NCBI GenBank assembly: GCA_000697355.1
Contig: JNEN01001258.1
Coordinates: 148,767-212,766 of the forward strand
Length of the DNA: 64,000 nt
DNA from: Syncephalastrum monosporum B8922
Lineage: Eukaryota; Mucoromycota; Mucoromycetes; Mucorales; Syncephalastraceae
Reading direction: 5' to 3'
Shown here: one piece after another, positions 1 to 64,000 of the stretch
How the letters are laid out: each line of letters starts with the position of its first letter
Position numbering within the stretch: position 1 is the stretch's first letter
Notes under the pieces: generated by a model
Databases searched by the model: none
What the model saw: the letters and a program-made list of their open reading frames with translations, nothing else
Told to the model about the DNA's origin: nothing
Made by a program: the position numbers and the translations under genes

Positions 1-1221
1 CATGGCCTCCTCAAAGATGGGGGCGACCTCGAACTGGGCAGGGGCGACCTCGTTGTGGCGGGTCTTGATAGGGACACCAAGCTTGGCGAGCTCGTACTCG
101 CACTCGCTGATGGCAGCCAGGACACGGGTCGGGATCTTGCCAAAATAGTGGTCCTCGAGCTGCTGATGGCGCGGGGGCAGACCACCGACAAGCGTGCGGC
201 CGGTGATCTTGAGATCAGGGCGGAGGGTGTACAGACCACGGTCGATCAAGAAGTATTCCTGCTCGGTACCAAGGGTGGTGAACATGTGCTTAGGTCGAGG
301 ATGGTCTACGCGAAATGTCAGTCTGTTTTATTCTCTCGTTCTCCCATTCCCCATTTCGCCTCTCCTTTTCTTTTATTAACCTACCCTCATCATATTCTTC
401 AATCAGGCTCAGAACGTCCAGAGCAGCCTTGTTCAGGACCTCGGACGAGCGCAGCAGAACGGACTTTTCATCGAGGGCCTCGCCGTTGTAAGAGATGAAG
501 ACAGAAGGGATATAGAGAATGGCGGTGCCGTGCGGACCTTCCTGGATGAACATCGGGCTAGAATAAAGTTTCGCATCAGGTTATCTTGATCTTATCGTGC
601 ATGGATCAAAAGTGAGAGAGGCTACCTCTTGGTGTCCCAGACGGTGTAACCACGGGCCTCGAAGGTGGTGCGCATGCCACCGGAGGGGAAGGACGAGGCA
701 TCAGGCTCGGACTGCAGGAGCTGCGAGCCGGAGAAGGTCTCGAGCGCAGTAACCTATCAATAATAAACAAACAAGAATAACGACAACAGAGTAAATACAA
801 CAAGACGTCTATTTGTGTGATGTTCGTTTAAATTAGCACTGTCACTTGCCTCCTCAAATCCATTGGCGAAGCTGCTCTTCAAAGTCAGGAATGAGTCATG
901 CTTCTCAGCGGTGGAGTCGGTCATGGGCTGGAACCAGTGCGTGAAGTGGGTGGCGCCGCGCTCGATGGCCCACACCTTGACGGCGTGCGCAATAGCGTCG
1001 GCCGTCTGCTTGTCCAGCGTGAGATTGCCACGCAGCTGGTTCAGGAAGCTGCGGAAGACGGGCTTGGGCAGGTGCTTGCCCATTTCCTTGAGCGAAAACA
1101 CATTCTGTCCAAAGATCTCAGAGACGCTCTGGAGTTGGCCATTGCTCTCAGGGAACGCAATGTTGCGGGGTGCCTTGGTCAGGCTCTCGACCACCGTGTT
1201 GATGCGGGCTTGGTGTGTCAT
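1..1221 (-). CDS. Type III glutamine synthetase (GSIII), C-terminus off the left edge
   Basis: ATP-dependent ligation of ammonia to glutamate, forming glutamine. The N-terminal half matches the GSIII family: [16 protein letters not shown], then [15 protein letters not shown] and TAEKHDSF, the GSIII catalytic entry region. Later come [44 protein letters not shown] (glutamate-binding type motif) and [13 protein letters not shown]. At least four exons: 1221-850, from 753, then two more running to the window edge. Intron 1 (849-754) is GC-AG (GCAAGT donor), forced by frame, since only this choice joins GFEE to VTALETFSG. The start at 1221 precedes an unbroken family-like N-terminus. Most fungi use the unrelated type II enzyme (about 350 residues); this family is about 700 residues. 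About 400 codons are visible. The family call is strong; whether a GSII also exists is not visible. Confidence 0.93.
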
Positions 1222-1606
1222 TGAGGTTGGAGGAAGTTTTTTTCTTTTCTTGCGAAAAAAAAAAGAAAGAGAAGTAGATAAGAAGAGTTGTCAAAAAGGA
1301 CGCGTCTCTCTAGTCTGATTTGTTGTTCGAATTATTTTTTTGCCGGCGCCCTACTGAATGTCACTTTCAATTCGTCCTTTTCCTCCCTCCTCCTTCCGGG
1401 GCTGATCGTGACACAAAATGACACATACACACGCAAATATAACTTTTTCCTTTTCCCTTTTCCCTTTTTTTTTTTTAATGGCAGGATCCTATTCTTTCAG
1501 GTGTAGCCGGAATATATCTGGGACATGTCTATATTTCCTCGCCCCGCCCTCCCCCCGGGCCCGCCTCCGTTCCCCTTTTAATCCTATTTTGTTATCTGTT
1601 ATCTAT
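1222..1606. other. Spacer between GSIII and NDUFAF7
   Basis: About 385 bases holding the promoter side of the GSIII gene and the 3' flank of NDUFAF7 (both minus strand). It has homopolymer runs near 1254-1264 and a T-run near 1467-1476, and pyrimidine-rich stretches on the plus strand. No coding exon with family resemblance was seen. Confidence 0.6.
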
Positions 1607-3371
1607 CTACGCGGTTGGGCCTTGCTCGTATCCCACAGGCTTATTGGTTTCCGACTTTTGCGAAAATGCCATGACCTTGTATATCCTGCCCATCATGGCC
1701 GGATCCACGAGGCGTTGGTATCCTTGCGCGATATTTGTCCGACTTTCGGCGGATTTTGCGTTCTTGAGAAGCACCTGCAGACGGGTCTCGATACCCAGGG
1801 ACTGGAGGAACCGTCGTTGTGTGATTGGTCCATATACATCCACCGCTATACACCATCATCATCATCGTCATCATAATAATCAATATCAACTATCTTCATC
1901 ATCACCATCACCGTCACCATCACCACCACCTTCAATCACACTCAGTTGTTATCCAGCCTATCACTCCGACTCACGCATGTTTCTTCTCTCACATGCTTTT
2001 CCTCCTATTCCTTCCTTGGACTTACATTCTTGCATCGCACGCCGTAACGCACAAAAGTCAACGTCTGCACTCAGATCCGCACTACCAGGATCCGTCATGG
2101 GGTGTACAATCTCGTGTTTCCGGATCGCCTATTGTTTGGAATAAGAGAAAAGCATAAACAAACACTATAACTCTGATTCATCCGTTACTGCATTACTCGG
2201 AGTGTGTCACCCTGCGCGTAATCTTGCCCATAATCAATGATCAGACCCGTGCCACCGTTTTCTTGCACGATCTGCGCCATTTGCTTCGAGACATTCCAGC
2301 TATCCGGTGATACTTCGACACGGTCGCCTGTTGCCACCGCGTCATAGAGCGTATTTTCATCCATGAGCGCCTTGCTTGCCGAGGTCGGGTTCGGAGACTG
2401 GACTATACGGAAGTTGTACGGCCTAATACCATATCAGAACGATCGACCGCTTCCCCTTCTTTTCAGGTCGTACTCACGTCTCATCCGTGTCATCGCGATC
2501 AATCAATAGTTCACGCCAGCCCTCTTCAGTCTTTGCAAAGGAGTGAATGGCAAGGGCGTCAAAAAACTCGTGGGCCATCATGAACGACCACCCCTCTATA
2601 GCCGCATGCGTATGAGCACCACGTACGCACTCACAGTATAGGATGAGCAGAGGCACTTACGTGGGACAAACTCGATACCGTCATGCCAATGAACATGGAT
2701 TCCGTCGGGTCGCGTAGCAGACTCGAGTGCGTCTTGACCGTCGCCAGCAGACAGCGTCTTTTGCTGCACTTTGCGCAGGGTCGGACTGGCTTCCAACAAG
2801 TGCACGCCCGTGATGGTTTCATAAAAGTAGGGGAAGCGGGACATGGCCTGGGATGGTTTAATATAAGCAAGGAAGGCGCTCGTTCATGACTTACGCGCAG
2901 CATATCACTCATGAGCGTGCCTCGACCCGGCCCGAGTTCGATGATCTGCGTCTTGCTTGGCTTGCCCAGGCGCATCCACTCGGTGAGATACCAGATGCCG
3001 GCCAGCTCGCCAAACATTTGGCTGATTTCGGGCGACGTGATAAAATCGCCTTGTCTGCCGAACACGTCGCTGTGCATGTAATATCCACTCAAAGGGTTCA
3101 ACAGCACCTGTCGCATAAAGTGGGCTACCGTCACAGGTCCAGCAATCTGCACAGGTACTTTTTGTTCAATCGAACGCGCGCTTATTGCTTGTGTCTGGTC
3201 AGGCATTCATACCTTCATGGAGTCAACGAGATGCTTCCCCAGTGGCGACAAAGGTTCTTTGGCTTGCGGCGGCGAAGGAGGAGGAGGAGAAGCGGTTGTA
3301 TTATAGAAGCGAGAGCATCGTTGCCGACGACAACCCAGTGCAATGGACGATCGCACCGCCAGACGCAACAT
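1607..3371 (-). CDS. NDUFAF7: NDUFAF7/MidA-type mitochondrial protein arginine methyltransferase
   Basis: SAM-dependent methyltransferase that, in the characterised family, symmetrically dimethylates an arginine of complex I subunit NDUFS2 during assembly in the mitochondrial matrix. Seven exons give about 430 residues. The start at 3371 opens a basic, Ser-rich presequence (MLRLAVRSSIALGCRRQRC), fitting mitochondrial import. Then come SPLGKHLVDSMK, ITSPEISQMFGELAGIW, the SAM-binding ELGPGRGTLMSDMLR, HEFFDALAIHSF, LIIDYGQDYAQGDTLR, PGSADLSADVDF and a C-terminal QSLGIETRLQVLLK block ending at 1607, all in family order. The intron before the last exon holds a (CAT)n/(ATC)n-rich tract near 1850-1930. 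The gene implies a complex I-containing organism. Confidence 0.93.
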
Positions 3372-3578
3372 GTCAGAAAAACTAGGACAGTAGAAGCAGC
3401 AGAGTGGCTGAGAGAAATTTATATGCACATCACCGTGTCATTTTGCTAAGTCTCATATGCATACACATACAATGCATTCTATCTAAGAACACAACAAACA
3501 AAAGAAAAAGAAACGAGCGAAAGGACAGGAGGATATGGAATACATTTATGTCAGTCAGACAAATGAGTGAGTGATTTT

Positions 3579-5320
3579 CTAACCAGCATGCTCGACCGTC
3601 GTGGTGACAAGCTTGCCATTCGACACAGTCGTCTTGAACTGCTCTGGCACAGGCAGCTCCTTGAAATCGGTCTCGCCCTCGCCAATGTCTTCGGGCAAGA
3701 GCACGTTGACAGAACTCGACTTGGCAGACAAGATCTCTACGTCTAGGCACTCCTTGGAGAGATAGATCGAGCCCGAGTCACACTTGTCGACCGCAATGGT
3801 CGGCGTCACATGGAAAACTTGCAGGCCAAACGAGCGGCAGTTGACGAGATCGACTGTCGATACCGTCGAGTCAATCGCCACACCGCACTTGGTGCATGAG
3901 TCTACGTACCCGGCTTGAGTTCCCAGTTCCAGCCCTCAATTGTTTGACGTCTTACCCATCGTTACTGCATTCACCTTGCCCTTAATGCAGATCGTTGAGT
4001 TCTTGCACCCATAGATATAAACGGCCTGGTTGATGGCCGTGTCTTCGATAATAATCTCGTGGTTGTTTTCGTGATTCTCAACCACCCATTTGTTGGCCTC
4101 GAGGGTCGTTTTGGCCGGCTTCTTGAGGACATACTTATCCGGCTTGTTGGGCGTGGGTGGGCCCTGCTTCTTGATGGGTCTATCAGTATTGCCCCGCAGA
4201 TCCGGGTTCTTGTGTGTCATTTCGCTCTTGTCGACTTTGCGCAGTCCAGACGTGATCGAAGAGCCCTTGTTGATCTCGGCAAACACGGCGGCGGCGCCCG
4301 TCGGCTTGCTCTCTGTCGCCTCATCAATGACCATGGGCGGCGGCGGCGGCGGAGGCGGAGGGGGGCCGCCGGCACTAGGTGCGGGTGGAGCGGGCGGAGC
4401 CGCCGGTGCAGCTGCAGGTTGCTGGTCAATTATCGCGTCCAGGGCCTGGCCTTGCGCGTTCCAGGTCAAACCCGTTGGGTAGTTCTCTTTCACGTAGCCG
4501 CCCAGGGTTTCCAGAATGGCCAGGAAGGTCTGTGACCATTCAACCTGCTTTGGATCCCTGTTGCCTGTGAGCGCCCTCCTTCTTCTAATGTACAAAGCCC
4601 GGCTTACTTGTCCTTCCACTCCTTGATCACGCGGTTCGAGTAGAACTGAGCTGCATCCTTCATGTCGCGAATAAAAGGCACAGGTGTCGGTTCCTATCGT
4701 CATCAGGGTGAGACATACCATCGAATCAGAAAACGATGGGGGACTTACAACGGTGAACCAGCCCAAGGCAGGGATACCCTCAGCAACGACGCTGAGGTTA
4801 TTAAAGTGGGGATCCCCGCGGCCCTGGTCTTTGATCTCGCCGATCGCAAGCAGTGCTTTCTGGATAGGTTCGATGAGCTTCATGAACGACGCCGAGCCCA
4901 TGTCGGGTTTCTTGGCCTTGCCCGACAGCGCAACAATCGTCTTTTCCGCATCGAACGCCTCGTTGACAAGCGCAGCCTGTGAGAATCATACCTCCAGGGG
5001 TTAATCAAGGGTTGTACTCGTATGATACAATAGCAGTATCGCACCTGGTTGGCAACAGCACCGCCCATCTCGTTCGAGATGGCCACAAACTTTTGCAGGA
5101 GAGGCTGAATGGCTTCATCGAACTTTTGGACAGAGACGGATTCTTCCTGGGCGCCTTGGGGAGGAGGCTGCAGAGGCGGAGGTGCAGCAGCAGCGTGGTT
5201 GTTGGAAGACGACGCAGCCACCGCAGAAGCCGACGAGGCCGACATGGCCAGGTCCTCGAGACGCGTAGTTGCTACTTCAAGTCGCTTGATGAGACTCGCA
5301 AGCGAGTGGAATTCTGACAT
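3579..5320 (-). CDS. SRV2: Adenylyl cyclase-associated protein (CAP/Srv2)
   Basis: Actin-monomer recycling protein that also binds adenylyl cyclase in fungi. The N-terminus has IKRLEVATTRLEDLA, matching the RLExxTxRLE cyclase-binding helix. Next is the helical folded domain (VNEAFDAEKTIVAL, IKDQGRGDPHFNNL, WFTV, FYSNRVIKEWKDKDPKQVEW). A proline run (ten consecutive Pro) preceded by an Ala/Pro segment is the profilin/SH3-binding linker. A WH2-like region (AVFAEINKGSSITSGLRKV) and the C-terminal CARP beta-helix (KWVVENHENN, GKVNAVTM, VDLVNCRSFGLQV) follow, the last binding ADP-actin. Five exons; the final intron ends just before DSCTKCGV. The start at 5320 is the first ATG in the frame of the RLE helix. 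About 490 residues, normal for the family. Confidence 0.95.
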
Positions 5321-5575
5321 GATGAAAGAGGAGTAACAGTTGGGTGTACAAAAACCGACAACCTTCCAGAGCCATCCTTCATCCTGCGCAGCTAAATTCT
5401 AACTCAGATCATCATGGCCATGTCATTCAGTTGATGTACGCAAGTCTGAAATCTACACAAGTTCGGTTGCTGTCATATTTTAATGATTATGAGCTATATT
5501 ACTTGTATGCGGTCATCGGTATGACTCAAGATACATTTAGGATAAGTACATGTATGCAATAATAGAACTAAGGAA

Positions 5576-7571
5576 TTAAGTAATGTATCTAAAATCGGGA
5601 TGCAGGTCACACAGGTCCTCGCCCTTGCACGCCGCTGCATATTCTTCTGGGGACAGATTGTCGCGTTTCTTGTTGATACGGTGCAGCAAATACTTGAAAA
5701 TGAGCGCAATCACAACTGCACCTGCCATCAGGCACGCGCAAATCGTATGGCCACGGACATAGTGCGGTCCGTCGTCTGCCCGGTACACCTGCCCACCAAT
5801 CGCACCACCAATATTACCAAGCGACACAATAATGGCCGTCGCAACGCCGCGCTTAGTGTGGCCGCCAATGTTGTTGGAGAACCACGACAGCATGGCTGGT
5901 ATCTGGCCAAACACGCCGGTCGCGGTAAGGCACGTCGATACATATAATGCCACGGGTCCCTTGTCCTTGAGCGTCACCAGCAGGATATATCCAACCATAC
6001 CAAGCAAGCCCGGGATAGCGATGTGGAGGCCACGTTCCCTTTTGCTATCCGCATGAAAAGCCGTCAAGATGGTGGCGGCGCACGCTACATTGAAAGAGAG
6101 TCAGTCACACCGACGCCATCCTACCATCCAAATTTACCAAACGCATAAGGGGGGGCGGACATGGCCTGCGCCTTGAGACTGGTGAAGCCCATTCCCTGAA
6201 TAATGCTGGGCAAAAACATGCTCAGGCTATACAGTGGCGTCACGCTACAAATATAACCAGCCGCATGCATGTACACCTTCCAGTCCAGAAAAGCTGCACG
6301 CAGTTGCTTCCATGAAAAGTGTGTCTCTGTTGATGGACCAGCATCTTCTCTCAGACGACGGATGATAATTTCGCGCTCGCGCTCGTTTAAAACTGATAAT
6401 AATGCGTCTCGCTTTAGCAAGCAGAAAATGATATATGGCACGACAAATTCCACCCTGCATGCATGATTGTGATGATACTTACAGCGTTTGGCCGTTTCCG
6501 GAAAGTCAGGGAGCACAAAGTAAGTCAAGATAGCAAACAACAGAGTTGGAAGAGCCTCAATGATAAAAATCCACTGCCAACCATGCAACCCTCGCAGACC
6601 TTCCATTTGCATGATGCCGTATGCCTACGTACCGAATGAAAATTGTTGAGCTTCAGTACCTTCGATGCGTCTTTACCCTGCAATATAATTCAGGGTCGGC
6701 CTTACCAGTACACCACCGAAAGCCTAAAAATATTAAAGTCAGATCAAAAGGTTCCACAAAGCAAGAACCAATCGCCCCACACTTTTGTACTTACACCAGC
6801 CAAGGTGGAACAGCCAAAGAAAAAGGCCAAGCGGGTGGCCTGCTCTTTGCGGGTATACCAAAGGGTTAGGTAGAAAATGCAACCTGGGAACAAGCCTGCT
6901 TCTGTAATGCCCAGGAAGAAGCGGCTTGCCAGGAGACCTGCGCCATTGTGGACAGCAGCCATAGCAGCCATAGTCTAAATATAAACGAAGTATTGCGTTC
7001 ACGATATGCAGCATACATACTTTAGTCTTATCAGCCCACACAGTATATCCTAGTACGTACCACACCCCATGCCATCATTACGAGCGAAATCCATCGGGAG
7101 GGACCCATGAACTTGAGCATTAGGTTACTGGGGACCTCAAAAATGATCTTAACGGAAAAAAAAGATCAGCATGAATGATTATTGCAAATACTCCGCGCCA
7201 ACCAGAAACACGCCTCAGGCGATTACTCACATAGCCGATAAAGAATATAGACAAAGACCAGTTGTATTGGCTGTCTGTAATGTCGATCTGCTCGGTCAAG
7301 CCAGCGACTTTAGCGTTGCCTAATAAAGATACGTGAGAAAGAGATACACTCAATGTCAGCCACACATTGCAGGCTTACCAATGTTGACTCTGTCCAGGAA
7401 ACTGCAAAGATACAGAATACCAATATATGGAATGATGCGTCGATCAAGTTTCCAGAGCAGTTTACGCTCTTCCTTTTTATCCGGCGGCACAAACGAGTCT
7501 CCTTCCTCGAACTCTTGAACATCACGCTCCACATCATGCGCGGTTTTCTCGTCCACTTTGATCTCTGCCAT
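5576..7571 (-). CDS. MFS transporter, anion:cation symporter (Dal5/Tna1-like) family
   Basis: Twelve-helix plasma-membrane permease of the allantoate/nicotinate-type anion:cation symporter family; the substrate cannot be read from sequence. The N-terminus starts MAEIKVDEKTAHD (ATG at 7571), followed by DRRIIPYIGILYLCSFLDRVNIGNAK, typical of this family's first helix. Then come YNWSLSIFFIGY, EVPSNLMLKFMGPSRW, the RFFLGITEAGLFPG signature with the acidic residue in helix 4, and LTLWYTRKEQATRLAFF. The second half has GWQWIFIIEALPTLLF, LPDFPETAKR, a cytosolic loop rich in Arg/Glu, and helices ending LMAGAVVIALIFKYL. The hydrophilic tail runs to the stop at 5576. Several short introns split it (for example after NIG and after SIFFIGY), all GT-AG by eye. 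No cluster partner indicates the solute. Confidence 0.9.
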
Positions 7572-9615
7572 GCCCAGAACAGAAGGGAAAATGGAAAAAG
7601 GAGAAGAAGATGCGTGAAAAGCGGAAATTGGGTGTGGGTAACCATCTTTAAAAAGACGGGGTGTACCTGGTTTCTGGAAAAGGAAAGCGCGGGCACATGA
7701 CAAGGTTTCGGTGACTAATGGGCAAAGTGAGGCCTATGTGGTATACATGCAATAGTGTCACTCATCACTGTATCTTATCTGTATTCATTTTCTCCATAGA
7801 TCAGCGTTCAGGTCGGCTCATTTGGATCATAGAGTTATCATGGTAAGAGGCAGTCGATCTATCATAGCATAATTTGGGCACACGGTGACGCTCTGCTATT
7901 GGCGCATTCGTTCTCACGCATCTTAATAAGGCTATCCCAGACAAACCATGATAATCTATCAAAAAATAGATAAAGAAATTATAAAAAATAAAAAACACAA
8001 CTTGACGCGCTTTGTTTATTTCGATCGCAAATCTTTTATTTCTGCTCATCTGTTGAAAAAGATAGCCATTAATTGAGACATTTATATTCCTTCTATTGGC
8101 TTGTGTGATGACTCATTCGGTCTGCGCCCAACCACAAAGCCAGCACGGTCTTTTGGAGACACAAATAGATAGCCAACGGGGAAATTGTCCTCAGGAAAAA
8201 CTTGCGCCTTGGAAAATGTAGAGAGCGGGAGGGCATATCCCGATCCCAACCATGTTCTGTTTTTTTTTTCCCAAGACATACCATCTGGGTTTCCTCCGTA
8301 TAAAGCCATGCACTTTCGGTTGAGACATAGGTGGGTCAGTGGAAGCAAGAAAGAAGCTCCTTAAGGTGTAGCATGCTACATTATCTCGTTCAAAAAATTC
8401 AATTGTTCTGCGTAATGTGCAAACATGCATCAATTGCCGGTTCGGCCTGGTCAGCACGAAAAAGCTGAAGTAGCACCAAGTCGAACGTGATTGATAAAAT
8501 GACGAAGTTCGCACAATTGCAATATACCTACATAACCACACAAAGGACCACGGGAAACGACATACTCTCTGCTTATCTATTATGGGGGTACATTTAAGCA
8601 TAGGTGAACAAGCAAATGCCGGGATACCTGCATATTTATTCACTAGAATAGAGCGCGTGCACGATTCGGTTTATCAGAAGTATGATGGACACCAGTTTAC
8701 GGGTGCCTTATTTTACGCAAGGATGCCCTTTTCGTGCTTCACGACCTATAATATTGTCGTCCATCTTCTGAATCCGGCTTGAACAGGGTCAAGCTTTGAA
8801 GACTGTATGCTTTTACCTCGGGCCGTTTCTCGGATAAACCAGAGGTGACATGCAGCAGACTCACCCATGTTGATTTTTTCTGAGACCATCTGATGGTTAA
8901 AGCATGAACATGAAGCTGGATAAGGGGACATATGAGATTTGTGCGCTTATATTATTTTATGTGCTGATGGTCGGCCATTCCTGATATCTGTCAGTTTACT
9001 TGGCAACTCGCCCCCGCGAGATAATTGCGTTTCATGTATCTGCACCTTCCAGAGGTCCTACATATTACATCTAATTCTAATTGAAAACGGCTTGCAAGAT
9101 CGAAACTATTGCAAGATATAATCTTTCTGCGTTCATGTTAATATTGCCAAGCACTTCATACCATAGCAATGAGACTGTACCGGTAACTTTCCGTGTTCGT
9201 CCTTAACGTGAACACAATGGATGAAGAAACTCGAGACAAGGGAGGAACTTAGCAGACAAGAGCAGTATGCGCGATTTCCTTAACGCATGTTCATCATGTA
9301 CATACTATCAAACGGCAGGATCGTCTTTACCTTTATAGAAAGGGTGCTCGTCAATGAACTGTCCGCTGAGCCTGTAAACAGCAATATATGCAGCAGCTGC
9401 CTGCGTTTCGTACGAAGGCATTCTAAATCTACCGATTCTGTATAGGTGATACGTGCCGCTTGGAAATATGTGCACTATAATATATATGCATGTGTGGATG
9501 GTATAAAATGCCCATGGAATAAAATGTATGAATGTATGTACATTTTATCATGCATATATGTATGTATATAGTTGGTATAGGTATAGTGTATGTAAACGTA
9601 TACAGGAAAGATACT
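7572..9615. other. AT-rich intergenic region
   Basis: About 2 kb between the MFS gene and the BRAP2-like gene (both minus strand). Open frames here are short and lack codon bias or family motifs. A minus-strand frame at 8082-8348 reads protein-like but has no recognisable homology or clear splice partners. The stretch near 9530-9600 is rich in TATG/TGTATG repeats. Nothing convincing was seen. Confidence 0.5.
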
Positions 9616-11334
9616 TCACCGCTTCTTCTTCCCTTTTGACTTCTGCTTATTTCGTCCAGCCGAGACAGAGCCGCCCTCCATCTCCCGGTTGGTCTGCACC
9701 TTTTTGCGGGCTTCCAAAAAGAACTGAAGGTCACGCACCTGATCACTGAGCTCTGCAAATGTCTGCTGACTCGCGTCGATTGCGCTTTGATAAACCTGGT
9801 TTTCCTTTAAGAGCGTGGTGGTTGACTAACCCAGAAAGAAGCAAAATTCCAGTATTAAGACGAAGTAGGACAATCGATGAATGACAGCTCACCTGTCTTT
9901 CACGCTCGACATCAAGTCGGGTTGTCTCCAGCTTTCCGCGATTGGTGTCGAGGGCCTGTGTATCTTGCTGATGCTGGGCTGTGATATCTTCAAGACCCTG
10001 TCGCAGCTGGGCGTTGCGCAGCGTATCAGCCTCGTTTTGCCGGAGGAGATTTTGCTTTTCGAGGGCGAGTGAGCGGAGATGGGCCGAGAGCGTGGATATC
10101 TGTTGGGCCAAGGACTCGAGGGTGTCTTGATAGTACACACGTTGTGAGTCAAGCTGGGTTGTCAGAAGGTGTGTATATTCGCGCGACATGGCTTCGAGCT
10201 TATTATTTTCATCAGCAGAGCCAATCTCATTCAGGCCCAACGGGGACGAGGTGGCAGATCCCTGGAGAAAATAAAAACACGGCATGAATTGTATGACATG
10301 GGAGCGCGGATAACTTTATGCGCGAGGACATACTGGATTGGAAGAGGAGCCAGGGAGCTCAACGAGTTTGCCGTCAACGACATTCTGCAAGAGTCTGTGG
10401 ACGTAGCCATTGCCGGCATAATCCCAGACCCGTTGCGTGTCTATTTCGAGAGCATAAAGGTGATGCGAAGCGGCGTAGTGTTCGTAGGCATGGCCATCAG
10501 AAGAGGTATTTCTGCTTTCATGATGGGCTTGATCACTGGTATCGGCCTGTGGACGGCTTCCGGCTCCACACGCGGTATGACCGCAGATCAAGCAGATCCA
10601 GAGATTCTCGGCCGCTGCACAGGTCAAACAACGGGTTGCATCCGACGAAGTAGGAGTGTTTTGCAGAAGGGAGGACGGAAGGAGAGCGTTTGGGTCGGTC
10701 TTCTTGCGGGTATGGGTCGCCGAGTAACGGCAGACAGGGCAGCTAAACCAAAAAGATGAATACAGTGATGCGGCATGATACGGTACTACCTTCCATCACC
10801 CCATTTGGAAAGGCAGTGGCAGTGGAAGGTGTGGTGGCAAGGGATGGTCAAGAGACTGGTGGTGGGGTCATCCATGCGATCAAGGCAGACGGGACAGAAG
10901 TCGCTTGCGATCGGAGGGAAGCAATGCAGGTCGGTGTGTGTCAGAAAGTAGAGTTGGCAAGTGTGGTCGTCCATGGATGAAAACCGGCGGCCGTTGTACT
11001 GGCTGAAGAAGTCAGCCGCAGCCTGCTTGGAGTTGAACTTGAGCAGGACGAGGTACTCATCGACGCTCTGCCGAATGATATGATAGTGAGTCACGAACGG
11101 GTCCACAGGCCCCACGAAGCGAAGAAAGTCGGGTGTGGACACGACGTCTTGAGGAACGTCGACGCAGACAACAATAGTGTCCTGCACTGCAGTCAGATCG
11201 TCGTCGTCGTTTGACTTTGGCTTGTCGCTTGAATCCGACGAGACCGACCACCTGAGAATGACCCGTTGGCAATCATGCTGAATGTGGCCGAGCCGTGGTC
11301 CTTTGATCACCTGTGCATAGGTGCGTGCTCCCAT
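9616..11334 (-). CDS. ETP1: BRAP2/Etp1-like RING-H2 and ZnF-UBP ubiquitin ligase
   Basis: Likely E3 ubiquitin ligase of the BRCA1-associated-protein-2 family (yeast Etp1, IMP/BRAP in animals). Domains in order: an N-terminal BRAP2 RRM-like domain (VVCVDVPQDVVSTPDFLRFVG, HYHIIRQSVDEYLVLLKF), a RING-H2 finger starting CPVCLDRMDD with PCHHTFHCHCLSKWGD and completed after an intron by CPVCRYS, and a UBP-type zinc finger (CAAAENLWICLICGHTACG, AYEHYAASHHLYALEI). A long coiled coil (SREYTHLLTTQLDSQRVYY to LETTRLDVERERQ) and a lysine-rich tail ending at 9616 close the protein. The start at 11334 (MGARTYAQVIKG) is the first ATG before the family-like block. Introns separate the RING halves and precede the coiled coil. 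Etp1 links to ethanol tolerance in yeast; that role here is inference. Confidence 0.92.
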
Positions 11335-11732
11335 TCTATGTAACGAATTGAATACTGTAAAGAAGAAAAATGAGTGGTCCTTTCCAAAATAAGTCGTTTG
11401 CTTATATTTTCGCACACCTCAATATGTACGCGCGTGTGTGTGTGTACGTGTGTGTTCTCGCTGCTTTTTCTTTTTTTTTTCTCAGCCCAGTTTCCCTTTT
11501 TATTTTCGCACTCCAAGCTTCGCTCTTATTCCTCCCTCCTCCTCCCTTTTTCATTTTCTTCCTCTCTTCTTTAGTTGGCTCCTAAAGCCTTCTTCAAAAA
11601 AAAAAAGAAAAAAGAAAGCAAAGGCAGCAACGGCAGCAAAGAGAGAAAAAAGAAAAGACGAGTGTTTTAACCCACACTTGATCTTTTCTTGGAGCCCTTC
11701 TGTTGTTATCTTGTTCTTTTTTGTATATAAGC
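11335..11732. promoter_or_regulatory. Divergent promoter region
   Basis: About 400 bases between the start of the BRAP2-like gene (minus) and the unknown plus-strand gene at 11733, so it must serve both. It carries long pyrimidine stretches (11465-11575) and A-rich runs (11597-11655). No specific operator was recognised. Confidence 0.5.
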
Positions 11733-12675
11733 ATGTCGAAGCGACTGCACCGTGAGGCGTTTGAAGGGAAGAGCGAGAAAGCGCACTTGGAACTAGTCGA
11801 ACGGGCCCCTCCGCTCGCAACTCGACTCATCCGACCTCTCCGCTCCGTGCGTACCTTTGTCCACAATCAGTGGTGTCTTTGGCGCTTGGACTCTTTTCAT
11901 GATAATGACGACAGCAACAAAGCCTACGACAGAGACGACGACGACGATCTGGACGACGGGAACCGTATGCCCCGCCACCTACGCCGCGGTCTTGCCTATG
12001 ACGACATTAAAAACAACAACATCGATGCAGACGACATGCATACTCGCCCTGCCAAGCGCCAGCGCTCGCTTGCGTCCACCTGTGTCGACCGGGTCCAGCG
12101 TACCTTCCGCTACTACCTCCACCCACCGTCTTCGCAAACGACGCTTACTGGCACATTGAGCGATGCAAAGACGAATCCCTTTGCCCCTTCTACGACCACC
12201 CAGCGCTCCCCTCACCATCCCATTACCCACAGACAGAACCACACGAAACGGTCACGCACAGCCGCTGCGCTCAAGGCGCGCGGCTTCGACTTTTCCACCG
12301 CGTCCTGGACATGGAACTTGCGGCACGTTGACTCGTTCGTCCGTCGTTTTTGTTTTCTCCCGCCGCCTACCATTAACCACTTCCAGCACGAACAGTCCAA
12401 AGACGACCCTGAAGAAGACTATTCTGCCTTTCCTCCTGTTGCCGGTGCAGCCATTCGCAAGGCTGTCTCCGAGGATAATGAGAAATGGGGCCTTGTCAAC
12501 GAGGCGTCGTTGGATGTCCACTTCTTTGTATGTACAGCGAAGTTTCATCATTGTAATGCTCACCAAAAAATGTGAATCATATATTTAGTCGCCTTCGATG
12601 CCTCCCCCCAAACCATTGCGCACCTACGCTGCGTACCCCCGTATGGGCTATTCACCTGCTCATCATCCTCACTGA
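11733..12675 (+). CDS. Uncharacterised basic, Asp/His-rich protein
   Basis: Not recognised. Two exons: 11733 to about 12526, then a short exon after an intron with a GTATGT donor and a TTTAG acceptor (TATATTTAG), ending SPSMPPPKPLRTYAAYPRMG and PAHHPH at the stop at 12675. The protein has an acidic Asp run (residues about 65-75), a KRQR cluster and a Ser/Thr/His-rich middle with many RS/TK sites. Near the C-terminus is WTWNLRHVDSFVRRFCFLPPP, which looks the most constrained. Low-complexity composition suggests an intrinsically disordered nuclear or regulatory protein; that is inference. The codon frame is open and uninterrupted for about 265 codons, which supports a real gene. The start at 11733 (MSKRLHREAF) is the first good ATG after the pyrimidine-rich leader. 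Confidence 0.6.
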
Positions 12676-14225
12676 AGAAATAGGGGGCCTAGGGAGGTAT
12701 ATGGAACAAGGCTAAAGCTTGCGTTTCCGTATCATCTTCCGCTCTGCGACATTCTATTACCCATCTACCCAAAGTGCTCGTATTTCCATTCCGTCATCCC
12801 CTCGCACATACTCTCATCCGCCTAAAAAAAAGGACTCATATATATTTAACCTTATAGTACTATCTTCTTTTTCCTATCTCTCTATCTCTCTTTCACTCTT
12901 TCGACTGTTCGATTGGTAACATACATTACTCTTTTGTCATCCAAAAGTCTCAAATGTCTACAGAAGTGCGCACACACCCAGACACACTCGCATGGCACCT
13001 GAAACCTTGCTGCGTATACGGACCATCACACAGCTCGACAGAGTTTCGGGTATGTCATGTGTTTGCAACCCCAAAATTCGTGCATGCTAAGCTCTTGAGA
13101 GCGAAGGATCATTGTTTTGGGTTTGTGCCCATATGCCTGAATTTGTGGGAGTCATGTGTACTGTAAGCTGGTTAGGGTCACTCTTGATTGGTACCGAGAC
13201 ACGTGTGAATACAATCGGTTGATCAACCAACTTTATAAATGCGCCCAGCTGTACCATGGGTAAAGCAGATATGGATAGTTTGATGGAGAAGCGCCGCAGG
13301 AGAAAAGTGACATATGCACGATATCCCAAAAAGTGTCTTGTTTTCCGATGAAACAACGTACACATGCCTGAGTCTTACGAATAAATAGACTAATTCCACT
13401 CAGGAGAACCAGCACAGCAGCACGTCCTGAAGCAAGCCACTGCACATAAAAGCTCAATATGTTTCCGATCATACACACATGTTACTGAGGACGAGCAGTA
13501 ATCCAGTTATCGGTCTGGTCGCCCACATCATATTCTGATAACCACGACACCTTTGCTATCGCCAATAACAGAGAGTATGCCCTATGTCAATAATGCTGTA
13601 AGAAATCCATAGGGAAATTAGCTGTGACGTGCCTTTCCTGACATACAGGTTGCATGTATTCGGTACATACTGTATACGGCATTATATCTGCATACACATA
13701 GAGGAAAGCCTTGCAATATGATTTTCATGAATGTTTCTATCGGCAACTGGGTACGACGGCCCCCGGCAAAGGGATCTGGGAGCCTTACGCCAAGCTGGCC
13801 TTCGAATTGGACATGAGAGACCTGAAGAACAAGTGCAAGCTGTGATGAGCCGCAGCCGCACGCGAAGGGGCTTATCCGCAAAAGACACAGCTTGGAGGGT
13901 CACGAATGACCGCAGCAAAGAGATCGCGAAGCAGGCTGTCTTATGGAATCATATCATACGCCGACGGCCGATACGAATTTTTTATATATTCCAGCATGAT
14001 ATGAAACCATAAAGCCTGATCTATGCACTGCTCTACCAAAGGTATACGTCGCCATCATTAGCACGTAGATCGTATGACTACATGCTAGCATGTCATACGA
14101 TGGCTCGACTGTGATTATTCTTTATACGCCTTGATTCTGCGAGAACTGTTTGACACGTCTTCCGCGGAAACTTATGACATCAATGCTCTTTTCATAAGGA
14201 CTCTGTTCTCTATTGGCAAACGCAT
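12676..14225. other. Intergenic region with a possible coding relic
   Basis: About 1.55 kb. Mostly AT-rich with no gene. Around 13700-13843 (plus) a short GC-rich stretch reads APGKGIWEPYAKLAFELDMR then DLKNKCKL and a stop, which looks like the end of a real protein. It has no upstream start or splice partner, so it is probably a relic. Confidence 0.4.
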
Positions 14226-15105
14226 ACTACGTGATAGCAAAGTAAGCCAATGAGACCTTTGAAACGCGACAAATATCTGACCTCAATACCTGACAGGATC
14301 TCTTTTTTTTTCGTGCCTTATTCTTTCTTAATGGCAGATGCGGTTCCTGTAATTTCATGGAAGTCCATCGACGTGAGTCTGTCTCATAAAAAGAGCTCTG
14401 GTTTCTCCACGTCTGCTTTTCTTCTTCTTTCTTTGTCCTTCTCAAAGTCTTTTTCTCCGGCAAGTACATTTATACATACTATGGGTATAATCTAACAGAG
14501 ACAACATAGACGACACAAGGTCCCCTCAAGTCCCTCTGCCACCGGTTGCTCGTCCATGAACCGGTGTGCACGAAAGGAAGTTGTCGCATTATAAACACAA
14601 TACATCGGACAGCTTTAACATTATTCCAACGTATACATAGCTTGTTGTATTGCGTTTTCTTCTCCTCCAGTCTTCTCTCCCGTTTGCGTCTCTCTTCCTC
14701 TCTTCCGCTCGCGCCCCTCCTCCCAGAGGTTTTTTTCCCTTGCTTTTTTTCCTCTGTCCGTAGGTGAACTGAACTACATAAGAAACTGAAACATATCAAC
14801 ATGTACTCAATTGACGTCAGGTCCGCTCCTTTTCCTTTCCGTCCCTTTGTCCTCCTCCTTCGCCCTAGCCTACGGTAGAAGCCGGTAGTAGTTTAAACCT
14901 TCCATCATAGATATATTTCAAATATCTCCAGCCCCATTCATCATGGTAAGCGATTCACATCGGATGAAATATCCTGAAACATGGGTTTAACAAAAGGAAT
15001 TAGACGCGTGCCCTCCACGGGCGCGTTAGTTAGATGAGGTGGCGGCCTGCCGCCTTGCGCGCGCAATAACGAACCCGGCTCTGCCGTAGGTATGTAGAAA
15101 GTGCA
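14226..15105. repeat. Dispersed 0.9 kb repeat, copy A
   Basis: Diverged direct copy of 55297-56195. The two align from CGTGATAGCAAAGTAAGCCA through GAGTCTGTCTCATAAAAAGA, a pyrimidine-rich block and CCTCTGTCCGTAGGTGAA (about 14768). They align again in the segment TTAGATGAGGTGGCGGCC to CCGTAGGTATGTAG (about 15025-15100). Spacing between blocks is similar in both copies (about 260 versus 280 bases). No intact long ORF on either strand and no terminal repeats seen. Nature unknown: old mobile element or duplicated non-coding unit. Confidence 0.7.
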
Positions 15106-16820
15106 CTTCAGTCGAACAACCAACGGACTTTAGAATGAATCTCGATAGGCTAGTTTCCGGTTAATTAAATGCATGGAACACATCACACGTCTGCAAGTCA
15201 TCAATAATGACAGAGAGATTACATACAAGAGGTTTAACATTGGAAAAAGGGTTATTCCTTTCTGAAATTTGGTACAATCATCCTTTTGCTCTACAGCTGT
15301 ACAGTACTGTACATACATACAGTACTGAGATAGCTCACAGCTGGAAGCAGAAAATCTTTACAGAATCTGCAAGAGTACATCTAGGATAGCTGCTTATTGA
15401 AAAGCTTCATCGTCAATCATTGATATGAGTTAGCGCCAATCACTCGACGGTCAGAGAGCACCGATACAGAAAAATTTAGCGGCCATATCAACTTGAGTTT
15501 TGTCCCGAAAATATATATATGTAGCATCTCATGTAAAAGTTTAAAATACATGATGCATCTTTGAAGGCCATTCTGTGCTTCTTTGACGCACATGCTTTAC
15601 GTCTCTGCAAGAAACGGTTTTCTATGCAAATATCGAAGTGACGCATCAGGCCCTCACGCAATCGAAATAAGTTGATCGTGAATGATACTCAGAGATGAGA
15701 GCTGGCCAAAAGGTGCCCAGATAGATTGTTGCGGCAACACTGCCTTAAGCTGTCAGCACCTTGACCTGAGAAACCTGGCGAGAAGACACACCTTTTCCTG
15801 ATTTGATTCTTTCTGCAGAAGCCAAACTTGGCTGGATCATGTTTTTCGCCATTGTGATATATTAGACTTTTGCTTATCACACAACATTTGATGAATGGCC
15901 GTCGTACCCTGCTCAGCACGTGCCCCTGTATTTTTCTCCGCCTGCTACTGATCACTGCTAAAACCAGAAGATGAAGAGAAGTCCTCAGTCGATGTTTGAC
16001 CTGTCTTTCACTGAAGGTATCTTGCTTTTCTCCAGTGCATGCTTTCATTATGGACGCGAAGTACGTTATATAGGAAACGTGCTCACACGTCTATGCCCAT
16101 AAGAGCACTGGTGTTTTCTCATGATGACGGCTTTTCCTTCCCTTTCTTTGTTCTTATACTTCTCACAAGTCTGTACTTTGGCATTTTGGATCCTTATAGC
16201 TGGTAGTTCCTGTACTGTATGTGCTGTGTACTGCATGATGTCGAAAGAGGTTGGCCACAGGTTATTATGCTTTCGGTTTGACAGCTTGAGTACGTCAGTA
16301 ACAATCACTTCTCCAAATCGAGGTTGCTGTTGCTTTAGCTCGTGAGAGCTCGTCGTTCCATTTGTGTCATCCCATGTCCTCTTTTATTCTGTCTGTCTTT
16401 TCTCCCTAAAACATGTCACGGCACTGTACGTATTCACACGGCCAGATATGGTATTTTCCTTTTTCTCGAGCAAAGCCCGTAGCAATTTGCTCGTCAGAGG
16501 GCGGCTCCCACGAAATTATTGAAGTCAGCTTGTGCGTGAATTAATAAGAGATGCGCCCGCGATAATCATTTTGCATCCAAGATTATATAGAAGCCACATT
16601 CCGTGGCGATGCCATGACAAATGCCATCCTAGAAACATAAAGGAGTCGTGGTTCAAGTATATTCATTAACGTCGTATGCGTATCCAATACTGTATAAAGC
16701 GTTGAACGCACTCTTTTGAGAAGAGTATCGAGACCTTTCCTTATCCAACTTCCATCTGCTCTACGCCCCTTTGCTGATGTGGTCTTCCCGGATCTTTTTC
16801 AGTGCTACCTTACGCTATGT
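15106..16820. other. AT-rich intergenic region
   Basis: About 1.7 kb between repeat copy A and the 3' end of the DHHC gene. Short frames only, no family motifs, no RNA gene recognised. The region near 16380-16760 is pyrimidine-rich. Nothing further seen. Confidence 0.5.
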
Positions 16821-17995
16821 TTAGTGTATTTTTGCTGAAGCAAAGAGGTGGTTGGGGCGCCGACGCCGTCTACCAAACATCTCACGCGTCGTTGTATCAC
16901 GCAAGGCCAAGTAAAAATGGAAGCATGCAAAACCTGAGAGGACGAGCATGAAAAGGAAGCCACTGTTCCAAAAAAAAAAAAAAAAAGACGCAGGTTAACA
17001 AGAAAGCGATAGATGACCCTCAGACGTATTAAGAACGAGCGATACTTGCATGATGAGTAAAGCCAGCCAATGCAGTTCTATACCGGCGTAAATAGACCAT
17101 TCGGAAGCGAGCGGAGGAGATAGGAGGGGATGGCACGTGAAAGTGATGATGCTCCTCACTAGGTTTTGGACAGCAGAAAGGAGAGACCGAATATACAAGA
17201 CATAAACCGCCCATAGACGCGATAAGGTAAAAATATCTTTGCCAGCGATGGATTGGATAGTATCGAGGATGGCAGGAACGCCTGTCATCCAAATCCAAAT
17301 GACGTAGCTGGATGTATACGCCAAGAATTGGAGGAATAGCTTCTGATTCTGCAAACCAACGCATCCACCTATCCACGGACAGTGACTGCAGTAATAGTAA
17401 TCATTATATCATCAACCTTTTTTGTTTTTTTTTGTTTTTCCTTTCTTTTTTAGTGTATTTTGTTCCAAGACTTACTGGTCCATGCGGAGCACACACGCGT
17501 CACACTCCCTACAGTGTTTGGTTCTAGGCAATCGTACCAAATCGCACTTCTGGCAGTATCGAGATCCATCCTGATCTTTACTTTGACCATCCCGGACTTG
17601 AAATGAGCCGTTTCGTTCCCAGAGTAAACGTGTATATGTGAAGCAGCTCAGAGAAAAGAGACACCACCCAACAGCGAGCGCAACATCTTCCGTATACGAA
17701 TGAGCAAAAGAAGAAGAACGAGTTTATGACGGTACCTTGCTGCAGTCTGAGACCCCCTTTGCATTATTTTGATATCAGTATTTGCAAGTTGACTTAATCC
17801 TTCGTCTTTTCGCATACCATGGACGCGGACGGTATAAACGTAGAGAGAATAAAAAAACAAGCTATATCCCGTCAAAGGGAAAATGACTTGTATCATGTAC
17901 CTTATTACAACAACAGTCCAACCCCAGAGGGAAAAGAAGGTGTCTTTTTCTCCCTTTCTTGAGATGAAAATTCCAAGTCGAGAATTGGAGCTCAT
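16821..17995 (-). CDS. DHHC-type protein S-palmitoyltransferase
   Basis: Membrane enzyme that transfers palmitate to protein cysteines. Four exons (17995-17818, 17686-17476, 17385-17050, 16962-16821) join in frame to 288 residues. The cysteine-rich domain reads RYCQKCDLVRLPRTKHCREC then [20 protein letters not shown], with the DHHC motif at residues 129-132 split by an intron between MDxx and HCPW. Hydrophobic segments lie at about 35-57, 61-80, 145-170 and in exon 4 (GFLFMLVLSGFACFHFYLAL), followed by the family TTxE motif as TTRE. A basic tail (GRRRRRP) ends at 16821. The last intron (17049-16963) is GC-AG with a GCAAGT donor, chosen because it alone restores the fourth helix and TTRE. It is short for the family and probably Golgi or ER located. 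The start at 17995 is tentative. Confidence 0.88.
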
Positions 17996-18507
17996 CGGAC
18001 GACGGCAAACCAGACGTGTGACTACATATCTACGTTTCAGGATAGATCCTGACCCGTTTTCCGGATTACCCTGTCTTTCCGTTTCGACGCTCTTTCACTC
18101 TCTACCGAACTGCATACATATGCAAGTTCATCAATTAGCGTTATTTGACTAGGTACTTTTGTTTATGTATGGAACAACGTTCGTTATGCATGTCTGTACA
18201 TATGCAACCAGTAGTCATACATATACTCTATGTTACAAAAATAGCGATATCTCAGTTAAACAATGTTCTCTCTATATATGTCAGTAGGCTTACTTTTATC
18301 ATTTGAGGAGTGTTTTGCGGTATTTTGGCATGCTGTAAGTGGACTACGACGTACGGATGATGGACTATTGTCTTTTCTTCATGCTGGTAAAAGAGACAGA
18401 GCGGAAATGTGTGTATGTTCTGTGTGTGCTATGTCGGAGGATGGCTGGGAGGGTGGAGTGATGCTTTTGAGTGTATAGGTCGCTTCAGCTAATAAGTTGT
18501 CTATCCA
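17996..18507. other. Spacer between DHHC gene and WC-2
   Basis: About 510 bases containing the DHHC 5' side and the WC-2 3' flank (both minus strand). It is AT-rich with several ATATGTATG-type stretches near 18110-18280. No coding segment recognised. Confidence 0.5.
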
Positions 18508-19954
18508 TCAGTCGCCGCCGTCCTTCTTTTTGATCCGTTTGGCCCATCTCAGTCCGCAAGCATTGCACAATCTATGCGCTTTTGTTAAACAGAGTGATGA
18601 GAAGGTATAAAAAAATAACGTACGTCTTGGGGCCTTGAGGACCCTTTCGCCATTCGGGAGAGGATGTAGTGCCGCAGTCTGTACAGACAAAATCGTCCGT
18701 TTCTTTTTGCTTTTTCCTTCGCTTAAGTTTGGTGGTATCTTTCTGAGCAGTAGCCATGGTCGTATTATTGGGTGCTGTACTTTTCGCGACGTCTGCAGTG
18801 GAAGTATGAGATACTGTGCTTGCTGCTGCCGCTGCCGCTCCTGCCGCTGCTGCTGGAGTGGACATTGAGGATACAGTCGTGGTGGGTGCTGAACTGACAG
18901 ATGCGGTCGCGGCCGCAGCAGCAGCAGCAGCAGCAGCAGCAGCCATACCAGCTGCTGCAATGGGTGATACGTCCCCTGAAGGAGGCTGTGCTGATGGTAG
19001 TGTTAATAAATCATCCTGGTAAATAAGCATGGACGAGCTATAGTCGGCCGATGTTGTCTGTTGTTGCTGTTGCTGCTGTTGCTGCTGCTGTTGGTGGTGG
19101 TGGTGGTGCTGCTGCTGCTGCTGATGATGATGCTCTTGCGGTGCGGGTGGTAACGGTTGGGCTTGCTGCTGTCGTTGTGACCGTTGCGTCGGATCGTCCA
19201 TCCAGACGTCAGTTTCGTCATAAAGCGGCGCGTGGTTGACTTCTTGAAGGCGCTGGCGTAGCCATTCGTTTTCCATCTTGAGTTCGAGGAATGAGTCCAA
19301 AAGTCCGCCCATGCGAGTCGGGTAAGGCTGAGCGATGGCAAAGAAGGATTGTGGGGATTGGCCGGGAATGTCTACGCGCGGGTGGCCGATCATTTCGAGA
19401 ACGGTGTACGTATCATCTTTTTTGCGGAAGCGGTAAAGGGTTTTGATTTGAGAACGTGCATGAAAGGCCCAGTTAAAGTCGCGGATAAAGACATCAATAT
19501 CATCGACATGCAAAAAGTCCATGAGTGTCTGATCGATGAGCTCGTGAGCGGCGTATCCAGTCAGGTCAACACAGCCGGAGCAGTGCATGATTTTCCCAAC
19601 GGGCGATAGGACAACAATTATGCCGGTAATCTCGTTCAGAATGCGTTCCGACCAGTTGCGTCGTCGTCGGAATTCTCCCGTTCCTCCCCCTCCCCCTCCT
19701 GTTCCTCCTCCTCCTGCTGATGTGCCTCCTGGATTATGATTATTATTATTATCGATTTCACTTTTCATCGCTATCGTCGATGTCTGCGGTTGCGCCTGTG
19801 CTGTTTGCATCGTCATCGTTGGTGCGGGTATAGCGGCGGCTGCATGTGGTGGCGGCTGCTGTTGGGGGATTCCGAAAGTCCCAAAATCGAAGGACGCGCC
19901 TCCGTCAAATAAGTAATTGTACACGTCTGAAGGCGGCTGTTGTTGCTGCTGCAT
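18508..19954 (-). CDS. WC-2: White-collar-2 homologue: PAS and GATA zinc-finger transcription factor
   Basis: Partner of the blue-light receptor WC-1 (MadB of Phycomyces). Two exons, 19954-18624 and 18571-18508, give 463 residues. The PAS domain spans about 99-212 (NWSERILNEITGIIVVLSPV, GCVDLTGYAAHELI). It has no LOV-type GRNCRFLQ cysteine motif, which points to WC-2 rather than WC-1. A basic KLKRRKKQK cluster at 408-416 is a likely NLS. The GATA finger is CX2CX18CX2C with C423, C426, C445 and C448, split by the intron after PKT. Low-complexity tracts are striking: N-terminal Gln, Gly runs at 81-93, mixed Gln/His at about 273-298 and Ala runs at 337-348 and 367-377. The MQQQQQ start at 19954 opens the frame. 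Binds GATC-type light-responsive elements in the family. Confidence 0.93.
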
Positions 19955-22147
19955 TTATTTCAAATATCGGACGTATCCCGTGCGGGCGTGTCAATAGTGG
20001 GTGAATAAAGGCCTGACGGTCTGTGTACGTGTGTGTATGTATGTATGTGTGAGAACGTGGCGTGTCTGTTGTCGTATGTGAAGCGTGTGTTGCAATCGTG
20101 TGTCGTGTGGCTTTCTCTTTTTTTTTGTTGTTGATTTTTGCTGGTCGTGACTTCTTAAGAGTAAAAAAACAAAAAGAGAACAGAGAAGAGATGGAGAAAG
20201 AGAAGTGCAACTCCAACTCAAAAAAGTGAAATGAGAGGAAGAAGCAACAAGAAAGAAATTGGGGGGAGGATACAGTGAAAGGGAAGAGGAGGAGGTATAG
20301 CATCATCACCCCAGACACGCGTACCATATATGGGGATCTATCCCAACCTCTTGGGCCTATGCGGTCATAATTACCGTTTCAAGAATAGCAACGTCATGGA
20401 AGTGAACTCTGATAATTGGGGAGGACATGACATCAGCGGCATGCTTAGTGATAAACACCGCCCAACTCTCCCTGTCCCGGTGGCTTATAGAGAACTTTAA
20501 TTTATGCTACATTGCAGCCATCATCAAAGCGTTGACCCGAGTCGCGTCCAACTTTCTTGAGTTCCTGCTCCATTTTCTTTTGTATTCGCATTTGTCTTTT
20601 CTTTGATTGCATACATATGGACGGTCTCAGTGCATTGTTTGTGTAGTTTTTTCTTAGGACTTGCGCGAGAGACGAAAAAAGGAAAAGCGGTAAATGTTTA
20701 TTGACAGCGCACACCTAGAAAAAAAGAAGGTGCATAAGAAGTTTGGGCGCATATGCAACTTTGCACATTTTTCTTGAGCATTTATATACACTTTTTGTTG
20801 GTGTTGAACCCTGCACAAGCAAGGAGCGGGTCTGTGCCCCATTTGGAATTGCGAGGATCGGCCCCGTAAGCCGAAAAAAAAGCCAAGTCTTTCTGGTTTA
20901 CAGTCTACTCTGATAGTGCCACAGTAACCATGAGCCCATTTCTAAATCTTGTTTCTTACATAAGGCGGAAATAACAACAGGCCGGCGATTAAAAAATCTA
21001 TACGTGCAGTGGTGTTCCCCTGGCCAAAAAGTATCTAGACCTGCTTCCATTTCTCTGCACCAATCTGACAGTTTGTTGGCATTTTCCTTAATGTTCGACG
21101 CTGTGGTATATGAGACCGTTCGAGAAGCTCATTTGTTCTGGACAATGCCCCCTTATCATGGCGAAAGAAGCCTGGCGGTTGGTGCTCATAATTAAGTCTC
21201 AGAATAGCCTTATTAAGGAAAAGACGCACGCGGTGTCAGTGCACCTCTGTCCCGCCCAGCTTTAACTTCCAAAATAAAATAAAAACGTCGCAAGGCCATC
21301 TCCGCAGCGTTGTTTGATAGTCTTCGCATATTATAGCAGATCCTATAAGCGACGGAAACGACGCTGATCAGTTGCGTGTACCTGTAAGGAGGGAGGGTCG
21401 ATAGATGCTTTTTAGATGCAGCTTTGTCCACGTTACTCAAACGTACAGCCTCACTGGCTGGAAATTCATTAAAGCGTAGAGTGCTTGCAATTTAGACGGT
21501 CTTCATGCGTACTACATGGCAAAGTATCCTTTTTATCCTCGCCTCTTTGTCCTCGTCTCGCGCTTCCTCCAGAGATATACTTGTGTGTTCATGTCGCTCA
21601 AAATATTATGTTTGTTTGTTCTGCATGCAGAAATATGGCAAATCTCGAACGATGTACCTGCTGAATGGCTTCTGTATAGCATACACATATGTGACATAAC
21701 TGATTTGTCAATAACAAGGCAGTCTGGATATGGGCAAAATGGTACATCAGTTCATCCTCAATAGTGACGTGAAAGCGACAGCATTGATGGAATATGTATG
21801 TCGGAGATTGTGCGCTTTAAAGGTACGTATGGTTCCAGTAAGATGCGATGACGGAGCCACGTTTGACCGACGAGGACTTTCAAGGTACACCAGTCACGTG
21901 CATGTAATCACAGGCCAACTTTGACTAGCGATGTGCATTATCGTGCGACCAATCACAATGCATCGAAGCGAGGCATGCCTTCTCTTCTTGACAAGAGACA
22001 AACTCCTTTCAACTTAACGTGCCCAGTATAATCATCAGATCCGTTCCTTTTTTTCCCTTTTCTTTTCTATCTTTTTCTTGCTCTTCTTTTCTCCTTCATT
22101 TATTTTCATTGCTCTCCTTTCGTCCCAAGTAGACGTAAAATATTGCC
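19955..22147. other. Long intergenic region between divergent genes
   Basis: About 2.2 kb separating WC-2 (minus) from the plus-strand gene at 22148, so it includes both promoters. The WC-2 proximal part has TGTGTATGTATG repeats (20025-20055) and A/T runs. No coding family or RNA gene recognised. Its length fits regulatory sequence for a light-regulated factor, but no specific element can be asserted. Confidence 0.5.
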
Positions 22148-22747
22148 ATGACGACTCTTCTGCTGCAACCGACGACGTGCGAAACAACACAACAGACGCA
22201 AGACGCTGCAGCCTGGCCCAGCCAGTACTATGGTCGCACACGCCGCATTGACTTGCAGCAAATGTACACCGACCTCGTCAAAGAACTTCAACAGCAAGAA
22301 CGGCCGCAGCGGCGGGTCAGCTTCAGCGTTGGCCCCCCACAAGTGCACGTCTATGAGCCCGTAGAATATGAAGACGATAATGAAGAAAGCAAGCCATTTG
22401 TAGCCACACGGTTCGTTCGCATGGATGAGGCCGAGCATTTTACAGAAATCTATTGCAAGAAGAAAAAGGCAAACAAGTTTGACTCGCTCGGCCGACGGTA
22501 CGACCTTCGCCCTGTCCGTAACGTGAATTACACCAAGAAAATGGATTCGGCATCTGCGCCCACGTCGCCCGTGTCTGAAAAACCAGTCAACCTGCTGAGC
22601 GGCGCAATGAGTGAGGAGCTGTCGATGACTGAAGGGGTCACGCCGTCTTTATCTACACCGTCTCCTGGGAACGCGAAACGGGTTCGCTTACCATGGCTTA
22701 ACAAGGCGCCCTCCTTTGCATCCCTTCGGAGGAAAATGACTGTCTAA
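22148..22747 (+). CDS. Small uncharacterised protein with an RVxF-type PP1-docking motif
   Basis: Not recognised as a named family. Single exon, 199 residues, ATG at 22148 after a pyrimidine-rich leader. A helical stretch RRIDLQQMYTDLVKELQQQE precedes QRRVSFSVGPPQVHVYEPVE. The RVSF at 56-59 matches the RVxF consensus for docking to type 1 protein phosphatase. The PPxVHxYEP string after it resembles fungal PP1-regulatory proteins; this is inference. Acidic residues follow (EYEDDNEES), then a basic KKKKANKF and a Ser/Thr/Pro-rich region with several SP sites. The tail is basic, RVRLPWLNKAPSFASLRRKM. Length and motif suggest a soluble regulatory subunit or adaptor. Confidence 0.7.
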   Translation: MTTLLLQPTTCETTQQTQDAAAWPSQYYGRTRRIDLQQMYTDLVKELQQQERPQRRVSFSVGPPQVHVYEPVEYEDDNEESKPFVATRFVRMDEAEHFTEIYCKKKKANKFDSLGRRYDLRPVRNVNYTKKMDSASAPTSPVSEKPVNLLSGAMSEELSMTEGVTPSLSTPSPGNAKRVRLPWLNKAPSFASLRRKMTV

Positions 22748-23513
22748 CGAACAAAGAAAAAGTGGGAACTGCACCACATCACTGCCACTATTTCGTACTA
22801 CTATACCAATCTTCTCCCTTACATTGTATAATCTTTATTTTCTTCCCTTTTTACTTCGTATCCTCAATCCCCTCTTTGCCCCGTTATACATGCCTTCGTT
22901 CTTCCTTCCTTTGTTCTGGAACCTCTACTTTCGTTATTTGCTTTCTACCATTATTAGAACCTGTAGATGCGCCGGTCTCAACATTATGTACTATAATTTT
23001 TTTTGCCTATAAATTGTATATGAGAAAAAGTGTATGACAACATATGCGTGGTCTGCTTTATGCATTCAACCAAACGGACATAAGGTACAATATAATTACT
23101 GGTATTTAGAACTCAAGGGACATATGAGACAAGGCCATCTACCAATCCCAGCGTGGCGAGAGAGGGCACCCGTAAAAGCCTGCAGAAAAGGATTTTCTGG
23201 GGGAGGGGATTCTTCCTCCAGTGAGAAGCCCAGGAGATATTGTCTACCGCCTTCGCTGGTGGGGTCGTCGCACAGTGATTGCAGCACCTTGTTTGTTGGT
23301 AACAAAATGCTGTACAAGTGGCGTCGTTCAAAGCGGCCTGTTGTATCAACTCGAATCAGCGATGCAGTCGCTTGCCATGCTGGGCACTGGGTCGGTGTCA
23401 TAGAAACGCAGTGCGTGCCGAGCCAAAAACGCGTCGCGTGTTAAAACGCGTAATAAATTTTCAGTGGTCCCGTCCACTTTTACTCTTTTTCACTTGTTTT
23501 TATTCGATTAAGC
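22748..23513. other. Spacer upstream of thymidylate synthase
   Basis: About 770 bases. It contains the pyrimidine-rich 3' flank of the preceding gene (22800-22960) and the thymidylate synthase promoter. Frames here are short with no family resemblance. Just upstream of TS lies AAACGCGTCGCGTGTTAAAA with ACGCGT-like cores (near 23428-23450), which resemble the MluI cell-cycle box found at DNA-synthesis genes in yeasts. That reading is tentative. Confidence 0.4.
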
Positions 23514-24410
23514 ATGGTGGCCGTGCATGAAGAGAAGCAATACCTTGACCTGATTCAACACATTCTCGACAAGGGCGAGCATCGTGCCGACCGGACAGGC
23601 ACAGGCACCCTGGCGGTATTTGCTCCTCCCCAATTGCGGTTCTCCTTGAGCGACAATCAGTTCCCATTGCTGACCACAAAACGGGTGTTTTTCCGAGGCG
23701 TGGTTGAAGAGCTCCTGTGGTTCGTAAAGGGCGACACGAACAGCCATCACCTGAGCGAGCGAGGCATCAAGATTTGGGATGGTAACGGCTCACGCGAGTT
23801 CCTCGACTCCCGTGGGCTGTCACACCGCAAAGAAGGCGACCTTGGGCCGGTCTATGGATTCCAGTGGCGCCACTTTGGCGCAGAATACAAGGACTGCGAT
23901 ACAGACTATACAGGACAGGGCGTCGATCAACTGCAGCAAGTCATTGATACCATCAGAAACAACCCCACCGATCGACGCATCATTCTGTCTGCATGGAACC
24001 CAGCCGATATCCCTATCATGGCTCTGCCACCCTGCCACGCTTTTTGCCAGTTTTATGTATCAACCCCGCGCGAGGGTGAACGGGCGCGGTTGTCGTGCGT
24101 ATTATACCAGCGTTCGTGCGACATGGGTCTCGGCGTGCCTTTTAACATTGCGTCGTATGCGCTGCTGACATGCATGATCGCACACGTCACTGATCTCGAG
24201 CCAGGCGAGTTTATCCACACCATGGGTGACACTCACATCTATGTCGATCACGTCGATGCGCTCAAGCAGCAGCTGCAGCGCGAGCCACGCCCTTTTCCTA
24301 ACCTCCGATTTAAGCGCAAGATCTCCTCCATAGATGACTTTACGACTGATGATTTCATTCTCGAAAACTATCAGCCCCATGCTAAATTGGATATGAAGAT
24401 GTCCGTCTAG
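23514..24410 (+). CDS. TMP1: Thymidylate synthase
   Basis: Methylates dUMP to dTMP using methylene-tetrahydrofolate. Single uninterrupted exon, 298 residues, full family length. Visible blocks: [13 protein letters not shown] with the phosphate-binding Arg, [58 protein letters not shown], and the catalytic cysteine C174 in [12 protein letters not shown]. Then [36 protein letters not shown] and a C-terminal MKMSV, where the family ends in a hydrophobic residue that closes the active site. The ATG at 23514 sits directly before the conserved [14 protein letters not shown]. It converges with uS3 (234 bases between stops). After the stop comes a short TCTAG tandem repeat. Confidence 0.98.
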
Positions 24411-24644
24411 TCTAGTCTAGTCCAGTCTAGCTTACCTATCCAGTATGATGATATATAATAAGATAGAAGAAGCATGCGTGCAAAACTTACATACACACTC
24501 AACACACACATATATATATATCCTGTCAATCAACATATTCAATCACTTGCGCGAACAGAATACACATTGCCAATACAAGACGAGTTTTGAGTAGTTTGGT
24601 TTGTACAATAGACAGAGGGGCATGCAAGTGACTTTTTATTAGTA

Positions 24645-25607
24645 TTAAGCCTCCACTGGCTCAGCAGCCGGGGCAGCAGCAGCAGGCCGGAAGTCCTGAG
24701 TGACGGGCTCAGTGACAGCGGCCTCATCCTTGGGCTCGAGGATGGTGATGACATCAGGCAGAGGAGCCTTAGGGCCCTGTCGGCCGCTGGGGTCGTTGTC
24801 AAGCATGATCTTGACCTTGATACCCAGCACACCCTGGCGCAGGAGAACGTGGCGGGTGGCAGTGACGATGAAGTCACGGGCAGGGTTACCGGAGTGGATC
24901 ATGAAGCCGTCGCCAAACTTCATGGCCTTGGCACGCGCAGCACGGAGCTTACCAGACACGACAACCTCGCAGCCCTTGGCGCCCGACTCCATCACGAAGC
25001 GGACAACACCGTAGCAAGCACGGCGCACAGCCAGGCCGTTCAACAGCTTGAACTTGACAGACTCAGCCTGGGCAATCGCACACAGACCACGGTTCTGGAC
25101 ACGCTCGGCGTAGAGCTCGACCGTGTTCTCCGGGAAACGGAAACGCTTCTGGACGAGGGTCGTGAGCTCGCGAATACGGCGGCCCTTCTCGCCAAGGACG
25201 TTCTGGGTGTGGGTGGCACGGATAATAATTCTATTTCGTTGTCATTGTCCGTTTAGCACTGTATCTGATTGTTGTCAATGGCAACGTACTCGGTGCGGGC
25301 GGGGGTCACACGGACCTCGACACCGGCGTAACCGTCCTCAGCAAGTTCGCGGGTGAGGAACTCGTTCAATTCGGCGTAGAACACACCATCAGCGACCTAA
25401 CAATGCCATCAGTCAATGTCGTTTATGAGCAAATGCGATTCACTTACGAACTAATTGTATCATCCAGGTAAAGATCGAGTATCGAGATATATCACATGTC
25501 GAATGAGTTCATCCATCCATCCATTCATTCATTCATCCATTCATTCATCGACTGGCGTATCGTTATACCTTTCTCTTCTTGGAGATCTGTGCGGCGGCAG
25601 CAGCCAT
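24645..25607 (-). CDS. RPS3: 40S ribosomal protein uS3
   Basis: Small-subunit ribosomal protein at the mRNA entry channel. Three exons: a short first exon from ATG 25607 ([13 protein letters not shown]), a second starting [20 protein letters not shown], and a third from [20 protein letters not shown]. The KH domain is visible with the GEKGRRI loop. [40 protein letters not shown] and [20 protein letters not shown] follow the family exactly. The C-terminal tail is Ala/Glu/Pro-rich and ends at 24645. Intron 1 (about 25568-25397) holds a CATT/CATC tandem tract near 25510-25550. Confidence 0.98.
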
Positions 25608-26674
25608 GTTGGATGGATTATTTAGGGAAAGAGGGAGCTTCTTTGGATGGCAGCTATTCAATTCCAAATTAGTCGCTCACCACTCAGAAGCACGGACTCC
25701 TTCTCCCCTCCAAATCCGACGCTCTTCATTCCTTTATCGGTTTTAAAAATACTGTCAAGTATTCCTCGCTTTGCGCACTTCCTATACTTTTTTTTCTTAC
25801 ACCTCGGTTTATGGCTGCAGTACTGTACTGTAGTGTACATGAACCATCCATATATTCTGTAGAACTTCAAGAGTGATATTAACCATGAGAAGGGCAACGT
25901 CACTGCAGTCCACGCACTTCAAGGCTACCTGTATACTGTAATATGTACAGTACATAAAGAGGTTTCTTTACAACAATGAATAGCACCCTCGATCGAGATT
26001 ATATACTAGGAAAATGAGAGACAAGCAATAGCATGTATGAGATATATAGGCGGAAACTGCTCTGAAACACCTTGCCGCAGGTGGTGGACCGCATTATTGT
26101 TATCACGGTCAGTATAGGCGAAAGTACATGTACATACCACAGTTTTATATTTCATCATAATCTCGATTTGCACATGCACGGCAGTAGGAAAACATGCCTA
26201 TTTCATGGAAACAGATCGGAATAATATCAATGCACTTGTGTACACTACATGATGATGAATAAAGGTTGTAAGACATGAGCGTTTTCCCAAGCTTAACCGT
26301 GCGGTATCTGCCGAGAATATGTCATACCTAGGTACTAGTTTCTTTAACTAACATTCGATCAAATGGGGTAGTATTGTCATGTTCCGTCTGTTTGGTTGTG
26401 CGTTTAGGCAGCTTTGTGGTATGTGTGTTTCAAACGTATATACAAGATGCCATCCTTGTGCAAGTAAGAATAGCTCAATAATATTGTTGAATGTGCGCGC
26501 CGCTACCCTCATCTATACAATGTATTGGGCATGACACTGGGTATGTATGACGGGTATATACTATACTCTTCATGCTCCATTTCGACACGTGCACATATAC
26601 GCTCTATAGACCAAGTATTATGAGATTTTTTCTCCCTTAAAGCTCAAGAAGAAGGCAAAATCTCATGCAGTTTA
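25608..26674. other. Intergenic region between uS3 and the XPG-Fanzor gene
   Basis: About 1.07 kb. The uS3-proximal 100 bases are its promoter (minus strand). The rest is AT-rich with repeated GTACTGTAC-like palindromic bits (25820-25835, 25930-25955). No gene or RNA recognised. Confidence 0.5.
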
Positions 26675-26732
26675 CCACATATATAGAAACTATATACGGG
26701 CATATTGCCCGAGCCGCCCTGTCTAGGGGGCC
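26675..26732 (-). other. Cluster of hairpins directly 3' of the Fanzor-like stop codon
   Basis: Immediately after the stop of the XPG-Fanzor gene lie three inverted repeats. They are TATATAG-AAA-CTATATA at 26680-26696 (7-bp perfect stem), CGGGCA-TAT-TGCCCG at 26697-26711 (6-bp perfect stem) and a weaker CCCT/AGGG stem near 26717-26730. In TnpB and Fanzor systems the guide RNA scaffold is encoded at the 3' end of the nuclease gene, so placement and structure fit. It could equally be a 3'UTR or terminator-like structure. Confidence 0.4.
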
Positions 26733-29700
26733 TCATACTAGTCTACTTCTTTTTAACTCCCCGTCTGCTTGTTCACTGGGTGCCTTTCTCTTCCCTTTTT
26801 TCTTCCTGCTGGAACCAGAGGTGCTTTCTTGATCCTTTCTGGACAAAGGCGGTATGAAGCACATGGGCTTCTCGCCCGCGACCAAAAGCGTTTCCATCAT
26901 GAGCGCCATATTTTGCGCAGCCATTCCGTCACGATGGAAGTACTTGTGGCATACGCGACATGTTTTTACGCGAAGGACGTCGTACGGCTCAGCTTCAGGT
27001 GATGGGTTTGAGGGCATGCGCTTCAAGTACTCGGTAAAAACCTCTTTACCCAACTGGAGGCAGTGAGGGCAGATTTGGCTTGTGCAATACTCGTTGAGGC
27101 GGACCAAAGGGAAGTCATGACTCTTTGCTTTTCGTTTGAGCGCTTCCAGAAATTTCTCATCCATAGGCGCCCTCGCTCCTTTGCGTGCCGGTCCAGCGCT
27201 CTGGCCATCCATGCCGACGCCGACCAAAACTTTCGTTTCCTCATTGTTGCTTGCCTGCTTCACCGACTCGAGCAGCAAATCGCAAATGCTGTCAAGACGT
27301 GACCGTATGGAACGCTGTATCTCCCATTTTTTCCGGAGAACAGAGGGCCTCGAGTAAAAGTTCCTCAGAATGTCTTTGTTACTGTTCGACTGGTAAGACC
27401 TCAGTTTTGCCATGTATGCATGTGGATTGCCTGCACCAGTAACCTGTCTTGAGATATGGGCCTCGATGTCGTTGATTTTTTCGCGGTCTTTTTTATCTTC
27501 CAGCCACCGAGCATTTGGGTCTGTCAGGCCGTAGGCCTCCTGTCGACGCACGCAAAGCTGTAGGCCACGCCTTGGACCTCCGCTTGGTAAGATGGGCATG
27601 GCGAACGACGCCACCGGACAGACTTCACCGCAATCGAGTGCCAAGACGGCTTTCAATCCACTCTTGGTATCCTCGTTGTCTCTCAGATACTGATCAATGC
27701 TGATAGGCTGGCGTTTGATTGTGCCTCTTGCGGCAGGTTGCATCCAGTTTGTGTACCCTTGTATCACTTTGATTCCGTTCGTGCGAAAAGACGATTGCGG
27801 TGTGTATTGCGCTTCTCGAGTCCCTGGCACTACCTTCTTCAATTTATAGGCGTATGGGCGGTTCTTCAGCTTGATATCTCCTTTATGATGTACTGCTCTG
27901 ACGCCAATATCTAAGACAAAACTGACAGCGCTCTGATCAAACGACAGTGTATCAATATGACGTTTCCTTTTTTTTTCTACACCTTGGAGCTGTCTTTACC
28001 TTTCCCTCTTCCCCGTCTGTAGCATTCCGATAAGCTTTGTAGTCTTCTTTAACAAGATCGATACGGTTGAGCATGGGACTCAGCTGGCTCTCGCTGAAAA
28101 GGATACACGCAGGAGAGAGGCCGGTAGCCGGTACAGGATTGATAAAATCCCTTGAAAAATCAGGCAGGATTTTCTCCATGTCCAATGTTGCTTCCAGCAG
28201 ACGATGGGCCTGTCTCGGTTTCGTTGCTTGCAGAGACTTTGGAGAATCTGATGACGGACGCTGGTAGCCCAGGCCATCGTAGAGATCAAAGCCTTCCGTT
28301 GTGACGGCCTCTTTTGGGCCGCGCGCAATGATAACTGAGCCAAAAAGACGCTCCATCCGGCCTCGGTACGCTTGTACTACTTCTTGAATTCCTTGATGCT
28401 CTTTGACGCCATCTGGTACTGTTCGTAGGGCTTCTTGATCGGGCATAATGCCGCCGTTCGCATGGAGCGGCACACGGAACACAGAAGCAAAGATGTATGC
28501 CCCAATTGAGTCGTGCGCTGGCCATCCTGCAGGTACTGTGGCCATTCTTTTCAGCTGGTTGCAAAGCTCCACGAGATCATTTGGACGGTTTCGGCGTCGA
28601 CGAGACCGAATAAAGCGGCAAATCGACTTTGCCGTATCGGATGGTAGATGCTTGTAGTGGGAGAGCAGAGCTTGACGCACGTCAGCGTCTGAGTTGATCA
28701 TATTGAATAGCCATTGCCGGAACTGATCGTCCACAGGCCAGCCCTTCGGAACTAATGCTGTTGCGCCAAAAGACTGTCGACCAAGGAAATAGATCTTGGG
28801 ATGAAATTGTGGATGATGTTTGCCCGGAAGAGTGAATCGAGCTCTCTTGCCAGAGACTCAATCATCGGGCGTTTTCCCCCAGAACTGTTTAGCACCGGTG
28901 CTTGAGACCAGTCGCCTGCGTAACCCTGCCACCATATGTATCGTGCTTTTAATAAAACGTTACGCAGGGGCGGATTCATTGACATCATGGCGACCAATGA
29001 CTTGATGCTTTTGTCTTCCGGATACGCGATGAAGCTGTTTGGGTTGTGTATCCATCCTGCAGCGTCCAGGCGGGGAGAGACTTGCTGGTATGCCTCAGTT
29101 GCAAAGTCATTGAGGCGCTCATTGGCTGCGTTGACGTAAGCGGTGGTCATGTTTAAGATCCAGGTCCAGGTCTTTTGCGCGCATGATTCACTGGAGTCAG
29201 AAGTCGAAGCAGCTTCATAACCTTGCCAGCGCAGGGTGGAAACAGGATCCCCTACCACACCGCCGCGAGTCGACTGAAAAAAATTGCGGTAGATGTGCTG
29301 CTTGAGCTGGGGGGAATAATCCTCCCTGCTGACGTCTTCCAATGCAATCCGTGCAACCTCTAAAGCCATAGATCGCATGTTGTTTGCTAGTTTGACATCG
29401 CTCCGCAAAGCTGACGTCACAGCTCTTGCTTGCTGTGTTGCGTATTGATGGTCTTCGGGACTACGCTTGATTGCAGCAGATAACACAGAAGAATACAAGC
29501 CTGCGGACCAGGAGCTTGTTGCACGGCTTAAGGGATGCACCTTGGTCAGCTCACCGTCTTCGTTCGGGAGCAGTCGGCTTTGATTCTTATAGATGCGCTT
29601 CTTGGCAACCGAGGGGTCATCCGGTTTATTGAGGCTTCGAGATGATGAGCCTTTTTTCCTCGACTTTTTTGTGGGCTTTTTCTTCTTGGCTTCTTCGCCA

Positions 29701-31354
29701 GTGTCGACTTCTTGACCGAGTAGGGCTTTCGGTACCGAGCTGGTGGTAACGAAGGTGAAGCGGGAGCCTTTATCCGAATCAGTAGCTACAATAAACACGG
29801 AGTTTAATACTATGTTTGCACATTTTTAGGTTCTGCAAATATCTACCTGCTGCTGTTGCTGTTGCTGTTGCTGTTGGCGGCTTGCGGCAGATTCTGTCGC
29901 CGTACATTTCATCCAGCAATTTAATGCTGGCTTTGATGTTGATGCCTTGGTGGACAGTCTTCGTGGATATATCCCCGCTATTGGTCAAGACGTAAGGGCA
30001 GCAAAACTGATGTAGGGACACCTGGTACCGCCGTATGTCGTACTCCGAAAGCCATGGGATTTTATCGAGTACCTATTGCTTTTGTTAGTATCATACTATA
30101 TCCTGTACTCCTCACAGTGTTATAACCTTTTCCATCAAATTGAGGGCATCTTCATGGGGAGGTGTAAGGTCTATTTCAAGCACCATGTCTTGGATGCGCT
30201 TGAATGCATGTTTCTTTGGATTGCTTGCATAGTCATTTCCCGACAAAGACGCAATGACCGCCAAGCGCGTCTCGGCCTATGCTTATATAAGCTATAATTC
30301 AACAGTATATGCGAAACTCTACCTTTCGAAAATCACTTCCGTCTCGTGCGTTTTTCAGGTTTAGACTTGTGAGGAGGTTTCTTTTTGTTGTCACTCTGGA
30401 TAACAATGTGTCGTTCTCCCATCCGACTTGCAGTATGCGCTACAGAGATATTAAAAGTTATTAGAAGCGGGGTCCTGGAATCTCCCTCTTTTCTCGCGTC
30501 TGTATACGTACCAAACAGTTTAATGCGCCGCCGTAGGCAAACAAGTCGCCATCCCTAGTCATAATGGCCGGTCGGCCAGGCCATGATGCCGCCAAATAGA
30601 CAACTTGTGCATCAGCTTCTCGTAGAGAAACAAAGAATGAAAGCGGTGGCAGCGACGACATTTCTTGCTGATATTGTCGTATGCCGGATGCTAATAGTAG
30701 CTGCATTGATACACAACAGCATGGACAATAATGAGTAAGTAAAGCATATACTGTGAAGGAGAGACCGCTCCTGAGTACCTCGACGACCGTCTTCTTTATA
30801 TCCCTAGTGAAGCGCGTATGCGCCCGGGCGTGGCGTTGTATTATATCACTGATATCCTGTTGTTTCGACCGACGACATAGACGCGCGGCTATCTTTAACG
30901 CATGATTTGCGTCTGACTCTCTTTTGATGGTGGTCCGACGCTTCGGTTCAAATGGTGTCTCGCTGTCCAAAACGAGACATGCGCGCCGTTCACCTTCCGC
31001 GGTCAGCCGCATGGTGGCCTGGATCATGTCCTGGGTAAATGCATGTAGAGCATGGTGTAGGCCTTGCTTGGAAGTTGTGCTGCTGGCCCCGCCTATATCT
31101 ATGCCTTGAAGCATTATATTAGTGGGCCGTGATAATGACTTTGCTTACTGTTAGTCATACGTACCCTTTCGTGTGTACATGTCATAAGTGAGCAGGGGAG
31201 CTCCGACCTTTTTTGACAACATGTTGAAAAAGACGCAACAGACATCGACAAAGATCATATCCACGTTTTCTTGCTTCAGGCGTTGAAGCAAGTCAACGTT
31301 GTCTTCATAAGCCTTGGCTTTTGTGGCGTGATAATGAAGGTTTTTGACCCCCAT
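26733..31354 (-). CDS. XPG/FEN1-type nuclease fused to a TnpB/Fanzor-like RuvC nuclease
   Basis: Nine exons join in frame to 1368 residues: 31354-31165, 31104-30779, 30700-30512, 30439-30323, 30276-30127, 30072-29847, 29785-28851, 28773-28000, 27932-26733. Residues 1-about 330 match the XPG/FEN1 superfamily: start MGVKNLHYH, then D37 (MIFVDVCCVFF), D110 (CLVLDSETPFEPKRRTT), E200/D202 (LREADAQVVYL), D222/D224 (MTRDGDLFAYGG) and H3TH-like D289 (LAVIASLSGNDYASN). These correspond to the family's catalytic carboxylates. Residues about 400-960 are unrecognised, with a Lys-rich KKKKPTKKSRKK stretch. The C-terminus matches TnpB/Fanzor: D1069 (VLALDCGEVCPVASF), E1250 (LVRLNEYCTSQ), zinc ribbon C1257/C1260 and C1294/C1297, and D1304 (FHRDGMAAQNM). 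Intron 7 (28850-28774) is GC-AG; the other introns are GT-AG. A Lys/Arg-rich tail (KKKGKRK) suggests nuclear entry. Function unknown; no terminal repeats or transposase seen nearby. Confidence 0.82.
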
Positions 31355-31739
31355 ATTTGAAACGTAATGGGGAGAAATGAATATGTAATAGCGTGAACGG
31401 TGATAGAGTAGCAAGACAGGAGGAGAGAACGAAGAGAAAAGGTGAAGTCAAAGCGGAAGAGAAGAGAAGAGATAAAGCTGACTACACTCACCCATATTGT
31501 GATCGTTCTAATACTTTTCTCATGAATCAGATAATATTATACAGTCGAGTGTGTCAGACTCAAACAATGATAGACAGCAACGTATCAGTCGAATTTTATT
31601 GAACCACATAGAGAAGCTGCATATAACTTCCCGATACCGGTTCTCTACTTGTATGAAGTGTTCACAATTTTCTCGGTCGGCACGACATTGTTGCAACATA
31701 AATCTCGTGCATGGTCGATAGGTAGATCTCCCCAGTTAT
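31355..31739. other. Spacer and promoter side of the XPG-Fanzor gene
   Basis: About 385 bases upstream of the fusion gene start, up to the SEC61-alpha relic. The first 100 bases contain a minus-strand pyrimidine-rich leader. No additional gene recognised. Confidence 0.5.
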
Positions 31740-32413
31740 GCTCTGTGTGGAGGACCGAAAGCTCATCAGACCGCGGAATCCTTGTTGCGCTCAATATACA
31801 TCTCTCTATTTGATCTCGCAGATGCTTCAAGCGCTTCCAGAACGTCCTGGTGCGCGTTCTCGGCGTTTGGGAACAATTCGAGGGCTCCAACTAACTCTTC
31901 GCTACGGATGGTTTTGCCTACTACCTCTTCGCGCCGCGCAGCTTCACGGCCGCACTGTTGGATCCTGTCCACACACCGTCGTCTATATTGCCTTTAGGCT
32001 CGGCGCTTGCGCTTTCCTTTCGTCCATTTGGATCCAGGTCTTCGGCTCGCCGCCGCGCGATATCTCCCGCCAGCTCAAGGAGCAGCAGGTTGTGATCGTG
32101 GGTTACCATGCCGAGTCTCAGCACAAGGAGCTGAACCGTGCAAATCCCATCGCTGCTTCCTTTGGTGACGCTATCCTCGGTGCTATCTCGGTCCTCGCTA
32201 ACATGCTGGGCACCACTGGCTCTGGCAACGGGTATCCTGTTGTGCGTCACGATTATTTTCCAGGTAAGAAAAATACACATGAGTTTATGGGATGTTTGGT
32301 TTAGGTAAACTTACTTTTTTTTATGTTTCGTCGTAGTATTTTGAGATGTTTGTCAAGGAGAAGATGGATAACGGCATGAGCATGGAGAGCATGATGGCTG
32401 CTGGTATGCAGTA
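31740..32413 (+). pseudogene. SEC61A: SEC61-alpha C-terminal fragment, decayed
   Basis: Translocon pore subunit relic covering only the last part of the protein. Recognisable pieces: LYLISQMLQ, then (shifted frame) NVLVRVLGVWEQFEGSN followed by a TAA stop, LFATDGFAYYL, FTAALLDPVHTVVYIAF, DISRQLKEQQVVIVGYH, HKELNRANPIAASFGDAILG. After another one-base shift come GILLCVTIIFQ, an intron with GTAAGA donor and TAG acceptor (about 32263-32338), and YFEMFVKEKMDNG to the end near 32413. At least two frameshifts and one stop. The retained intron at the homologous place shows a DNA-level duplicate rather than a reverse-transcribed one. The functional SEC61 gene is not in this window. Confidence 0.88.
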
Positions 32414-33509
32414 AAAAAAAAAAAAAAAGAACCCAAAAATAAAGGAACAAAGAAAAAAAAGCAGTAAGTCTTTATGCAGACGTGCAATGGTTTTGTAACT
32501 TCAAGGCTCAGACTGGATGTGACAGAATCTTGCAAAGTTGCCTCGATGTCAAGTACCTTGTCGTATCGTGGATCCAGATGTACGATGTCACTGACCTCTC
32601 TTGGCCTCCTCTTATTAACGCATCAAATTTAGGTGTTGTCGTATTGAAGCCGTCGTCGAATCTTCTACAGATTTTGAGTCACGTTTTTGCTCCCCGTGGG
32701 GAGGTTGAGAAGGAGGCCTCTGCGATTGAAGTGGATTTCCAGATCAAGATATTTATTGGCGACTGGAGCATGTAAAAGGCTTCGGAACTGAGCATGACGA
32801 CTCGCTCAATTAAATCCTTCCGCTACATTTATCAAGCGCGACAGGCTACTTTTTTTTTGTGGTGCCTCCAGTCGATTAACTCGCAGATTATACGGACAAC
32901 CTTTCACCATATCTACCTTGGCCAACAAACATAGTGTCAACAACTTAATGGACAACGACAACGCATGTATCATCGCGTCACGAACATTGCTGTTGGTGTC
33001 AATGTGATGGAGGCACCAAAAACAGCCACTTTGGACAAGCCAACCGGTGAATAATATTTTGCACAATGTATCATGTGATGTCCTAGCGTAGCGCAAAACT
33101 CACTTATTACACGAGAGTTGTGCTACGGTCTTTCACCTACCCACCCGCCTGCTTTCTACCAGCTGACCTGGAAGTTTGGCGAAAATGAAGAAATAGGCAT
33201 TCTGGGGAATAAGGATTTGAACAAAGAATTGACCAAGTTATAGAGGAGGCCCAGGGTAGGATGAATAAGGGAATGGCCCCCCTTGGATGCACAGAGAAAG
33301 GGGTGCCCCCCGTCCGGCAATGTCCGCCACACATACACAAAATGATACTTAGGAGGTTGAAGCTTTTCTGGAAAGATGCATGCCCTGCCTCCCCGTCCTC
33401 CTGATATACAAGGAAACGTGATCACGGGTTGGGTATATACGAAATGGTCTATTACAAGCACAAAGAGATAGAGTACAGATAGATAGAAGGGAAAGAAGAG
33501 ACGAATGGA
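32414..33509. other. Intergenic region, no recognised gene
   Basis: About 1.1 kb after the SEC61-alpha relic. It begins with an A-run (32414-32429). A 97-codon plus-strand frame (32482-32775) has no family resemblance and may be chance. A short imperfect inverted repeat GTAGCGCAAAACTC/GAGTTGTGCTAC lies near 33087-33124. Nothing else supportable. Confidence 0.4.
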
Positions 33510-34010
33510 TTACCAGTCAAGCTTCTCGTCCTTCTTGCAATCGTTTTGGTGAGGACAGGCGTTTAGGGATGCCCAGCCACCACCGGAGCGACCGCTCTTA
33601 CCGAGGCCAAACTCCCAATAATGAAGGGTGCAGAGTAAGACGGGACCGGTCTCGGGTGGGTATTTATCTTCTGCTACTTCTCCTAAGTAGGTCAGGCCGG
33701 CTCCGGCGTGTGGACAATACCAGTCGGCTGTGTACTGTTTGCTCGACCCGAGTGTAATAAGAATGCGCTCATCGTCAGAAGGATCGACTTCAATGGTGGG
33801 CTCCTTCTTTGGAATTGCGTTGTCGTCCTTTTTCTCGGGTGCTTCCTTGGGCTCTTCCTTCTCAGGGTCCTCCGTCGCTGTCTTTGTGTCTTGCTCCTTT
33901 GCGCCTTTCCCTTCTTGCGTATCCGCAGCGCTCTTGGGTTCCTCCGGCTTGGTCTGCTCCTCTTTGACAGTGAGATTGTTAAGGGATTGCGTGACTTGCT
34001 GGACTTGGTC
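33510..34010 (-). CDS. Rieske [2Fe-2S] domain protein (RFESD-like); 5' exon unresolved
   Basis: The C-terminal half carries a Rieske-type cluster site, CPHAGAGLTYLGEV then, after a Tyr/Pro-rich loop, LLCTLHYWEFGLGKSG. CxH and CxxH supply the two Cys and two His ligands, with a longer gap (25 residues) than the usual 15-17. It resembles the soluble Rieske ferredoxin-like group rather than the bc1 subunit; no membrane anchor is seen. The first half is a Lys/Glu/Pro-rich linker (EEQTKPEEPKSAADTQEG onward), probably disordered. The frame has no in-frame ATG near its start. An upstream exon, for example one beginning MDQSTGSEYRGYLLYE near 34192, spliced by a GTACAG-type donor to a GTACAG acceptor, is plausible but not established. 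The stop is at 33510. Electron transfer is inferred from the ligands. Confidence 0.7.
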   Translation of the reverse strand, partial: DQVQQVTQSLNNLTVKEEQTKPEEPKSAADTQEGKGAKEQDTKTATEDPEKEEPKEAPEKKDDNAIPKKEPTIEVDPSDDERILITLGSSKQYTADWYCPHAGAGLTYLGEVAEDKYPPETGPVLLCTLHYWEFGLGKSGRSGGGWASLNACPHQNDCKKDEKLDW

Positions 34011-34908
34011 CACACGCTGTACTTGATCGTCGGTTCAAACATGGCCAACCTGTGTATTTTTCTCTCGGTCAATCCATTCGCCCCCGCTGAATATAGGTGA
34101 GCATAGCACTCACTCACTGTACGACCCTGGTAAAAATTATACGGCTGACCGACCGCTCGTATAAGAGATATCCACGATACTCTGATCCAGTGCTCTGATC
34201 CATTCTGTCACTACACAAATAAATAAGCTATACTTTATGCTGCACGTAATGATTCTCTCAACAGCAATAAGAGCACTGACTTATGTGCACTATCAAGGCA
34301 AGCATAATTGTCTCACACATTAGAAGATTAGGAAATGGTAGGATAACGTTGGAAGGTGTATGCAACAGTACCTTGAGAGAGAGTATTTCATGCGTACGCG
34401 TCGTCATAGAGTCATATGCATTATAATTCGCTTCTCATGAAGAACTGGGCGCGTCCTTTTTTTTTTTGGTAAAAACCTAAGAACATGATCCAGAACAGGC
34501 AAAGAGGAACAGTAAAGGAAACCATTTGATGTACAAACCGGAGCCAAGCTCCTGGGTGCATGAGTATCGTATAACCTGTAGTTTCATGACAGCATTGTAA
34601 ATGCTACATAAATGATCCCATCGCTTTTTCATATGATTGTGTAAAACTGCATAGAGCTGCGTTGATATATGTATGCCGCTCGTAGTACTAGTACTATATA
34701 CACTCCCTTCTTTCACGCTCCTCTCTTCCTCCTGGCTCTCCTCGCTTGCTGCTCCTGTGAGCCTCCCTGGTATCCTTTTTATCTCCAGGACACTAAAGAT
34801 AGCTTTTATCTTTTCCCTTTTACTTTTTGCTCTTCCTCTTTTTCTCATATACCCTCTTTTTCTAACTTTTTCCTCGGTATCACCTTTTGGAATCACTTCA
34901 CGACAATA
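34011..34908. other. Spacer between the Rieske gene and the coiled-coil gene
   Basis: About 0.9 kb, divergent arrangement. It probably includes the 5' exon of the Rieske gene (to about 34200) and the promoter and pyrimidine-rich leader (34690-34890) of the plus-strand gene at 34909. A T-run sits near 34458-34467. No other gene seen. Confidence 0.4.
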
Positions 34909-35217
34909 ATGATGGCCGATACGCGCATGAACACCAACCCGTACCTCCGTGGCAAGCCCTCCAAGCCCTCGATGATGATGGATGATCGAAGCAGCAATCA
35001 TAGCAGCTCCAACGGCGGCTCGACCAGCCCGAGCAGCTACCACCATCAACGCGAAATGTCAACGACCGCGATGCTTTTGACACGCGAGCAGCAGCTGCGA
35101 GAGGAAATTGCTCGGCTTCGGAAGGAAGAGCAGGAGCTACGCGAAAAAGACCACTGGATCAAGCAAAACATCCTCGCCGTCCGGGAAAAGCTGGCAGGCA
35201 GTGACAGACGCATATAA
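34909..35217 (+). CDS. Small coiled-coil protein, unknown
   Basis: Not recognised. Single exon of 102 codons, ATG at 34909 after a long pyrimidine-rich leader typical of expressed genes here. The first half is polar (Met, Ser, Asn, Gly; MMADTRMNTNPYLRGKPSKP). The second half, from about residue 58, is a clear amphipathic coiled coil: LTREQQLREEIARLRKEEQE with leucines in heptad positions, ending LAVREKLAGSDRRI. Composition suggests a short scaffold or adaptor. ATG context and frame length support it, but no homology can be named. Confidence 0.6.
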   Translation: MMADTRMNTNPYLRGKPSKPSMMMDDRSSNHSSSNGGSTSPSSYHHQREMSTTAMLLTREQQLREEIARLRKEEQELREKDHWIKQNILAVREKLAGSDRRI

Positions 35218-35830
35218 TTCTCTCCCCTTCTAATACGTGTTCATCCTTTCTCGTTTCTTCACTTTCTGTTCTTTAAAAATACAATGTCGAGTCCAATAAC
35301 CACCAGAGTACACTGTATTTGAAGTATATACATCAAACACGTAAACCAACTTTCATCCACAAACTTGTACATATGTGCTCAACATGCAGAGTTCATGCTT
35401 ACACGTATAGCTCCCCTTATTTCCCTGTCTTTTTGCCCCTGTTGCCTTACTAAACGGGGTATAGAAGAACGCTACTGAAGGACGATCTCCCTGAAATTTG
35501 ACATATAACCGCCTGCAAATGAATTCAAACTAAATTCACATCATTTGTTTTCTTTATGCTAGTGTCTAGCATATTGGACACGTCAAATAATTGCCCGCAT
35601 GACAATACGGACATTATGGTCCAACGTTGCTTATCACGAGGTACTACATATAGAATTGCTTTGGTTCCTTAGACCAGCCTTTCACTGTAATATTTCAGAG
35701 AGCATATCGATGTCAAGTTTTGATTAATTTTGGTCGAAAATGAAAACGCAAGCACAGTTAAACATGATGCGTATATGGTTGTGCAAATGCGTCAAATCAC
35801 TTTTTTTTCTTTCTTTCCCTAGATTGAGAC
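35218..35830. other. Spacer between convergent genes
   Basis: About 610 bases between the stop of the small coiled-coil gene and the stop of CCT6. AT-rich, with no coding or RNA feature recognised. Confidence 0.5.
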
Positions 35831-37898
35831 TTAAGCACCGGGCTCGGGGCCCTTCAAAGAGGTTCTTCCTGCGCGCATCATTTCATCCACCAACAGCAAG
35901 TTGCTTGCAATCACAGAGCTGAGAGAAAAGGTAGAATGAAGTTAGCCCATATATTCAAATTACGTCCCTCCCTCCTCCTCTCCCTATCTCCCTCTCTCTT
36001 TCCCTCTTACCATGAGTGAAGCATATGACGGTGGACGCGATAGTTGTCCCACACGCCATCCAGCTTGGGATCCATTGTTTCACCAGTCTTGAGGTCAACG
36101 CCAACGACGTGGCCATCCTGGTGCTCCTCTTGCAAGGCAACAATGACATCTTGTGCATCAAAGCCAGCATTTTGGGCCAGGACCTTGGGGATGATGAGCA
36201 AGGCATCGGCGAAGGCCTGGACGCCCATCCGTGCGCGTCCCTTGACGGTTTTTTTGAACTCCTGTAGGTGCTGAGAAGCAGCCACCTGAAAAGCACCGGC
36301 TCCAGCCACAACGGACTTGTCTTCGATGGCATTCTTGACCGCACGCAGACCGTCACGGACGGCATCGTTGATCTGGGCAATGGTGTGGGGGTTGGGGCCC
36401 TTGATGAGGAGGGTAACACTGAAAGGATCTTTGACTTCCTCCACAAAGGTATATTTCTCCTCGCCGAGGACGTGTTCGTAGACCAGGCCGGCATAGCCAA
36501 GCACCTCGGGCGAGAGGTCTTCGACCGAGTTTTGGGCCGAGCCGCCGCATGCGAGCTGTAATCGCTCCATGTTGCGTCTCTTTGCACGACGGAGAGCAAA
36601 GATGTTGTGCTTGGCAAGGACATCCAGAGAGAGGGGATCAATGCCCTTTTGGTTGATGATGACAAAGCCCTTGTTGGCGTTTTCGCCAGAGCAGACTGTG
36701 TTTTTGAACTCGACGATCTTGCGGATCTTGTCGTCCACGTGCTTGCGCTCGCTCTCCACGAGCTTTTCACGTTGCTCGGGTGTAGAATAGAAGAAGCCCG
36801 AATTGATTTCGCTAGACAAGACAGAAGACATCGCATGAGATACGGATAAGACAAGCCAAAAGAATGGATTACCTCTTCTCGTATTCCAGACTGACATTCA
36901 GGGTTAAGACGAAAGCGTCGGTGACCTTCTTTGGCATATCGGGATGGCGAGCACCATGATCGAGGACGAGACCGCGAACGAGACGAGACTCAGTCTCGGT
37001 GCGGTGCTGCATCTTCATGATTTCAACCATGTGCAAATCAATGGGTTCGCCCTCACGATGGATAGCGAGGACAGCATCGACAACAGCCTCGGTAAGAGTG
37101 TCAGCCAAAACACGATGCACCTTTGTGCGCAGGGACGTCCGTGCGACCGAGACGAGCAGTTCGCGATCAATCTCGGCTTTTGAGGTTTTGAAGTCCTCCA
37201 GGAACTGGTGAAATGATGCATGTCAGTGTACCGTTTCCGTAGCGATAGACACAGGTCTCTCTCTCTCTCTCTCTCTTGTATATCTACCTTGAGCGATTCC
37301 TTCTTGGCGATATCGTAGCCCTCGGTGATGACGCGTGGATGGAGACCTTCCGAGACATAGCGTTCGGCCTGCTTGAGCAGTTCACCGACAAGGAGCACAA
37401 TCGAGGTGGTACCGTCACCGGTAATCTCATCTTGGGCGGTAGCCGCCTTGGCAATCATGGCGGCAGTTGGATGTTGAATTTGCTAATGGTGAACGTGTCA
37501 GTGTATGTATTATAAATTGAATACATGTATATATATATATATATACATGTACATGTACATGTACATACCATCTCGTTCAGCAGAACTTTACCGTCCTTGG
37601 TGAGCTTGATGCCACCTGCACCGTCGACAAGCCTAGAGATGATGAAGCAGATTGGTAAGCTAAGAGATGACAAAGGAGAGTTACAAGTACATTTTGATGG
37701 TGCCTCTCGGGCCGAGGTTGGATCTGAGGACATCTTGAAGACCGATCGCAGCAGTAATATTGAGCTGCAGGGCCTGACCGCGTCGCGCAACGTCCGAGTT
37801 GGGATTGATGACCTTGAGAGCAGAAGAAGCCCTTTATAGTGGCAACATTGGATGGGGTGAGTAACCGAGATGAGGTTGACGCGTCACTAGTCTTACAT
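35831..37898 (-). CDS. CCT6: CCT chaperonin subunit zeta
   Basis: Subunit of the cytosolic TRiC/CCT ring that folds actin and tubulin. Family blocks in order: [70 protein letters not shown] (ATP site), [118 protein letters not shown] and a last exon [20 protein letters not shown]. The tail GPEPGA ends at 35831. The initiator ATG is split by intron 1: exon 1 ends with AT at 37897 before a GTAAGA donor, and exon 2 begins G GCT TCT TCT after a TATAAAG acceptor. No other in-frame ATG lies before VINPNSD. About 545 residues, normal. Confidence 0.95.
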
Positions 37899-39340
37899 TG
37901 AAGAGATGACAGCTGGTCAGAAGTGGCTGGCGTGCACTCTGACAGCTAAATTCCCCCCTCTTTTCGCCAATTTTAAGGTCCGGGGGCGGGATTCATAATG
38001 GCACTGCCGCGTCGAAGCAGTAATGGGCCAGATACAGATACAGTATTTGGGCCCCAGACATGCTGGTAGTTCAAAGTTGAGACGCATAAGCTATTATTCA
38101 TTTCTGCACACGTCTAAAACCTACGAGGCATTGTTGATCATTTTTAATACGACTCACCCGTCACTTTCGTCCACCTGCGTTCCAGGATATTGCAGCTGCA
38201 CATGCTTTCGAGGGAACCAGATTGATTCTCTCGCAAGGCATACATAACAAGCTCTGTCGTCGCAGTATTACGACCAGCGGATCAGGCATTTAGGATAAAT
38301 TATTTGCCATAAACTGACTATGCAAGCAGATCATACAACGTCGACCAGCCGCTGCAGTACAGTACATACAAGTCGTAGTGTTCTTCCTACATCAAATGTC
38401 AGATATCGTTCTGCTGCACAACCAATCCCATCCTGATAGATGCGCAGACCTATGCCTCTATATAAGGCTGGGCTACATCTATTCCGTAAGACCGATATTG
38501 GAATTAGATCGCTTCGCAGAATATAGAATAAACGCCCAATTAAAGCCTGCAATGAAGAATCTTATCGCTTCTTCTCACGTGATACTTGTATTAACACAAT
38601 TATATTGGAGTCGTTGGCTCTTGACTTAATCCCATCTGGCATTTCTCCTTGTGCTTATGCGCTTTGATGACGCTCGTGGAGACTGCACTGCCGCTAATGA
38701 AACACACATTTTCTCCCGCCGCTTGACTGTGATATTGGCATCAGTCAGCTGCGCTTATATAGCTACGGTCTCAGACTTTACTCAAATGAGCGTCTTAGCA
38801 GCCAAGTCCATCGTAAATATCGGCTTTCACACCTGATGCACATCTCAGTATACTGTAAGCACCTACTATCGCCAAGCACACCATCTGACGAATCCATTTA
38901 CAAATTTAAACGTACAGCAAGGACAATAGCACCGCATGTATAGAAATGCCCGTACTTTCTTTTCCAGCACCGTCATCGCTTTTCGAGCTTTGTCAAGGTC
39001 TTGCCATTGTTTTACCAGCCGCTCTACTAGATATCTAAAAAGTGACAAGTTGAGGATGCACACCATGGCTGTTTATTTGCAACTGGTAAGTAGATGATAC
39101 TATGTACGTTTCGCCATACAAATATATTATTGAAATCATTAACTCTTCTTTCTGATTCCAGATGTGAAAATAAGCCTGAGGCAAGGCTTGTTGTTTACGT
39201 TAATGTTGCGTGATGTATGTGAGAGTGTGGCATACAACCGGTATCGGGCGTGCCCGCTCCGCAGATTCGGACACCGCTCACGGAACCACTTAAAGCCGAT
39301 CTGCACTTCGCGTACAATTTTCATCTTTTTCTTTCCAGCC
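37899..39340. other. Intergenic region
   Basis: About 1.44 kb between CCT6 (minus) and the acyl-CoA synthetase (plus); both promoters lie here. A short minus-strand frame (about 39066-38936) encodes a coiled-coil-like LVKQWQDLDKARKAMTVLEK stretch but has no clear gene structure. The CCT6-proximal part has GGTCCGGGGGCGGGATTC (37977-37994), a GC-rich box. Nothing else supportable. Confidence 0.4.
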
Positions 39341-41622
39341 ATGCAACTTCCCAATTTTCCTGTATTCGCGAACGCACTTCACTACGCTACCAACGACAAC
39401 GGTGTTGCCATTGCAGACGCTCGCATCCAAACAGAATATAGCTACAGACAGCTCTTACAAGCCGTTGGTGCCTTAAGGAAGACCCTCTTGAGGGAGAGCA
39501 GGTTCGTGGTGGCTCGAGTATTATCGTAAAACTAATACAGTCGCATAAAGTGATCTTCAAGAAAAGCGCATCGCCATCTTGGCTCCAAGGTAAGTAAGAA
39601 GAAGATAACAATGACACAGAGTATGTTGCAGAAAACTTATACTTGTTTATATATAACAAAAGCGGTTTCGCGTACGTTGTTTGTCAATGGGCCATCTGGG
39701 CTGCAGGTGGTGTTGCTGTTCCCCTTTGTAAGTCACCAGCGTCTCGCAAGGTATCGAACTATGAGCTCATGTTGAATTCTAGGTACCACACATCCTTTCC
39801 CCGAGCAACTATATAGCATTCAAGATTCGCAAGCCAGTTTGCTTTTGATCCATCCCCTGTTTCAGGAACGCGGCGAGGCCCTCGCCAAGGAGGCTACTAT
39901 TCCTCAGAAAACGGTAACGGAAGAGTCCCTCAAGGCAAATGAGGTAAGTAACAGACATGATTAAAGCTTCACGGCTCTTACATATATTCAAGGATGCAGA
40001 ATTACCGACGCTCTTTGATATGGATATCAATCGACGCGCTTTGATCATCTTCACAAGCGGAACGACGGGTAACAATGTACACCGAAGGAGGACGACAATA
40101 GATTTCTGATGCGATACTTGAATAGGCAAACCAAAGGGCGCTGTGTCAACTCACAAAAACATTTCCGCACAGACACGCGCTCTCGTCAGGGCGTGGCACT
40201 GGACTGCTTCAGACCGCATCCATCACATTTTGCCGCTGCACCACGTTCACGGCATAATTAACGCCTTGACGTGTCCCTTGTATGCTGGTGCCACCGTTGA
40301 GATGCACCAAAAGTTCGACCCCGTCCAGGTGTGGGATCGCTGGCTAGCAGGCTATGAAAAGAAACTGCCGATGTTGACGACATTCATGTCGGTACCAACA
40401 GTCTATTGTACGTGACACAGAACAATCACATCCTCTCTCTTTTTGTTTTTCTATGGTATCCGAGAAGAACCTAAGGAGCAAATCTCTAATATTCTAATAC
40501 TTCCCACGATATAGCTAAATTGATCAGCCGTTTTTCTGATATTGAGGATGGCAAGAAGCCAGCTTACTCGGAAGCCTGTAAGCAATTTCGGTTCATGGTC
40601 TCTGGCTCGGCGTCACTTCCCAACCCTGTGCGTGAGCACTGGCGCAAAATTAGCTCTGGTCAAGTTCTGTTGGAGCGTTACGGCATGACAGGTGAGCTAG
40701 GATGTTTTCTGGTCGCTCCAGTCTATTCACTTTCATTACATGAAGAGATTGGCATGGGCTTGAGTCAACCCTATGATGACCGCGCTGAGGTAAGATACCA
40801 CGATCAGAAATATTGATCGAATATCGTCCCAAATGGTATCTAATGCTATCTTAAAATAGGGTACAGTGGGTCTGCCTCTCGAGGGAGTTGAAGTCCGGTT
40901 GATGGCTGAGACGGAAGAAGGCTCTGGACAATATGACAAAGACATCACCGATACGCGTGGAGTGGCTGGCATGCTCCAGATCAAAGGTGATAACGTTTTC
41001 TCCGAGTACTGGCAACGACCTGAAGCCACGGCCAAGGAGTTCACGTCGGATGGATGGTATGTTAAAACAAAGGCGGCACGACTTTATTTACATATAAATA
41101 CATAGGTTCCGTACAGGTGACATTGCCATGCGCACAAAAGACAAGGGATACTACCAGATTCTTGGCCGCGCCAGCACTGACATTATAAAGGTACATTGTA
41201 AAATGAGACTTTGATAATTGATATAAAATAATGGCTGACTCATGGTTATTTTCACATAGACAGGTGGTGAAAAAGTATCTGCCCTGGAGATAGAACGCGA
41301 AATTTTATCCTGCACGGAGCTGCATGTGCAAGATGTTGCAGTGATAGGCGTCGAGGATCCTGAATGGGGCCAAAAGGTTGCTGCTGTCGTTGTCTTGCAT
41401 AAAGACCAGGTTCGTTTTACTGAGTATCTCTCGCCTTCTTCCTCACATTCCCTTCCTCTTTCGTGTATGCAGGAATTGGATCTGGCCAAATTAAGAGCTG
41501 CTATGAAGGCCCGCGTAGCAGTGTACAAAGTTCCACAAATGCTTAAAGTCGTAGATGAGCTACCCAAGAATGCCATGGGCAAGGTGACAAAGAAGCAACT
41601 TACTCCCCTCTTTGCGAAATGA
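39341..41622 (+). CDS. ACSF3: Acyl-CoA synthetase, ACSF3-like (malonyl/methylmalonyl-CoA synthetase type)
   Basis: ANL-superfamily ligase that adenylates a carboxylic acid and transfers it to CoA; closest by eye to ACSF3, which uses malonate or methylmalonate. About ten exons; ATG at 39341 (MQLPNFPVFANALHYATNDN). Motifs: RALIIFTSGTTGKPKGAVST (P-loop-like AMP-binding), HHILPLHHVHGIINALTCPL, FMVSGSASLPNPVREHWRKI, LLERYGMTEIGMGLSQPYDD, DGWFRTGDIA, GRASTDIIKTGGEKVSALEI (hinge) and ELPKNAMGKVTKKQL with the C-terminal catalytic Lys. No strong mitochondrial presequence is evident at this start, and in-frame upstream ATGs exist at 39164 and beyond, so location is uncertain. Its 3' end converges on the amidohydrolase gene (196 bases apart). 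Confidence 0.88.
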
Positions 41623-41818
41623 ATACAGCATGTCAGGCCCCTTCCCAATGAATTGTAAAATTATCTTTATATGTATAGTGGCGGCTTTTCATGGATAAAA
41701 GCAATCCATGCGACATCAGATATGTATGTTCGTATGTACATATCCTATGATGTGACACCACCCACCCACTCATCGCTATATGTACACGAGTCACTGTATG
41801 TACACTACAAGCCGTTTA

Positions 41819-44800
41819 TTACTGCTTTGCTTCATGGATACCTAGCGACTCTGAAAAGTAGAAAAGCGGTTGGCTTCCCAAGTCCAAAGGATTGCCGGAC
41901 CAGACAGCCATGCTGGTTTCCGAATTGAGACCGTAGATGTCGAGCAAATTGGTGGTCACGAAGCGGATGGCCTCTCTGCTTTTCAAGCTCTCTGCAGGCG
42001 ACGTCGCAGCAAGCCAGCCGGCATCCCACGCCAGATTGCGCGCAAGGCCGTCGTCAGAGACGCCGAGACCCACCTTTACACCATGCGAGTGAAGCACATG
42101 GGCAGCCGTGCCATTGGAGAGCGGTGCACCGGTGAGACAGTGGATGGAATCAAAAGCCTCGGGCGTGCACAGCGAAGGCGAGAGCACCACAGGGATATCG
42201 GCTGCAGCCAGATGGCGCGCAACAAGGTGCGACTCTGCGCCGCCGAGAACAACAAAACGGGCCTTGGGCAGGTGTGTGTTTTTGAGGTGGATCAGTGAAG
42301 CGATCTCATCCTTATTGTGTACAGCAATAATGGTGGGGATCTCACCGCGGGCTGCTTTGCCGTAATAGTTGTCAGCCTGCACGTTCTCGGTCAAAATTTG
42401 GCGGATAAACGCTATCTGGGAGGATACAGTCGGGAAAGCGTCTGATTTGAAGCGGTCACCGACCTGCAGGTGGAGCGCAACGGCAGGAGACAACAACGCG
42501 CCTTCCGAGAGCACTATGAACCCAAAGAAAATACATAGAGCTGTCAGAAAAAATGATTACGAAAGCGATTTACTTACGGGAGTCTGCGCCGGTTTTGAAG
42601 GCGGCACTAACGCCAGCAACAACATTTTTAGATACGGGGGCACTGATGGTAGTCAGTACACCACCCTTGTAGGCTTCTTCCAGATGGCGTGTGCCGAGCT
42701 TGATGCCATCTACAGCGAATACAACATCCTTGGGGTCGTGCGATGTCGAGGGCTGCACAACGCCATCACCGGTAGATGCCTCCGAAGGAATCTCAACCAT
42801 GCCCAGCTTGGAACCCACAGCAATAAGACCCTACACCCGCTTTCGGTTAGTAATGCTGTGCGTTTTCTTCACCCCAAATCACTTACAGGTACGACATAGC
42901 TGCCCTGCACATCCAGTTCAACGAGCGCCTCACCCGTGGCCATGCTCAACTTCTGCGCAGTGCAATCCTCGGCAACACAGACAATACGACCATCTTCCAC
43001 CAAGACCTGCTGCTGCACATCATCGTGGCTCTTGTCGCCCGCCAGAACATAGGCAGCATTCTTGATCAAGAACGACCTTTTACCCTCGGCTTGCTTGAAG
43101 GAAGCGGTGGTGATGTCTCGTGCGACCGTGATCTGGGCTTCATCCCGAGGCTCGGCGTCGAAAATAGGCTGCTCATCAAAAAGCGGGTATCCATCGACAA
43201 ACACTTGCAGTGGCGTAGCACCGAGGTCAAGTGGCGCGCGGTCCCAAATGACCACATCGGCGTCGTAGCCAACCTTGAGGGAACCAACGCGATGGCCGAG
43301 ACCGAGCGCGTTGGCGGGCACAGAAGTGACGGCCTTGAAAGCTTCCTGGAGGGGTAGGCCATAGTGGTTTGACTTAGCGGCTTCAAAGGCGAGGTGCTGG
43401 GCGTTGAGGACAGGGTGGTCGCTCTTGAGCGCGACAGGGATGCCTGCGTCATGCAAGATCTTGGGGCCAAAAGGAGAAGCCTGGAAAGCCTCCTTCTTGT
43501 ATCCCCAGTGATCGGCAAAGGTGGCAATGGTAATGTTGTTACGAGCCCGCTTAATGATATCTGGAACGCGATAAGCATCAAGGGCGTGATGGAAGGCGGT
43601 GATGTTGAAGTCAAACTCGAGCGAGTGCCGGACCATGGCCTCGATATCGTGGGTCTCGTAGCAGTGGACATTCAGACGGACATCGCCGCGCAGCAGCGCA
43701 ACGAGCGACTCGAGACTCAGATCTTCGGGAAAAGGCGTCTCCATGCGAGCACCGGACGAGTGGGCGGCGGTGGCGGCGGCACACCAGTCATCCTGCTTTC
43801 GCAGCAGGGCGCGGGCATCATCGAGGCGTTGGCGGAAAAGATAGGCCTCGCCAAGACGTGTTTTCGGCATACGTTCCTGACCACCGTAGAAACGCTTTGG
43901 GTTCTCACCGCAGGCCATCTTCATCCAGCGCCACTTGGGGTCGGTGGTGCCGGCTTGGACGAGCATGTCCTCGTTGCTTGTGGTGGGCACGTCGCGCAAC
44001 TTGAATGCAAAGGCCTCGCCGCCCATGAGGTTGCCTGAGCCGGGCAGAACGAGGACGGTGGTGACGCCGCCCGAAGCAACGATGCGGATGCCCTTGTCGG
44101 AGGGGTTGAAAGCATCGAGCGAGCGCACAAAGGGGGTGAGCGGCTGTGTCATCTCGTTGGTATCCTCCGTGCCCGCGAACGCTGGCCAATTGCCGACACC
44201 TAAATGACTAAATTTGGGAATTATTGACATTTTAGTCAGTGCAGACGTGGGGATGTGGGATGTGCGAGTTCTTCACACGCACCTGTGCATATCGACGAGG
44301 CCGGGACTGACAACATGAGCCTTGACATCAATGACTTTGGCTCCTTCAGGTGCTTCGATGGTAGCATCGATCTTTTTGACGATGCCTTCCTGCAAAAGAA
44401 TGCTCACGTTCTCTTGGACGCCGCCCTGACCATCCCACACGACGGCGTTCGTCAGTAAAACGGGCTGGCTGCCGTGACCGCGGGGGTTCGTTCGGTCTTC
44501 AGAAGGATGATTCTCGATGGGCCGTTTGTTGGCCAGAGCAGCGCACGTGTTCAGGCCCGCCCCCATACGCTCGGCCGAGATGCCTGGCTTGAGAGGAGCG
44601 TCTGTACGCACGGACAGGACATTGTCAGGGAGCAAAACGGCTGCGAGGAAGGCGGCCAAGAGTGCGAGCACAACAAACCCGCAAAGAATGACACCCACAT
44701 GAGCGCACAAGAAGCGTGTCAATGGCGATTGTTTGACGCGTTGCCAGCGAGACGAGGGAGAGAAAGACGAAGGACCGGAACCAGAGCCCTCGCCTCGTGC

Positions 44801-44863
44801 AGTGCCTTCTTCCTCATCGTCTCGAGTCGGAATGGCCTCGTAGCCTTGTTTTCCAAAAGGCAT
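41819..44863 (-). CDS. Membrane-anchored amidohydrolase (metallo-dependent hydrolase), 949 residues
   Basis: Four exons (44863-44283, 44207-42887, 42830-42578, 42513-41819) join in frame to 949 residues. The N-terminus is cytosolic and acidic (RDDEEEGTARGEG). One hydrophobic segment at about 51-78 (VGVILCGFVVLALLAAFLAA) predicts a type II signal anchor, placing the enzyme in the secretory lumen or outside. The amidohydrolase entry motif is VSPGLVDMH-S-H, giving metal ligands H193 and H195, split by intron 1. Further blocks: ASGGVTTVLVLPGSGNLMGG, RLNVHCYETHDIEAMVRHSL, ITAFHHALDAYR, ALKSDHPVLNAQHLAFEAAK, VGSLKVGYDADVVIWDRAPL. A second, similar C-terminal half (TLSAPVS-like segment, GAESHLVARHLAAADIPVVL, VKVGLGVSDDGLARNLAWDA) follows. 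This resembles proteins annotated in fungi as carbohydrate esterase family 9 or imidazolonepropionase-like; the substrate is unknown. Confidence 0.85.
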
Positions 44864-45475
44864 GCTGCAAGGGGAAAAAGTTACAAAGAGAAAAGGAGGA
44901 AGAGGCGTGTTTCGCTTCTATGTCGCGTGTGACACGAGATAAGACACTTGCATGGCGCCACATCCCGCCTTCGTTGCGTGTACTCGTCCCTTCTCTTCCT
45001 ACTTTCCATCCGTATACTATAGTCCTATAGTATTCCTTATACAGTACGCTGCTATGACTAGAGCGGGGTATAAGTGTATAATCTTTAGAGTCGTTTCACC
45101 GACTTGCGATATATCTGATCTCTGCTTGGCAATGCAGTTCTTCTACTACTGCTGTAAGGTGTACGCGAAAAGTAAAAGTAAACGTAAAAAAAAAAAAAAA
45201 AAAAAAAAGGGAAAGGGGGAGAGAGAGAGAGAGAAAGAGAGAGCATGATGCTTCTTTTTTTTTTTTTGTCTTTTGTTTTTTTTTAAGTAAGCCTACTAGC
45301 TTACTGTGGATGCTGTGGAAGGAGAGCTCTGTCGTATTGTGCTGGAGTGCGAATGATGGCAGACGCATAATGGGAGAGGTAAAGCAATAAGGTGGTTAAA
45401 TAATTTACCGAAAGGCTACTTTGGGGAACGGAGGAGGCGAAGAAGTGCACTGTCTCGCCGCTCTCCCCTGTCAGC
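44864..45475. promoter_or_regulatory. Divergent promoter of the amidohydrolase and eL42 genes
   Basis: About 610 bases between two starts. It contains a 23-nt A-tract (45186-45208), a GA-rich stretch (45210-45243) and a T-rich stretch (45254-45283), roughly 190-290 bases upstream of the eL42 start. Such poly(dA:dT) tracts commonly keep promoters of highly expressed ribosomal genes free of nucleosomes; that function is inferred. Confidence 0.5.
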
Positions 45476-46218
45476 ATGGTAAGAGATCATATCCACCCAT
45501 CCACCCATCCATCCACCTATCCATGTGTCCACCTATCCATCTATCCACCTGCCTATGCACACATGCGCTATCTATCTGTTTTGAGTACTCGACCCAATCG
45601 AACCGTATTCGACTGGCCGAAAGACAGGCCGATTCCTTGCAGTCATTCGATTCGAATCCAATCCACATGCGCCTCGACACGCCATTCGCCCACCCTTGCA
45701 TTCTTCCCAGACCTTCTCGACACTACCAGACGCAATAAAGCAATAAACTAACACGACGTGCATCGCGTAGGTCAACATCCCCAAGACCAGAAACACATAC
45801 TGCAAGGGCCTCAAGTGCCGTAAGCACACGCCTCACAAGGTTACCCAGTACAAGGCCGGCAAGGCCTCTCTGTACGCCCAGGGTAAGAGACGTTACGACC
45901 GCAAGCAGTCCGGTTATGGTGGTCAAACCAAGCCTATTTTCCACAAGAAGGCCAAGACTACCAAGAAGATTGTCCTTCGTCTCGAGTGCACCTGTACGTA
46001 TACCACTCACATCTATATTCATTTCCACACTCTATCTCTATGTCTGCAGTCCCTCCCAAAGCGCGCACTGGAATACTCATCACACGTTTTTCTTGATCTT
46101 TATTTCTTTATATCGGTTTGTAGCCTGCAAGTACAAGATGCAGCTCCCTATCAAGCGCTGCAAGCACTTTGAGTTGGGTGGTGACAAGAAGACCAAGGGT
46201 GCTGCCCTTGTTTTCTAA
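45476..46218 (+). CDS. RPL42: 60S ribosomal protein eL42 (L36a/L44)
   Basis: Large-subunit protein near the E site. Three exons: the ATG alone (45476-45478) followed at once by a GTAAGA donor, then 45771-45993 and 46124-46218. The product begins [21 protein letters not shown], continues [20 protein letters not shown], the [15 protein letters not shown] loop (contains the Gln-Thr-Lys-Pro site affecting cycloheximide response; position 56 is Pro in many sensitive yeasts and here the loop reads TKPIF), the zinc ligands of CTSCKYKM, and [17 protein letters not shown]. 106 residues, normal length. Intron 1 (292 bases) carries CCATCCACC-type tandem repeats at about 45490-45550. Confidence 0.98.
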
Positions 46219-46253
46219 GCAAAGCAACACAACACAACACAATAAACTTCCTA

Positions 46254-48235
46254 TTAGTTCACTGCAACACCATGTCCATGCACATCTACAAAGGACCCAT
46301 GCAATGTCGGCGCGTTAAAGGCACCGAGCATGGATCGTCCTAGTTCTGTCATGGTTCTTGCATCGAGTACCAGCAGAAAGCACCCGGACGGTGCCGTATT
46401 GACCACCGAAAGCACGACACCGTCATCTTCTTCCGTTGCATCCGGTCGCGGAACGAACACCGGCTCAGAGCAGGAGCAACCAGCGACGTCCCAGATCCGC
46501 GCCGTGCTCGCCTCATCCGTGTTGCGTCCTAGGTACGGCTTGTCGAGGTCTACCTTGATGAGCCCGTTCACGACCGCCCCCGCCGCGTAAGGAGGAGCGT
46601 GGCGCGACTCGCATACGCCATAGAGATACCGATACGGTCGCAAATTGTACTGTTGGTTGAAGCGAGGCAATTCAACATCTTGAGCGAGCACGCTGTAAGA
46701 CGCGATACGACGTTTGTTGTGCTCGAGCATGCGGCTATGGAGGTATCCGCCTGACCAGTTCTGGGTCACGTCTGGGCTGTCGCTGTCCTGTGGTAATTGA
46801 CCCAGGCGGTAGCGACGCACCTGCGAAGGGGCGATCTTGTTGCCCGGCTGGCCTTGAGCCTGTTTGGGGATCACAAAACGCGCAGGCTGAACTGCGTCCA
46901 GGTCCATATGGGTAGGGGTCTTGCCGAGCTCGAAGCTAGCATCGACAATGTCCGTGTTTTCGTACATGCAGTAGTCAAAATAGATCACGTGCTCCTTCCC
47001 GCCACCCGGCAGCGTTTCGACGGTATCCCATGCGTTGGCCGAATGGAACCCAAAGCTGGGCTCCGCTTCATAGGTCGCGACGTGGCGCCCCGAGTGGCGG
47101 TCAATGACGTGGAAGAGGGTGCGTCTGTCTTTCTCCCAGTAGAATGTCTGGTACGCGTTCGAGTAATAGATAGCCGCTATGCCACCGAAGGCGTAGTAAT
47201 ATGGGAAATTGGGGACGATGATGTAGTTCTTGGTCATGTTAAAGGAGTGAACGTAGGCCGGCTTGAGGGTCTCCAGTGTTTTCCACGAGCCAAGGTGACG
47301 CCAGATAGGCTCATGCATGCGCGCCTTGGGTGCTTCAATGCTCTTGCCATGGTAGGGTCCCAGTGTAAACGTTTGGAAGCTAGGTATGGGTCCGAGGCGC
47401 ACCATAAAGTTGACGTATTCGTTGGTTTCCTCATCATACTGGTGGTGAGAAGCACACAACATGCCCCACAGCTTTTCATTGACGTGCTTGTACGTAAACA
47501 TCTTGAGCGGCTCTACACAACCAAGAATAAGTCCACATGATTGACGTCTGGCTGTTACACTTACTGAGCGTCTGGTTGTCAACGAGCTGCAAGGTGTCAG
47601 CGTCGCGCTTGACGACCAGGGCCTCGCCTCGCATCACACCGGTTTCCGCTTCGAGTCGCTCACCGAGTGGGAAGTTGGGTGTCACGGTGACGTTGACCAT
47701 ATCATATTCGGGGTCATTTTCCTGGCGACGGGCGACTTCGTTGAAGCTAGTAATGTGAGCGAAAAAGGTCTGCATTCGGCCAAAGATGGTTTTGCACGGG
47801 TCAGGGCCAAAGGTGAGGAGTGCCTTGTCGCCTTCACGGATGCGTTGCTCAAGACCGTGCGAGGTATGCCGCGAGTTGTATTTGACTGTCTGCGTCTCAC
47901 CCGACACTTCAAAACGATGCAACATAGCCAGGCCGTCGAAAGGGTGGCATATGTGATGGGTATCGCCATTGTCGAGGGTGATATTGAAGCGGCCTGACCC
48001 TGGAGAATCCAGCAAGGCATGAGTTAGCAGATAGAAGCAACGACACGCGGAGGAGTGTGGGGTTTCCTTCCGACTTGCCTGAGCGATAGAGAACGCCGTT
48101 GACCCAGCTAGGAATGGCGCCCTCAATGGGTAGGTCGATAGGACTTTCTACCGCAGGTGTATTGTCGAACCCCATTGGGGACGGAGCAGGCTCGTTACGG
48201 CCGCGGTTTGGGTTCAGATAAGCAGGTGTTCTCAT
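46254..48235 (-). CDS. Carotenoid cleavage oxygenase
   Basis: Non-heme iron dioxygenase splitting carotenoids or apocarotenoids; in Mucorales such enzymes (carS, acaA, tsp3/tsp4) feed trisporoid and other apocarotenoid synthesis. Three exons (48235-48079, 47999-47565, 47512-46254) give 616 residues. The four iron-binding histidines are visible: H220 (CASHHQYDEETNEY), H286 (AYVHSFNMTKNYIIVPNFP), H354 (GFHSANAWDTVE) and H602 (LHGSFVDVHG). The N-terminus has IPSWVNGVLYRSGSGRF and NGDTHHICHPFDGLAMLHRF. Intron 1 (48078-48000) is GC-AG with a GCAAGT donor; only that choice restores YRSGSGRF. Which substrate or paralogue (CarS-like or AcaA-like) cannot be decided here. Its stop is 35 bases from that of eL42, and its start is 160 bases from the divergent CCE1 gene. 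Confidence 0.92.
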
Positions 48236-48395
48236 AGCACACGACTAGAAAGAAGAAGGTCTTTGGATAGAGAAGAAAGGAAAGAGAGATGGATATCTGG
48301 GGCGCACTAAGGGGAGGGGTTGTCTGTCCCTATGAGGGCTTTTAAACTCATCAATTTCATTGTTCTAACTGCCTACTGCCAAATCGGGAGGTTCT
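48236..48395. promoter_or_regulatory. Short bidirectional promoter, carotenoid oxygenase / CCE1
   Basis: Only 160 bases separate the ATG of the carotenoid oxygenase (minus) from the ATG of the CCE1-type resolvase (plus), so both promoters must share or overlap this stretch. Purine-rich segment at 48245-48290. No specific site recognised. Confidence 0.6.
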
Positions 48396-49289
48396 ATGCT
48401 ACGTTACCCCTCAATTCTACGGCGCCAGCTTTCTACGGCTGCCATACAGCAGCAAAGGCAAGAAAAGCGTTTACGATTGGCCGACGCTCTTTCGAAGCAC
48501 AAGTCGAAGCAACTGCAGAGAATCGCCAAAGAGTGCGGCATTGTTTCCTCAGGAACCAAACAAGAGGTCAAGGACCGCATTCTCAATCATGTCTGTCGCG
48601 CATTGGCCACTGCCGGCGAGGGCAGCGTCGTTCCTGCATCGGTCGTTTCTATTGACCTTGGCTTTAAGAATCTAGGTATGGTGCATCTCCGTGCTGATCG
48701 CACTGTGCTCAGCTGGGATCGCCATGATCTTTGCCTCGAGAAAGAAGGATTCCATCCTTCTGTGAGTGCGCCCAAGGTACTGCAGTTCGTGCGGTCCAAG
48801 ATTGAGACGCTAGGACCCGTCGATGCTTTCATCATTGAGAAACAACGCTATCGGCAGAACGGTGGATCGGCCGTGTTGGAAAGCACGATTTACGTCAACT
48901 CGGTCGAATCGATGCTCTGGACCGCGCTCCACACCCTCAAAAGCCCAGCGTCCCCGTGGATGGAGCCCGTCTCGGGCCAGGCCATCGCCAGCACTTGGAG
49001 ACCCGTCTACGAGGACCTACTGGGTCTGCCTCCTGCGAAGGAGACCAAGACCGTCACTGCGGCTGCGGCTTACTACCGAAAGAAGCAAGCCTGCGTCAGG
49101 CTCGTCCAACACTGGATCCACCACAATCAAGTCATCAAATTTGCTCACCCTGATATCCGGTCCAGCTTCCTGAACGAGACCAAGCAAGACGACATGAGTG
49201 ACTGTCTCTTGCAAGCTATTGCATGGCTTCAGTGGCGCGAGAAGATCCAGTATCACCTCGACAACGAATTTACCATCACCTCCGCTTAA
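48396..49289 (+). CDS. CCE1: Mitochondrial Holliday junction resolvase, CCE1/Ydc2 type
   Basis: Cleaves four-way junctions in mitochondrial DNA. Single exon, 297 residues. The N-terminus MLRYPSILRRQLSTAA is a likely mitochondrial presequence. A SAP-like DNA-binding motif at about 32-66 (SKHKSKQLQRIAKECGIVSS, KQEVKDRILNHV) precedes the RNase H-fold core. Acidic residues in family positions: D87 (VVSIDLGFKNLGMVHL), E148 (AFIIEKQRYRQNG) and the D265-D269 group (KQDDMSDCLLQAIAWL). QNGGSAVLESTIYVNSVESM is also typical. Length matches Ydc2 (258) plus the presequence and SAP extension. The ATG at 48396 is the first in the frame. Confidence 0.94.
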   Translation: MLRYPSILRRQLSTAAIQQQRQEKRLRLADALSKHKSKQLQRIAKECGIVSSGTKQEVKDRILNHVCRALATAGEGSVVPASVVSIDLGFKNLGMVHLRADRTVLSWDRHDLCLEKEGFHPSVSAPKVLQFVRSKIETLGPVDAFIIEKQRYRQNGGSAVLESTIYVNSVESMLWTALHTLKSPASPWMEPVSGQAIASTWRPVYEDLLGLPPAKETKTVTAAAAYYRKKQACVRLVQHWIHHNQVIKFAHPDIRSSFLNETKQDDMSDCLLQAIAWLQWREKIQYHLDNEFTITSA

Positions 49290-50012
49290 CCTATCCACGT
49301 ACGCAGTACATACACATCGTAGCATATCATCCTCCATATATACACACAGATGGCCAACATCATAAATATATATAACCGTAGTACTTGTATGAAACAAACC
49401 TAGTACGTAGGGGCGATATATGCTCGACTATTTTACTTTCCCAAGGAATGAATATGACAGTCCCAGTCCAGCACCGCTTTTGCTATCTTGTCATGTAACA
49501 TTGTCTCGTTGAAACATCACCTGATACACTATTGCGATAGGTGCTAACAAATATTACATATACTGGCAGGTAGAGAGATCCTCATGCGTTCTCTTGCCTC
49601 AAGTACATGGAGTGTCCTACGCCCTTCGCACATGTTCCATCAACTGAGAGTATGTACGATTTTACTTCCAAATAGGGAACGCTACGCCACAGGACCAGCA
49701 CCTCACTCGTGAATATAGCTTTGAAATGGAACCTGTGGCCATCACTTGTCCGTGCTGACCAACTCATGCGAGTAAGGCTCTTTACTTCTGCCTCCCATGA
49801 AAAATTATAGGTAACATGCAAACATAGAAGCAAATTCCAGCACTATGAAGAAACGGTGTTGTATATTGTTGCGAATCCTCGTTTGGAAATTAGGTCGAGT
49901 GTCTATTTACACTTTTATACTTAAGCTACGTATACAGTATGTGCTATATGTGCTTCCTTACTGTCTTGCTCGCGTATTATGATATATTCTCTGAGCTATA
50001 TATGAGATGCCG
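49290..50012. other. Intergenic region
   Basis: About 720 bases, AT-rich. A minus-strand frame at 49582-49833 reads moderately protein-like but has no recognised relatives or splice partners. Nothing else seen. Confidence 0.4.
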
Positions 50013-50568
50013 TTACTGCTTCATTGGCATTTGTGCTTGCTGCTGCTGCTGCTGCTGCATCTGTTGCTGTCTCTGATGCTCTTCCTCATCAGCGCTGCTT
50101 CCAGAGCAGCAGCTAAAAGCGACTTTGACACTATATGCAGTAATAAAAGATGTTGAGCATAGACGCGCGGCGTGTACATAAGGATATTTACCAGCCTAGA
50201 CAATCCTCCCAGCAGCTCATCGGGGGACCTCCTGGATACATGCCAAAGTAACCGCGTGGTTGCAGTATACCACCAGGAGGGGCGAACGGATCCGCATTCG
50301 GTTGTCCGTATCCTATTATAATATAAGTCGGTCAAACAAGACTTGATTCATCTGCTGGCGGCCTACCTGTCGCCGGTACAGGCACGGGCATCGGTGGTGG
50401 CGGGGGAGCTCCGAGCAAGGGCTGCTGCATCATGGTTGGATCCACAGGCGGTGTCATGCCCATCATTGGTGTTGGCGTATAATAAGGTGTGGCTACCGAG
50501 GGTGGCATCATAGGAGGCGGTGGGGGATATCCCGACATGATCGGCGGTTGTAATGCCCAAGGATTCAT
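50013..50568 (-). CDS. Small Pro/Gly/Tyr-rich protein with Cys-rich C-terminus
   Basis: Not recognised as a named family. Three or more exons from ATG 50568 (MNPWALQPPIMSGYPPPPPM). The first part is Pro/Met/Tyr-rich (PPSVATPYYTPTPMMG and similar), then GQPNADPFAPPGGILQPRGY, a Trp/Cys segment PPMSCWEDCLGW, and after an intron VAFSCCSGSSADEEEHQRQQ with a Gln run and stop at 50013. Repetitive Pro/Gly/Tyr N-terminus plus a short cysteine-rich tail resembles small plasma-membrane or stress-related PGY-rich proteins. That is inference from composition only. The polyQ tract lies at about 50038-50058. Confidence 0.6.
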
Positions 50569-52181
50569 GCACTCAGATAAGAAGAGATATAGAAGAGAAG
50601 GCAGAGATTAGAAGCTTCTACTTTCAGAGAAAAAAGGAACAAAAAGAGAAGAGAAGCAAGTGGCACTAGATCCAGCAATGGAAGAGCAGTCTGGAGCGAC
50701 TACGTATGATGTTACCTTTGTTGGCGTAGCTTCCATTAATTTCCCTCATTTTTTTTTCTCTCTCTCTCTCTCTCTCTCTGTGCGGATGGAGACTCCTTAA
50801 ATGGAGTACCTGCACTGATGTTACAGAGCTTTTGTTCAAGTGTACAACCGCGTGCCGGTTTGTTTGTTTATTTCTTTAAATGTATGACGCTGATTCTGGT
50901 GCGAAAAATTGGCCCTGTGATCAAACACAACTTAGCGCTTGGCAAATATAAGGAATATGAAAGTCTGTTTTGTGAATGTCTCGCCTCATGTCTGCCCCTT
51001 TTAACCATCTCCATCTATAAGGCTTGCTCACACAATGTTTGATGTCTGCTAAAATATCGTGCGAGGCGAGTAAGTGCGCCATGCTACGGTGTCAATGTGT
51101 GCATAGTCCCTCATATGACAGCATACAGTGTGTACAGTATGTACTGTACATACAGTAGTGCGCAGCGGACTTTCGACAATCACCCTTTGTCCCTTACCGT
51201 TCGAAAGTCAGTGAAGCTACCGGACGTTTCTATGACTAGAGGCATAATATACATATTTCTTTATTATGAGAGGACCTCGAAATGTATAATCTGTTGAGTT
51301 TAGGTGCCACGCGTATTTAAATCAGTAGCAGGCTGCGTGCGACAGAGAAATGGGGATTCGGAAATAATACGATAGAAGTACAATGACAGAGGATGAGGGT
51401 GAGCTCGAAGGGCGTGTCTATCTCAATACCGAAAGGCACTGGTGCCCAGGCAGATAATAGAGAAAAGTAATGTTACCTTGCAACCCATATCACCCACGCA
51501 GATTTCGAATCCTGACCACCCAGGGCAAATTTTCCGTCATCCTGCTCTCGTTCGACAAAATTCAGATCGTTGACTATGCTATCTCGGTTTCTTTTACCTA
51601 AAACATGTATGCAAGCCAGCGTCCTACCCGACAAATATCCAGTTCTGTACCCCGGCCCATTAGTGAGATGGATCTTTGTGTACACAATGGATATAAGATG
51701 TTGATGTGGATTGCAATTCCACTCTGTTCGTCTCCAGCAGCTCTTCCTTCTTTCCCGCCTGAGCCTCCCCTCTCCCTTTCCCTGTTACGCTGTATAGCCG
51801 CCATTGAAACAAATCCTCACCGCGGGGGGGGGGATGATCCAGTGACCAGCACCAGACTTTGCAAAAACGAAGCCACCAGTATACTCGCTTGATATGCCTC
51901 CGCTTCTGTCTTATCGAACATTTTATAATAGTCTAGTGTATGGGCAGACGCTGAACCATTTCCCGTCATCCTGTGGTGTGTATTGATGGTCGCATAGCCG
52001 ATATAATACTACAGAGATATATCGATCGACACACTGTTATGACGAGCCTATCAAACGTTACGTTTAGAGACATGCAGGAGCTACAGGGAAATAAGCAGGA
52101 TTTCTAAGGATATCAGTTCTTTTTCTGTTTACCGTATTTATTCAACATATTTGAGCGGCGTATATACGCATCTATATATTT
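50569..52181. other. Intergenic region
   Basis: About 1.6 kb between the Pro-rich gene and the DnaJ gene (both minus strand). It contains a CT microsatellite (50758-50779), GTACTGTACATAC-type palindromic bits (51130-51155) and a G9 run near 51825. No gene with recognisable features. Confidence 0.45.
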
Positions 52182-53516
52182 TCATAGCTCATGATGCTGT
52201 ACTTGCAAGTTTTCAGGAAAATGCGCACCTTCCTTGAGCACTACAGAAAGAAAAATAAATATGGCTAAATATTCAGCCACGAAAGCGATATTTTCTCAGG
52301 TCTTACTGTCAACAGTCTTTGCGTCAATATGAGTGGGGAAAATGACTTTGTACTCCACAAAGAGGTCACCGAACTGAGTCGGATTTTCATGATGCGGCAT
52401 GCCCTCATTCTCGATCGTCTGTACATAGCCATATTGGGTGATTCCTTCGCGAGTCAACTTGATCTCGCGTCCGTCAAGATGTGTTAATGTTTTGCTGAAA
52501 CCGACCAGGGCCTCAAGCAAGGTTATGTGTTGATTGGTGTACAGATTATCGCCGTTGCGCTGGAAAACAGGATGCGATGACGTTGCGATATTGAATATGA
52601 TATCGCCAGGGATGGCATCCGGATATTCGTCGGATTCTTGTTCAAGCACGGTTGACTGGCCGTCGTGCATACCCTTTTCGACTTCAATGACATATTGCTC
52701 GTTGCCCCGGCGCACTTTCTGGCCGCGACACATAGGGCAAACAGCCTTCACGGTCTTTCCCTTGCCACCACAGCGATCACAAGTCTGCTGGAATTGCTGG
52801 ACCATGCCCGGACCGAGCTGGACGCGTGTGACGGTGACGCCACGTCCTTGGCATGTTTGACAGGTCTGTATGTCCTCCGAGCGACGTGCGCCGCTACCAT
52901 GGCAGTGGTCGCATACGACTTGTTTAGAGACATCCAAGTCAATAGAAGCTCCGTTATAGAGATCTTCCAGGGTGACATCCAGATCGAGCACCATGTCAGG
53001 ACCTTTGCGCTCTTGCTGTGAGGCACCGCCGGGTCGTCCTTACGGAAAGAGACACTTTAGCGTACTGCCGGCCTTTTCTCGCGTTTCCTTCGAATTACCG
53101 AAACCACCGCCAAAGAAGTGGGAGAATATATCAAAGGGATTGTGCGAGCCGCCTCCTCCGCCTTGTTGGTTCAAGCCTTCTTCACCATAGCGATCGTAGA
53201 TCTGACGCTTTTCATCGTCGGCGAGTACCTCGTAGGCTATGAATTAACCCGTTTCCAGTACGTCAGGTTCCACTTGCACGAGAGCTGAAAAGGCTAACAG
53301 ACCTGAAGAGAGCTCCATAAACTTTTGCTCTGCGTCCTTGTCCCCGGGATTCTTGTCTGGATGGTATACACGGGACAGTTTCTTGTAGTGCCTCTTAATC
53401 TGACTCTTTGGTGCGTCGCGCGGCACATCTAGAATCTTGTAGAAATCGCGCCCGGCGTCCACAAGTACCAGCAGAGCCGCCAGCAATCCTAGCAGAAGAA
53501 ATGCTGAGACACGCAT
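52182..53516 (-). CDS. SCJ1: ER-lumen DnaJ co-chaperone, Scj1/DNAJB11 type
   Basis: Hsp40 that recruits BiP/Kar2 to unfolded proteins in the ER. The N-terminal signal peptide is [20 protein letters not shown] (1-22), followed directly by the J domain [20 protein letters not shown] with HPD in [12 protein letters not shown] Gly/Phe region ([20 protein letters not shown]) follows. The zinc-binding domain has four CxxC repeats: [32 protein letters not shown]. Client-binding domains continue ([37 protein letters not shown]). The last exon ends LQVQHHEL at 52182, so the C-terminal tetrapeptide HHEL is a variant of the KDEL/HDEL retrieval signal. About 370 residues, normal length. Several short introns. 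The start at 53516 gives the signal peptide. Confidence 0.94.
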
Positions 53517-53944
53517 CGTTCAATCACTGCACTGGGTTGGGTTGGGTTGAGGGTGCGTATGTGTTGATTATGGGTGCGTATAACGTAAAAATAGGTGCTT
53601 TCGCTTCAGGGCGCGTGATTTCAATCTGGTGGGATTTCATGTTCAAAATCGATTGGCTGGTCTGCAGCATCGACATAAAAATCGGGACTTTTTTTTTTTT
53701 TTTTTTTTTTGTTTCTATCCAGGGGATTTGTACCTTTTACAGGTCTTTCAACTGTACGCGCCTATCGGCCCGAGCCATACAAGTGCGCTTGTTGATGGAT
53801 AATGGACCTTGTGAGGCCGGTCGCTTCCTTGTTTGCGTGCCCTTGAGATCCTTACTGGAGATATAAACGGGGTAGGGCCCTGCCCGTATGTGACCATGCT
53901 TCTCAAAGTATGTGCAACGTTATGGGCAGCCATACCACCAATGC
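53517..53944. other. Promoter side of SCJ1
   Basis: About 430 bases upstream of the DnaJ gene. A 22-nt T-tract (53689-53710) lies about 175 bases from the start codon, and there are GGTTGGGTTGGGTTGAGGGT repeats at 53531-53552. No gene seen. Confidence 0.45.
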
Positions 53945-55090
53945 CTGGCTAGTAAAAGATACTGGTCTACACTGACAAGACGAGAAGATGGCTAGCTTCT
54001 TTCGACTTTCTTGCCAGAGCATTCATCGACCCTACATCCATGGACGACTGTCTGCCTTTTGTCGTCTGATCGGTAAAGCCACCGTCCATGCCAAGGCCTA
54101 TCAGTAGCTTCTGTTCTGCTTGCTGGTGCCTGGGAGTGCAGAATCAAGGATATGATTTGAGAGGCGGTCGAAAGCTGATCGGATGGAACGCAACACGTCC
54201 CATGACTCCCTTTCCACGACATTGGTGCTGTAGAACGACGACTACACTACACGCCTCCTGTCTGCAATGCCCGTATGTATGCGAGGAATTGGTCGGAACG
54301 CCCTCCACGTCGTACACGTCTCCGCGGTCTTTCCGCAGTCCAAATCAGCGTACATTCATGCCGTTCTTGCCGTACGCTTCCCCGCTTTCCCACATGAAGG
54401 CAGACGCAGGCGTCCTGCGAGTGCCAATAATCCAAACTGTCAGACTTGGAGTCAAGGTAATCGAGTTGTCAAAGGCTGGAAGCCATGACTCACATGAAAA
54501 CTCCACCGGAATCAGTCCGCTTTTGTGAAAGGGTGCATCATCTTTACGTGTAATGTATTAGCGGCAGAGAGCTGAGGAGGCAGCTGGAAGACATTGGTGC
54601 CAGCGTGCTTTTTTCTATAGGCCTTCAGGGCGTCCAAAGTCTCGTTTGCGATCTGAACGAATGGCAAGTATTGATCGATAGGAGAAAGACTTGCTTGTGG
54701 GTGTGACGCAGAAGGGCTGTAAAAACTGTCACAACGACCGCATCCGGCTTTTAAACCGTGAGCTCAGGGTCCCAAATGCAGGCTTTCCGCGCATATCTTG
54801 GGGAATCGTCCGCAGAACACCCCTCCTTGCTGAACAGGAAATGCTTCCGAAGGCCCTCGAGCTGCCGAGACCGTGCAGCCCTAGGGCCCTTCTCGATAGC
54901 CATGCTAGGATGTTACACGGCGGATCGACTAGTTTACCTTTCTCCTCGCAGTACTACTCGGCGATTTGGCCTTTCTTTCTTTCTTGGCTCTTTTTCTTTT
55001 CTTGTTTTTTTCGTCTTTTTAAAAGCCTTGCTTTTGCTTCCCTGTTCTTTGTCCTCGTCCGCTATGGTGGCGGCAGCGACCTCCTTTATG
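53945..55090 (-). pseudogene. Decayed gene of unknown family
   Basis: A series of minus-strand segments reads protein-like but cannot be joined in one frame. In order: a Lys-rich stretch near 55080-54960 (KTRKEKEPRKKERPNRRVVL); a good 40-nt intron (GTAAAC to CCTAG) leading to MAIEKGPRAARSRQLEGLRK and KACIWDPEL near 54900-54760; a frame change at a TAA; YLPFVQIANETLDALKAYRK and GTNVFQLPPQLSAANTLHVK near 54650-54560; another break after HPFTKAD; SLTVWIIGTRRTPASAFMWE near 54430; and LIGLGMDGGFTDQTTKGRQS to the region's end. At least two frameshifts and internal stops suggest a pseudogene. Undetected introns could account for some breaks. Family not recognised. Confidence 0.4.
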
Positions 55091-55296
55091 TGGTAGAGGT
55101 AGTATAGCTCATGGTATCTATATACAATAATCTTTATATTCCGTACATCCATAATTACATAAGCAAGACACAAAAGACCCCGGTTCAATTCCCGGGCAGG
55201 GCGTCTGGCAAAGTAGACCACTTTGAGATGTGAACGGTACCTGACGTCAATCTTCATCAAGGTCTTTTCACCCGTGTCCTTCGGTAAATGTGAAGC

Positions 55297-56195
55297 GCGT
55301 GATGGTAAAGTAGGCCAAGGAATCCTCTGAAACGCGAAAGATACCTGACGTCAATACCTGTCATCGTCTTTTTCCCTGCGTTCTTTTTTCCATTGGCAGA
55401 GGCCCTTCATGTTATCGCATGAAAGTTCATCGATGCGAGTCTGTTTCATAAAAAGACGACTATTTTCTTCTACGTCTACTTTTCTTCTTCTTCTTTACTT
55501 TGGTCAAGTCATCCTGCTGGCAAGTACATATGAAAGGATTCTGATTACAAGTATAAACTAATAAGAAGTGCTACATAGACCATTGCGTCCCCATAAGTCC
55601 CTCTACCACTGGTGACCCGCCCCCAACTGCACCGGTGTGCATAACCGAAAGTTCTCGCGTCGATAGTACATGGTCTTGAACATCATTAACCTTTTTGTGT
55701 TGTATACGTGGCTTGCCGTCTTCTTGCTCGCCTCTCCTCCTGTCTTCTCTTCCGCTCGCGCCTCTTCCACGTCTTTTTCGCTTGCTGTCCTCCCATCAGA
55801 GGGTTTTTTTCCGCTTTTTCCTCTGCCCGTAAGTGAAACAGATTCAGGTCTATGCATTGAATATGAGACATTAACACACGCTCCAGTTCCACTCCTTTTT
55901 CGCTCCTCCTTTGCGTCTCTTCCTCTCCGCTTGCTCTCCCTCTCTCCTTCTTGCCCGTTCGCGACCCACTAGCCGGTTGTCGGTGGCCGGGACCACCGTT
56001 GCAACTACCCCGCCCCCAAAGACATTTGCCCTTGCGCCAAATGTCTGCTCCACGCCCATCGGTAAGTGCTTTTGGTTATTAATATGAAACTGAGACTCAA
56101 AAATGCATTTTGCTGCACAGTTTAGATGAGGCAGTGGCCAACACGCCGTGAGCGTGTATGACGACCCCGGTCCCGGTAGCCGGTATGTATAATAA
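55297..56195. repeat. Dispersed 0.9 kb repeat, copy B
   Basis: Second copy of the unit at 14226-15105, same orientation, with substitutions and small indels throughout. Just upstream, 55208-55275 is a further partial duplicate of the unit's first 70 bases (GGCAAAGTAGACC to ACCTGACGTCAAT). The palindromic TGACGTCA core is present in both of these, while copy A has a mutated version at the same place. No intact ORF spans it on either strand. Confidence 0.7.
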
Positions 56196-57314
56196 AAATG
56201 AAGGGTAGTCCACGAGAACTGATTTCGGAACAAAATTTCGTAGGCTAGTTAGTCATTGTAGATATATCTGTGTCGATAAATGTGTCTTTCACCTTTTCTC
56301 TAATGCTTCTATTCGCTGAACAAATTCTGTTTTGACCGCTTCTGCTGTACACTATATCGTATTTGTGGCGACTCTAATCGATCGGGATCCGAAGTCGTTC
56401 TTAGTGGGTCTTGCGTAGGTTTGTTCTCTCTGGATCCTGTCGTCGCTTCACTTTTGCTGGCTCTTTCTGGATGCTCTCCATTACGTTTGTCTTTTTCGTA
56501 GACTCGGCGTTGGGCTTGTTAGGAAAGTCATGGGTTCTGCATCATTTAAGTATCAAGAACCTTGTTATTTTGTTGACATGTGTCTCGTGCACAACAAGAC
56601 CTGAAAAGGGGAATTACCATTTCAAGCAAAAAATGATCGACTTTTGATATCTCCGTATGAATGTTTTTGATACAGTTCTGTTTGCTGGATTGAAGTGCAG
56701 AAGAGCGGATAGGGCTCCAAATTACAGAAACACCATTCAAAAAAAAAGTTTAAATAGGAAGTAGCAGATCGTCGCATACCACTGAAGACGGTCAACCTGC
56801 ATAATATCTTCTGGTCATACAATTTACAGCCTAAAATTCAGGAAATAGGTGATGCGGAGCTTTAGAGGGCTTGGCAGAAAAAAAAGGAAAAGGATGAAGA
56901 CATCTGCAGAAGGCGAAATATAAAAGATTTGCAGATGGACAGATACGTACTATAAGATAAACACGTGGAATTGGTATTACTTTCTTCCTGCGGATATGGA
57001 AAATGTTATTTTCATGACTGGCGTTCATCACTATCTAAGCTATCTATTGTTGTCGCTTTCATCAACTGTCGATCCCAAGCACAGAAGCTCATCATTTTTA
57101 AACGCAGCCTTAAAACCAGCTAAGCATATCCCCCTCCGTATCTTCCTTCTTCCCTCCACTTAACTTTCTTGTTCCGTAAAGTGATTTAATCACGTACTCT
57201 TGCTCCCTCTGCTTGGTGTTTCCGCTCTTTAATCTCTGCTTTCTTGACCTCTTGTTTCGTTGATTCTACAGCGATTTGTTCTTTTGCCTTGATAGGCTGA
57301 CATATTCCTTCCAC
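56196..57314. other. Intergenic region upstream of the GDP-mannose transporter
   Basis: About 1.1 kb, AT-rich, ending in the pyrimidine-rich leader of the transporter gene (57125-57300). Short frames only. No RNA gene or other feature recognised. Confidence 0.5.
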
Positions 57315-58725
57315 ATGACAGAAGCAAAGCCAGACTACAAGGTCGTCATTAACGACAACACCGATTCGCAAGCACGCCCCGCTTCGCAGATTAATGGACC
57401 ATCCGTGGTAGCTTCATCCGGCATCACGCTCTCGCCAGCTGTGCGCGCGTCTCTTCCGATTGCCAGCTACTGCTTTGCAAGCATTTTGATGACGGTTACC
57501 AACAAATATGTTGTGAGCGGATACGGTTTCAATATGAACTTTTTACTTTTGACGGTGCAGGTATAAAAGAGAAAGAGAAAGAGAAAACAAGAAAGGAAAA
57601 GAAAAGAAACAGCTGTGGACAGAACTAATCATATTTTAATAGAACATTGTCACTGTACTGTTACTGCAGACGTTCAAGTTCCTCAACCTGATCAAGTACC
57701 GGGATTTCGACAAGGATGAAGCCCGCAAGTGGTTCCCCATCGCGGCTGCTCTGGTGACCATGATTTACACTGGTTCGAAATCACTGCAGTATTTGCGGAT
57801 CCCCGTCTACACCATCTTCAAGAATCTTACAATCATACTGATTGCTTATGGCGAGGTGCTCTGGTTTGGTGGAAACGTGACACACATGATGCTTGTCTCG
57901 TTTGGTCTGATGGTATGTAAGGCGAAAAGGGGAGGGCAGGGAGAGAACAGTACTGGGTTATGGAGACAGGCAGGCCGCTCAATTTACACTAGGTCTTCTC
58001 GTCATTGATCGCTGGCTGGGCTGACGTATCTGACACTCTCTCGGAGCTTGTCAGCATGGACTCGACTTTCATCGGTTACTTTTGGATGGCAACCAACTGC
58101 TTCTCCTCAGCCGCATTCGTCCTTTATATGCGCAAACGTATCAAGTTGACCAACTTTAAGGACTTTGATACTGTCTTTTACAACAACTTTTTGTCTATTC
58201 CCCTCCTGATTATCCCCTCGTTCATTTTCGAAGACTGGAGCGCTGAAAATCTGGCTCGTACATTGTAAGTATATTATAATTTGTGACATGATTTATTCAC
58301 CAGTATCACCTCTAGTCCTGAGGAGACCCGCAGTCAGATGGTCTACGCAATGATTTTCTCGGGTGTGTCGGCGTTCGCCATGTCATATGCCTCAGCGTGG
58401 TGTGTGCGCACGACTTCGTCGACGACGTATTCCATGGTGGGTGCGTTGAACAAGCTGCCTATAGCCGCCTCGGGCATCCTTTTCTTTGGAGATCCTGCCA
58501 CGTTTGCCAATGTTACAGCTATTGCTATTGGTAAGTGAAGATAGTGCTTCGATACTTGTAAACATAACGTTCTATGTTTTATGTTTAGGTTTTATCGCTG
58601 GTCTTGTGTACTCTTATGCCAAGACAATCAGTAATAAGCCCAGTGGTAACCAACCCCAAAGTATTCCCATGTCTGCCTCTAGCCAGAGTACGGCAGATGC
58701 AGTTAAGGCAAACGGAAAGATATAA
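57315..58725 (+). CDS. VRG4: Golgi GDP-mannose transporter
   Basis: Exchanges cytosolic GDP-mannose for GMP across the Golgi membrane, supplying mannosylation and wall mannan or mannoprotein synthesis. Five exons (57315-57560, 57643-57912, 57993-58264, 58304-58530, 58589-58725). The cytosolic N-terminus is polar ([20 protein letters not shown]), followed by about ten helices: [78 protein letters not shown]. The family substrate motif GALNKLP is present in [20 protein letters not shown], after which [14 protein letters not shown] ends the last helix. The Ser/Gln-rich tail ends NGKI. Normal length (about 383 residues). The ATG at 57315 is preceded by a pyrimidine-rich leader. Confidence 0.95.
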
Positions 58726-58797
58726 ACACAAAAAGAAGGAAGAAAAGAAAACATGTAGACTTTTATATTTTCTGTTTCTCTGTTTTGCTTTGTTTTT

Positions 58798-58798
<1 letters not shown>

Positions 58799-58831
<33 letters not shown>
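58799..58831. repeat. 33-nt poly(T) tract
   Basis: Uninterrupted run of T between the convergent stops of the GDP-mannose transporter and the following minus-strand gene. Long mononucleotide tract; length may be affected by sequencing. Possibly acts in 3' end formation for the minus-strand gene only as an A-tract; no firm role. Confidence 0.8.
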
Positions 58832-58869
58832 CTTATGGCGTCAACTTTCTGCTTTATAAATTCATTCAG

Positions 58870-59688
58870 TTAAGCAAATGGAACGAGGGATATACATCGA
58901 CACAGAAGGACATGAATTCGATGAAATATAATATAACAGAATCGATATAGCATAGAACGTTGAAGGACAAGTGAAGAGTCTCTAATAGTTTTTGTGTAGT
59001 GGAAAGAGGCAGTGACAGACGACGGTTCACGGGGCAATAACCGAGCCAGGCGCCGTAGGTCTTCATCGGACAACAGCTCATTCATGTGACAGCTTAAAGA
59101 AGAATTGCTTCTGTCATAGTGGAGATGAAAACCAAAGACGCCTCGCAAGATGCGAATGGTTTCGAAAACGACGCCAGACTGGAGTATGATGTCTTCGGGA
59201 AGGGACCAAGAGGAAAGACGGGAATGATAGAGTTGGTGTCGGATAAAGCCAGAAATGCCACGCAGCAGCGGCAAGAGCGCCGCCGAGTTAGAATGCTCAG
59301 CCAGGAGAGCACAGCGCTGGTCCACCTCGATTGTTACTGTCGGAACGGTTGCCAATGCTTGCATCAGCTCTCGACCAAGCTGCTTTTGCTGTGCCTCATG
59401 CCAGTCACGTCTGTATTGTCGTTTAGCAGACTGGTACTGCTGCCACTGCTCCAAGCTCATAGTGATCGTTGTCATTGCTGTCAGCGATGCTGATGAATCG
59501 TTTCTTGTCTCTTCGAAACCGAGCATGTGTAGAACTTGTTTCTGCTCGGCGCTCGTCTCTATTGGCAAGCGGACATGAACCTCATTACCGTGTTGTCTGC
59601 TATGGCTATCCAGATGAAGCAAGAGACTGCTTGCTTGTGCATCGGTTCCGTCGAATGCAGAAAGACAAAGCCGTCGCCAAGTGTCCAT
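58870..59688 (-). CDS. Uncharacterised 272-residue protein
   Basis: Not recognised. Open frame of 272 codons from ATG 59688 (MDTWRRLCLSAFDGTDAQAS) to 58870. Acidic and polar N-terminal half with HVRLPIETSAEQKQVLHMLG, then a helical Gln/Arg-rich stretch WQQYQSAKRQYRRDWHEAQQ, and a Leu-rich C-terminal half (LPLLRGISGFIRHQLYHSRL, CHMNELLSDEDLRRLARLLP). The last 40 residues are hydrophobic and Cys/Phe-rich (YRFCYIIFHRIHVLLCRCIS), unlike the rest. They may be read-through of a missed 3' splice or a true membrane tail. The long uninterrupted frame supports a real gene; function unknown. Confidence 0.6.
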   Translation of the reverse strand: MDTWRRLCLSAFDGTDAQASSLLLHLDSHSRQHGNEVHVRLPIETSAEQKQVLHMLGFEETRNDSSASLTAMTTITMSLEQWQQYQSAKRQYRRDWHEAQQKQLGRELMQALATVPTVTIEVDQRCALLAEHSNSAALLPLLRGISGFIRHQLYHSRLSSWSLPEDIILQSGVVFETIRILRGVFGFHLHYDRSNSSLSCHMNELLSDEDLRRLARLLPREPSSVTASFHYTKTIRDSSLVLQRSMLYRFCYIIFHRIHVLLCRCISLVPFA

Positions 59689-59835
59689 AAGCTTAAGCTT
59701 GGCAATAGATGAATTCGCCTAAGAAAATATTATAATGGAATTCCACACTAGATTTTCACATGAATTTTAATGCTGAACTTTATTGTGCTTCGTTGTCGCT
59801 AACACAATCGGTGTTGCCTCCACTCCGTCCTCGGA

Positions 59836-59950
59836 TGAGATCTAGAGAGAGAAAATGGCACGTAGAAAAGAATAAAGGGTCAACAGAGTGAGTGAGACTG
59901 ACCTTATTTGTATTGAAGTAAGTTGAGTATCAGGTAAAAAGATATGATCT
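59836..59950 (-). mobile_element. LTR-like fragment
   Basis: Begins TGAGATCTAGAGAGAGAAAA and continues GAGTGAGTGAGACTGACCTT and TGAGTATCAGGTAAAAAGAT, matching the terminal part of the minus-oriented LTRs nearby. Homology fades after about 115 bases, so it is a truncated or older relative. Confidence 0.55.
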
Positions 59951-60079
59951 ATAATCACTACGCAAACATTGATCCCGCAGTTAAAAGGATAGATCGCGAA
60001 AATAAATGATCCGTCGCGTATTTTCGGCCAGCAGTTCATAAATTCTGTGACATTCTTAAAGAATTAACCCAGGATGCAT

Positions 60080-60504
60080 TGTGGTAAACCATCACCCGTC
60101 GGGTAACTGTGTCTTCGTTGAGAAAGTCTAGACTTGCCTCTATACCCAATCGTTGTATCGGTTGCTATCATGCACTTATTCAACTCCTCCATCGCCGGTT
60201 CAATTACTGCATATGAAACCGTAAAGAAGTATCCCGTACCGCTACTCTTATCTAATGGCACAGTTCCATATGCAAGCTGCATCTGCCATTGTATATTCAA
60301 TCACAGGCACATCGTCCCTGATGAAATTATTTTATTATCTTATCACTGGTTCTCTTTACTGAGCTGGATGAAACATATTGAAGTCTATAAAAGACTTCCT
60401 AATTATTAGATGTAGACAGAGGACATCGTACTCAACTTTAATATAAGTTCAGTCTCACTTACTCTCTTGTCCTTTTTGCTTGTCACATTTCTCTCTACAT
60501 CTCA
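60080..60504 (+). mobile_element. Solo LTR with 5-bp target duplication
   Basis: 425-bp LTR starting TGTGGTAAACCATCACCCGT and ending CTCTCTACATCTCA (TG...CA ends). Flanked on both sides by TGCAT (60075-60079 and 60505-60509), a 5-bp target-site duplication. Inverted relative to, and about 85-90% similar by eye to, the LTR at 62895-63332. No internal sequence remains, so it arose by LTR-LTR recombination. Confidence 0.9.
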
Positions 60505-60534
60505 TGCATCCTGCTTTTCAGGGCTGATCCTAAT

Positions 60535-61072
60535 TGAGATATAGGTAAGAACAAAGAGAGGAAAAATAAAGGTAACAGAAAGAGTCTGTGAGAATGTGTG
60601 TAGGTTGTTTATAAAGATAGTTGAACTTGTGTTCTGAACTGATGCTACTTGGGTTCTATCTTCTACCCTTTATATACACTTCTTGGATATTATATTCAGA
60701 TGCCGTTATCCGATGTTCGGTCTTGTACGAACCAATCGGTTATTAAGTGCGTAATGCGGGTATTTCTCTATTGAGCCAGGCCATGGTCCTTTTACCATGT
60801 CTCATAATGAGCACCAATGTTATTGACGTGTCAGATCATATCATCATTGCCAAGTCCAGTGAGACCTACTAATTCAGGTACAGCTCAGGTGCTAATATTA
60901 TAACAGGTCCCGACATCACTTAGTGTGGGCACTAGGCTAATAGCGGATATCTCAGATATCCTTGTCTCGGCAATACTTTGTCACTTTGTTCTGGACAATA
61001 TGTCTCGGTATTAGTATTAAGCAGTATAGATTGAGAGTAACCGTTCTAAGACTAAGGGTGACATTTACCACA
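60535..61072 (-). mobile_element. 3' LTR of the Gypsy element
   Basis: 538-bp LTR in minus orientation. On the minus strand it starts TGTGGTAAATGTCACCCTTA at 61072 and ends CTTACCTATATCTCA at 60535, sharing both termini with the solo LTRs but with a different middle. It sits directly after the purine tract of the retroelement at 61073-61286. Confidence 0.8.
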
Positions 61073-61086
61073 TTACCCCCTTCCAG
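61073..61086 (-). mobile_element. Polypurine tract of the Gypsy element
   Basis: Minus-strand reading CTGGAAGGGGGTAA abuts the LTR start TGTGG, the expected place for the plus-strand primer of reverse transcription. Confidence 0.7.
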
Positions 61087-61290
61087 GTTGCGAACTATCT
61101 TTTAGCTGCTCCTGTAGTAATTAATTATTTTTCTACGTTGTGATATACGTTGAGACTTTCTCATAGGTAGATCTTGTGCAACAATTTTTCGTTTTGTGGG
61201 GTTAGTCTGTTGCTTATTGCTTTTAAGGTTATCTTTGCCTTTGTTATTATTCATGCTAGTAGTTGTCTTAACGGCTGTTTTAGACGTTTG

Positions 61291-63576
61291 TTATTTGTTA
61301 CTGGGATCTTCGTTACCTGAACGTTTACAGTAGTTATTAATTGTGCTTCGTTGCGTAAAACTAGAAGCTGGTTCCCATGTGTCATCTTTAGGTGTATAAC
61401 CTTTCCATCTGACTTTATATTCATATCTACCAGGGCCTTTTTCCCTATGAGCTAGAATGCTATCCACTTCGTACAGTTCATCCTTGGGTATAATCTCATC
61501 TTGAGAAATTAACTTTAATGCAGAAGGTGGGTAGTCTCTGGGTAGCGTGTCACCCTTTTCATCTTGAAGAGAGTAAGATCCACCTCTTGTCTTGCGTGTT
61601 ACAGTATAAGGTCCTTCTTGGATAGGATCTAATTTACCGTGTTGCTGTAATTTAATCATTACTTGACTGTCCACAGGTATATCAATGATGTGGTGCTTCT
61701 TGTCAAAATTCTGCTTCTGCGCATTCAAAAGAGCTTGAGTCCTTTCGCTAATCGCAGGGAATACTACTTCTTCCATATTCTTAATTCTTTGTTCCAATTC
61801 TTTTTGGCTTAATGGCTTCATTCCCGTATGATTGCTATAGTCCTCAAATCCGTTAAGTTTTCGTGCAAACATGAGCCTATATGGCGCTGTTTCGTGTCTC
61901 TTTGACACCTTGGCATTTAACGACAGTTGCACTGCTGGTACAAAAATGTCCCAATCCTTAACGGCACCTCTGATACACTTCTTCAGTGTTCTGACTGCAG
62001 ATGGCACCCATCGCTCCGCTACTCCATTCGCACGCGGGTGATATGGTGTGACTAGTCTGTGCTCAAAGCCCGTTGCTTCAGCTAAGTTCTTTGCAAGTGA
62101 GTTGACAAAATCTGTTCCGTTGTCGCTCTGTAGATATCTTGGGAATCCAAAATCACAAAATGTTTGTACTAGCGTTTTGACAATCGTATCTGATTGCTTG
62201 TCCGAGATCGGTCTGAGAATACAAAATCGTGTGCATACATCGATTAAGACTAATAAATAATTGTTACCCGTAAATGTCGTTTTGAAGGGTCCTGCTAGAT
62301 CTATAGCCCAGTGATCGCATGGTAGGTATGCACTGATGGGGCGTATCGGATGGTAACCCTTTTTGACAATGTTAAATTTCTGGCACTCGTGGCATTGCTT
62401 AATAATTTCTACTGCGTCTGCTTGCATTGCTGGCCAATGTATACCGTCGCTTTGTAAGGCCTTGGTAACTGCTTCAGCACCAAAGTGTCCAAATGCATGT
62501 GCTTTAAGTAGAAGATCTTCTCGTTCTTCTTCCGGAGGTGTAATCATGTTCTCCGTGTCAGGTTCGTGTGTGACAGCACTTTTGTTTGTGACATGCATAA
62601 ATTTAGGTTTGACGGAGTCATCACCCCCTTCCAGCTCTTTTTCCGTAGGGAAAAGGCGTGAGAGCTGATCAGGTAAGATATTGTCTAGACCAGGTAAATG
62701 TACGATATCGAAGTCATATTCGAGGAGCGTGTCAAGCCAAGTGATCATCATAGCATTGGCTACTCTTTGTGTGTGCAAATATGTGAGGGCACGATGGTTT
62801 GTATACAATGTAAATTTATTACCCCACAGGTACTTGTGGAATTTATGGAGGGCGAATGTGACAGCAAGTAGCTCGCGTTTTGTAGTAGAGTAATTGAGAT
62901 ATAGAGAGAAAATGTGCAGTAAAGAGAGATCAAAAGGGAACAAGAGAAATGAGTGAGACTGAACTTATATTGAGTATCAGGTAAAAGATATGATAACTAT
63001 GTCTATCCAACTAACGTCTTATATAGATTTTAATATGTTTCATCCAGCTGAGTAGAGAGAACCAGTGATAAGATAATAAAATATTTTCATCAGGTACGGT
63101 GTACCTGTGATTGAATATACAATGACAGATGCAGCTTGCATATGGAACTGTGCCATTAGATGAGAGAAGCGGTATGGAATACTTCTTTACGGTTTCATAT
63201 GCAGTTAATTGAACCGGCGATGGAGGAGTTGAATAAGTGCATGATAGCAACCGATACTACGATTGGGTATATAGGCCAATCTAGACTTTCTCAACGGTAA
63301 CGAGATGACCCGACGGGTGATGGTTTACCACAGTAATTGCGTTCTGACTTTGATAAAGCGCGTGCCATGAAAGCGATATGGCGTGTCTCACCGTTAATCA
63401 CTTGATAAAGGACTGCACCTATACCCGTGTTGGAAGCGTCCGTGGCGACACTAAAGGGCTCGTGGAGATCAGGATATCTGAGTACGGGTACTTTTAAGAG
63501 AACTTGTTTGAGAGCGTGGAAGGCTTTCGTGTGCTGACCCGTCCAGACGTCATGCAATTGATTTTGTAAGCGTAGC
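61291..63576 (-). pseudogene. Ty3/Gypsy chromovirus pol (RNase H, integrase, chromodomain), truncated and interrupted
   Basis: Fungal LTR-retrotransposon remnant. From upstream: the end of the reverse transcriptase/RNase H region (HDVWTGQHTKAFHALKQVLL, FSVATDASNTGIGAVLYQV), interrupted by a solo LTR at 62895-63332, then RNase H remainder (KRELLAVTFALHKFHKYLWG, LPGLDNILPDQLSRLF). The integrase has an HHCC finger (HAFGHFGAEA, CHECQK), core residues D (HWAIDLAGPF), D (YLQSDNGTDF) and E (NGVAERWVPS). The C-terminal chromodomain (YEVDSILAHREKGPGRYEYK, WKGYTPKDDTWEP) identifies a chromovirus. The upstream part (RT proper, protease, gag, 5' LTR) is missing; an LTR fragment begins where pol stops at 63576. 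Not functional as it stands. Confidence 0.93.
62895..63332 (-). mobile_element. Solo LTR inserted in the Gypsy RNase H region
   Basis: 438-bp LTR, minus orientation (TGTGGTAAACCATCACCCGT at 63332, ending TATATCTCA at 62895). Flanked by GTAAT at 62890-62894 and 63333-63337, a 5-bp target duplication. It splits the host element's RNase H reading frame exactly at the duplicated bases, showing it inserted later than the host element. Confidence 0.92.
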
Positions 63577-63690
63577 TGAGATGTAGAGAGAAATGTAACA
63601 GGTAAAAAGGACAAGAGAGTAAGTGAGACTGAACTTATATTAAAGTTGAGTATGATATGATCTGTCTATGTTGTATCCAATCAGTAGATG
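63577..63690 (-). mobile_element. LTR fragment truncating the Gypsy element
   Basis: Starts TGAGATGTAGAGAGAAATGT and follows the 60080-60504 LTR closely (reverse complement) for about 90-110 bases, then diverges. It begins exactly where Gypsy pol homology ends. Confidence 0.7.
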
Positions 63691-63892
63691 CTGAGATAAA
63701 ATAGGTGACTAAGCACAGAAGGGACTTTTACGTGTGACTGTATTTTAGAAAATAAATATAAAAGAACAAGGTGTCAATAATAAAAATCCCTTATTCGAGT
63801 CTCACAGTATTTTAACTGTTATCGATCTTTCCTGACACCTCATTTTTTACTGTGAATTCTTCACTTCCACTTCCACTTCCACTTCTTTTATC

Positions 63893-64000
63893 ATGTCCAC
63901 CAACAACAACAACCGTATGGAAGTCGACGCTGACCTCGTCCCTCTTGACACCCTGTCAATCCAGGACGAACCGTCGCGTCAGGCCGGAAAGGATGTAACG
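63893..64000 (+). CDS. Start of an unidentified protein, cut by the right edge
   Basis: ATG at 63893 opens a frame reading MSTNNNNRMEVDADLVPLDT and LSIQDEPSRQAGKDVT to the window end. Upstream are a TATAAAAG box (about 63758) and a four-fold CTTCCA repeat in the leader (63863-63886). Its position among LTR pieces makes a retroelement gag possible, but a host gene is equally possible; too little is visible. Confidence 0.45.
   Translation, partial: MSTNNNNRMEVDADLVPLDTLSIQDEPSRQAGKDVT

Follow-up and report, generated by a model that had tools for sequence, protein, structure and literature searches.

In the window (the whole stretch of 64,000 nucleotides that was analysed), the minus strand from 31354 to 26733 encodes an XPG/EXO1-like nuclease followed, in the same gene, by a Fanzor1-like RuvC/zinc-ribbon nuclease. 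We lean slightly toward the view that this is a mobile-element 5' nuclease fused to a Fanzor1-like nuclease, in which the XPG half would process the R-loop and favour copying of the element. The sequence basis consists of both sets of catalytic residues, a spliced frame that is open in a second copy (C164), a multi-copy family whose members share their 3' end, and hairpins conserved between the stop codon and that end. The XPG module sets the gene apart from Fanzor1 and MCi-2-type elements, which were already known. The parts of the gene are as follows.

26733..31354, minus strand: XPG-Fanzor fusion gene, 8 exons; the window copy appears frameshifted near 28.77 kb
31165..31354, minus strand: exon 1, XPG N-region, start MGVKNLH, D37
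30779..31104, minus strand: exon 2, XPG, D110
30512..30700, minus strand: exon 3, XPG I-region with E200, D202, D222, and D224
30323..30439, minus strand: exon 4
30127..30276, minus strand: exon 5, XPG GND motif, D289
29847..30072, minus strand: exon 6, end of the XPG module and repeat linker
28000..29785, minus strand: exon 7 (C164 structure), basic linker and conserved middle part
26733..27932, minus strand: last exon, WED TNG motif, RuvC-I D1078, alternative E1259, C4 zinc ribbon, RuvC-III D1313

The first-pass annotation had divided this gene into nine exons. Its exons do join in phase, but the seventh intron, which we place at 28846-28895, is very probably not an intron; the gene would thus have eight exons, with a one-base frameshift in the window copy. 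The near-identical copies C164, C173, and C13 carry one extra base nearby (C13 has in addition an 11-base insertion in the frameshift region), and in C164 the region of the supposed intron is open as a single 624-aa frame. Splitting exon 7 into exons 7 and 8 had bypassed the frameshift. The window copy appears to be broken by this one-base frameshift, or there is an assembly error at that point. C164 is a 97.8% identical copy of the fusion gene that is open from end to end, and it encodes 1397 aa followed by a tail of 29 residues gained through loss of the stop codon. The earlier argument that both domains are intact, and so speak against decay, holds for C164 and not for the frameshifted window copy.

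An XPG match was present at six loci in the genome, and C164 was the only one fully open in the models. C166 is a paralogue with the same XPG-Fanzor architecture and 43% identity. Two deposited gene models have the fusion as well: that of Syncephalastrum (P0002) runs from XPG through RuvC-I in a single protein and is 74.5% identical to C166 across 1188 positions, and that of Apophysomyces (P0001) begins mid-XPG. Both end upstream of the zinc ribbon, and the TNB/RuvC-III end is absent from them. Six of the seven introns compared between C164 and C166 lie at the identical aligned residue and phase; the seventh, in the linker, is found at residue 400 in C164 and 388 in C166, with equal phase. Between residues 387 and 538 of C164 there is no Met, and residues 448-507 contain many invariant positions. 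The two successful homologue searches scored those candidates with the most words in common with the query (8000 and 7997 of them), and among these each gave one protein. No homologue of the C-terminal region was found at E up to 10 among 3460 candidates, and pattern scans of viral contigs gave 600 and 8 stretches that fitted the patterns, none of which was confirmed. The first-pass proposal of two domain identities joined in one gene was borne out by profile searches, the shared introns, and the two deposited gene models. The fusion looks both real and old.

The C-terminal ORF matched the Pfam family Cas12f1-like_TNB (1.6e-9, 38.2 bits; cut-off 26.3), and a PDB search with the Fanzor-module profile placed the Fanzor1 proteins of Parasitella (6.1e-4) and Spizellomyces (0.0024) at the top. 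The RuvC triad D1069/E1250/D1304 named in the first pass is present and corresponds to D1078/E1259/D1313 in the corrected model. The Fanzor1 pattern D-X(125-275)-[TS][TS]-XX-C4 ribbon-RD was found in C164 (D1098, T1282-S1283, CPHC/CRVC, RD1333). According to the accessible text of PMC10711439, Fanzors have an alternative Glu directly before the ribbon (ExxxxxxCxxC), a TDG motif in WED, and a DPG in RuvC-I that is nearly exclusive to them. The alternative Glu occurs as E-Y/F-x-T-S-Q-x-C in all three aligned sequences (C164, C166, and C186). The WED motif is TDG in P0001, P0002, C166, and C186, TNG in the window, C164, and C162, and RDG in the decayed C94. DPG is absent from RuvC-I of the fusion family, which has DCG, DLG, or DFG instead, and for this reason we use the label "Fanzor1-like." The activity predicted for this half is RNA-guided DNA cleavage.

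For the XPG module, the Pfam family XPG_I matched with E-values of 0.0072 (window exon), 0.011 (C164), 2.1e-4 (P0001), 2.8e-4 (P0002), and, in the genome search, 0.025 (C166). None of the fusion sequences with scores reached the gathering score of 24.9 bits (best, 22.1 bits), and of seven XPG_I matches in the genome five were above it, the two below being C166 and C129. In the Pfam search of the fusion proteins TNB was above its cut-off, XPG_I stayed under its own, and XPG_N was unmatched. The carboxylates D37, D110, E200, D202, D222, D224, and D289 were found at the numbering given earlier. All seven are kept in C164 and C166, and the last five are invariant across four aligned sequences.

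In an hhalign comparison with four XPG-family proteins from this genome, the module reached a probability of 96.5% (E 8.3e-10 for this single comparison); five column-shuffled controls gave at most 0.6%. Against single proteins of the genome the probability was 96.2% for an EXO1-like, 53% for a GEN1-like, 1.9% for a FEN1-like, and 0.5% for an Asteroid-like protein. The aligned stretch (86-306) includes six of the carboxylates; D37 lies outside and was matched by eye. In a PDB search with the XPG-module profile, the five highest-ranked of the ten matches listed were Exonuclease 1 (best 2.5e-4), and no FEN1 or XPG chain was among the ten. The module resembles the XPG/FEN1/EXO1 5' nucleases in its seven carboxylates in the same order, with EXO1 closest by sequence, and differs from them in being remote (about 20% identity, below the Pfam cut-off), fused to a Fanzor, and borne by a mobile element. 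Ka/Ks of the XPG part was 0.24 between C164 and C162 (346 codons, with 48 changes that are synonymous and 44 that are not); between C164 and the window it was 0.42-0.72, with few changes.

The first-pass idea of a new system stood insofar as this is a mobile-element gene, with a common 3' end, copies, and decayed relatives; nothing was found that pointed to host defence or repair. Near-identical copies of the element have different flanks, and the genome contains many decayed relatives. The parts of the element are as follows.

26680..26715, no strand assigned: conserved 3' end of the element, with a 23-mer at 26693-26715
26680..26735, minus strand: candidate omegaRNA scaffold, hairpins from the stop codon up to the element end
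26680..31735, minus strand: core element; homology to C180, C147, and C17 ends at 31733-31735
31735..34095, no strand assigned: 5' extension with host-like gene fragments, common to C164 and partly to C162
31726..32301, plus strand: SecY/Sec61-like fragment (PF00344, 1.5e-10); the open frame begins just inside the core
33513..34034, minus strand: Rieske-like fragment in the 5' extension (PF00355, 1e-4)

Allowing for up to 3 mismatches, the genome contains 11 occurrences of the 23-mer, and 10 of these lie at Fanzor 3' ends. The element family has a constant 3' part and a variable 5' part; C164 lacks about 350 bases of the 5' extension, and C162 is a chimera in which the XPG module has shifted as a block between Fanzor backbones. 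No transposase was seen in the scanned ORFs. As to target-site duplications, the window and C164 had only a TA-rich micro-overlap and C147 nothing longer than 4 bp; the 11-12 bp duplication of MCi-2, with the pattern ATAATTNNNN, was not seen at these three loci. Classic terminal inverted repeats were rejected, the 3' motif being present only once in the window, and a 5' terminal hairpin was no better than shuffles. One inverted copy of the 3' motif was seen on the 5' side of C180 and is more likely the end of a neighbouring element.

This arrangement, with its Sec61- and Rieske-like fragments on the 5' side, recalls the MCi-2 elements of Mucor circinelloides, which in the accessible text of PMC3627910 are likewise multi-copy, live in a Mucorales host, keep a constant 3' region with the Fanzor gene while the 5' region varies, and lack recognizable TIRs. 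MCi-2 elements also have 11-12 bp duplications, and some of them carry a piece of a Crypton transposase; neither was seen at the loci and in the ORFs examined here. Helitron2 and the one-ended Fanzor elements CRe-1 to 3, as described there, share the 3' hairpins and variable 5' end; our scanned ORFs contained no RepHel, and the 5' hairpin was unsupported. Fanzor1 proteins (SpuFz1, GtFz1, and PpFz1; accessible parts of PMC3627910, PMC10432273, PMC11423790) have in common with the fusion the RuvC D-E-D, the alternative Glu, the C4 ribbon, the TDG seen in relatives of the fusion, the 3'-end hairpins, and the mobile-element setting, and differ in the absence of an N-terminal XPG module and in DPG rather than DCG/DLG/DFG.

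XPG and FEN are absent from the main text of PMC3627910. Literature searches, which covered the main text of open papers, found none on Fanzor and XPG or on Fanzor and Mucoromycota, and no description of an RNA-guided nuclease with its own structure-specific flap nuclease. Accessible texts on TnpB and FEN1, or on Fanzor and flap endonuclease, described no fusion; PMC11071296 mentions "candidate Fanzor flap endonuclease homologs" on two animal-virus contigs, with no fusion in the text available.

The hairpins are conserved at the 3' ends of the elements and may represent an omegaRNA scaffold, the guide coming from the DNA that flanks each insertion. Outside its training set of 6 sequences, a covariance model with rough E-values found C17 (5e-5) and the motif of C180 as well as five near-identical copies; at E up to 10 it missed both C147 and the second Fanzor lineage. 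An opposite-strand match at the training locus L036 (0.00098) is expected from palindromes. Covariation in the training set was weak: of 17 pairs, 2 had changes on both sides, a count that 32 of 500 shuffles also reached. Some copies have a disrupted third helix. That the second lineage shares the hairpins is based on single folds and hand-assigned stems. The 3' motif matched no Rfam family, and MAFFT with RNAalifold on 12 mixed 3' ends gave only 2 pairs.

In the mechanism we favour, the Fanzor half, guided by flank-derived RNA, would open an R-loop at a matching site, such as the empty sister or allele, and its RuvC would cut there. The tethered XPG half would then cut single-strand/double-strand junctions of the R-loop or 5' flaps; the cut would become a gapped or resected break, and repair would copy the element. 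Purified XPG is reported to cleave an R-loop flank (PMC7286691, accessible part), and cut-and-copy has been discussed for TnpB and possibly Fanzor (PMC10432273, accessible part). If both centres work, a guided cut could yield a defined gap or resected end unaided. This would bear on the way in which Fanzors help their elements to spread, and it would be directly useful in genome editing, in which the outcome of repair depends on how the ends are processed. A wider version, which we hold to be improbable, is a transposase-free RNA-guided element whose entire mobility machine is Fanzor plus XPG: the 3' end would be fixed because it is also the omegaRNA scaffold adjoining the guide; since repair copying completes the insertion, the 5' end would be uneven and laden with pieces of host genes; and the XPG module, acting on the R-loop or a displaced flap, would steer the Fanzor cut into copying.

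That two adjacent genes, XPG-like and Fanzor, were merged by the gene model is highly improbable: the low-complexity linker flanked by exons 6 and 7 would suit it, yet single-protein models were deposited twice, intron 6 has equal phase in C166, and in exon 7 conserved residues precede the first in-frame Met. Domestication as a host nuclease for defence or repair would explain the one open copy and the pair of nucleases, and is hardly credible for a multi-copy, near-identical family with many decayed relatives and a common element end. There is a small chance that the XPG module processes nucleic acids in a step other than the target cut, for instance by trimming the omegaRNA precursor at its 5' side or by cutting flaps of the element's own transposition intermediate. 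The XPG superfamily cuts 5' flaps, and the RNA motif begins at the stop codon, so that release from the mRNA 3' end would be needed; however, other Fanzors with omegaRNA/reRNA have no such domain mentioned in the accessible text of PMC10711439 and PMC10432273.

It is also conceivable, though we consider it unlikely, that the fusion is as described and the XPG module cuts nothing in the mobile-element cycle, acting instead as a domain for structure-specific DNA binding or for positioning, or being a passenger captured long ago. The module falls under the Pfam cut-off and was moved as a block in the C162 chimera, and the element bears other host-like fragments, so that capture of XPG would be in character. 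Against such a non-cutting role, C164 and C166, at 43% identity, retain all seven carboxylates, five of which are invariant in four sequences, and the Ka/Ks between C164 and C162 is 0.24.

The features that bear on the analysis, in window coordinates, are as follows; numbers with C denote contigs of the same genome.
31354 to 26733, minus strand: fusion gene with an N-terminal XPG/EXO1-like half (XPG module) and a C-terminal RuvC/zinc-ribbon half (Fanzor module)
26680 to 31735: core of the surrounding element, with its 3′ end at 26680
Beyond the core, up to 34095: 5′ extension, containing Sec61-like and Rieske-like fragments
33069 to 33157: dispersed repeat (~89 bp) present dozens of times genome-wide
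34095 to 34669: right flank of the element, of which C159 and C112 hold 96–97% copies; the C164 junction is repeated in C112 as well
53806 to 54303: decayed piece with ~75% DNA similarity to the RuvC-exon region of the Fanzor copies in C166, C3, and C116

The proposal that both nuclease halves belong to one spliced gene was supported by deposited homologues and by two other copies, C164 (near-identical and open) and C166 (a 43% identical paralogue). P0002 of Syncephalastrum racemosum (1166 aa; 42.3% identity to C164 over 1206 positions and 74.5% to C166 over 1188) is a single protein spanning the XPG start to RuvC-I, and P0001 of Apophysomyces ossiformis spans mid-XPG to RuvC-I. Both models end ahead of TNB, and therefore neither displays a complete second active site. 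The homologues suggest that the fungus is a member of the Mucorales. Six of the seven introns of C166 and C164 occupy the identical aligned residue and phase; the seventh has equal phase and lies 12 residues apart within a gappy linker. C164 has no Met from residue 387 to 538, a stretch in which residues 448–507 are rich in positions invariant across three sequences. The fusion itself is very probably real.

Manual re-splicing of the minus strand at 26.7–31.4 kb confirmed that the exons of the first-pass annotation join in phase, giving 1377 aa instead of 1368. Its nine exons and its two intact domains did not hold for the window copy, which is one base short near 28.77 kb in DNA comparison with C164, C173, and C13; the seventh intron masks this loss, and C164 has eight exons in a single open frame. 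The missing base may be an assembly error. C13 carries a further 11-base insertion in the same region, and an altered stop codon adds 29 residues to C164.

Searched at the protein level, the assembly that holds the window (27.5 Mb, 198 contigs) gave 14 matches for the middle exon, 52 for the last exon, 13 for the linker exon, and six for XPG exon 2, many of them pieces of a single locus. These matches reveal a gene family. C164 is a full-length copy (97.8% DNA identity to the window over 6.8 kb) and the only one of six XPG-bearing loci fully open in our models. Two frameshifts and two stops were counted in C166; C162 has several such defects and is interrupted, and C167 and C180 are remnants of the XPG half.

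In the XPG module, Pfam XPG_I was matched weakly (E-values of 0.0072 for the window exon, 0.011 for C164, 2.1e-4 for P0001, and 2.8e-4 for P0002; C166 also matched, at 0.025 in the genome search), but every printed score was under the curated cut-off. Exonuclease 1 filled the first five of ten PDB rows in a profile search (best 2.5e-4), with neither a FEN1 nor an XPG chain among the ten. Against an alignment, assembled by eye, of four XPG-family proteins of the same genome, hhalign gave 96.5% (E 8.3e-10 for that single comparison), with five column-shuffled controls at ≤0.6%; singly, the EXO1-like protein gave 96.2%, GEN1-like 53%, FEN1 1.9%, and Asteroid-like 0.5%. From these results, we regard the module as a remote, EXO1-leaning relative. 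All seven FEN1/XPG carboxylates noted earlier are in place, six inside the hhalign-aligned stretch and D37 matched by eye; five are invariant in a four-sequence alignment, the first two regions being absent from P0001.

In line with the TnpB/Fanzor assignment, the last exon matches Pfam Cas12f1-like_TNB at 1.6e-9, above cut-off; NCBIfam guided_TnpB scored 30.1 of 100 bits over the same stretch, far under its cut-off. The top PDB matches of the module's profile were the Fanzor1 of Parasitella (6.1e-4) and of Spizellomyces (0.0024). The alternative Glu, C4 ribbon, and final RD are present. At the WED motif, P0001, P0002, C166, and C186 carry TDG, and the window, C164, and C162 carry TNG. RuvC-I reads DCG, DLG, or DFG instead of DPG, which is described as near-exclusive to Fanzors (PMC10711439), and the module is therefore named Fanzor1-like.

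Between the stop codon and the element end lies TATACGGGCATATTGCCCGAGCC, found 11 times genome-wide with ≤3 mismatches (reversed control, 0). Ten occurrences lie 3′ to a Fanzor RuvC match from the last-exon search (a weak one in C38, E 0.006), and the eleventh is inverted at the 5′ side of the C180 XPG remnant. The end base agrees within 5 nt at eight loci (window, C176, C24, C173, C156, C164, C147, and C184), the first six of which have near-identical interiors and different flanks. On the 5′ side the copies differ in extent: homology ends at 31733–31735 in C180, C147, and C17, extends to 33193 in C162, and runs to 34095 in C164, which lacks ~350 bases en route. Near-copies of the 5′-extension fragments occur in C60 (88%) and C154 (94%). 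With its constant 3′ end, variable 5′ side, and host-like fragments, the element resembles MCi-2 of Mucor (PMC3627910). No transposase domain was detected in the subset of its ORFs scanned. We consider the boldest reading, a transposase-free element, improbable. No convincing target-site duplication was seen at the copies compared. Loci in C147 and C17 are short, MITE-like, internally deleted derivatives (~0.8 kb) that keep both ends.

Over the stretch that starts at the stop codon and reaches the element end, hairpins GAGCC/GGCUC and GGGCA/UGCCC can form, with UAUAUAG/CUAUAUA in some copies. The first hairpin, whole or partial, is in the MFE form of seven of eight sequences (single folds; exception C162), with shuffle z-scores of −4.48 to +0.80; as DNA, the window end folds better than 200 of 200 shuffles. 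A covariance model was trained on six sequences, among which covariation is weak. Outside this set it recovered five near-identical copies as well as C17 (5e-5 at 23.7 bits) and the C180 motif (47.5 bits); it also matched one training locus on the opposite strand, and its genome search missed C147 and a second Fanzor lineage. In that lineage the first stem is UAACC/GGUUA or UAGCC/GGCUA, hand-assigned compensated changes; one pair is mismatched in C158, C98, and C162. We read the motif as a candidate omegaRNA scaffold with its guide in the flank, by analogy with the arrangement described for Fanzor1 (PMC10711439). The second lineage (C158, C185, C98, C1, and C179 at 32.4 kb) has a similar hairpin pair directly after the gene, and XPG exon 2 had no match at these five loci.

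Fanzor1 in fungal mobile elements and XPG nucleases are already known. The earlier statement that no described protein has both domains agrees with our search, which found no joint XPG–Fanzor protein in the main text of open-licence full texts. The residues, the fusion, the copies, the element end, and the RNA motif are the observed basis of a possible mechanism. The Fanzor half would form an RNA-guided R-loop and then make a RuvC cut, and the XPG half would cleave the R-loop border or a 5′ flap, which is plausible because purified XPG reportedly cuts an R-loop flank (PMC7286691). The resulting break would fit a cut-and-copy mode of spread, which has been considered for TnpB and perhaps for Fanzor as well (PMC10432273). 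We lean slightly toward this whole reading, a mobile-element fusion protein combining both activities.

C162 is a chimeric element, its XPG part close to the window and its Fanzor part distant. In 50-residue blocks it is 82–96% identical to C164 over residues 1–350, 76% in the next block, and 0–73% (mostly 28–56%) beyond residue 400. The XPG module and its 5′ flank have moved between Fanzor backbones. Ka/Ks of the XPG part between C162 and C164 was 0.24, the remainder being saturated at synonymous sites; between C164 and the window, the three parts gave 0.42, 0.56, and 0.72, from few changes.
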